This document shows, one piece after another, positions 1-36,375 of a DNA stretch of 36,375 nt. This DNA is from Balneolales bacterium (GTDB lineage: Bacteria; Bacteroidota; Rhodothermia; Balneolales; Natronogracilivirgulaceae), in assembly GCA_007120385.1 (NCBI GenBank), contig SKNT01000191.1, forward strand, positions 1 to 36,375, read 5' to 3'. The translations under genes were made by a program, and so were the position numbers. Below the pieces are notes generated by a model, which saw only the letters and a program-made list of their open reading frames with translations, did not search any database and had not been told where the DNA came from. Numbering within the stretch: position 1 is the first letter of the stretch; the number at the start of each line of letters is the position of its first letter.

Positions 1-14
1 AAACCGGAGAAGTT

Positions 15-785
15 ATGTGGAGAAGATTTGTACGCGCCATCAAGTCCCTGTTTGGCGGGATTGTCGGCTCAATGGAAGACCCCAAGCGCATCCTTGAGCA
101 GAATATCCGTGAGCTGAACGACCAGGTTCCGCGCATGAATGAGAACATTGCCACTGTGAAGGCCAATGTGATGCTGCTGCAGAAGGAGGTGCGCCGGTAC
201 GAAGAGCAGGTCCAGGACCTGACGGCCCGCATCCAGTCCGCCATCCGTGCCGAACGGGATGACATCGCCGAAAACTATGCCCTTCAGCTGCAGCGGTCGC
301 GTGAAAACCTGGAGGTGTCGCGCCAGCACCTGAAGCAGGCGCAGCTTGCCTACGACAAGGCCCTGCAGGTCAAGAAGACCTTCATGCGTGAAAAAGACCG
401 CAAGATCCGCGAGGCCCGCGACGCCATGCGCGAGAGTGAACGGTCCGAATGGCAGGCCAGGGTAGCCGATACGCTTGAGCAGTTCGAAGTCGGCGGCATG
501 GATGCCACCCACGACGAGATGATCGCGCGCATAAGGGAAGGAACCGCGCGCAACGAAGCCCGCATGGAGCTGGCGCTCGACAGTGTCGACAGCAAATCCC
601 TTGAACTGGAGTACGACGCCGAGAAGCTCAAGGCCGCCGAGATCGTAAAGCAGTTCAAGAAGAAAATGCGGGGAACGCCTGCCCTTACGGAAGGCAAGAA
701 TCCTGCCGAGGTGGTCGTAGAGCGCAGTGAACCGAATATCACTTCTCAAAAAACCGTCCATGTGAACCGAAACAACCATGTCTGA
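15..785 (+). CDS. pspA: PspA/IM30 family protein (phage shock protein A-like)
   Basis: 256 aa, the usual length for PspA/IM30. The N-terminus is the short amphipathic helix expected for membrane binding (MWRRFVRAIKSLFGG), followed by the family pattern of a Met-Glu-Asp-Pro segment near residues 20-23 and almost unbroken heptad-like charged helices to about residue 215. The last ~35 residues look disordered. Family members are ESCRT-III-like proteins that coat and stabilise stressed cytoplasmic membranes; that role is family knowledge. A GGAG lies 5 nt before the ATG. The stop overlaps the next start by 8 bp (ATGTCTGA), so the two genes are almost certainly translated together. No pspB, pspC or pspF gene is visible. 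Confidence 0.9.
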   Translation: MWRRFVRAIKSLFGGIVGSMEDPKRILEQNIRELNDQVPRMNENIATVKANVMLLQKEVRRYEEQVQDLTARIQSAIRAERDDIAENYALQLQRSRENLEVSRQHLKQAQLAYDKALQVKKTFMREKDRKIREARDAMRESERSEWQARVADTLEQFEVGGMDATHDEMIARIREGTARNEARMELALDSVDSKSLELEYDAEKLKAAEIVKQFKKKMRGTPALTEGKNPAEVVVERSEPNITSQKTVHVNRNNHV

Positions 786-1626
786 CTACCGCTCCATCAA
801 TTTCACCCGGGAAGCGTTCCTGCATCCGGTCAACCTGGGCTTTCTGCTGACCGTCAGCTTCCTGGCGCTCCTGTTCTCAGGAACCCCCTGGATGCCCACC
901 ATTCTCTTTTCTGTCGGATTAGGGCTGGAACTGCTTTACCTTGGCTCGGTGCCACAGAAGCCGTGGTTCCGGCGTCATATCACTTCCCGGAGAAACGAGG
1001 AGCTGCGCCGGTCGGGCCTTGTCGAAAAAGGCCAGTTTGACCAGCTCGACCTGGCAAATCAGAAACGGTTTCTGGCCTTCCGTTCCATCTACGACAAAAT
1101 CCTGGTGAATTTCGAACGACTTCCGGATTCATCGCGGCCGCTTACCCGCCAGCTGACCGAACGGCTGGAGCAGATGATGAGGGATTATTTGGCCCATCTG
1201 GTGCTGCAGGAACGGTACCGTGAATACCTGGATCATACTTCGCCCGAATCCATCACCATTGAAATGCGGTCACTCAAGAAGGAGATGGCCGGTGTGACCT
1301 CCGAACGGTTGCTGGAAGTGAAGCAGCGGCGGCTGCAGATCCTTGAAAAGCGGCTGACGCGGCATCATATTGCCGCCGAGAGGGCCGAGATATGCCGTTC
1401 CCAGCAGGAGACCATGGAAGACGCCATCCGCTACGTTCTCGAAAAGTCGATCACCATGTCGCATCCAGGCGAACTGGACGGGCATCTGGACCGGCTCATC
1501 AGCGAACTGGAGGAAACTTCGGCGATCATTCAGGATATTGACGATGACTTTCCTCCGACGTATACTGTGCTGAAACAACTGGAAGGTCAGTCGGATGACG
1601 ATTCAGGACCTTATGTCGTCCGCTGA
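778..1626 (+). CDS. hypothetical membrane-anchored coiled-coil protein, coupled to pspA
   Basis: 282 aa; I do not recognise the family. Two hydrophobic segments (about residues 18-33 and 38-57) form a membrane hairpin near the N-terminus. The rest, about 225 residues, is charged, helical and rich in Glu/Arg/Gln/Leu, with an acidic C-terminus (QSDDDSGPYVVR). The start lies inside the last codons of pspA with an 8-bp overlap, so expression is likely coupled and a functional link with PspA is plausible. By topology it could be a membrane partner that recruits PspA, filling the place of PspB/PspC or LiaI-type proteins, but no sequence similarity to those is visible to me. Confidence 0.8.
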   Translation: MSDYRSINFTREAFLHPVNLGFLLTVSFLALLFSGTPWMPTILFSVGLGLELLYLGSVPQKPWFRRHITSRRNEELRRSGLVEKGQFDQLDLANQKRFLAFRSIYDKILVNFERLPDSSRPLTRQLTERLEQMMRDYLAHLVLQERYREYLDHTSPESITIEMRSLKKEMAGVTSERLLEVKQRRLQILEKRLTRHHIAAERAEICRSQQETMEDAIRYVLEKSITMSHPGELDGHLDRLISELEETSAIIQDIDDDFPPTYTVLKQLEGQSDDDSGPYVVR

Positions 1627-1680
1627 CGAAAATTGACAGCACCGATCCTGAGCCGGGAGCTGTACTAACCCGGAAAGATT

Positions 1681-2466
1681 ATGAGCTTTCAGCCGGAAAC
1701 CCTGCTGGTTGATAATGAAGACCGTATTGCAACCGTAACGATAAACCGGCCTGACAAGCACAACGCGCTGAACAGCCAGATGCTGGATGAGCTTTGGGCG
1801 GTGTTTGAGGCGCTGCAGGAAGATGATGCCGTTGGAGGCGTTGTTGTAACAGGCACCGGTGTTAAGGCCTTTGCCGCTGGTGCCGATATTGCAGAACTGC
1901 ACCAGTTGCGGTCCAAGAGCGGGAAACGGGCTTCATCCAAAGGTCAGGCCGTCATGTCACTGATAGAGTCAACCGGCAAACCGGTTATTGCCGCCATTGA
2001 GGGGTATGCTCTGGGAGGCGGCTGTGAACTTGCCCTGGCATGCCACCTTCGGGTGGCGTCCAGAACTGCGAAACTCGGACTTCCCGAACTTGGGCTGGGA
2101 CTAATTCCCGGATACGGCGGCACGCAGCGCCTGCCCCGGCTCATTGGCAAGGGAAGGGCCCTGGAGATGATCCTTGACGGAAACCCGGTTGATGCCGAAC
2201 GGGCCTACAGCATAGGCCTGGTCAACAAGGTCGTGGAGGAGGGGGAAACAGTCCGGACCTCCCGGGAATGGCTGGAATCCATCATCAAAAAAGCGCCCCT
2301 AGCCATGCGGACGGCCATTCAGTCGGTTCATGCCGCCTATCCCAATCGTGCACAGGGATTTCAGGATGAAGCCCGGCTATTCGGCTATCTGTGCGGTACG
2401 GACGACGCAAGGGAAGGCACAGCTGCTTTTCTCGAAAAACGAAACCCCGGGTTTCATAACAGATAA
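1681..2466 (+). CDS. enoyl-CoA hydratase/isomerase (crotonase) family protein
   Basis: 261 aa, a full-length crotonase fold. The oxyanion-hole segment FAAGADIAEL and the segment EGYALGGGCELALAC are typical. Both positions that carry the catalytic glutamates of classical hydratases are Glu (GGCEL and LPELGLGLIPG), so it should hydrate trans-2-enoyl-CoA to 3-hydroxyacyl-CoA rather than be a decarboxylase-type member. It is a single-domain protein with no attached 3-hydroxyacyl-CoA dehydrogenase. It starts 54 bp after the preceding gene and no other beta-oxidation gene is adjacent, so the exact acyl chain or pathway cannot be read from context. Confidence 0.88.
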   Translation: MSFQPETLLVDNEDRIATVTINRPDKHNALNSQMLDELWAVFEALQEDDAVGGVVVTGTGVKAFAAGADIAELHQLRSKSGKRASSKGQAVMSLIESTGKPVIAAIEGYALGGGCELALACHLRVASRTAKLGLPELGLGLIPGYGGTQRLPRLIGKGRALEMILDGNPVDAERAYSIGLVNKVVEEGETVRTSREWLESIIKKAPLAMRTAIQSVHAAYPNRAQGFQDEARLFGYLCGTDDAREGTAAFLEKRNPGFHNR

Positions 2467-2608
2467 AGCCGTATTATTCGTTATGAACGTTTGCTTCAAA
2501 AAGGGAACATGTTTCCCTGATATCTGCCAGATAACAAAGAGGTAACTGAGACACATTGGATACATCTTCGTCATCACATGAACCGCCGCCTGAAACGGGA
2601 GCTGCGGT

Positions 2609-3880
2609 ATGAATGAGTGGCTTCTGATTGTGATAGCGATTCTGTTGAGCGCCTTTTTTGCAGGATCGGAGATCGGGTATGTTTCTGCCAACCGGCTCAA
2701 GCTGGAAATCCGGGCCAGGAAAAACACCATTCGCTCCCGGGCACTGTCCCGCTTCCTTAAAGATCCCGAGGCGTTTCTGGGCACCACGCTCATCGGCAAC
2801 AACGTGGTCAATGTCCTCTATGCCACCCTTATGGCGCTGTTCCTGGTACAGCCCGTATCAGATCTGTACTTTTCCCTCTTTGATGCCTACCCTTCGGATA
2901 TCGTCGTGCTGATGATTCAGACCGTGATCGCCGCTCTTGTTATCATGGTTTTTGGCGAAGTGATTCCGAAAGTGGTGTTTCGAATCAACTCCGAGGGACT
3001 GATATTCAACCTGGCAGCCGTCTATCGCGTACTCAATCTGCTCTTCCTTCCCTTCATCTACATCGCAAACGGTCTGGCTGGACGGCTGATCCGCCTTGTC
3101 ATTCCCGAGTCGGAGTCGTCGGTGCAGGCCTACCGTCGCCAGGATATTGAGATGCTGCTGCGTGAACTGGGCGACAGCGAGGAGTCGGATATCGACCGTG
3201 ACGACTCTGAACTGCTTTCCAACGTGCTGCAACTCTCCAACAAGAGGGTACGTGACTCCATGATCCCTCGCACCGATATTGTTGCCGTTGAAAAAAACGC
3301 CGGTCTGCAGGAGGCATTGCATAAATTCGTATCATCCGGATTCTCGAAACTGCCAGTGTACGACCAGACCATTGACAATGTGATCGGGGTTGTGTTTGCC
3401 TACGACCTTTTCAAAAAACCCGGAAAACTCAACGAAATCATTCGTCCCGTCAAGCACATCCCATCCAGCCAGAAATCCAAGGATCTGCTCTCGGAATTCC
3501 AGAAACTCAATATCTCCCTGGCCATCGTCATTGACGAGTACGGTGGAACGGCGGGGCTTGTAACCACCGAGGATCTCCTGGAAGAGGTAGTCGGGGATAT
3601 CCAGGATGAATACGATATGGAGGACGTGGTCATCAAGAAACTGTCCCACAACGCATTCATACTCAGCGGGGACGTGCCGTTGCAGGAACTCGCTGAGCGT
3701 TACCCGGGCACAAAACTGCCCGAACGCAGTCAGAACTACGAGACGGTGGCCGGTTACATTATCCATGAAATCGGCCGGATTCCAAAGGTCAACGAAGAGA
3801 TCCTGATCGGAAATCACAAGTTCATCATCAGCAAGGCGCGGCAGTCGCGAATCGAGACGGTCAAGATGATCGTGTTGTAG
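2609..3880 (+). CDS. CNNM/CBS/CorC_HlyC domain membrane protein ('hemolysin' family)
   Basis: 423 aa with the standard three-part layout. An N-terminal DUF21/CNNM membrane domain (about residues 1-180, four hydrophobic segments, signature FFAGSEIGYVSANR) is followed by a CBS pair (about 200-335, with MIPRTDIVAVEKN and IDEYGGTAGLVTTEDLLEE) and a C-terminal CorC_HlyC domain (about 345-423). Relatives are linked to Mg2+/Co2+ efflux, and in gliding Bacteroidota to GldE; 'hemolysin' is a historical name. The start ATG has GGGAG 7 nt upstream. The preceding 142 bp hold no gene; they contain a 12-codon frame that runs into this start (ATGAATGA) and a weak GGGAA/TTCCC hairpin near 2503-2517. Confidence 0.9.
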   Translation: MNEWLLIVIAILLSAFFAGSEIGYVSANRLKLEIRARKNTIRSRALSRFLKDPEAFLGTTLIGNNVVNVLYATLMALFLVQPVSDLYFSLFDAYPSDIVVLMIQTVIAALVIMVFGEVIPKVVFRINSEGLIFNLAAVYRVLNLLFLPFIYIANGLAGRLIRLVIPESESSVQAYRRQDIEMLLRELGDSEESDIDRDDSELLSNVLQLSNKRVRDSMIPRTDIVAVEKNAGLQEALHKFVSSGFSKLPVYDQTIDNVIGVVFAYDLFKKPGKLNEIIRPVKHIPSSQKSKDLLSEFQKLNISLAIVIDEYGGTAGLVTTEDLLEEVVGDIQDEYDMEDVVIKKLSHNAFILSGDVPLQELAERYPGTKLPERSQNYETVAGYIIHEIGRIPKVNEEILIGNHKFIISKARQSRIETVKMIVL

Positions 3881-3935
3881 CTCTTTTTACCGCAGCGGGG
3901 AAGGTCCCATGACGATGTGCCTAAAGGCGGTGCGG

Positions 3936-3993
3936 CACCAGGGCAACGTGTCATCAGGGCAACGTGTCACCAGGTCAACGTGTCACCAGGTCA
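3936..3993. repeat. 16-bp tandem repeat, 3.6 copies, overlapping the xseA stop codon
   Basis: Units run 3936-3951, 3952-3967, 3968-3983 and a partial unit 3984-3993. The consensus is CACCAGGGCAACGTGT, with one change in unit 2 (CAT for CAC) and one in units 3-4 (GGT for GGG). The partial fourth unit contains 3991-3993, which read on the minus strand is the TGA stop of xseA. Units are too short and directly adjacent for a CRISPR; this looks like a slipped-strand minisatellite. Confidence 0.9.
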
Positions 3994-5250
3994 GCCAATG
4001 CGCGTCCTGCGGTCGGTCCACTCGATTTCAAACGGCGCAGCGGTGTCAAACTGTCCGGCACTGCGCACCCACTGTTCATTCTGGTGGATGCGGGTGTAGC
4101 CTTTTTTAAGCGGGGCATTGGGGTCGGACGCCAGAAGCCGGTGGTGCAGATCGCTGAACTGCGATTTCTGCTGGAGGAGATGCCTTGAGGCAGCAGATGA
4201 AATGGAATCGGCCAGATAACGGCTCCGGTCCCGGATCTGCAGGAACCGCTGCCGGAGGATGCCTGCCATCTGCTTTTCCTGCCATGACAGCATTTCGGAC
4301 TGTCGGGAAATGCGCTGTTTGACCTTGTGGAGGGCATAGTTGTCCAGGAAGCGGGAAACCGTATCCTTATGACGCTGAAGTATGTCTGATAGCCGGCGTT
4401 CCATGTATAGCTGCAGATCGCTGATTCGCATCAGCAAATCATTCCGGTCGGGCACCGCCATGACGATGGACTGCGTAGGGGTGGCCGCGCGCGCATCCGC
4501 CACAAAATCGGAAATACTGAAGTCGGTTTCGTGTCCCACCGCACTGATGACCGGAATGCGGCATTCCGCTATGGCGCGCGCCACGATCTCTTCGTTGAAT
4601 GCCCACAGGTCCTCCAGGGAACCGCCGCCCCGCCCGACGATGACCATATCAACCTCCCCGCTACCGGAAAAGTATCGGATGCCTTCGACGATTTCCGGAG
4701 CGGCCTGGTCGCCCTGTACGGCGGCATGGTACAGTAGCACACGGCAAAGTGGGAATCTTTTCTCCAGTGTGTTTCGCATGTCCTGAAATGCGGCGCCAGT
4801 TGCGGATGTGACAATGCCAATGGCTCCCGGGAGTGAAGGGAGCGGCCGTTTTCTCCCTTCATCGAACAGCCCCTCGGCCTGAAGCTTGCGTTTAAGTTCT
4901 TCGAAAGCCTGCTGAAGGGCACCGAGTCCGGCCGCGCGAATGGACCGGGCAATGAGCTGATATCGCCCGTGCGGCGGATATACCTGAACCGACCCGCTGA
5001 CAATCACCTCATCGCCGTGCTCCGGTATGCGGTCGAGTTGCTGTCTGAGAGAGTTCCACATTACACAGGAGATCTGTGCTTCGGCATCCTTGAGCGTTAA
5101 GTACAGGTGTCCGTTCCGGCTGGTTTGCGGCTGGCTCACCTCGCCCCGGACGCTGACCTGTTCAAATTCGCCTTCCAGAAGCATCTTGATCTCTCCGGTG
5201 AGCGCGCTGACGCTCATCACGTTTACCGGCTCCTCAAAAAATTGCTGCAT
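3991..5250 (-). CDS. xseA: exodeoxyribonuclease VII large subunit
   Basis: About 419 aa. An N-terminal OB-fold nucleic-acid-binding domain (about residues 1-110, including GEVSQPQTSRNGHLYLTLKD) is followed by the catalytic core with the family signature GRGGGSLEDLWAFNEE and the segment SAVGHETDFSISDFVADARA. After these comes a long coiled-coil helical region and a short C-terminal tail, KKGYTRIHQN. Together with XseB it would degrade single-stranded DNA to oligonucleotides. I place the start at the ATG at 5250; a TTG three codons upstream (5259) is the only in-frame alternative nearby. No xseB gene follows, although it often does in other bacteria. The gene is divergent from pyrC, and its stop lies in a tandem repeat. 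Confidence 0.93.
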   Translation of the reverse strand: MQQFFEEPVNVMSVSALTGEIKMLLEGEFEQVSVRGEVSQPQTSRNGHLYLTLKDAEAQISCVMWNSLRQQLDRIPEHGDEVIVSGSVQVYPPHGRYQLIARSIRAAGLGALQQAFEELKRKLQAEGLFDEGRKRPLPSLPGAIGIVTSATGAAFQDMRNTLEKRFPLCRVLLYHAAVQGDQAAPEIVEGIRYFSGSGEVDMVIVGRGGGSLEDLWAFNEEIVARAIAECRIPVISAVGHETDFSISDFVADARAATPTQSIVMAVPDRNDLLMRISDLQLYMERRLSDILQRHKDTVSRFLDNYALHKVKQRISRQSEMLSWQEKQMAGILRQRFLQIRDRSRYLADSISSAASRHLLQQKSQFSDLHHRLLASDPNAPLKKGYTRIHQNEQWVRSAGQFDTAAPFEIEWTDRRTRIG

Positions 5251-5434
5251 AGCTGACAAATTGGCGGTCCCATGTTTGGATCATTCGAGTTAGAAATATA
5301 GTCATTTTATCAGGCAGACAGGCCTGATTTCCGAGAGTTTTTATGAATGGATTGCCTATATTCCCAATCGGAAAAACCCTGATGCAGCAAGGTCCGTCAC
5401 CGGCGGGAAATCACAATGTAACTTCACGTCACAC

Positions 5435-6769
5435 ATGAGCGAAACAAAGGATCTCCTTATCACCAATGTACGTCCGGTTGATGAACAACGGGACGGATCT
5501 GAAACCGTTGCCATCCGCATCCGCAACGGCATCATCTCCGATATCATTCAGGACGGCCCCGGTCCGGGAGTTTCCGGTACCGTGTCGTCCGAATCCGGGG
5601 AGGATGTGCCGGTATTTGATGCCCGGGGTGCCTATGTTTCACCCGGCTGGATGGATATGCACGTACATCTGCGGGAACCGGGATATGAGCACAAGGAGAC
5701 CATTCGCACGGGGTGTGATGCCGCTGCCAACGGCGGTTTTACGGCCGTGGCATGCATGCCCAACACCAATCCGCCCATCCATACCCGCGACGTAGTCAGC
5801 TATGTGCTGAGGCAGGCCCAGGGGCTTGCGGTGGATATCTACCCGATCGGTACCGTATCCAAGGACCGGGCAGGGAAATCCATCTCGGAAATGGCCGATA
5901 TGAAAGAGGGCGGAGCCGTTGCATTCAGTGATGACGGCGACCCGGTTCAGGACAGCCGCCTGATGCGCACGGCACTGGAATATGCGGCAATGCTGGATGT
6001 ACCGGTCATTAACCATGAGGAAGATCTGCCGCTCTCACGTCCCGGACATATGCATGAGGGACGCGTATCCACACGGCTCGGGCCGGCCGGAACACCTTCC
6101 ATTGCCGAAGAGGTCATGATTGCCCGGGATATCCTGCTCTCCGAACTCACGGGCGGGCACGTGCACGTGGCACACATCAGTACACGGAAAGGAGTGGATC
6201 TGGTGCGCGAGGCGAAACGGAGAGGGTTGAAGGTGACCACCGAGGTGTGTCCGCATCACTTCGATCTGACCGACGAGGAGATTGAGCGGCACCAGTTCCA
6301 CACCAACTGGAAGATGCATCCACCGCTCAGAACTGCTGATGACGTGGAAGCCATGATCGAGGGATTGCAGGACGGAACCATTGATGCCATCTGCACAGAC
6401 CACGCCCCCCATTCGGTGGATGAGAAAGATGTGGAGTTTATCTACGCTCCAAACGGGATCATTGGCCTGGAAACTGCCTGGAGCATCATCTGCAAGCAGC
6501 TGATAATGGACGGTAAACTGACGCTGCAGGATGCGGTCCGCAAGCTGGCAGTCCATCCGCGAACCATTCTGCGGATCCCGGTGCCGAAACTGGCTGCGGG
6601 AGAACCGGCCAATCTGACATTGTTCGATACGGAAACAGAATGGGTGTGCACTCCGGATTCCATCCGGTCCCGGTCAGTCAATACTCCCTGGCTCAACGAA
6701 AAGCTCAAAGGGCGCGCGGTTGCCATTTACAATAACAACCAGTTCGTGAAAACGGGGACGCCGAGATAA
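5435..6769 (+). CDS. pyrC: dihydroorotase
   Basis: 444 aa amidohydrolase. The metal-binding HxH motif is at residues 76-78 (MDMHVHLREPGYEHKET). The substrate segment ACMPNTNPP is near 106-114, INHEED and HVHVAHIST follow, and the final metal Asp lies in TDHAPH near 322-326. This is the class I dihydroorotase pattern (PyrC of Bacillus type) and cyclises N-carbamoyl-aspartate to dihydroorotate in pyrimidine synthesis. It is slightly longer than many homologues because of an acidic stretch near residues 40-60. No SD is visible before the ATG. The 184 bp between the xseA and pyrC starts must hold both promoters. The gene converges on kamA, ending 32 bp from its stop. Confidence 0.92.
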   Translation: MSETKDLLITNVRPVDEQRDGSETVAIRIRNGIISDIIQDGPGPGVSGTVSSESGEDVPVFDARGAYVSPGWMDMHVHLREPGYEHKETIRTGCDAAANGGFTAVACMPNTNPPIHTRDVVSYVLRQAQGLAVDIYPIGTVSKDRAGKSISEMADMKEGGAVAFSDDGDPVQDSRLMRTALEYAAMLDVPVINHEEDLPLSRPGHMHEGRVSTRLGPAGTPSIAEEVMIARDILLSELTGGHVHVAHISTRKGVDLVREAKRRGLKVTTEVCPHHFDLTDEEIERHQFHTNWKMHPPLRTADDVEAMIEGLQDGTIDAICTDHAPHSVDEKDVEFIYAPNGIIGLETAWSIICKQLIMDGKLTLQDAVRKLAVHPRTILRIPVPKLAAGEPANLTLFDTETEWVCTPDSIRSRSVNTPWLNEKLKGRAVAIYNNNQFVKTGTPR

Positions 6770-6800
6770 TCCCGGATCCGGTCAGACTCCAAAAGCCGCC

Positions 6801-8264
6801 TCAGTTAACCCGTTCCAGGATTTTTTTGACATTCACCGGTTTCGAGCTTTCGCTTTTTCCACTACCGTTGCCATTGCTATTGCCATTGCTGGCATCTTCT
6901 TTGACCTTCCTGCGGTACTCTTTTTCAAAGAAGAACTCCTTTTCACCAAAAGCAGGCTCCAGATCATCCAACCAAACGGCCTTCTTGTTGTATTTTGCAA
7001 AGAAGGGACGACCGGTCCAGTCGGGATTACGGCCCTGAAGAAATTGCAGGGTGAATACCTTCTCACCGGCTACCTCGCTGACACCCAGGACATGCACCTT
7101 GCCGGGACCGGCCGACATGCTGGGTCCGCGAACGGTCCGGGCGATGCCGCTGACCTGCATGAAAGCACCACGGAATATTTTCCATGCATCTTCCAGTGGA
7201 ATATCAAAGTGGTGACGGGCACCGGTGTCACGGACCACAAACATGTAGTAGGGGATCATGCCCTGCCGGACCTGCTCGCGCCACATATCCGCCCATATGT
7301 CTGAAGAGTCGTTGATATGGCGGAGCAGAGGTGACTGGGTACGAATCTGTGCTCCGGTGGAGCGTACACGCCTTGCCGCTTCTTTGTGGATATCCGTTTC
7401 AAGTTCAACCGGATGGGAGTAATGTCCCATGAGAGCCAGATGAAGCCCGGCATCAGATACCTTGCGGAACAGGTCAAGCATTTCATCGGCGTCACTGTCC
7501 GTGACAAACTTGTAGGGCCAGTAGGCCAGCCCCTTGGTTCCGATACGGATGGTCCTGAGGTTGGGCAGGTCGGCTTCCAACAACGGTTCGATATAAGATG
7601 CCAGTACACGCGCTTTCATGATCATGGGATCACCGCCGGTGAAAAGCACATCGGTTACTTCGGAATGCTCCTTAAGGTAGGCAACAAGAAGCTCCGCCTC
7701 CTTCATGGCGAACTTCAGCTCGTCAATGCCGACAAACTGGGGCCACCGAAAACAGAATGTGCAGTAAGCGTGGCAGGTCTGACCCTGGCTGGGGAAGAAC
7801 AGGGCTGTTTCCTGATACTTGTGCTGCATGCCGCTCAGGGTTTCACAACCAAGCTGCGGAGTATTTTCATCTTTCTGTCCGGCAGGATGGGGATTCAGCT
7901 GCATCCGGATCTCGTTGGCCGTTGCCGTTATCTCCTGTTTGGTTGCGCCTTTCTTCAGGACGGCTGCCATTTTATCGAAGTGATGCGGCTTGAGCATCGT
8001 TTTCTGAGGAAATGTCAGCTGGAATATGGGATCTTCCGGAACATTGTCCCAGTTGATCAGTTCCTCTATGACATAGTTGTTGACCTTGAAGGGCAACACA
8101 TTTCCAACTACGCGAATGTTGAACCGGACTTCCTCGGGGAGTTTCTTTATCTGAGGGATTTTCTCAAAGGTCCGGAGGTTGTACGATTTGTACCTGGGCC
8201 CTTTCCCGTCGACAAAAAATGACTCATTGGGTTTGAATTCAAAGTATGACAATGCGACCTCCAT
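6801..8264 (-). CDS. KamA-family radical SAM aminomutase, divergent
   Basis: 487 aa. The radical SAM cluster motif CxxxCxxC is C164, C168, C171 (TCHAYCTFCFRWPQF), and the SAM-binding GGDP is at 210-213. Lys389 in SAGPGKVHV sits where lysine 2,3-aminomutase carries its PLP-linked lysine, so iron-sulfur, SAM and PLP sites all look intact. The positions of the two aspartates that hold the substrate side chain in clostridial lysine 2,3-aminomutase appear to be Arg345 and Ser382 here, by alignment from memory, so lysine may not be the substrate. A Gly/Asn/Ser-rich low-complexity linker lies at about 459-474 near the C-terminus. Beta-lysine osmolyte synthesis would need AblB, which is not adjacent. 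No operon partner is visible. Confidence 0.82.
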   Translation of the reverse strand: MEVALSYFEFKPNESFFVDGKGPRYKSYNLRTFEKIPQIKKLPEEVRFNIRVVGNVLPFKVNNYVIEELINWDNVPEDPIFQLTFPQKTMLKPHHFDKMAAVLKKGATKQEITATANEIRMQLNPHPAGQKDENTPQLGCETLSGMQHKYQETALFFPSQGQTCHAYCTFCFRWPQFVGIDELKFAMKEAELLVAYLKEHSEVTDVLFTGGDPMIMKARVLASYIEPLLEADLPNLRTIRIGTKGLAYWPYKFVTDSDADEMLDLFRKVSDAGLHLALMGHYSHPVELETDIHKEAARRVRSTGAQIRTQSPLLRHINDSSDIWADMWREQVRQGMIPYYMFVVRDTGARHHFDIPLEDAWKIFRGAFMQVSGIARTVRGPSMSAGPGKVHVLGVSEVAGEKVFTLQFLQGRNPDWTGRPFFAKYNKKAVWLDDLEPAFGEKEFFFEKEYRRKVKEDASNGNSNGNGSGKSESSKPVNVKKILERVN

Positions 8265-8599
8265 TCTTTAGAAGTTCACGGCTTGTCCATGCTTTTTATT
8301 CACTGGAATGATATAACGCAGCGCTATGCCACTATGGTGCCGGACAAAACCTCAATAGAGCACCGTTGTCAATTGCGATCCGAGCTGTCAATTATCCTCA
8401 GATCATTTCAGTAGACTTGCATTCCAATCAAGTCAGACAACCAATGCAGAACAGTAACTGGTAAAAGGAAAACAGGATGCCGACGAATTATGGGCTTCCT
8501 GCTAGATGTTTGTTATTAGTAAATTTAGCAGAATTTCAGACAAATGCAACCTGCCAAATGGTAACTGCCGGTTCCATATAATATTGCCTGAAATCAAAG
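8265..8599. other. intergenic region upstream of the kamA-family gene
   Basis: About 335 bp with no convincing gene on either strand, AT-richer than its surroundings. It must contain the promoter of the minus-strand aminomutase gene, but no clear -33/-7 or -35/-10 pair stands out. A small hairpin-forming stretch (GCCACTATGGTGCC) lies near 8328-8341. Confidence 0.5.
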
Positions 8600-8654
8600 C
8601 CTGATGAAAGGGCCACAAATCGGCTTAATTTGTATTTGTGCCACTTTCATCAGG
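8600..8654 (-). terminator. long inverted repeat, probable transcript end of the M16 gene pair
   Basis: Arms at 8600-8620 and 8634-8654 (21 nt each) are complementary except at two positions, around a 13-nt loop. The hairpin starts 27 bp beyond the stop of the minus-strand M16 gene. Reading that strand, it is followed by CTTTGATTT, so the U-tract is poor. It may be an intrinsic terminator of weak type, or a 3' mRNA-stabilising structure. Confidence 0.55.
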
Positions 8655-8681
8655 ATGTTCATAATACAAAAAGAATGCCAA

Positions 8682-10742
8682 TTATTCAACGTGATGCTCG
8701 CGGATTTGTGTGCGGCTGACCTGTTCTCCGTCGGAGTACCGTTTCTGGTCATATGCAATCCGCACACCGCTGCTCCATGTCCACTCGTCCAGGAAAATGG
8801 TTACATTAACATCCCTGCCCTGATTGGCATCGAAATGGGTGTAGGACATTTCAACAGGAAGCATGTCATCGGATGAAACATGTATGGTAACATCGTACTC
8901 GCCGCCTATGTGAATTTTACGGATGTTGCCGTCTGTACCGATCAGGGCAGCCTGCAGTTCATCCGCATTCATGGCCAGGTACAGAGGATCTCTCTTGAGT
9001 TCATCAAGCATGGATTCCACAAATGAAGCGGGCAGTGGCTGTTCCTGGCCGCCCATACGGACAACCCCGCTTCCATCGGCCAGTTCAATAACCTGGCTGC
9101 CCATTGGTGTGGAAATTTCCAGGGTCATGGCATTCGGAAACCGGGTGCGGGAAGATACCTGAAGGGACATTTCACCCTGGGGAGTCTGAACATACTGGGT
9201 GCCTTTCATGACAAGGGTGCCCACCTCCGTACCGTCTTCGATAAGGGCGGCGGCAACTTTCTGCACCCATTCCCGTCCTGCATCGGTATCTCCTTCCACG
9301 GCAGCACGTTCGGCACCCGGCCGCGGGATGCTTATATCGACCTGTTCAAAAGGGCCGATCTGTGCAACCTGGTCTTCGACGAGATCCCGGTTGCCGACGA
9401 TGAGCACCTTCATTTTGTCTGGTTGGAGATACTCGTTTGCAACACGGTAGATATCCTCTACGGTTACCTGCCTGACTTGCTCGACATACTGTTCAAAGGC
9501 GTCTTCTGGAAGGCCCAAATTGTAGTTGCTCATTTGTTCACCGAGAATGCGGGCGTAGCTGTCATACCGGAAGATGATCCGGTTGAACATCCGTTCGCGC
9601 GTCTCATCCAGCTCCTGTTGGGATACCTGCTCATTTTGAAGCCGCCGGATCTGGTGCATGGTTGCCTCATAAGCTTCGAATGTGTTTTCTGCAGCAGTAC
9701 TGAGCCCGGTAAAAAACATGCCCGGATAGCGAACATTGCTGGAATATGAGCCATACACACTGTATGCGAGCCCCTGTTCCGTCCGGACTTCCTGGAATAG
9801 TCTTCCGGAAAAGCCTCCGCTGAGTATCTGGTTCATCACCTGCAGTGCGGCATAGTCCGGATTGTCTCGATATCCGCCTATGTGGCCCATCCGGATCTGG
9901 CTCTGGTTCATGTCGCCCTTGTGAGCAAAGTAGACTCCGGGTTCAAATTCATAATCCACATCCGGCAGATCCATATCCACCGGCTCTCCTTCTTCAAAAA
10001 TGCCAAAAGCTTCTTCAAGCCGGGTGCGTATGGCTGCCGGGTCAAAGTCGCCAATCACCCCTACCAGAAGATTGCTTCCCTTTACTATTTCCTCATGGAA
10101 GCCGACGATATCTTCCCTGGTGATATTATCCAGTGTGGCATATTCGATGGTTCTTGCGTAAACGGATTCCGGTCCGTAGATCAGTTTTCGGAATTCACGT
10201 CCCGCCACGGAAGAGGCCTCTTCGTTGCGCCGGGAAATGGCAGTTCTCTGCTGTGTCTTTGCCAGGTCGATCCGCTCCTCGGGGAAAAGGGGATTTTTGA
10301 GGAGATCGGTGAAGATTGGCAGCAAATCGTCGAAATCTTCTTTGAGCACGTTCATGCGAGCCGATCCGTTTGACAGGCCAAATGATGTTTCCATGCTGGC
10401 GGCACGCGCCTCCAGAAGTTCATTCAGTTCTTCGTCCGGGTACTGGTGCGACCCGCCGGAACGCAAAACATTTCCGGTAATCCACGCAAGGCCGGTTTTT
10501 TCACCGGGCTCGAGCCATGAACCGCCGTTAATGAGGACGTTGACGTTTACAAGTGGAAGTTCCTGATCCCTGAGGAGGAAAAATTCGATTCCGTTATAGG
10601 TAAAACGCTCTACTTCAGGAGTTGTAAATGATTTAGGTTCAGGGAATTCAAGCCCATCAACGGGACTTTGCAATGCCGGTACGGAAGAGCCGCATCCACC
10701 GACCAAAACGAGCAACAGGAATATAGCGAATAGAGTTCTCAT
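8682..10742 (-). CDS. M16B peptidase-like lipoprotein lacking the zinc site, with C-terminal extension
   Basis: 686 aa. A lipoprotein signal peptide ends in LVGGC (Cys17), placing it in the envelope. An M16 N-terminal domain spans about 45-230 and an M16 C-terminal domain about 250-400. Where catalytic members carry HxxEH, this one reads LAWITGNVLRSGG (85-97), so it cannot bind zinc. The Arg...Tyr pair typical of the partner subunit is present (GRLFQEVRTEQGLAYSVYG). Residues ~490-686 form an extra domain of beta-strand character that resembles LolA-type lipoprotein-carrier folds, which is an impression only. It lies 21 bp after the catalytic M16 gene, so the two likely form a heterodimeric peptidase. 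Substrate unknown. Confidence 0.85.
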   Translation of the reverse strand: MRTLFAIFLLLVLVGGCGSSVPALQSPVDGLEFPEPKSFTTPEVERFTYNGIEFFLLRDQELPLVNVNVLINGGSWLEPGEKTGLAWITGNVLRSGGSHQYPDEELNELLEARAASMETSFGLSNGSARMNVLKEDFDDLLPIFTDLLKNPLFPEERIDLAKTQQRTAISRRNEEASSVAGREFRKLIYGPESVYARTIEYATLDNITREDIVGFHEEIVKGSNLLVGVIGDFDPAAIRTRLEEAFGIFEEGEPVDMDLPDVDYEFEPGVYFAHKGDMNQSQIRMGHIGGYRDNPDYAALQVMNQILSGGFSGRLFQEVRTEQGLAYSVYGSYSSNVRYPGMFFTGLSTAAENTFEAYEATMHQIRRLQNEQVSQQELDETRERMFNRIIFRYDSYARILGEQMSNYNLGLPEDAFEQYVEQVRQVTVEDIYRVANEYLQPDKMKVLIVGNRDLVEDQVAQIGPFEQVDISIPRPGAERAAVEGDTDAGREWVQKVAAALIEDGTEVGTLVMKGTQYVQTPQGEMSLQVSSRTRFPNAMTLEISTPMGSQVIELADGSGVVRMGGQEQPLPASFVESMLDELKRDPLYLAMNADELQAALIGTDGNIRKIHIGGEYDVTIHVSSDDMLPVEMSYTHFDANQGRDVNVTIFLDEWTWSSGVRIAYDQKRYSDGEQVSRTQIREHHVE

Positions 10743-10763
10743 CGTGATTCTTATGTTTTGATG

Positions 10764-12356
10764 TTAGTTGGATGCCGCAGCTTCATCTAGTGCTTTTATG
10801 GCGCCAACAGTACGTGTCTGTTTGCGGAAGTAAGTTTCAACAACGCGCTGCAGGTCCTCTGCCGTGATTGTATCCATTACGTCAAGATCGGTGAATATGG
10901 CTCGCCAGTCACCTCTTTTGGCATGTGTCTGAGCAAAGTTTAGAGCCATCCCCTGGTTGGATGCGAGGCCGCGGACAGCCGATGCGCGGGCGTTGGTGCG
11001 CACCCGCTGGATCTCACTCTCATCGATGCCGCCATCACGAATACGGTCCAGTTCCTCATATACGGCTTCTTCGATATCCGCCAGGTCCACTCCCTGATTG
11101 GGTATGGCAAATATGATGAACAGGCCGGGATATTTACTGCCCGGAAACCCGTTTTGCCCTCCGATCTGCAATGCCTTCTGCTCTTCGGTAACAAGCCTGC
11201 GATAGAGCCGGGATGTGCGACCCTGGAAAAGCACACCGCTGAGGATGTCCAGTGCCACGGCATCGGGGTGGTTGATGTCAACCGAATGATAGCCAATCAT
11301 GAGAATGGGCTGGCTGTCTTCTTCAATGACAAAGCGGCGCTCTCCCCGCTGTTTCGGTTCGATGGTTGTCACCCTCGGCGGAGGAGCTCCGGTGCGCATG
11401 GGACCGAAGTATTTTTCCGCCAGCAAACGCATTTGAGCGGGATCCACGTCACCGGCAATGGAAATGGTCATATTGGCAGGCACATAATGCCGCTCGTAGA
11501 AGGCTAGTGCATCTTCGATGGTGACGGCTTCAATATCGGAGGGCCAGCCGATGGGCAGATGCTTGTAAGGGAAAGCGGAAAAAGCTGTGGAGACAAATTC
11601 TTCCATCAGACGGCCAAACGGGGAGTTGTCAATGCGGTCGCGCCGCTCTTCCATGATCACATCCTTTTCAACATAGAACTCACGCATCACCGGGTTGATA
11701 AACCGGTCTGCTTCCAGTGCGAACCAGAGCTCCGCCTTGTGCTGCGGAAGGCTGTAGAAAAATGCGGTCTCATCGGCTGAAACAAAAGCATTGAGTCCGA
11801 CAGCCCCCTCACGCTCCACGACCTGGCTGAATTCGTTGTTGACCACATACTGTCCGGCTTCCTCCTGCAGTTCCCGAAACTCTTCCCACAGGCGGTCAAC
11901 TTTCTCCTTGTCCGGGTCGGCTTTGCGTGATTCCAGCAGCCAGGCGCGGTAAAGATCATCCATTTTGGCAATCACCTTCTGCTCTTCCTCCCAGTTGGTT
12001 GTGCCAATGGTGGTGGACCCCTTGAATGCCATATGCTCGAAAACATGGGTCAGGCCGGTCTGGCCGATCTGCTCATTTACCGAGCCAACATTGACATGCG
12101 TCACGAAACTGGCAACCGGGGCCACATCGCGCTGGATTATGATGAAATGCAGGCCGTTATCAAGTGTGAATTCGGTTACTCTCTGCTCAATAGTTTCGAG
12201 CGTTTGCGCCTGAGTTGTGGAGGATATACCCGCTGCCAGCACAAAAGCAAAGATCAGCGGGAGAAGCAGATGGCGTAACAAGCTGCCAATGGACGAAGTA
12301 TGCGGACCCGCCGCATAATGCTTCCGAACCGGAGGCGGAATGGTTAGTGGTATCAT
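10764..12356 (-). CDS. M16B zinc metallopeptidase (insulinase family), catalytic subunit
   Basis: 530 aa. A signal peptide with a long N-region (hydrophobic core about 28-46, cleavage near TTQAQ) exports it. The inverted zinc motif HxxEH is H104-V-F-E-H108. The third ligand is expected in VIMEERRDR near residues 234-240, further away than in classic members because a charged helical insertion occupies about 125-180. The M16 C-terminal domain follows, with QGRTSRLYRRLV. It is translated just upstream of the zinc-less M16 lipoprotein, matching known M16B pairs in which one subunit brings zinc and the other the Arg/Tyr substrate pair. Likely a periplasmic peptidase clearing peptides or processing envelope proteins; substrate unknown. 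Confidence 0.88.
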   Translation of the reverse strand: MIPLTIPPPVRKHYAAGPHTSSIGSLLRHLLLPLIFAFVLAAGISSTTQAQTLETIEQRVTEFTLDNGLHFIIIQRDVAPVASFVTHVNVGSVNEQIGQTGLTHVFEHMAFKGSTTIGTTNWEEEQKVIAKMDDLYRAWLLESRKADPDKEKVDRLWEEFRELQEEAGQYVVNNEFSQVVEREGAVGLNAFVSADETAFFYSLPQHKAELWFALEADRFINPVMREFYVEKDVIMEERRDRIDNSPFGRLMEEFVSTAFSAFPYKHLPIGWPSDIEAVTIEDALAFYERHYVPANMTISIAGDVDPAQMRLLAEKYFGPMRTGAPPPRVTTIEPKQRGERRFVIEEDSQPILMIGYHSVDINHPDAVALDILSGVLFQGRTSRLYRRLVTEEQKALQIGGQNGFPGSKYPGLFIIFAIPNQGVDLADIEEAVYEELDRIRDGGIDESEIQRVRTNARASAVRGLASNQGMALNFAQTHAKRGDWRAIFTDLDVMDTITAEDLQRVVETYFRKQTRTVGAIKALDEAAASN

Positions 12357-12665
12357 GCGTTCGTTTCGGTTAGTTATTGATGTGGATAATCTGATGGTAT
12401 ACGGGAAAAAGCCTCTCAGGGTTCACAGAAAAGTCATTTTGATCTCCAGTCGACTAAAAGTATAAGGATTCCGGCAATTAAAGGCATCGGGCAGGTAATA
12501 TCAAAATGATTATTTCTTAACATTTACCCGATTTGTGCCTCATCCTGGGTCCGATGTCCTGACGAAATGGAACGACCCATCCAAAATGAAAATAGATTGC
12601 GGGGCAACCTTTTGTCCGCACACTGCGTATAGCGGAGCTGAACGATCTGAAAACGCATCCAAACA
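12357..12665. other. intergenic region between the M16 and macA genes, 5' part
   Basis: About 310 bp between divergent genes. It should contain the minus-strand promoter for the M16 pair and possibly the plus-strand macA promoter. I see no gene with support and no clear promoter pair. Downstream of it lie the tandem units described separately. Confidence 0.45.
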
Positions 12666-12780
12666 TTTAAACAGATGAACCGAAGGTCACGAAGTGCTAT
12701 GTCCATGACCGTCGACCGGTCACACATGAGCATGATTAAAAACGTCATGGACATTCTATGTGACCTTAGAAATCCAAAGT
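12666..12780 (+). repeat. upstream unit A of a duplicated inverted-repeat element before macA
   Basis: It begins with TTTAAACAGATGAA (12666-12679). An outer inverted repeat AAGGTCAC/GTGACCTT lies at 12683-12690 and 12760-12767. An inner perfect 11-bp one, ATGTCCATGAC/GTCATGGACAT, lies at 12699-12709 and 12744-12754. The loop holds the palindrome GACCGGTC (12714-12721) and ATGATTAAA. It aligns along most of its length with unit B. A 36-codon frame (12675-12785) runs through it. Confidence 0.75.
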
Positions 12781-12895
12781 TTTAAACACATGAAATGAAC
12801 ATGACAGCCTCCGGCTGACACACAGGAGGATGATTAAATCCTGTCATGTGAATTCATTCTGACCATATGAATCTAAATTGATTTAAACAGATGAA
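12781..12895 (+). repeat. unit B of the duplicated element, plus third motif copy containing the macA start
   Basis: It begins with TTTAAACACATGAA (12781-12794). Its inverted repeat is CATGACAG/CTGTCATG (12800-12807, 12841-12848), flanked by AATGAA (12794-12799) and TTCATT (12853-12858), with ATGATTAAA in the loop at the same place as in unit A. A third copy of the head motif, TTTAAACAGATGAA, lies at 12882-12895 and includes the macA ATG at 12891. The spacing of the three head motifs is 115 and 101 bp. Confidence 0.75.
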
Positions 12896-13991
12896 ACGCA
12901 TACTTATTACAGTCGGAATAATTGCCGTGGCAGGAGCTGCCGCAGCATGGGTTTATACCTCGGGAAATGGCGACGGCAATTCCGTCGGAAATGACCTGGT
13001 CAAAGTGGAACGGGGCAACCTTGTGGAATTTGCCCTGGCGGTCGGGCACATAGAGCCACGCAACGAAATTGAGGTTAAATCCAAAATATCAGGAGTAGTC
13101 AACAAGGTTTACGCCGAACCGGGCGACTATGTGAAGAAAGGTCAGCCGCTTCTGGAAATACGTCCGGATCCGACCCCGCTGGAACTTGCAGAAGCCAAGC
13201 GTAATGTGGAGCGGACCGAAATCGCATTGGAAAACCTTCAGCGCGAGATGTTCCGCATGGAGCAGCTTCGTGCGCGCGATATGGTGTCGGATCACGACTA
13301 CCAGAATTTGATGCGCAATCTCAGGGATGCCGAAATCAACCTCCAGCTGAATCGTGAACGACTTGAACTGCTTGAATCGGGACGCATTCTGATCGGTGAG
13401 ACACTCATTGAAAGTGTTATAAAGGCGCCGACCGATGGCTACATCCTTGAAAAGATGGTGGATATCGGGGATCCCATTGTCCCGTTGACATCCTACCAGG
13501 CCGGCACACCGCTTATGACGCTGGCGCGTATGGACGATCTGCTTTTCAAGGGGACCGTGGATGAGATCGACGTCGGCAAACTCCAGGAGGGAATGGAGGT
13601 CGAGATTCGTGTCGGGGCGCTCCCCGGCGCACAGGTCAGGGGCGAACTCACCCGCATTTCACTCAAAGCGACCACACGCGACAACAGCACTGTTTTTCCG
13701 GTGGAAATCCGGATCACGGACAATGACGGCCGCGTTCTCAGGGCCGGGTACTCTGCAAATGCCAATGTGGTGATCGACCGGCGCGAAGACGTGCTGATCA
13801 TACCCGAGCGGGTCGTGACTTACATGGATGGCCGCAGTGTGGTGGATGTGCCTTCCCGAAATGAAAATGGGCGCAAGGAAACCGAAGTGACGCTCGGACT
13901 CAGCGACGCCATTCACGTGGAGGTCGTCGAGGGGCTCAAGGAAGGCGATACGGTTCTCGAGAAGCCGCTGCGTTCACTGGCCTCCAACTGA
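12891..13991 (+). CDS. MacA-like periplasmic adaptor (HlyD/RND membrane-fusion protein)
   Basis: 366 aa. One N-terminal membrane anchor (about residues 4-22) is followed by a biotinyl-lipoyl-like half (VKSKISGVVNKVYAEPGDYVKKGQPLLEI), a short alpha-hairpin (about 100-165), the second lipoyl half (IKAPTDGYILEKMVDIGD) and beta-barrel and membrane-proximal domains (about 210-360). Family members link an inner-membrane transporter to an outer-membrane TolC-type channel. The two downstream permeases make this a MacA-type partner. No TolC gene is present. The short hairpin agrees with MacA-like rather than RND adaptors. Its start codon is embedded in the last copy of a repeated 14-nt motif, so expression may be controlled through the upstream duplicated structure. 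Confidence 0.87.
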   Translation: MKRILITVGIIAVAGAAAAWVYTSGNGDGNSVGNDLVKVERGNLVEFALAVGHIEPRNEIEVKSKISGVVNKVYAEPGDYVKKGQPLLEIRPDPTPLELAEAKRNVERTEIALENLQREMFRMEQLRARDMVSDHDYQNLMRNLRDAEINLQLNRERLELLESGRILIGETLIESVIKAPTDGYILEKMVDIGDPIVPLTSYQAGTPLMTLARMDDLLFKGTVDEIDVGKLQEGMEVEIRVGALPGAQVRGELTRISLKATTRDNSTVFPVEIRITDNDGRVLRAGYSANANVVIDRREDVLIIPERVVTYMDGRSVVDVPSRNENGRKETEVTLGLSDAIHVEVVEGLKEGDTVLEKPLRSLASN

Positions 13992-14091
13992 TCCGTCCCG
14001 GAAAACCGGATAAGTCCGGCCGGCCTGATCCCGCCTGATAAGCATCCGATACATTAAAAACCATGCCATTTGAAACTCCACACCTGACGAA

Positions 14092-15312
14092 ATGAACTTC
14101 CTCAAGGATTTCTTCCAGAGTATCAACAAGCAGCGCCTGCGCACGTTCCTGACCCTCTTCGGGATTATCTGGGGAACGGCGACGCTCATCATCCTGCTTG
14201 CCTTCGGTATGGGGCTCGGCGACCAGCTTCAGCGCAATTTCCGGGGGATGGGGGAGGAGATCGTGCTGGTCTTTGCGTCACGCACCACCATGCCATATGA
14301 AGGATACGGCATGGGCCGTCAGATCCGCTTCCGGGAAGGAGATGCCTGGGCGCTCAAGCAGAATATCCCGCAGATCAGCCAGATAGCACCGGAATACACG
14401 ACCTGGAATGCCGAACTGCGGTACGGTGACCGGCGAAACACCCCGCAGCTGACGGGGGTTCCAGTCATTTACTCGGATATGCGTAATATTTTTGAGCAGG
14501 AGGGTGGCCGCTGGATCAACCAGCGGGACGTGGAAGAGCAGCGGCGGGTCATTTTCATTGGCGATGAACTCAAGGAGCTGCTTTTCGGAGAGGAGGATGC
14601 CATTGGAAAACAGATTTTTGTCAACCAGACCCCATTCACGGTCATCGGGATCATGCAGCCAAAGACTCAGGATTCATCCTACGGCCAGCGCGACAAGGAT
14701 CGCGCTTTCATACCCCTTACCACCTATTCCACCATTTTTGGCACCGACATCATCAGCAATATTCTCTATCAGCTGGATGATCCGCGCGCAGGGGCACACG
14801 TCAAGGACCAGGTGCAGCAGGTGATCGCACACAGGCATCGTTTCGATCCGGCCGACACCGATGCCCTGCTCATCTGGGATACCAGCGAGTTCTGGGCATT
14901 CATCCGATGGTTCCAGATCGGATTCAATTCTTTCATGGGTATCATCGGATTTGTCACACTTGCTGTTGGCGGCATCGGAGTGGCCAACATCATGTTTGTG
15001 GTGGTCCAGGAGCGGATGAAGGAGATCGGTATCCGGCGATCGGTCGGGGCTCGCCGCAGCACCATTCTGGCTCATTTCTTTGGCGAGACGTTCCTGCTTG
15101 TGGGAATCGGGGCCGCCATCGGATACCTTATCGGCTGGGCCATCGTCGGAGCCATGCAGTACATCCCGATCAAGGAGTATGTTGGAACGCCCCAGTTCAC
15201 TCCGGGTGTGGGTCTCATCGCATTTTTCGTTCTGGCGCTGATCGGCCTGGCGGCCGGATGGATGCCGGCTTTCCGCGCCTCGCGGCTGAATGTGATCGAA
15301 TGCCTCAAATAA
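14092..15312 (+). CDS. MacB/FtsX-type ABC transporter permease, first of two
   Basis: 406 aa. An N-terminal transmembrane helix (about 17-38, TFLTLFGIIWGTATLIILLAF) is followed by a MacB periplasmic core domain (about 40-265) and three C-terminal helices of the FtsX fold (about 278-300, 325-350, 370-395). The coupling segment VVQERMKEIGIRRSVGARRS lies between the first two of them. There is no nucleotide-binding domain, unlike full-length MacB of about 650 aa. The gene starts 100 bp after macA. A 10-codon frame at 14063-14095 (MPFETPHLTK) overlaps the start as ATGA; I do not annotate it as a gene. Likely exports a peptide, lipid or antibiotic-like substrate; unknown. Confidence 0.88.
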   Translation: MNFLKDFFQSINKQRLRTFLTLFGIIWGTATLIILLAFGMGLGDQLQRNFRGMGEEIVLVFASRTTMPYEGYGMGRQIRFREGDAWALKQNIPQISQIAPEYTTWNAELRYGDRRNTPQLTGVPVIYSDMRNIFEQEGGRWINQRDVEEQRRVIFIGDELKELLFGEEDAIGKQIFVNQTPFTVIGIMQPKTQDSSYGQRDKDRAFIPLTTYSTIFGTDIISNILYQLDDPRAGAHVKDQVQQVIAHRHRFDPADTDALLIWDTSEFWAFIRWFQIGFNSFMGIIGFVTLAVGGIGVANIMFVVVQERMKEIGIRRSVGARRSTILAHFFGETFLLVGIGAAIGYLIGWAIVGAMQYIPIKEYVGTPQFTPGVGLIAFFVLALIGLAAGWMPAFRASRLNVIECLK

Positions 15313-15460
15313 TGGCATCCCGGACAACCGGCGCAACCCCCGGCCCAATGCAGCGTATAAGAAACAAGTAAGCCTAGCACATGCCTTGACACTGTAAAAC
15401 AGATACAGTACCTCAAGTTATACTGAAACACCACTGCCATGATTATACTGAAAACCCGCC

Positions 15461-16702
15461 ATGTGGATTAACCTGATAAAAGAGTTCATGCAGGACCTGC
15501 GCAAGCAGAAACTCCGCACCAGTCTGACTATCATCGCCATTTGCTGGGGTACCATAGCTGTGATTGCACTGCTCGCGTTTGGCGAGGGCCTCAGCACGCA
15601 GCTGCAGGCGGGTCTGCGCGGCGGCGGCAACCAGGTGATGGTTTTTTACGGAGGCCAGACAAGCAAGTCTTTCGAAGGGCTGGACGCCGGCCGTCGCATC
15701 CGTTTTACGGAGGAAGACATCGATCTGTTCCGCCGCTCCATCCCGCAGATCGAACGAATATCGGCACAGTACGGCCGCAGTGTAAGCCTCAAATCCGACT
15801 ATGCCAGCACCAATACATATATGGAAGGGGTGGATGTGAGCTTTGATGAGATGCGCTCAATGTATCCTGTTGCCGGCGGCCGTTTCATCAACGCACGTGA
15901 TGTCGCCGAGCAGCGCCGGGTGGTCTTTCTGGGCCCAGAAGTGGCAAACCAGCTTTATCCGGAAGGCAATGCCATCGGCAACCGGCTCTTCATCGACAAC
16001 AATCCCTACACCGTTGTCGGTGTGATGCAGGAGAAAATGCAGATGGCCATGAGCAACGGTCCCGATGCCCGGAGGGCCATCATTCCCCACACCACCTTCC
16101 GGCATACGTACAACCACGCCTTCCTGGGATCCGTGCTCATCCGTCCATCCAATCCCGAGTATCAGAAGCGCATCGAAAACCAGTTGCGTGAAATCATGGC
16201 ACGCAAGCACCGTTTTCACGCAGACGACATGCAGGCCATCGGGGTATGGGATTTCATAGAGGCAGAACGCATCCAGGCTCAGATCGGGCTCGGTATTAAA
16301 ATATTCCTCTTTTCCGTGGGGTTCTTCACACTGCTTATTGCCGGGGTGGGCGTGGCCAACATCATGTATGTGGTTGTCAAGGAACGCACGCGTGAGATCG
16401 GTATCAAAAAAGCGATTGGCGCCCAGAACCGGCATATCATTTCCCAGTTTATATTTGAAGCCTTATTCATCTGCATGATAGGCGGAACGGCAGGTGTTAT
16501 GATTTCTTCCGGAATTGTGTTTGGTGTGCGGAGTCTGGGACTTCAGGGAGGAGTGGCTGAGTTCCTGGGCAACCCGGTGCTTTCGTCAGATGCCATGATC
16601 ATGACCTGTGGGGTGCTCACCCTGATCGGGCTGGCAGCAGGTGTATTTCCTGCAAGAAGAGCGGCGCTTGTCAATCCCGTCGAGTCACTCAGATACGAGT
16701 AG
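15461..16702 (+). CDS. MacB/FtsX-type ABC transporter permease, second of two
   Basis: 413 aa, a paralogue of the preceding permease with the same layout. It has an N-terminal helix (about 20-42, with the shared WGT...LLAFGEGLSTQLQ region), a periplasmic core, and three C-terminal helices with VVKERTREIGIKKAIGAQNR. The two permeases probably form a heterodimer. No ATPase gene follows: after the stop there are 158 bp and then tsaB. The 148 bp before the start contain a duplicated stretch, TTATACTGAAAC at 15418-15429 and TTATACTGAAAAC at 15443-15455, each leading into a GCCATG. The real start is the second ATG; the first opens only a 10-codon frame. Confidence 0.87.
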   Translation: MWINLIKEFMQDLRKQKLRTSLTIIAICWGTIAVIALLAFGEGLSTQLQAGLRGGGNQVMVFYGGQTSKSFEGLDAGRRIRFTEEDIDLFRRSIPQIERISAQYGRSVSLKSDYASTNTYMEGVDVSFDEMRSMYPVAGGRFINARDVAEQRRVVFLGPEVANQLYPEGNAIGNRLFIDNNPYTVVGVMQEKMQMAMSNGPDARRAIIPHTTFRHTYNHAFLGSVLIRPSNPEYQKRIENQLREIMARKHRFHADDMQAIGVWDFIEAERIQAQIGLGIKIFLFSVGFFTLLIAGVGVANIMYVVVKERTREIGIKKAIGAQNRHIISQFIFEALFICMIGGTAGVMISSGIVFGVRSLGLQGGVAEFLGNPVLSSDAMIMTCGVLTLIGLAAGVFPARRAALVNPVESLRYE

Positions 16703-16735
16703 CTGTCCGCTCTTTTTATTGATCCTTCTCAGCGA

Positions 16736-16743
16736 TATATTTG
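16736..16743 (+). promoter_or_regulatory. candidate -7 element TATATTTG before tsaB
   Basis: TATATTTG fits the TAnnTTTG consensus of the Bacteroidota primary sigma factor. A T-rich stretch (CTTTTTATT, 16712-16720) sits at roughly the -33 distance, but without a clean TTTG. It lies 117 bp upstream of the tsaB ATG, in an otherwise empty gap. Pattern match only. Confidence 0.35.
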
Positions 16744-16860
16744 AAACGTTGCACACATGCAGCGCCAGATTGGAATATTTCGACGGATTAGGAAGTGCTG
16801 CCCGAAAATCGGGTTGGTGTTTACGGCGGCAGGTGAGAAGCCGGAGTCCGTGCATTTTTT

Positions 16861-17706
16861 ATGTCTATGGCCAGCAATAGTGAAAGTGGAGATGCATTAT
16901 TTTCCCAAAAACCGGTACTATCCATCGAAACGGCTACTCCGGTGTGCTCGGTGGCCATTCGGCTGGCCGATGGAACCATTTACGAGCGGAGTGCCGAGGG
17001 CAAAGGCGTACATTCCGAGCAAACGTTTGTCTTCATCCATGAGCTTCTTTCCCGGGGAAAGCTCGCCGTAGAGGACCTTGGAGCCGTTATTGTCAGTGCC
17101 GGACCGGGATCCTATACAGGCCTCAGGGTGGCGAGCAGTGCCGTAAAAGGGTTGCTTTTCCGGACGGAAGTCCCACTCTATGCATGTAACACACTCGGTT
17201 CCATTGCCCTGGGTGCCTGGCAGGTCATCCGTGCCGGCAGGACAGCCGGCGAATTCGGGGCCCTTCTGCCTCAAACTCCTGAAAATCAGTCAGGGATGGC
17301 ATCGGGGACGGTGGACAGGCATGCATTTGCATCGGGTCCTGCAGCAGCCGCGGTCTGCGATGCCGTTATTGATGCCCGCAGAAACCATCTGTACCACCAG
17401 TCGTGGAAATTCCTTGAGGATGGCGTTGAGCCGGTATCCGAAGTGATGATCTGCGAGCTTGAGGAGGTGCTGGAGCGTCTGGCTCCGGGCCGGATCGTGG
17501 CAGGAACCGGGGTGGACCGGCTGAGAAAACTGGCTGGGGCTACCCCTGAAAACCTTGCCATGATGCCGGATTACCCGCTTCAAGAACTTGTCAACGCCAG
17601 ACATATCCTTGCCATGCACGGTCTGCCATCCCGATGGCCGGCGAACAATCTGATAAAAAAAGTCGCACCGGAACATTTTGAGCCTTATTATTATACCGGA
17701 CTGTAA
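16861..17706 (+). CDS. tsaB: tRNA threonylcarbamoyladenosine biosynthesis protein TsaB
   Basis: 281 aa. The ASKHA-fold start VLSIETATPVCSVAIRL (19-35) and the signature SAGPGSYTGLRVASSAVKGL (79-98) identify TsaB, the partner that stimulates TsaD in forming t6A37 on ANN-decoding tRNAs. Usual TsaB proteins are about 220-235 aa. The extra length is mainly an insertion at about residues 121-165, rich in Gly, Ala, Ser, Gln and Thr, placed between the N-terminal subdomain and DAVIDARRNHLYHQ. The function should be unaffected, since the dimer and TsaD-contact N-terminal half is intact. The start is the first of two near Met codons (16861, 16867). It sits 45 bp before accD, possibly in the same transcript. 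Confidence 0.88.
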   Translation: MSMASNSESGDALFSQKPVLSIETATPVCSVAIRLADGTIYERSAEGKGVHSEQTFVFIHELLSRGKLAVEDLGAVIVSAGPGSYTGLRVASSAVKGLLFRTEVPLYACNTLGSIALGAWQVIRAGRTAGEFGALLPQTPENQSGMASGTVDRHAFASGPAAAAVCDAVIDARRNHLYHQSWKFLEDGVEPVSEVMICELEEVLERLAPGRIVAGTGVDRLRKLAGATPENLAMMPDYPLQELVNARHILAMHGLPSRWPANNLIKKVAPEHFEPYYYTGL

Positions 17707-17750
17707 GAAACGCTAATTCAGGTTCGGTTACACTGGAAAAACACACAGTT

Positions 17751-18602
17751 ATGAGCTGGTTTGAACGCAAAGATCTGAATATTGTCACCAAATCACCCAA
17801 GGAAATGCCCGAAGGCATCTGGGTCAAAGTTCCGACCACAGGTGAGACGGTTCACCGGCGAGAACTGGAAGATAGCTGCTGGGTGGACCCCGTAAGCGGG
17901 TACCATTTTCCGATAGGGAGCGATGAATACTTCCAACTTCTTTTTGATGAAGGGAAGTACAGTGAGATGGGTGGCCACATCCAACCGGTAGACCCGCTTT
18001 CCTTCAGCGATCGCAAGACCTACAAATCGCGGCTGGAAGAAACCCGAAAAAAAACCGGACTGACTGACGCCGTAAAGGTTGCTGCCGGAAAAATGCGGGG
18101 GCTCGATATAGTCTTGGCGTGCATGGATTTTCGATTTATTGGCGGAAGCATGGGTTCGGTTGTAGGCGAGCGGATTGGCCTGGCGATCGATCATGCCAGA
18201 GAGAACAGGGTCCCACTTATCATTATTTCACAGTCTGGCGGTGCGCGGATGATGGAAAGCGTGCTGAGTCTGATGCAAATGGCCAAGACCTCCGCCAAAC
18301 TGGCCCTGCTGCACGAGGCGAAGGTACCCTATATCTCGGTGATGACCAACCCGACCACAGGAGGCGTTACGGCCAGTTTTGCAATGCTCGGTGATTTCAA
18401 TGTAGCGGAACCCGGGGCACTGATTGGTTTTGCCGGGCCGCGCGTGATCCGGCAGACCATCGGCCGGGATCTTCCGGAAGGTTTTCAGACATCGGAGTAC
18501 CTCCTGGAGCACGGGTTCCTTGATTTCATTGTTTCCAGGAATAAAATGAAGAATCGACTAGCCCGGCTCCTCAAAATCCTGCTGCATAAATTTGAGGATT
18601 GA
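17751..18602 (+). CDS. accD: acetyl-CoA carboxylase carboxyltransferase beta subunit, zinc ribbon cysteines absent
   Basis: 283 aa, normal length. The crotonase-like carboxyltransferase core is fully conserved: MDFRFIGGSMGSVVGERI, ISQSGGARMMESVLSLMQMA, NPTTGGVTASFAMLGD and GFAGPRVIRQTIG. It would transfer carboxyl from carboxybiotin to acetyl-CoA, making malonyl-CoA with AccA, AccB and AccC, none of which is in the window. The N-terminus has the usual AccD layout, including the RIGSxEYF-like segment FPIGSDEYFQLLFDEGKY. However, the four cysteines of the zinc ribbon (Cys27, 30, 46, 49 in E. coli numbering) are Val27, Thr30, Asp46 and Ser49. One nearby Cys (43) cannot bind zinc alone. The reading frame is clean, so this is a real change and not a frameshift. 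Confidence 0.9.
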   Translation: MSWFERKDLNIVTKSPKEMPEGIWVKVPTTGETVHRRELEDSCWVDPVSGYHFPIGSDEYFQLLFDEGKYSEMGGHIQPVDPLSFSDRKTYKSRLEETRKKTGLTDAVKVAAGKMRGLDIVLACMDFRFIGGSMGSVVGERIGLAIDHARENRVPLIIISQSGGARMMESVLSLMQMAKTSAKLALLHEAKVPYISVMTNPTTGGVTASFAMLGDFNVAEPGALIGFAGPRVIRQTIGRDLPEGFQTSEYLLEHGFLDFIVSRNKMKNRLARLLKILLHKFED

Positions 18603-18789
18603 TTTCCGGATCCCCCTCCTTTTTACATGGCAATCCCGAACTTCAGGTCCGGCCTGTCTTCGCTGGTCTTCGAAAGGGCAAACAATGGCTGCAATTGGCA
18701 CAAAAAAGCAGCTTTTTCGGGCTGATTGGCAACCCGCTTTTGATTATTATTGCTAACCGAAATTGCAATCCGCAGGGAATTGAGACCAT

Positions 18790-19764
18790 ATGAGATTTGC
18801 CGATTATGCGAAACTGTATCTGAAGGCCGGTAACGGCGGACCCGGAATGGCACATTTCCGCAGGGAGAAGTATGTTCCCAGGGGTGGACCTGACGGGGGT
18901 GACGGCGGCGATGGCGGAAGCATTGTACTGGAAGGGGACAGCCATATGAACACCCTTCTGGATCTGCGATACAAGAAGTTTCTCAAAGCGCCGAAGGGGC
19001 GTCCGGGAGGCTCTGCACAGAAGACCGGCAAGAAGGGAGACGATATTGTATTGCGAGTTCCGCTGGGTACCGTGGCCTACGAAAGTGATACTCGCCGTGT
19101 CATCGGAGAGGTGATCCACCACGGGGAAAAGCTGGTATTGGCCCAGGGTGGCAAAGGCGGACTCGGCAACACCCATTTCAAAACGGCAACCAACCAGACC
19201 CCCCACCATGCACAGCCCGGGGAACCCGGTGAGGAGATAGTCGTTGAAATTGAACTGAAGCTGATTGCGGAAGTGGGCCTGGTCGGCTTTCCCAATGCCG
19301 GAAAAAGCACGCTGCTCTCCTCGCTCTCTGCTGCGCGTCCCAGGATCGCAGACTATCCCTTCACAACACTTGAACCCAATCTCGGGGTGGTTCAGATGCC
19401 CGACCATCGCAGTTTCGTGATGGCGGATATTCCGGGGATCATTGAGCGGGCCCATGAAGGCAAGGGGCTTGGTCTTCAGTTTCTCCGTCATATTGAAAGA
19501 AACAAGGTCCTGCTTTTTGTAATAAACGGGATGAGCGATGTCCAGGAGGAATACCGCATACTTTGCGGGGAGCTCAGTGCCTACCGGAAAGACCTGATGG
19601 ACAAGCCAAGGATGGTCGCAATTACCCACATGGATCTGTTTCCTGAGTTTAAACTGGTGGACAAGCCGGAGCTTGATGTCGGATATGTGCCCATCTCGGC
19701 GGTGACAGGATTTGGGCTCGATGAACTCAAGGAGCAGATTTGGAAAATGCTGCATGACGATTAG
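18790..19764 (+). CDS. obg: GTPase Obg/CgtA
   Basis: 324 aa. The glycine-rich Obg fold (residues 1-158, with GNGGPG and GGPDGGDGGDGG) is followed by the G domain: G1 GFPNAGKS (166-173), G3 DIPG (213-216), G5 ISAV (302-305). The C-terminal OCT domain of longer Obg proteins is absent, as is common in this part of the tree. The G4 position reads THMD (279-282), where NKxD or TKxD is expected; His replaces the lysine. Obg binds the 50S subunit and ppGpp and acts in ribosome assembly and growth control. It starts 187 bp after accD; that gap holds no gene I can support. Confidence 0.93.
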   Translation: MRFADYAKLYLKAGNGGPGMAHFRREKYVPRGGPDGGDGGDGGSIVLEGDSHMNTLLDLRYKKFLKAPKGRPGGSAQKTGKKGDDIVLRVPLGTVAYESDTRRVIGEVIHHGEKLVLAQGGKGGLGNTHFKTATNQTPHHAQPGEPGEEIVVEIELKLIAEVGLVGFPNAGKSTLLSSLSAARPRIADYPFTTLEPNLGVVQMPDHRSFVMADIPGIIERAHEGKGLGLQFLRHIERNKVLLFVINGMSDVQEEYRILCGELSAYRKDLMDKPRMVAITHMDLFPEFKLVDKPELDVGYVPISAVTGFGLDELKEQIWKMLHDD

Positions 19765-19831
19765 CGGGACGATGAAAAGATTATCAATGAGATACCACTG
19801 ATTATCCAGGAAGAGACGCTGTTGAGGGAAA

Positions 19832-20989
19832 ATGGGAACAAGAGAGGATTATGTCAGAGCCAGTCTGGCACTGTCCATGATACCGTCTGTTGGAGGCGGC
19901 AGGACTCGCCGGCTGTTTGAGCACTTTGCGGACCCCATGTCTGTTTTTTCAGCAGAATGGGCCGAACTGTCAGCCGTAGCATCAGTAGGGGCAGCAGTTG
20001 CGAAATCGGTGAAGGATTTTTCATCGTGGAATGAGGTTGACCGTTTGGTGGCGATGTCGAAACGGCATGGCATGGCTCTTGTGACACCATATGACACTTG
20101 CTATCCCGGGCGCCTGCTTCACATTTATGATCCCCCGGCGGTCTTATGGGTAAAAGGCAATTCAGAGGCGTTGAAAAGAGAGTTTATTGCGGTGGTGGGT
20201 ACGCGCAAACCTTCCGGTTACGGCATGGAGGCAACTATCCGGCTTACAAGGCAGATCATCAGGAGCGTCAAGGCCGGAATTGTCAGCGGTCTGGCCCATG
20301 GCGTGGATACACTGGCCCATGCGGAAGCGCTCAGGAATAACAGCTGCACCGTAGCTGTGCTGGCATGCGGCCTGGATCGGGTATATCCGACCGGGAACAG
20401 GTCACTGGCCTTTGATATCATGAACAGTGGCGGAGCGCTGGTGAGTGAATACCCGCCTGGCATCAAGCCCGAAGCGCATCACTTTCCGGTGCGGAACAGG
20501 ATAGTGAGTGGCATGTCCGTGGGAGTGCTGGTGACGGAAACAGGCGTAAAGGGAGGCAGCATGATCACAGCCGGTGCGGCGCTTGACCAGGGCAGGGAAG
20601 TATTCGCCGTACCTCACGGAATTCGGGATGAACGGGGTGAAGGATGTAACAGAATCATTCAGCGGGGGTGGGGAAAACTGGTGTGCACGGTGGATGATAT
20701 TGTTGCCGAACTGCCTTCGGATATTCGCTTGCGTCCGTCTCGTGAAAATCATGAAAAACCCCGGAGCAGAATCCATGGCGCTGTCAGTAGAATAGTGCAG
20801 GACCCGAAAGCTGACCCGGCAGAAGTAGCCATACTGCAGATTCTCTCAAAAGGAGAAAAGCACATAGATGATATTTGCCGGGAAGCGGGAGTCCCGGCAC
20901 ATGCACTGCTATCCTGCCTGCTGAAGCTTGAACTGGACGGAGTCATAATTCAAAGGCCCGGCAAAATATTTGCGGTAAGTGAATGGTGA
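19832..20989 (+). CDS. dprA: DNA-processing protein DprA
   Basis: 385 aa. An N-terminal helix-hairpin-helix/SAM-like region (about 5-75, SMIPSVGGGRTRRLFEHF) is followed by the Rossmann-like DprA core with VVGTRKPSGYG, SGLAHGVDTLAHAEAL, CGLDRVYPTGN, FPVRNRIVSGMS and GGSMITAGAALDQGREVFAVPHG. A C-terminal winged helix spans about 330-385 (HIDDICREAGVPAHAL). DprA loads RecA on incoming single-stranded DNA during transformation and protects it. It lies 67 bp after obg and may share a transcript. It does not prove competence, since dprA is widespread in non-transformable bacteria. Confidence 0.93.
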   Translation: MGTREDYVRASLALSMIPSVGGGRTRRLFEHFADPMSVFSAEWAELSAVASVGAAVAKSVKDFSSWNEVDRLVAMSKRHGMALVTPYDTCYPGRLLHIYDPPAVLWVKGNSEALKREFIAVVGTRKPSGYGMEATIRLTRQIIRSVKAGIVSGLAHGVDTLAHAEALRNNSCTVAVLACGLDRVYPTGNRSLAFDIMNSGGALVSEYPPGIKPEAHHFPVRNRIVSGMSVGVLVTETGVKGGSMITAGAALDQGREVFAVPHGIRDERGEGCNRIIQRGWGKLVCTVDDIVAELPSDIRLRPSRENHEKPRSRIHGAVSRIVQDPKADPAEVAILQILSKGEKHIDDICREAGVPAHALLSCLLKLELDGVIIQRPGKIFAVSEW

Positions 20990-21064
20990 GACAGTCAACA
21001 TTTTTGCATATTTTACAGCCCCTTGAACGATTATTCAGGTACCAGGACTTTCAGGAATTGATTG

Positions 21065-21652
21065 ATGTTTCAGGTTCAGCACACCATTATTTCCGACGAT
21101 ATTGCGACATTTCAATTTGCATGTGACCTCATGCGATGCAAGGGCAATTGCTGTGTGGTCGGTGACTCTGGTGCACCCGTAACTCAAAATGAAATTCCTG
21201 TTCTGAACAAGGCCTGGAACCTGCTGAAGGATGAGCTGCGTCCACGGGCCAGGGAGGTTGTAAAAGCCGAGGGACTTATCAGGAACGGGTACAAGGCTCC
21301 GGAACTGAATTGTACGGATGGCGCCGAATGCATCTTTGTTACGTACGATGAAAGCAACGTTGCCATTTGCGGAATTCAGAAAGCATGGATGGAAGGAAAA
21401 TTTGAATGGATCAAACCGCTGAGTTGCCATCTTTTCCCGGTGAGGGTCCTCAAAGTTGGAGATATGGAGTATCTCAACCTGGAATACGTACCTTCTTTGT
21501 GCGGAGCTGCTTGTGATCGTGGTGAATCAGAAGGCATTTACCTCTCTGAATTCCTGAAAGATGCCCTTCTGAGGGCGTATGGCGGCGCTTGGTATGCAGA
21601 ATTCCTTTCTGCCTGCGAAGAAGTGAGGATCAAAACGAGAGCATTGATATGA
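21065..21652 (+). CDS. DUF3109 family cysteine-rich protein
   Basis: 195 aa from the ATG at 21065 (a TTG one codon earlier is also possible). It carries clustered cysteines: CDLMRCKGNCC near the N-terminus, CTDGAEC and IC in the middle, CHLFPVRV, and LCGAACDRGE near residue 150. This pattern matches DUF3109, a family typical of Bacteroidota and related to the YkgJ-type zinc/iron-chelating domain. Its biochemical function is unknown; metal or Fe-S binding is likely from the Cys spacing. The stop overlaps the rpoN start as ATGA, so the two are translationally coupled. Confidence 0.82.
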   Translation: MFQVQHTIISDDIATFQFACDLMRCKGNCCVVGDSGAPVTQNEIPVLNKAWNLLKDELRPRAREVVKAEGLIRNGYKAPELNCTDGAECIFVTYDESNVAICGIQKAWMEGKFEWIKPLSCHLFPVRVLKVGDMEYLNLEYVPSLCGAACDRGESEGIYLSEFLKDALLRAYGGAWYAEFLSACEEVRIKTRALI

Positions 21653-23253
21653 TCCGGCAATCCCAATCGGTCAGACAAAGCCAGACGCTTCAACAGAGGT
21701 TGTCGCCGCAACAGATACAGTACATCAAGCTGCTTCAGCTTCCCACATTGCAGCTTGAGCAGCGAATCAAGCAGGAAATTGAAGCAAATCCGGTTCTGGA
21801 ACTGGATGATGACAGCACCCTCGATCCTGATGTATCGGCTGATGACGCCGACACCGACAAGGATGCGGAATCGGATTTTGATGTACACGGGGATACTGGA
21901 AGCGAAGTTGAGTCAACCGGAGGAGAAGGGACCTCCCCGGAGGATTCGGAAAAGGATTCTGATGCCGGCAGCGAGAGCGCCGAAGACACCATTGAAGTAG
22001 ATGACAACCGTGATATCGACTGGGATGCCTATTTCAAGGATGATGACAATGATTATGTCCCCGCTTACCGAAGTGACCAGGATGACTGGAAGGATATGCC
22101 CAAGCCCTATAAATCGGGGCTCATGGAAAGACTGGAGCAGCAGATTGAGCTGTTGAATCTGGATGAAAGACAGCGGAAACTGGCAGCTGAAATCATTGGG
22201 TCCATTGATCCGGACGGGTATCTGAGGAGGGAGCTGGATGCCATCATAGATTCCGTTGCATTCAGCGAAGGTTTCGTTATTACGAACAAGGAAGCCGAGG
22301 TTGTTCTTCACCAGATCCAGCGTCTGGAACCGCCGGGTATTGCAGCAAGGAACCTGAGGGAGTGTCTGCTGGTGCAGCTTGAAGTCATGGATTCCCGGAG
22401 AGCTGCCAGGGATCTGGCCGTGGAGATTCTGGAAAAGGCATGGCCGTTCTTCAAGAAGAAACACTATGACAAAATCCGGCGAAAACTCAATGTAACGGAA
22501 GAACAATTGCGTGAGGCCAACCAGGTGATCATGATGCTGGACCCGAAGCCTGGTGAGTCCGAGGAGTATCTGAATCCGGATCAGTTCATAATCCCCGATT
22601 TTGAAGTCTATTATGAGGAGGCCATAGACCCGTCAGATGCTGATGAGGGAGACTTTGTCATACGAATGCATCAACAGAATATGCCGAAGATTCGCATATC
22701 CCGCCATTACAAGCAGATGTGGGACGCAGTTGCCAACGGAAAGCGGGGAAACAGCGACGAGGAGACACGGCAGTTCATCCGGGAAAAAATGGATTCCGCC
22801 CGCTGGTTCATTGATAGCATCCAGCAGCGCAGGAACACACTCATGGCCGTAATGAAAACCATCGTGGCCCTGCAGGAAGAGTTTTTTCGTACCGGAAAGG
22901 GTATTCGGCCCATGATCCTCAAAGATGTTGCCGATCGTGTCGGGATGGATATTTCCACGATTTCAAGGGTGGTGAATGGGAAATATGTCCAGACATCCTA
23001 TGGCGTATTTGAACTCAAATACTTTTTTACCGAAGGAGTGGAGACGGAATCAGGTGAATCCGTCTCCAACAGGGAGATAAAAAATATTCTTCTTGAACTC
23101 GTGAAGAATGAGGATAAGATGAATCCGCTCAGCGACCAGGCGCTGGCGGCGGCGTTGTCCCAAAAGGGGTTTCCAATAGCCCGGCGCACCATCAGCAAAT
23201 ACAGGGAGCAGCTCAACATCCCCGTGGCACGCATGCGCAGGGGTATAGGATAG
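21649..23253 (+). CDS. rpoN: RNA polymerase sigma-54 factor
   Basis: 534 aa from the ATG at 21649. I prefer this start because it begins the Gln-rich region I (MIRQSQSVRQSQTLQQRLSP) that contacts activators, and it overlaps the upstream stop as ATGA. Region II (about 51-148) is unusually long and very acidic, almost entirely Asp, Glu and Ser. The core-binding domain (about 155-340) and the DNA-binding domain follow, with a helix-turn-helix near VADRVGMDISTISRVVNGKY and the RpoN box ARRTISKYRE at about 511-520. It directs transcription from -24/-12 promoters with AAA+ activators, none of which is in the window. The long acidic region fits a salt-adapted proteome, which is an inference. Confidence 0.95.
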   Translation: MIRQSQSVRQSQTLQQRLSPQQIQYIKLLQLPTLQLEQRIKQEIEANPVLELDDDSTLDPDVSADDADTDKDAESDFDVHGDTGSEVESTGGEGTSPEDSEKDSDAGSESAEDTIEVDDNRDIDWDAYFKDDDNDYVPAYRSDQDDWKDMPKPYKSGLMERLEQQIELLNLDERQRKLAAEIIGSIDPDGYLRRELDAIIDSVAFSEGFVITNKEAEVVLHQIQRLEPPGIAARNLRECLLVQLEVMDSRRAARDLAVEILEKAWPFFKKKHYDKIRRKLNVTEEQLREANQVIMMLDPKPGESEEYLNPDQFIIPDFEVYYEEAIDPSDADEGDFVIRMHQQNMPKIRISRHYKQMWDAVANGKRGNSDEETRQFIREKMDSARWFIDSIQQRRNTLMAVMKTIVALQEEFFRTGKGIRPMILKDVADRVGMDISTISRVVNGKYVQTSYGVFELKYFFTEGVETESGESVSNREIKNILLELVKNEDKMNPLSDQALAAALSQKGFPIARRTISKYREQLNIPVARMRRGIG

Positions 23254-23277
23254 GCTTGGCGTGAGCACTGTTCGGTC

Positions 23278-23298
23278 CCCGTTTCCTTACTGAACGGG
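23278..23298. terminator. weak hairpin between convergent rpoN and membrane-protein gene
   Basis: CCCGTT (23278-23283) pairs with AACGGG (23293-23298) across a 9-nt loop, in the 73-bp gap between converging genes. No T-tract follows on either strand, so it is at best a weak bidirectional terminator. Confidence 0.3.
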
Positions 23299-23326
23299 TA
23301 TGCCGGGCCCTCAGGATTGCGGGGAG

Positions 23327-24847
23327 CTATTGCAGGATAGTGAGTGAGCTGGCAAGTTCCCATGCCTTCAGCAGATCCATTCCGAAGATCAGCCAGGAGG
23401 CCACCGAGGCAGCCACCAGAACGAACAGGGCATAGGTCGTGCTCATGTAAAGAGGGGAGGTCGGATGGATTCGCCTCATATTGTAGGCAGCGGTGAAGAA
23501 ACTGATGACGGTTACAAACAGAAAGAAACCGATCATGATAATCACCGTGGAAGCACCAGGGAAAGAGCGGAGAAAAATGATGCCCGCACTTGCAACCAGG
23601 ATATTAAGGTGCTGCGGCCACAGAATGAATGTTGCTATCTGGGAGGCGTGGGCATGATGGCTGTTTGCGATAAACAGCCAGGCAATCATGACAGAAAGCA
23701 TGATCGCCATCACGAGGAAAAAGAGAATGAAGAAGACGGCGGAATGCCCCCATCCGCTGGCTAGAAAAGGGGTATAATGAAGCAGTGCCTGCCGGGCGAC
23801 CGGATCCAGGTACAACTCGGCGATGGAAAAGCCCATAACGCCCGAAATAAGGCAGGAGAAGAAGAAAACGGCGGCGGCATCCCAGGTAAAACGGATCCGG
23901 CGCATCAGAACATCGCTTACGAAGAAATCGTAGTTCAGAAAGAAGCGGGTTACCGAACTTCGGTATAACGGGTTGATGCGGAAGAAAACGGCATATATTA
24001 CCCAGAAGAAAAAAAGCAGGAACATGGCCAGGTTGACCTCATATTCCGAATCGCGTGATGGAGGGTTGGCAATCCGGGCATCGGGAACCTGATGAAAATA
24101 GCGTGTGATTTGGGCGAGATTCAATTCCGGTTCGTGGCCGGCATACATGCTGTTGGCAGCAAACCAGCTCCTTGTAAAAAAAACAGGAATATCCCCGTGT
24201 CCATCCAGCAGCTCAAGGACTTTCTGGAAATCGCGCAGGTCAAGTACCGGGTCTTCCGGTGCATAAAGCACGCCGGCAAGGGTGGGGTCATGTTCGAGTT
24301 GCAGCGCCAGCTGGGACGCACTGCGAGTCATCATCAGCACACTGTCGAAAGGTCGGAGGGCTTGTCCGGATAAAGGGCGCAGATCCAGTGTGAAAAGCGT
24401 CCGGTTGCCCCGGTAAGGCTCTGCCAGCTGTTCCAGTTTCGCCGGCAACGACCCTTTCTGCCAGGTTCCATAGGCAAAGAGCCCAAAACCTCTGACCAGT
24501 CCGTCATCCCGGTAGATGTGCATCAGAGAATCACTGCGTTGACGGTAGTTGTATTTCTCCACGGTAAGCCGGTGCGGAATGGGGTAATATTCAGGCACCA
24601 TGACCAGCAGAGAAATGTCCGACTTCATAAGGACTTCCCGCTGGTGTCCGCTCACCGCCTCTTCTACAAGCAGCCACTGGATGCCTGCCCGCTCGAGGAA
24701 GGCGATTTCATCCTGTGACAGGTGATTGACACTGGATTCCTGATAAAAAATGCCAAAAAGCCGGTTGCCCAGTGTTTCCTGAAACGGGATTAATAGCAGA
24801 AACACGGTGAACAGGAGTGCCGGTAGAATCCTGACTGTGCTGTTCAT
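23327..24847 (-). CDS. unrecognised membrane protein: exported N-terminal domain plus six transmembrane helices
   Basis: 506 aa; I do not recognise the family. A signal sequence or anchor (about 8-27) is followed by about 240 extracytoplasmic residues. These alternate hydrophobic strands and helices (IQWLLVEEAV, ISLLVMVPEYYPI, VRGFGLFAYGTW, TLFTLDLRPLSG, PVFFTRSWFAAN) in a way that resembles a TIM-barrel glycoside-hydrolase-like domain, but no catalytic pair is evident. Six membrane helices follow at about 272-290, 323-345, 368-393, 405-426, 433-455 and 466-489, a Yip1-like arrangement. It begins 8 bp after the Lrp/AsnC gene, so both form an operon. A role in envelope or solute homeostasis under Lrp control is only a guess. 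Confidence 0.75.
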   Translation of the reverse strand: MNSTVRILPALLFTVFLLLIPFQETLGNRLFGIFYQESSVNHLSQDEIAFLERAGIQWLLVEEAVSGHQREVLMKSDISLLVMVPEYYPIPHRLTVEKYNYRQRSDSLMHIYRDDGLVRGFGLFAYGTWQKGSLPAKLEQLAEPYRGNRTLFTLDLRPLSGQALRPFDSVLMMTRSASQLALQLEHDPTLAGVLYAPEDPVLDLRDFQKVLELLDGHGDIPVFFTRSWFAANSMYAGHEPELNLAQITRYFHQVPDARIANPPSRDSEYEVNLAMFLLFFFWVIYAVFFRINPLYRSSVTRFFLNYDFFVSDVLMRRIRFTWDAAAVFFFSCLISGVMGFSIAELYLDPVARQALLHYTPFLASGWGHSAVFFILFFLVMAIMLSVMIAWLFIANSHHAHASQIATFILWPQHLNILVASAGIIFLRSFPGASTVIIMIGFFLFVTVISFFTAAYNMRRIHPTSPLYMSTTYALFVLVAASVASWLIFGMDLLKAWELASSLTILQ

Positions 24848-24855
24848 GAATTGGT

Positions 24856-25335
24856 TCAGGATTTGGATGGCCCCCTGCCGGATTCCAGTGGTATCTCACG
24901 CGTTTGCTTGAACGAGGAGAGTACGATATTGGACCTGGTTTTCTTGACGCCTTCCCATGACTGAATGCGGGAGAGCAGCTTTTCCAGTGATTCGGTGTTT
25001 CTGGTTGTGATTTTCAGGATGTGAGACCCGTCACCGGTGATGGAGTGGCATTCCTGAATTTCAGGTTCAAGGATGGCCTGATCAACGAAATAGGCGTGGA
25101 AACTTGAATTGTCAATTTCGACAAATATGAACGCAACGATGTCAAAGTTGAATTTTTTCGGGTTGAGGATGGCGTGATACCCGTCGATAAGCTTTTTATC
25201 CTCAAGCTTTCGCATGCGTTCCGATACCGATGGTACAGATAGATTTACAATTTTTGCCAGTTTGTTCCTTTGAGCACGTCCGTTTTGCTGCAGGTGCTTC
25301 AAAATGGCAATATCAATTTCATCCAGTTGATGCAT
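24856..25335 (-). CDS. Lrp/AsnC family transcriptional regulator
   Basis: 159 aa. The N-terminal winged helix-turn-helix (about 3-60: LDEIDIAILKHLQQNGR, LAKIVNLSVPSVSERMRKLE) matches Lrp/AsnC. The C-terminal RAM domain (about 66-145), including the ligand-loop segment ECHSITGDGSHILKI, binds small molecules, usually amino acids, and forms octamers. The last ~12 residues are a Pro/Ser/Lys tail. It is divergent from serS and heads an operon with the 506-aa membrane protein. A perfect 7-bp inverted repeat 52 bp upstream is a candidate autoregulatory operator. The effector cannot be read from the sequence. Confidence 0.92.
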   Translation of the reverse strand: MHQLDEIDIAILKHLQQNGRAQRNKLAKIVNLSVPSVSERMRKLEDKKLIDGYHAILNPKKFNFDIVAFIFVEIDNSSFHAYFVDQAILEPEIQECHSITGDGSHILKITTRNTESLEKLLSRIQSWEGVKKTRSNIVLSSFKQTREIPLESGRGPSKS

Positions 25336-25386
25336 TATTCGATTGTCCTATGAGTTTCTAAACAAGTTGTGAGTATCCGGCAAGGT

Positions 25387-25405
25387 AACCTAAATAAATT
25401 AGGTT
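25387..25405. promoter_or_regulatory. perfect palindrome in the lrp-serS intergenic region, candidate Lrp operator
   Basis: AACCTAA-ATAAA-TTAGGTT: a perfect 7-bp inverted repeat with an AT-only 5-bp centre, 52 bp upstream of the Lrp/AsnC start. It is flanked by CAAGG on both sides in direct orientation. The size and AT-rich centre fit the general form of Lrp-family sites; binding is an inference from position. Confidence 0.45.
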
Positions 25406-25563
25406 GGCAAGGATGGACAGGCTTTTTCCGGAGGTCAGCTGATACAATTTGGAAATGTTGCTTGTTCGGCCGTGCAAAAGCACTCTGACAGGTTCCTCTT
25501 GAGCAGGTTATGTCGTATCTTTTGCGACGAAATAATACAATCCATTTATGAACATTTTGTGAT

Positions 25564-26844
25564 ATGCTGGATATTCAACGCATCCGTCAACATCCGGACA
25601 AGGTCAGGGAAGCCATGAAGGCAAAAGGTGAAAAGGAGACCGGTCTTGTGGACCAGGTGTTGGAGACCGATGACAATTGGCGTAAAACGGTCCATCAGCT
25701 TGATCAACTCAGAAACGAAAGCAATATCCGGGCCAAACAGATCGGTGTGCTGATGGGGCAGGGCCGGAAGGAGGAAGCCCAGAGCGTGATCCGTGAGACG
25801 GGTGAAATGAAGCAGGAGGTAAAAAGACTGGAGGAATTGGCCCGTGACCTTCTCGGCAGGCGTGATGATCTGCTTCTGAGAATACCGAATATGGCTGACG
25901 AATCGGTTCCGGTTACGGTTGACGAAACCGGCAATAAAATCGTTCACTCCTGGGGTTCTCCGCTGGAAGCGGAAAATGACGATTGCAAGCCCCACTGGGA
26001 CCTGGTTTCCGGCGGAGGATGGATTGACTTTGAGCGTGGTGCGAAAGTCACATCGGCAGGATTTCCGTTCTATGTAGGTCCGGCCGCACGTCTTCAGCGT
26101 GCACTCATCCAGTTTTTTATCGACAAGGCCGTCGACAAAGGATACGTTGAGATGATGGCGCCCTATTTTGTAAATGAGCAGTCTGCCCGTGGAACCGGCC
26201 AGATCCCTGACAAGGAGGATATGATGTATGTGATCCCCCGGGACGGGTACTTTGCCATACCGACTGCTGAGGTTCCGGTAACCAATTTCCACCGGGATGA
26301 AGTGCTCAAAACCGGGGTGTTGCCGATTCGGTATGTCTGCTATACCCCCTGCTGGCGACGTGAGGCCGGCTCACACGGCAGCGATGTGCGCGGACTGAAC
26401 CGGCTGCATCAGTTCGACAAGGTTGAGCTGGTAAAACTGGTCCTGCCGGAAACATCCTACGACGAACTGGAATCGTTGCGTCGCGATGCGGAAGAGCTGC
26501 TGGAGGCGCTTGAACTGCCGTACCGTACTCTGCTTATGGGAACAGCTGACATGGGATTCACCCAGAGCAAAAAGTATGACCTTGAAGTTTGGAGTCCGGG
26601 CCAGAAAAAATGGCTGGAAGTCAGCTCTTGCTCCAATTTCGAAGATTACCAGGCCAGGCGCATGATGATCCGGCATAAAAAGGAGAGCGGGAAAACCGAA
26701 ATCGTCCACACCCTCAATGGCAGCGGACTTGCACTGCCGCGTGTCATGGCGGCATTTCTGGAAACTCACCAGCTGCAGGATGGCTCGGTGGCTGTTCCGG
26801 ATGCCTTGCAGCCATGGATCCGCACTGACAAGCTGTTGCTTTGA
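25564..26844 (+). CDS. serS: serine--tRNA ligase
   Basis: 426 aa, the usual bacterial length. The N-terminal long coiled-coil arm (about 30-105) binds the tRNA-Ser variable arm. The class II catalytic core shows motif 2 around CYTPCWRREAGSHGSDVRGL, the TAEVPVTNFHRDE serine-binding region, and motif 3 NGSGLALPRVMAAFLE. It charges tRNA-Ser (and tRNA-Sec where present) with serine in the cytoplasm. It is divergent from the Lrp/AsnC gene; the 228 bp between them include the palindrome at 25387-25405 and a possible -7-like TATCTTTTG at 25516-25524. It converges on the dus gene with 21 bp between stops, where no terminator hairpin is obvious. Confidence 0.96.
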   Translation: MLDIQRIRQHPDKVREAMKAKGEKETGLVDQVLETDDNWRKTVHQLDQLRNESNIRAKQIGVLMGQGRKEEAQSVIRETGEMKQEVKRLEELARDLLGRRDDLLLRIPNMADESVPVTVDETGNKIVHSWGSPLEAENDDCKPHWDLVSGGGWIDFERGAKVTSAGFPFYVGPAARLQRALIQFFIDKAVDKGYVEMMAPYFVNEQSARGTGQIPDKEDMMYVIPRDGYFAIPTAEVPVTNFHRDEVLKTGVLPIRYVCYTPCWRREAGSHGSDVRGLNRLHQFDKVELVKLVLPETSYDELESLRRDAEELLEALELPYRTLLMGTADMGFTQSKKYDLEVWSPGQKKWLEVSSCSNFEDYQARRMMIRHKKESGKTEIVHTLNGSGLALPRVMAAFLETHQLQDGSVAVPDALQPWIRTDKLLL

Positions 26845-26865
26845 TTGAGGAAGGCCGGGCCCGGG

Positions 26866-27915
26866 TTACACGGCAACACGTGTTTCCGGTTCTTCGCGGA
26901 AATTGAGCAGCAATTCAAGGATATCATCCATCCGATCTTTATCCATGATCTCCATGCGCAGGTATTTCCCGTTTCGGATGCCTTTGATGTAGTTTCCGTA
27001 GTGCTTTTTCATCATAATCACTCCGAAACGCTCTCCGTGATGCAGCACTGAGGCACGCAGCTGCCGGGCGCACATCTGCATGCGTTCTTCGATGGTTGGT
27101 GGCGGCAGGGTTTCTCCGGTTTCCAGGAAGTGCCTGATGTCGCGGAATATCCACGGGTTTCCGATGGCGGCACGGCCGATCATGATGCCGTCCACGCCGG
27201 TCTCTTCAAAAAGGTATCGCGCATGCTCAGGGGTGGTTATGTCACCGTTAGCGATGACGGGAATATGAAGCCCGGGAGTTTCCTTCAGGTATTTGAAATA
27301 CTCCCAGTGGGCCTCGCCCTTGTATCCCTGGCTGCGTGTCCGGGCATGGACGGTGAGTGCTTTGATTCCGACGGACTGAAGCATAAGCGCCACTTCCCGG
27401 ATCCGGATGCTCTTTTCATCCCAACCCAGGCGGGTTTTAACGGTGACGGGAAGAGAGGTGGCGTCCACAACGGTGCCGGCCATCCGCTCCATCATGCCAA
27501 GGTCCCGCAGGCAGGCTGATCCGGCGTTCTTTTTTACCACTTTGTACACCGGGCATCCGAAATTGATGTCGATCAGATCCGGATTGTTGGCTTCGGCAAT
27601 TTTGGCCGCACCGTACATGGCTTCCTCCCGTCCGCCAAATATCTGTATGCCGAGCGGACGTTCCGACTCCTCATAGGCCATTTTGTGTTTCGAAGCTTCC
27701 GAATCGCGAATAATGGCTTCGGAGCTTATGAATTCGGTATAGACCATGTCCGCACCCTGTTCCCGGCACATCTGGCGGAACGGGGAGTCGCTCACGTCTT
27801 CCATTGGTGCAAGCACGACACATCTGCTGCCTGGCAGGAGCACTGGCAGGCCGGGTTTTGACCGGGGGCCACTGGCAGTTCCGGCGGGTGTGATATGGGT
27901 GGGTTTGCAGTTCAA
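26866..27915 (-). CDS. dusB: tRNA-dihydrouridine synthase (DusB-type)
   Basis: Up to 349 aa. The FMN-binding TIM barrel starts with VVLAPMEDVSDSPFRQMCRE. The catalytic cysteine is Cys121 in INFGCPVYKVVKKNAGSA, followed by VKTRLGWDE and the FMN-phosphate segment ANGDITTPEHARYLF/GIMIGRAAIGNPWIF. It reduces uridine in tRNA D-loops with NADPH. The only in-frame start upstream of the barrel with full length is TTG (27915), which gives about 30 extra residues; a GTG at 27843 would give a length closer to most homologues. The start is therefore uncertain. Convergent with serS and divergent from the aldolase gene. Confidence 0.9.
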   Translation of the reverse strand: MNCKPTHITPAGTASGPRSKPGLPVLLPGSRCVVLAPMEDVSDSPFRQMCREQGADMVYTEFISSEAIIRDSEASKHKMAYEESERPLGIQIFGGREEAMYGAAKIAEANNPDLIDINFGCPVYKVVKKNAGSACLRDLGMMERMAGTVVDATSLPVTVKTRLGWDEKSIRIREVALMLQSVGIKALTVHARTRSQGYKGEAHWEYFKYLKETPGLHIPVIANGDITTPEHARYLFEETGVDGIMIGRAAIGNPWIFRDIRHFLETGETLPPPTIEERMQMCARQLRASVLHHGERFGVIMMKKHYGNYIKGIRNGKYLRMEIMDKDRMDDILELLLNFREEPETRVAV

Positions 27916-28078
27916 AACGGATTGCAGGGATGGAGGACCGGATCAGCTGAGGTGTCAGCAGCCGGATGGGATATAATTCATTGCCAAGACCTCTAAGTTA
28001 CGGATATTTCAGAAAAAAAAGTAGCTGGTTCCCATCCTTGCCGGGCGTTTCTTAATAGAGACTTCACACTAAATTCGT

Positions 28079-28086
28079 TATATTTG
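28079..28086 (+). promoter_or_regulatory. candidate -7 element TATATTTG before fbaB
   Basis: TATATTTG matches TAnnTTTG. A matching -33 TTTG is not evident at the usual distance. If used, the leader RNA would be about 110 nt. It would include a small hairpin ATGCAG/CTGCAT (28137-28142, 28150-28155) and end in a strong ribosome-binding site. Confidence 0.38.
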
Positions 28087-28189
28087 GGGCGATACAGAAT
28101 ATCATAGGACCTGGTGTTATAAACACACTGAAAATCATGCAGAAAGTGACTGCATTCTGTTTGGAATACATTTTAATCATACCATAGTT

Positions 28190-28195
28190 AGGAGG
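28190..28195 (+). promoter_or_regulatory. perfect Shine-Dalgarno AGGAGG for fbaB
   Basis: AGGAGG is 7 nt before the ATG at 28203. No other gene in the window has a full six-base SD at proper spacing; most have none, which is usual for Bacteroidota-type ribosomes. It fixes the aldolase start and suggests very strong or specially controlled translation. Confidence 0.8.
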
Positions 28196-28202
28196 TATAC
28201 AT

Positions 28203-29279
<1,077 letters not shown>

Positions 29280-29324
29280 TCCGCTAATTTTTTGATAACT
29301 AAATCATAAAATTACCGTAATTTC

Positions 29325-29380
29325 AGGCCTTGTATCCGGAACTGTATTTTGTTTCAACCGGATGCAGGGCCTTTTTTTTT
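29325..29380 (+). terminator. rho-independent terminator after fbaB
   Basis: AGGCCTTGTATCCGG (29325-29339) pairs over 15 bp, with two G-U pairs, to CCGGATGCAGGGCCT (29358-29372). The loop is 18 nt. A run of nine T (29372-29380) follows directly. It starts 46 bp after the aldolase stop and is the clearest intrinsic terminator in the window. Confidence 0.9.
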
Positions 29381-29467
29381 GCCAGGCGCAGGCAGGTTTG
29401 CTGTTGAGGAAAGCAGAAGACTTCTGCCATGAATACCGGATAAAAGCCAATCCAGGCATCATACTCT

Positions 29468-30556
29468 TTGTCAACCGAAAAGCAACATATCGACCCAATA
29501 CCGGTTTCCAACCGTGATCCGGCAAATGACCGGATATCCCCGCAGATTTCCGGGAAATATCTGTTTTTGTCCATTCTGCTCAGTCTGACCAGCATGGGCC
29601 TGCTGATCTACTGGACCTACTCGCCGGGGCTTTTCGACCGGCTCTACTGGAACCGGACCCCGGGTCTGTTCATCGCCCTTTTTGTGGTCGGGTTGCGCAT
29701 CTGGTTCCTTAGCGCGAAGATCCGTTACCTGTCTGAAAAGCGTCTCACCTGGATTGCCTCCCTGCGCGTGGTGCTATGCTGGGAGTTTACATCGTCGGTC
29801 ACTCCTTCAACTATAGGCGGCGGGCCGATGGCCACCTACGTCATGACACGGGAAAATCTGTCACTTGGGCAATCCAGCGCCATTGTGATCTACGGGATCA
29901 TGCTGGACCAGCTGCTCCTGGTGTTTGTCATCCCCATGCTCATGATCCTCGGAATATTTCTGCCCGTAGTACCGGAGAATGCCGGCTGGGTTGGTCACGG
30001 AGCCATGGCGCTGATCTACATTCTGCTTCTGGCCTATGCGCTGTTTCTGACATACGGAGTATTCCGGAACCCCTACATCCTCAAACGTACGGTCAATTTT
30101 GTCTTCAGCATGCCGTTTCTGCGAAAGTACCGGTACAAGGTGGCCCGGGAAGCGGAAGTGCTTGAATCCTATTCCCATGAACTCAGAAAAAAACCGAAAG
30201 CGTTTTTGATAAATGCGTTTGCCCTGTCCACACTCGCCTGGCTGGCCAAAGTCTGGCTTCCCGCCATTGTGGTGCTGAGTTTTGTGCCGGCCGATGTGCT
30301 GTTGTCGTTTCTCAGGGGGATGGCCATGACACTTGCAGGCATGTTCATGCCAACGCCCGGCGGGAGTGGCGGCCTCGAAGGGCTCTATGCACTGTTTCAG
30401 GGACCGCTGATGCCGCGACGTGAATTTCTGGGGATCGCCGTGTTCATGTGGCGCCTGATCAGTTTCTACCTGGTCGTGGGGGCAGGACTCATGGCCATGA
30501 GCTGGTACTTCAACGCAGGAGTGATCAGCAAGAAGAACGCCGGAAATAAAAAGTAA
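29468..30556 (+). CDS. lysylphosphatidylglycerol synthase-type flippase-like membrane protein
   Basis: 362 aa with about eight transmembrane segments after a ~28-residue soluble N-terminus. The family signature is FMPTPGGSGGLEGLYALF near the C-terminal third, and the SSVTPSTIGGGPMATYVM repeat-like element lies earlier. This is the UPF0104/AglD-like flippase-like domain without the soluble synthase part of MprF, so it is a lipid transporter or unknown-function member. The frame opens just after a stop at 29441-29443, and TTG at 29468 is the first possible start; the next Met (about 29595) would cut into the first helix. It is followed by radA after 4 bp, so the two share a transcript. Confidence 0.8.
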   Translation: MSTEKQHIDPIPVSNRDPANDRISPQISGKYLFLSILLSLTSMGLLIYWTYSPGLFDRLYWNRTPGLFIALFVVGLRIWFLSAKIRYLSEKRLTWIASLRVVLCWEFTSSVTPSTIGGGPMATYVMTRENLSLGQSSAIVIYGIMLDQLLLVFVIPMLMILGIFLPVVPENAGWVGHGAMALIYILLLAYALFLTYGVFRNPYILKRTVNFVFSMPFLRKYRYKVAREAEVLESYSHELRKKPKAFLINAFALSTLAWLAKVWLPAIVVLSFVPADVLLSFLRGMAMTLAGMFMPTPGGSGGLEGLYALFQGPLMPRREFLGIAVFMWRLISFYLVVGAGLMAMSWYFNAGVISKKNAGNKK

Positions 30557-30560
30557 CCCC

Positions 30561-31955
30561 ATGCCCCGGAAAAAACGCACCAGATATGTCTGCAACCATT
30601 GCGGCTGGGAGTCATCGCAGTGGCTGGGTGTTTGCGGCTCCTGTTCCCGTTGGAATACGCTGGATGAGGTTCCCGTTCCGGAGGCGGACGGTCAAAAGGT
30701 CCATAAGTCCCGCTTGCGGCCAGATGGCAGGGAAGCCCTGAAGCCGATGTCGCTTGATGAGATCCCTGTGTCAGAGGCAGACAGGATTACAACGGGAATG
30801 GGTGAACTGGACCGTGTGCTGGGGGGTGGAATGATGCCCGGCTCGTTCGTTCTGCTGGGAGGGGATCCGGGCATTGGCAAAAGCACGCTGGCGCTGCAGT
30901 GGGTTTCGCTGCTCGCCGGGGAGAAGGCGCTGTACGTTTCCGGGGAGGAGTCGCTCGCACAGATCAGGCAGCGCGCCCAGCGGCTGGGCGTGCATCCGGC
31001 TCACCTTCACCTGTACACGGAAACGGAGATCATGCAGATTGTTGAAACCGCCCGCAAGGAGAAGCCCGGTCTGCTGATCATTGACTCCATCCAGACCGTG
31101 TATCACAGCGCCCTGCAAAGCATGCCGGGCACCACGGCACAGATCCGCGAGTGCGCGGCACTGCTCATGCAGCTTGCAAAACAGGAAAACATAACCGTGA
31201 TCGCCATTGGACATGTCACCAAGGAGGGAGATCTTGCCGGACCGCGGATACTGGAACACATGGTAGACACCGTGCTGCAGTTTGAAGGAGACAAACAGTC
31301 GCACCACCGGATCCTGAGAACGCTGAAAAACCGGTTTGGTCCGGCCCAGGAAGTGGGGATTTTCGAAATGGATAACGGCGGCCTGCGCGAAGTGGCCAAT
31401 CCCTCGGAGATATTCCTGTCCGAGTTTGATCCATCCGTTAGCGGTAATGCGGTTGTGTGCTCCCTGGAGGGTACCAGACCGCTGCTCATCGAAATCCAGG
31501 CACTGGTGACCCCGACATCCTACGGGATGCCGCAACGGACCGCATCGGGTTTTGACCACAGGAGGCTGTCATTACTTTTGGCCGTTCTTGAAAAGCGGTG
31601 CGGCTGGCAGTTCGGTCAGCATGACGTCTTCCTGAATGTTGCCGGCGGATTGAAGCTTTCTGAAACGGCATGCGACCTGGGAGTGGCCAGTGCCCTGGTT
31701 TCCTCACTGTCAGGAAACGCAGCTGGAGAGCCGTTGGTGATGATCGGTGAAGTGGGTCTGGGTGCAGAAATCCGAAGGGTGGTGCAGCTGGAGAGAAGAC
31801 TGGACGAAGCCGAGGCCATGGGATTTCGTCACGCGATTGTTCCGTCAGGATACAGGGGGGATGGGCGAAAGCTGAAGGTCAGCGCTGTTGCGCGTGTCAA
31901 GGACGCTCTCAGAATCAGCGGTCTGGACGGGCAGGGACCTGTTGCGAATAATTAA
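30561..31955 (+). CDS. radA: DNA repair protein RadA (Sms)
   Basis: 464 aa. The N-terminal C4 zinc finger is C11, C14, C25, C28 (YVCNHCGWESSQWLGVCGSC). The RecA-like ATPase has Walker A GGDPGIGKST (100-109), LLIIDSIQTV as Walker B, and the RadA-specific motif KNRFG (256-260). The C-terminal Lon-protease-like domain (about 285-450) has VFLNVAGGLKLSETACDLGVA and GEVGLGAEIRRV. It is a hexameric helicase that extends D-loops in recombination and natural transformation, which links it functionally to dprA in this window. It follows the flippase-like gene closely and converges on rpsU. Confidence 0.96.
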   Translation: MPRKKRTRYVCNHCGWESSQWLGVCGSCSRWNTLDEVPVPEADGQKVHKSRLRPDGREALKPMSLDEIPVSEADRITTGMGELDRVLGGGMMPGSFVLLGGDPGIGKSTLALQWVSLLAGEKALYVSGEESLAQIRQRAQRLGVHPAHLHLYTETEIMQIVETARKEKPGLLIIDSIQTVYHSALQSMPGTTAQIRECAALLMQLAKQENITVIAIGHVTKEGDLAGPRILEHMVDTVLQFEGDKQSHHRILRTLKNRFGPAQEVGIFEMDNGGLREVANPSEIFLSEFDPSVSGNAVVCSLEGTRPLLIEIQALVTPTSYGMPQRTASGFDHRRLSLLLAVLEKRCGWQFGQHDVFLNVAGGLKLSETACDLGVASALVSSLSGNAAGEPLVMIGEVGLGAEIRRVVQLERRLDEAEAMGFRHAIVPSGYRGDGRKLKVSAVARVKDALRISGLDGQGPVANN

Positions 31956-32066
31956 TGCCCGCTGCTGCACCGCAGGAGCAGGGTGGATGGCAGGGAAGCT
32001 GATGCAAAGGGACGGAATTGACATAGAATTCGAACCGGCCGGATTGTGCATCCAACCGGGTCAGGA

Positions 32067-32264
32067 TCATCTCCACTCGTCGCGGCGGCGCTTGCGTTCT
32101 TCACGTACACTCTTCTTATGCGCTTCACGGCGCAATTCCGAAGGCTTGAGAAACTGCTGACGCTCTTTGTACTCCATCAGGATCCGCGAGCGGGTCATCA
32201 TTTTCTTGAATCGGTTTATGGCACGATCGATGCTTTCGTTATCTTTAACTTTTACTCCGAGCAT
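32067..32264 (-). CDS. rpsU: 30S ribosomal protein bS21
   Basis: 65 aa, very basic: MLGVKVKDNESIDRAINRFK, then a Lys/Arg-rich helix ending RREAHKKSVREERKRRRDEW. This is the standard bS21 pattern. bS21 sits by the 16S 3' end, and in Bacteroidota ribosomes it helps hide the anti-SD. In several relatives rpsU itself carries a strong SD thought to allow autoregulation. Here the 30 nt upstream of the ATG on the minus strand (from CCAACAACAAACTTTAG to ACTGATACCAC) contain no SD-like sequence. It is divergent from the ABC-F gene with 41 bp between starts, so the two promoters overlap. Confidence 0.95.
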   Translation of the reverse strand: MLGVKVKDNESIDRAINRFKKMMTRSRILMEYKERQQFLKPSELRREAHKKSVREERKRRRDEWR

Positions 32265-32305
32265 GTGGTATCAGTAGTTCTAAAGTTTGTTGTTGGAAAA
32301 CGTTT

Positions 32306-34405
32306 ATGTACAGACTGCACAATATAACATTTTTTATTTCAAATCGCTGTCTTTTTGACAAGGTTTCATTGACCTTTAAAAAAGGGGACAGGATTGGCCT
32401 GATAGGGCCGAATGGGGCCGGGAAAACGACATTGCTGCGCATTATGACGGGGTCACTTGTGCCTGATGAGGGCAACTGCGAGTGGGCATCCGGCACCCGG
32501 ATCGGCTATTTACAGCAGGAGTCACTGGAAGTATCGCGTGAGGAAACGGTTCGGTCGCTGGTACTTGAAGCCTTTGCCGAAGCTAATGATCTGGAGCGCC
32601 GGATCGGGGAAACAACAACAGCCATATCGGAACTCGGTTCTTACGATAATGCGGAGTATCCGAAATTGCTGTCTACGCTGGAGGCGCTGCAGACCCGCTT
32701 TGATATGATGGATGGTGGAAAGCGCCAGGCCAGGGTTGAAGAGACGCTCAAAGGGCTGGGTTTTTCACCGGATGAGCTGGATGAGCCGCTGCACACTTTC
32801 AGCGGCGGGTGGCAAATGCGCGCACTTCTGGCCCGGCTGCTCCTCGAGGCGCCCGACATACTTCTGCTGGATGAGCCGACCAACCACCTGGACATCGACA
32901 GTATCGACTGGCTGGAGCGGTACCTTCCGGGATATCCCGGCGCCATCTGGATTGTGAGTCATGACCAGATGTTCCTGAACCGGATGGTCACGCATATTGC
33001 CGCACTGGAGAACCGGCGTCTTTCGCTATACAAAGGCAACTACGACGCCTACGAGAAGCAGTATCAGCAGCAGCTCGAACTGCAGCGCCAGGCCTGGGAT
33101 AATCAGCAGAGGGAGCTGGAGCAGGCCGAGCGGTTCATCAACCGGTTCCGGGCCAAGGCAACCAAGGCGCGACAGGTGCAGAGCAGAATCAAGCAGCTTG
33201 AAAAGACGGAGCGCATTGAGTTGCCCGAGGAAGATACCACCTCCATCGACTTCCGGTTTCCCGATCCCCCGGGTTGCGGGGTGCATGTCATGGAGCTGCG
33301 CGGACTGAGCAAGACCTACCGGACCGGCCGGGAGGAGCCCGTTCCCGTATTCACGGAGAATCAGGATGTGGCCATTGAACGCGGTGACAAGATCGCCCTT
33401 GTGGGGGCCAATGGTGCGGGAAAGTCAACACTGGCCCGGATCATCAACGGTACGGAACCGTTCGACGGTGAGCGTGTGCCCGGACACAATGTCATCATGA
33501 CCTTCTTTGCACAGCATCTCGCCGATGTCCTTGCGTCGGAGCGCACCGTTCTGGAAGAAATGGAGGCCTCGGCCCGGACTTCCGAAGCCAGATCCCGGAT
33601 CCGGGGCATCCTCGGAGCGTTTTTGTTCTCCGGCGATGATGTCTTCAAGAAGGTGGGCGTGCTCAGCGGAGGGGAACGGAGCCGTCTGGCCCTGGCCAAA
33701 AGCCTGCTGGAGCCGGCCAACCTGCTCATTCTTGACGAACCGACCAACCATCTGGATATCCGGTCGAAGAAGGTGCTGCTCCGGGCTCTGGAACAGTACC
33801 AGGGTACAGTTGTTGCCGTAAGCCACGACCGCTATTTCCTCAGCGGATTTGCCAACAAGGTCTGGCGTGTTGGAAACGGCCGGCTTTTCGAATATCCCGG
33901 TGATTTCAGCTACTATGAGTGGAAATACCAGGAGCAGAAAGCTGCAGCGGATAGCGCCACCGCTCCGGGTGGACAAGCTGCCCGCGGACAAGACACGGAT
34001 GCAGCCCGTAAGGGAAAGGATTCGAATAGCAGTGAGCCGGGCGATGGAAACGCGGCAGCAGAAGCGATCAGCACCGGAAGCGGTCCGAAGTCCAGGGAGC
34101 TCAAGCGCGCAGAAGCAGAGCTGCGCAACCGGTTCAGCCGGGAAATGAAACCGCTGAAAAAGAAGATCTCACAGCTGGAAGAGGAAATCGACCAAATGGA
34201 AAAGGAGAAGTCAGAAATCGAACTGCAACTGGCGGATCCTGCGTTTTACGAGTCGGGCGATGCCCGGACTGTGCTTAAGCGTCATGGTGATCTGGAGCGC
34301 CGCCTGGAGCGCAGCTGGGACAGCTGGACGGAGACCACCGCACACCTGGAAGAAGTACAGGGACGGTTTGACGAGGTACTGGAAGAGATTCTTTCGAGAG
34401 CATGA
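32306..34405 (+). CDS. ABC-F family ribosome-associated ATPase (Uup/YdiF-like)
   Basis: 699 aa with two nucleotide-binding domains and no membrane segment. NBD1 has Walker A GPNGAGKT (34-41), signature FSGGWQMRALLARLLL (165-180) and LLLDEPTNHLD. The inter-domain linker, about 235-310, is rich in Gln/Arg and is the tRNA-contacting P-site motif. NBD2 has Walker A GANGAGKS (367-374), LSGGERSRLALAKSLL and LILDEPTNHLD. A disordered Gly/Ser/Asp-rich stretch (about 545-610) leads to a C-terminal coiled coil (about 612-699), as in Uup. ABC-F proteins act in the ribosomal E site to resolve stalls or early elongation problems. The stop overlaps the next start as ATGA. Confidence 0.9.
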   Translation: MYRLHNITFFISNRCLFDKVSLTFKKGDRIGLIGPNGAGKTTLLRIMTGSLVPDEGNCEWASGTRIGYLQQESLEVSREETVRSLVLEAFAEANDLERRIGETTTAISELGSYDNAEYPKLLSTLEALQTRFDMMDGGKRQARVEETLKGLGFSPDELDEPLHTFSGGWQMRALLARLLLEAPDILLLDEPTNHLDIDSIDWLERYLPGYPGAIWIVSHDQMFLNRMVTHIAALENRRLSLYKGNYDAYEKQYQQQLELQRQAWDNQQRELEQAERFINRFRAKATKARQVQSRIKQLEKTERIELPEEDTTSIDFRFPDPPGCGVHVMELRGLSKTYRTGREEPVPVFTENQDVAIERGDKIALVGANGAGKSTLARIINGTEPFDGERVPGHNVIMTFFAQHLADVLASERTVLEEMEASARTSEARSRIRGILGAFLFSGDDVFKKVGVLSGGERSRLALAKSLLEPANLLILDEPTNHLDIRSKKVLLRALEQYQGTVVAVSHDRYFLSGFANKVWRVGNGRLFEYPGDFSYYEWKYQEQKAAADSATAPGGQAARGQDTDAARKGKDSNSSEPGDGNAAAEAISTGSGPKSRELKRAEAELRNRFSREMKPLKKKISQLEEEIDQMEKEKSEIELQLADPAFYESGDARTVLKRHGDLERRLERSWDSWTETTAHLEEVQGRFDEVLEEILSRA

Positions 34406-34971
34406 CGAGGCGCCACATGTCCATACGAAATATTGAAATAAAAGCCCGATCCACCAGAAATGAAGAAATCCGCCGGATCCTCAACAAGCTCGAGGCCGAA
34501 TACAGGGGGATGGATCATCAGGTCGACACCTACTTCCACGTCCCGAACGGACGCCTGAAACTGCGCGAAGGCCGTATTGAAAACAACCTTATCCATTATC
34601 AGCGCAGAAATGAAGGCGGGCCGAAGGTGTCTCAGGTCACGCTTTTTGCCTGTGAGCAGGTAGCGGCTGGAGACACCGGGGCGGTGCACCCGCTAAAAAA
34701 GATACTCACCAATGCCCTTGGCGTGCTGGTGTCCGTGAGTAAGAAACGGGAGATCTTTTTCCTTGACAACGTCAAGTTTCACATCGATTCCGTGGACCGG
34801 CTCGGGGAGTTTGTGGAAATCGAAGCGATCGATGCAGATGGGAGGATTGGTCTTGAGGAGCTGCGAAGGCAGTGCGACCATTTCATAGCCCTGTTCGGCA
34901 TCACCGGTGAGGAGATGATTGCCGAATCGTACAGCGACATGCTGATGCGGCAGGGGCAACAGAAGCTATAA
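34402..34971 (+). CDS. CYTH domain protein, class IV adenylate cyclase (CyaB)-like
   Basis: 189 aa from the ATG that overlaps the ABC-F stop (ATGA); an internal ATG at 34417 gives a 184-aa form. A CYTH fold is indicated by NIEIKARS near the start, DTYFHVPNGRLKLREG, LIHYQRRNEGGPKVSQV, REIFFLDNVKFHIDSVDRLGEFVEIEAID and the C-terminal helix ending ESYSDMLM. The family hydrolyses or cyclises triphosphates in a beta-barrel tunnel with Mg2+. Relatives include thiamine triphosphatase, inorganic triphosphatase and CyaB-type cyclases. The first Glu of the usual ExExK motif is Asn here, as in some CyaB-like proteins. The substrate cannot be decided. Translational coupling to an ABC-F ATPase is notable. 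Confidence 0.82.
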   Translation: MTRRHMSIRNIEIKARSTRNEEIRRILNKLEAEYRGMDHQVDTYFHVPNGRLKLREGRIENNLIHYQRRNEGGPKVSQVTLFACEQVAAGDTGAVHPLKKILTNALGVLVSVSKKREIFFLDNVKFHIDSVDRLGEFVEIEAIDADGRIGLEELRRQCDHFIALFGITGEEMIAESYSDMLMRQGQQKL

Positions 34972-35048
34972 CGCGGGCAACGTTCGAAACGGCTTGCTGC
35001 CGGGTTCTGGCATGGGGTAATGCACGGACAGGCCGGGCACGGAGAAAA

Positions 35049-35993
35049 TCACGCAACAGGGTTGATCATGAATTCTTCGGGGATGGCGATTTCACGGATT
35101 CCCAGTCCGAAAAGGGCATAGTCGTATCTGGCTGGGTCGGATGCATCCATCAGGCGCAGGCGTCCGGTCAGCTCTGTGACGGCTTTCCAGTCATTGGCCC
35201 TGCGCGTTAGAAGGCCGAACAGGCGGGCGTACCGGGCAACATGCACATCCAGCGGGATCATAAGCCCGGAGGCCGGCATGAATGACATGGTTCCGGGGTC
35301 GACGCAGCTGTCACGGCGCAGCGTCCAGCGCAGAAACAGCCAGAGCCGTTTGCAGGAGCTGTTTTTTGCAGGCGTGGCCAGGTGCTTGCGAACCCTGGCC
35401 GGAGCCTCCGGGATCATGTCAAAAAAACGCTCGTGAAATAGACTGAGAAGCCTGGCGGTATCGGTTTTGTCGCTGGACGTGTCCGGGACCGGGCTGGCCA
35501 AGCCTGAGCCGTCGCACTGATGGCACTTTACCCAGAACCGCTCGAAACTTCCATCCTGCCTGAGTATCCGAGAAAGCGCACGCAGAAGCCAGCGGACGTC
35601 GTTATCCGTAAATGTGCGATGCCGGAAACCATCAAGGCGCTGCTCGTCGCGGGCGGACAGGTTGCCGATGAAGTCGGCGGGGTTCGTATCGAAACGCGCC
35701 AGCAGATTTCCGACTTTCGCCATCACGATATCACGGCGTCCCCATGCCATGAGCGCCGAGAGAAATCCTGCCAGGTTCTGATCTTCGGCGTCGTCATAAC
35801 GGTGCATGAAGGCGACCGGATCGGTGGCAATATAGGCGGGCTCCTCCACCTGTCTGATGACCGGCTCCAGAAACTGACGCAGCTTTGGGAGCTGGTCGTC
35901 TGCAACCGGCAGGAGCTCCAAACCCGACGTGGCGGCGCTCCGGGTGCTGGTGAGTGATTTCAGGATTTTGCGTTTCGGGTTGTTACGTGCCAT
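35049..35993 (-). CDS. TIGR02757 family protein (DUF2400)
   Basis: 314 aa from the ATG at 35993; a longer in-frame start at 36050 would add 19 residues deep inside the upstream gene and is less likely. Typical segments are DPVAFMHRYDDAEDQNLAGFLSALMAWGRRD, HRTFTDNDVRWLLRAL, KRLWLFLRWTLRRDS(C)VDPG, PLDVHVARYARLFGLL and the C-terminal DPARYDYALFGLGI. The family is restricted largely to Bacteroidota and a few others and has no assigned biochemical function. Its helical pattern with LDVHVARYA resembles helix-hairpin-helix DNA glycosylases, which is an impression only. A short polar insertion near residues 150-175 (CHQCDGSG...) is variable. Its start overlaps the preceding Nudix gene end by 11 bp. 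Confidence 0.8.
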   Translation of the reverse strand: MARNNPKRKILKSLTSTRSAATSGLELLPVADDQLPKLRQFLEPVIRQVEEPAYIATDPVAFMHRYDDAEDQNLAGFLSALMAWGRRDIVMAKVGNLLARFDTNPADFIGNLSARDEQRLDGFRHRTFTDNDVRWLLRALSRILRQDGSFERFWVKCHQCDGSGLASPVPDTSSDKTDTARLLSLFHERFFDMIPEAPARVRKHLATPAKNSSCKRLWLFLRWTLRRDSCVDPGTMSFMPASGLMIPLDVHVARYARLFGLLTRRANDWKAVTELTGRLRLMDASDPARYDYALFGLGIREIAIPEEFMINPVA

Positions 35994-36375
35994 CGTTGTC
36001 GCCACCAAGGAGCGATTCGGTGATTTTCCGGTTGGCTTTCGGGAAGGCATAATTTACGAGTTCTTCGGCGACTACCCATCGGATCGGTTCGCCGTTTTTA
36101 GCTTCGGCCCGGGCGGAGCCGCCTTTCATCCTGGCGTGGAATGCGTACAGCGTGATGGTGAAGTGGCTGTATGCGTGGCGTACGCTCCGGAACGGTTCAG
36201 GGTCCACCTCCACCTCCACGCCCAGCTCTTCGTACAACTCACGCCGGACCGTATCGGGCAGGGACTCCCCGCCTTCCTGTTTGCCGCCGGGAAATTCCCA
36301 GAGTCCGCCCAGCATGGCATCGACGGGCCGGCGTGCGATGAGCAGGCGTCCCTGCGCATCATGGATCACGCCTAC
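35983..36375 (-). CDS. Nudix domain protein, 5' end outside the window (C-terminal domain of MutY, or MutT-like)
   Basis: The frame is open to the window edge, so the start is not visible; a GTG at 36369 is possible but not needed. About 131 residues show a complete Nudix box, with GGKQEGGES followed by the RELYEELG core, plus GGLWEFP. This would support Mg2+-dependent cleavage of a nucleoside diphosphate derivative. The later segments SVRHAYSHFTITLYAF and NYAFPKANRKI resemble the C-terminal 8-oxoG-recognition domain of adenine glycosylase MutY, where the Nudix box is often degenerate. A stand-alone 8-oxo-dGTP diphosphatase is the alternative. It overlaps the TIGR02757 gene by 11 bp (ATGGCACGTAA). 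Confidence 0.75.
   Translation of the reverse strand, partial: VGVIHDAQGRLLIARRPVDAMLGGLWEFPGGKQEGGESLPDTVRRELYEELGVEVEVDPEPFRSVRHAYSHFTITLYAFHARMKGGSARAEAKNGEPIRWVVAEELVNYAFPKANRKITESLLGGDNDGT

What the first reader, a model, noticed from the sequence alone, without database searches (positions are those of the whole stretch)
12666..12895. Duplicated inverted-repeat unit in front of macA, with the start codon in a third copy of its head motif
Three copies of TTTAAACA(G/C)ATGAA occur at 12666, 12781 and 12882; the last supplies the macA ATG. The two ~100-115 bp intervals are clearly homologous. Each has CATGAC and GTCATG arms that can form a hairpin, with ATGATTAAA in the loop and a TGACC...GAAATC-like tail. 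Arm sequences differ between units but pairing is kept (TCCATGAC/GTCATGGA versus CATGACAG/CTGTCATG), which hints at selection on structure. This could be a tandem RNA element, a double operator for a dimeric regulator, or a leader-peptide attenuator: unit A contains a 36-codon frame ending in the next head motif. For an efflux-type operon, drug-sensing control is attractive but unproven.
Basis: partly seen in the sequence, partly recalled or inferred. Interest (0 to 1): 0.55.

Follow-up and report, generated by a model that had tools for sequence, protein, structure and literature searches.

The report
Mobile hairpin element at start codons
The repeated stretch in front of this efflux gene is a small structured DNA element that has spread through many Bacteroidota genomes by inserting at the start codons of unrelated genes, and part of it base-pairs with the start codon it sits on.

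Summary
In detail: three TTTAAACA[GC]ATGAA heads bound two homologous units, 12675-12789 and 12790-12890, plus a tail remnant just upstream. It is not a macA-specific regulator. The host genome, a Balneolales MAG, holds about 100 copies. Relatives occur in 21 of 395 sampled genomes of the phylum. Each unit starts at an ATGAA and ends in ...AAACA[GC] directly before another ATGAA, usually a gene's own start codon. In 39 units found late, 33 of the following ATGs open an ORF of at least 121 codons. Orthologues of macA and at least five other genes lack the element at an otherwise intact ATGAA start.

The unit folds into a covarying stem (P1/P2). A second helix pairs an internal motif (TTN[CT]AT-S-TG) with the right end (CA-S'-ATGAA), start codon included. 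S and S' covary (C:G 109, G:C 98, A:T 4 against 19 C:C and 29 G:G).

Best reading: a miniature mobile element whose internal guide matches its ATGAA target. It becomes a 5' leader that may dampen translation. The mobiliser is unknown: Y1, RT and IS110 genes are missing from most family hosts. No Rfam match was found.

The parts
12600..12650 (+). block conserved upstream of macA (AACCTTTT...GCGTATAG), probable native promoter region; it lies left of the array, so the array is expected in the macA mRNA leader
   Evidence: alignment with G004, G007 and G008 orthologues; the promoter role is inference
12655..12674 (+). tail remnant of a third, truncated unit (...ATCCAAACATTTAAACAG)
   Evidence: same tail in L032
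12675..12789 (+). unit A, long type, 115 nt
   Evidence: CM match L001:1542-1640
12675..12679 (+). left ATGAA core of unit A
12680..12698 (+). extra module of long-type units, CCGAAGGTCACGAAGTGCT
12699..12709 (+). unit A stem P1, 5' arm
12744..12754 (+). unit A stem P1, 3' arm
12754..12762 (+). unit A internal guide TTCTATGTG, complementary to CACATGAA
12787..12794 (+). unit A right-end head CACATGAA (last 3 nt of unit A plus the ATGAA core of unit B)
12790..12890 (+). unit B, short type, 101 nt
12795..12807 (+). unit B stem P1, 5' arm
12806..12816 (+). unit B hairpin P2 (AGCC/GGCT)
12841..12853 (+). unit B stem P1, 3' arm
12853..12861 (+). unit B internal guide TTCATTCTG, complementary to CAGATGAA with a 1-nt bulge
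12888..12895 (+). unit B right-end head CAGATGAA, holding the macA start codon at 12891-12893
12891..13991 (+). macA-like HlyD-family membrane fusion protein gene, the gene at whose start codon the array sits
   Evidence: empty-site orthologue L088

Best explanation
This is a pair of copies (plus a remnant) of a miniature, structured, non-coding mobile element of Bacteroidota. It inserts at the pentamer ATGAA, usually a gene's start codon. Insertion leaves ATGAA at both ends: the left copy keeps whatever the upstream side needs, sometimes the stop codon of the previous gene, and the right copy is the start codon. The element's A/T-rich 3' end, TTTAAACA[GC], then stands where the initiation region was. 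Target choice is proposed to rest on base pairing between an internal guide (TTN[CT]AT-S-TG) and CA-S'-ATGAA. After insertion at a start codon the same helix encloses the AUG in the mRNA, so a copy may also dampen or condition translation. Repeated insertion at either ATGAA gives tandem arrays, as at macA. Shown: the repeat family, its boundaries, empty sites, start-codon placement, covariation of P1/P2 and of guide with head. Inferred: that the guide selects the target, that translation is affected, and that an enzyme still to be found moves it.
For: Copies: 65 BLAST matches and 100 CM matches in the own genome; 17 of 20 family genomes; 21 of 395 phylum genomes. Empty sites: macA in G007 has a bare ...tatacatt|ATGAAACGC, G008 one unit, the window two. 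Element-free starts for at least five more genes (L114, L130, L189, L116, L113). At L100 and L085 the left ATGAA holds the TGA stop of the upstream gene while the right one starts the next gene (read by eye). Target: ATGAA follows 257 of 263 full units. Placement: 113 of 176 terminal heads open an ORF of 60 or more codons, against 705 of 2807 other ATGAA sites. Joined flanks stay open upstream for a median of 9 codons in 91 closed cases, so these are gene starts. G133: 13 of 15 located right ends. Late set: 33 of 39. Structure: covariation score 0.248 against at most 0.026 for slid versions, 0.323 against at most 0.066 in the late set. Guide and head: S:S' C:G 109, G:C 98, A:T 4, mismatched C:C 19 and G:G 29, Fisher p 8e-25 with related sequences counted singly. 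Those units were found with BLAST, patterns or model R1, which does not contain that helix. Two copies of one shared insertion with ATAAA at the right end have a guide with U opposite the changed base.
Against: No mobiliser identified; movement is inferred from copies and empty sites, not seen. Of the 176 terminal heads, 54 open only a short frame; many of these lie in a leader upstream of a same-strand gene, some do not. Much of the start-codon bias follows from ATGAA specificity plus loss of intragenic hits: non-genic background ATGAA sites are already near starts in 122 of 365 cases, against 69 of 122 element ends (8 further ends fall inside gene calls). 48 of 265 guide/head pairs are C:C or G:G. 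No control on relatedness beyond the slid columns. Predicted AUG pairing is only moderately above shuffles (0.78 against 0.57). Whether RNA or single-stranded DNA folds is open: wobble against A.C in P1 is 36 to 23, p 0.12.
Confidence: 0.66

Rival explanations
1. A host-serving cis-regulatory RNA: the P1/P2 domain with its conserved CACACA.GG.G.ATGATTA loop senses a ligand, protein or temperature and opens or closes the guide/head helix over the AUG. Copies spread by recombination and are kept because they regulate translation.
For: AUG inside a covarying helix; sense orientation of most copies (37 same-strand to 9 opposite among non-start ends, against 127 to 89 in background); starts of purQ-, rmlA- and other-like genes carry units in several loci, purQ and rmlA in more than one genus.
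Against: Targets are unrelated genes with no shared pathway seen. Internal heads, which start no gene, keep S:S' pairing as often (59 of 76) as terminal heads (104 of 136 Balneolales), so pairing is not specially kept at genes. Empty, single, double and remnant states coexist at one gene.
Confidence: 0.2
2. A REP/REPIN-like or IS200/IS605-derived single-strand DNA element moved by a Y1 (HUH) transposase supplied in trans.
For: Small hairpin element without terminal inverted repeats; the target is the pentamer flanking it; target recognition by base pairing with the element is established for IS608 (PMC5934647, abstract seen). Y1 genes occur in 6 of 7 distant hosts tested.
Against: PF01797 is absent from 14 of the 17 element-bearing family genomes, among them G000, G008, G012 and G017 with 41-149 copies, and present in all 3 element-free ones; also absent from G213 with 10 matches. 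One Y1 gene lies near units in G221, but the units there point the other way.
Confidence: 0.1
3. A leader-peptide attenuator or double operator specific to drug-sensing control of macA.
For: Two homologous units in front of an efflux-type gene; a 36-codon frame in unit A.
Against: About 100 copies before unrelated genes; frame length varies from 2 to 39 codons; macA orthologues lack it or carry one unit.
Confidence: 0.02
4. A mini-intron or translational bypass element removed or skipped at the RNA level, joining the two ATGAA copies.
For: Identical ATGAA at both ends; a junction-spanning guide resembles an internal guide sequence.
Against: At about 100 nt it is far smaller than known self-splicing introns (recalled); no RT (PF00078) in 15 of 20 family genomes; removal is not needed because the right ATGAA is an intact start.
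Confidence: 0.02

Closest known systems
IS200/IS605 family (IS608) target recognition
   Same: short fixed target next to the element; target chosen by base pairing with the element (PMC5934647, abstract); structured single strand; lack of terminal inverted repeats (recalled)
   Different: no TnpA (PF01797) in most family hosts; ATGAA stands at both ends; the guide also pairs with the element's own last three bases; lies on start codons
REP/REPIN with RAYT (TnpA-REP)
   Same: high-copy small palindromic repeats (PMC8266576, abstract; PMC3116915, search listing)
   Different: no cognate Y1 in most family hosts; not a 20-40 nt GTAG-tagged palindrome (PMC3733652, search listing); sits 5' of genes on the ATG
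Rickettsia palindromic elements
   Same: roughly 150 nt dispersed elements tied to coding sequences (PMC10969869, passages)
   Different: those encode a peptide and fuse in frame inside ORFs; this one stops short of the ORF and hands over the start codon
TAACTGA direct repeats before start codons (Beggiatoaceae, some Bacteroidetes)
   Same: many genes, sense orientation, immediately upstream of start codons, possible post-transcriptional role (PMC4679880, passages)
   Different: 7-nt tandem repeats; no hairpin unit, insertion boundary or target core

Membership tests
MITE | terminal inverted repeats | tested here: not met
   left end ATGTCCATGAC..., right end ...TTTAAACA[GC]; P1 arms are not terminal on the right
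MITE | parent transposon with the same ends in the genome | tested here: inconclusive
   patterns for left and right ends in G221: 71 and 55 matches listed; the 14 fetched stretches showed a compact unit after nearly every left end (one ends imperfectly, some are interrupted by Ns) and no long insert; one genome only
REP/REPIN-RAYT | Y1 (TnpA-REP) gene in the host | tested here: not met
   absent from 14 of 17 element-bearing family genomes; present in 6 of 7 distant hosts
IS200/IS605 | Y1 transposase gene | tested here: not met
   as above
IS200/IS605 | element/target base pairing | tested here: inconclusive
   covariation of guide and head shown; its role in targeting not testable here
IS110 (bridge RNA) | DEDD transposase PF01548 | tested here: not met
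   absent from 17 of 20 family genomes, own genome included
group II intron / retron | reverse transcriptase PF00078 | tested here: not met
   absent from 15 of 20 family genomes, own genome included
known RNA family (Rfam 15) | match to a covariance model | tested here: not met
   none at gathering score in the window; only a chance miRNA match at E 0.78 in the array; none at E 0.1 in 14 distant loci
Rickettsia palindromic element | in-frame peptide insertion inside ORFs | tested here: not met
   terminal ATG is a gene start; joined flanks close upstream; frames in units vary
riboswitch or RNA thermometer | ligand- or temperature-dependent change of expression | not testable with these tools
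   only predicted AUG pairing

The most novel reading that the evidence does not exclude
A new class of mobile element that finds start codons by base pairing: a roughly 85-120 nt RNA or single-stranded DNA with a junction-spanning internal guide, spread across Bacteroidota without a recognisable transposase or reverse transcriptase of the families tested. Every insertion turns the target gene's start codon into the closing strand of a hairpin, so the element is at once a selfish repeat and a ready-made, genome-wide translational switch.
Probability: 0.38. Interest if true: 0.92.

Novelty: new variant of a known kind. Interest (0 to 1): 0.74.

Why it matters
If right, dozens to over a hundred sites per genome in these Balneolales, and fewer in other Bacteroidota families, carry a mobile structured leader fused to a start codon, which annotation would miss. 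It offers a way for a selfish element to sit on essential genes without killing them (duplicated ATGAA, portable initiation region), and a natural experiment on start-codon sequestration. It also poses a direct question: what moves an element whose hosts mostly lack Y1, RT and IS110 genes? Known examples of base-pairing-guided insertion are few.

Tried and rejected
Rfam: nothing. Viral contigs by two patterns and plasmids by two queries: no match, so no sign of phage or plasmid carriage in those collections. The first RNAalifold run on A1 found only P1 because the alignment of P2 was poor; the guide/head helix appeared only with the wider alignment A2. My first 3' hairpin (ATTC/GAAT, used in model R1) was weaker: its third pair broke in 28 of 57 rows. 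A GGTCA/TGACC pseudoknot was considered by eye and dropped, because GGACACAC copies do not compensate. Conserved leader peptide: rejected on varying frame lengths. Y1, RT and IS110 tested as mobilisers and disfavoured. A search for a full-length parent in G221 found none. The P1 wobble test for strand was not significant. Literature: (open PMC library only) turned up no description; this does not show that none exists.

Rows dropped: 8 mis-registered of 65 rows before A1. Of 20 G133 loci, 5 had no right end by my regular expression and are outside the 13 of 15. One search uses 94 of 113 long-ORF heads (those with a found left edge). Late set: 32 of 39 units come from genomes not used for A2, 7 from genomes that were (G167, G213, G048); it was found with R2, which contains the helix and ATGAA, so only its ORF lengths are free of that bias.

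Full report
OBSERVATION. The three heads TTTAAACA[GC]ATGAA stand at 12666, 12781 and 12882 and are far above chance. The repeat unit, read from its many relatives, runs from ATGAA to the base before the next ATGAA: unit A 12675-12789 (115 nt) and unit B 12790-12890 (101 nt), followed by the macA start codon at 12891. Left of unit A lies a 20-nt remnant of another unit's tail. The gene belongs to the HlyD family and is followed by two MacB-like permease genes.

IT IS A DISPERSED ELEMENT. The own genome (2.96 Mb, 239 contigs) gives 65 BLAST matches to the array and 100 matches to a covariance model, R1. Of 20 genomes of the family, 17 carry it; the count of matches ranges from 4 to 149 and is limited by 150 scored candidates. 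Named relatives with the pattern are mostly Balneolales/Balneolaceae MAGs, nearly all from CSSed and DLM2 bins (that these are soda-lake samples is recalled). With a wider model, R2, 21 of 395 sampled genomes of the phylum match at E 1e-4, in 13 of 171 genera. Units come in arrays: of 216 arrays in the loci held at that time, 119 single, 76 double, 19 triple, 2 quadruple.

IT SITS ON START CODONS. The five bases after a full unit are ATGAA in 257 of 263 cases. Of 176 terminal heads, 113 open a frame of 60 or more codons (median 271), 54 a shorter closed one and 9 run off the contig; other ATGAA sites in the same loci do so in 705 of 2807 cases. When the flanks are joined across the element, the frame upstream of the ATG closes after a median of 9 codons in 91 closed cases; 7 of 94 stay open for 40 or more. 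So these ATGs are gene starts and not internal methionines. Many of the short ones lie 8 to 400 nt before a same-strand gene. In distant Bacteroidota the picture is sharper: 13 of 15 located right ends in the single-contig genome G133 and 33 of 39 in a later set from 13 genomes open long frames. Part of this placement is expected from ATGAA specificity alone: among non-genic ATGAA sites 122 of 365 are near starts, against 69 of 122 element ends (plus 8 ends called inside genes).

EMPTY SITES. macA is the best case: G007 has the bare start ...ttatacatt|ATGAAACGC, G008 has one unit at the same point, G004 a remnant, the window two units and a remnant. Two more-distant orthologues (L039, L040) are also bare. 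Element-free orthologous starts were seen for at least five more genes. At L100 and L085 the left ATGAA contains the stop codon of the preceding gene, while the right ATGAA starts the next one: the two functions of an ATGA overlap have been pulled apart by the insertion, so ATGAA really is present twice. A block upstream of macA (12600-12650) is conserved in all four aligned orthologues, the empty one included. If it is the promoter, the array is transcribed as leader.

STRUCTURE. P1 starts right after the left ATGAA (in long units after an extra module), P2 sits inside it next to a conserved CACACA.GG.G.ATGATTA stretch. On 57 own-genome units the covariation score is 0.148 against at most 0.091 for slid columns. 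On 100 units from many genera the structure with the third helix scores 0.248 against at most 0.026, and on 39 later units 0.323 against at most 0.066 (these were aligned with the model, which leans towards it). In G221-type units the stem keeps tandem G.A/A.G mismatches (ATC-GA-GCAT/ATGC-GA-GAT) where others have Watson-Crick pairs.

THE GUIDE. RNAalifold on the wide set revealed a helix between an internal motif, TTN[CT]AT-S-TG, and the right end CA-S'-ATGAA, start codon included. Over 265 units found without using that helix, S:S' is C:G in 109, G:C in 98, A:T in 4, C:C in 19, G:G in 29, and rarer combinations in 6. Later units add A:U cases, 5 of 39. Two copies of one shared insertion have ATAAA instead of ATGAA on the right, and their guide carries U where the others of that set carry C; this is one event and U also pairs with G, so it is suggestive only. 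Internal heads keep the pairing as often as terminal ones (59 of 76 and 104 of 136 in Balneolales), which speaks for a need in mobility rather than for control of the gene.

HOW IT MOST LIKELY WORKS. Shown: element family, boundaries, target core, empty sites, covarying folds. Inferred: the guide selects ATGAA by pairing, insertion duplicates or reuses the pentamer, and the AUG-containing helix lowers or conditions initiation; the predicted pairing of the AUG is 0.78 with the unit and 0.57 with shuffled units. Unknown: the enzyme. Y1 transposases are missing from 14 of 17 element-bearing family genomes and present in the three without it, though present in 6 of 7 distant hosts; RT and IS110 genes are missing from the own genome and most relatives. 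Several genomes are incomplete MAGs, so single absences are weak and only the pattern counts. No long parent was seen in G221.

COMPARISON. It works like IS608 in that pairing with the element could choose the target (PMC5934647, abstract), and it looks like REP or RPE repeats in size and number, but it fails their tested defining features (see the membership table). TAACTGA repeats (PMC4679880, passages) share only the location before start codons. No Rfam family matches, and the paper searches listed under Tried and rejected found no description.

VERDICT. A real, widespread start-codon-embedded mobile element, undescribed as far as the searches named here reach; at macA it is one of many insertions.

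Noticed in passing
window 12680-12698; L011, L052, L205, L228: Small modules CCGAAGGTCACGAAGTGCT and CCCAGTGAAACGCGTAAGCG, with short GAA- or GTAA-looped hairpins, occur at several positions in different units, as if separate tiny repeats were nested in the element.
   Followed up: no
L301, L304, L311, L320-L332 (G221): Extra hairpins (TCCCGA...TCGGGA, CCCCGAT...ATCGGGG) are inserted at two fixed positions of the unit in many copies, giving length classes near 95 and 119 nt.
   Followed up: partly
L107 (PWOE01000024.1), L191 (PWNQ01000162.1): Contigs labelled Nealsonbacteria and Bacteroidales from the same sample series carry the Balneolales-type unit; mis-binned contigs or transfer.
   Followed up: no
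own genome contig ends, e.g. G000:C118, C158, C80, C147: Several contigs end within or next to units, so short-read assemblies break at them and true copy numbers are probably higher.
   Followed up: no
L143, L101, L142, L356, L364: A few right ends read ATAAA instead of ATGAA; in L356 and L364 the real start lies directly after it.
   Followed up: partly
starts of purQ-like (L182, L220, L032, L119) and rmlA-like (L018, L124, L152) genes: The same gene start carries clearly different units in different loci, in more than one genus: old insertions with turnover, or repeated hits.
   Followed up: partly
L375 1578-2210: A Y1 transposase gene in G221 lies near two oppositely pointing units and near separate CCCCTTCGGGG repeats that may be its own REPs.
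   Followed up: yes
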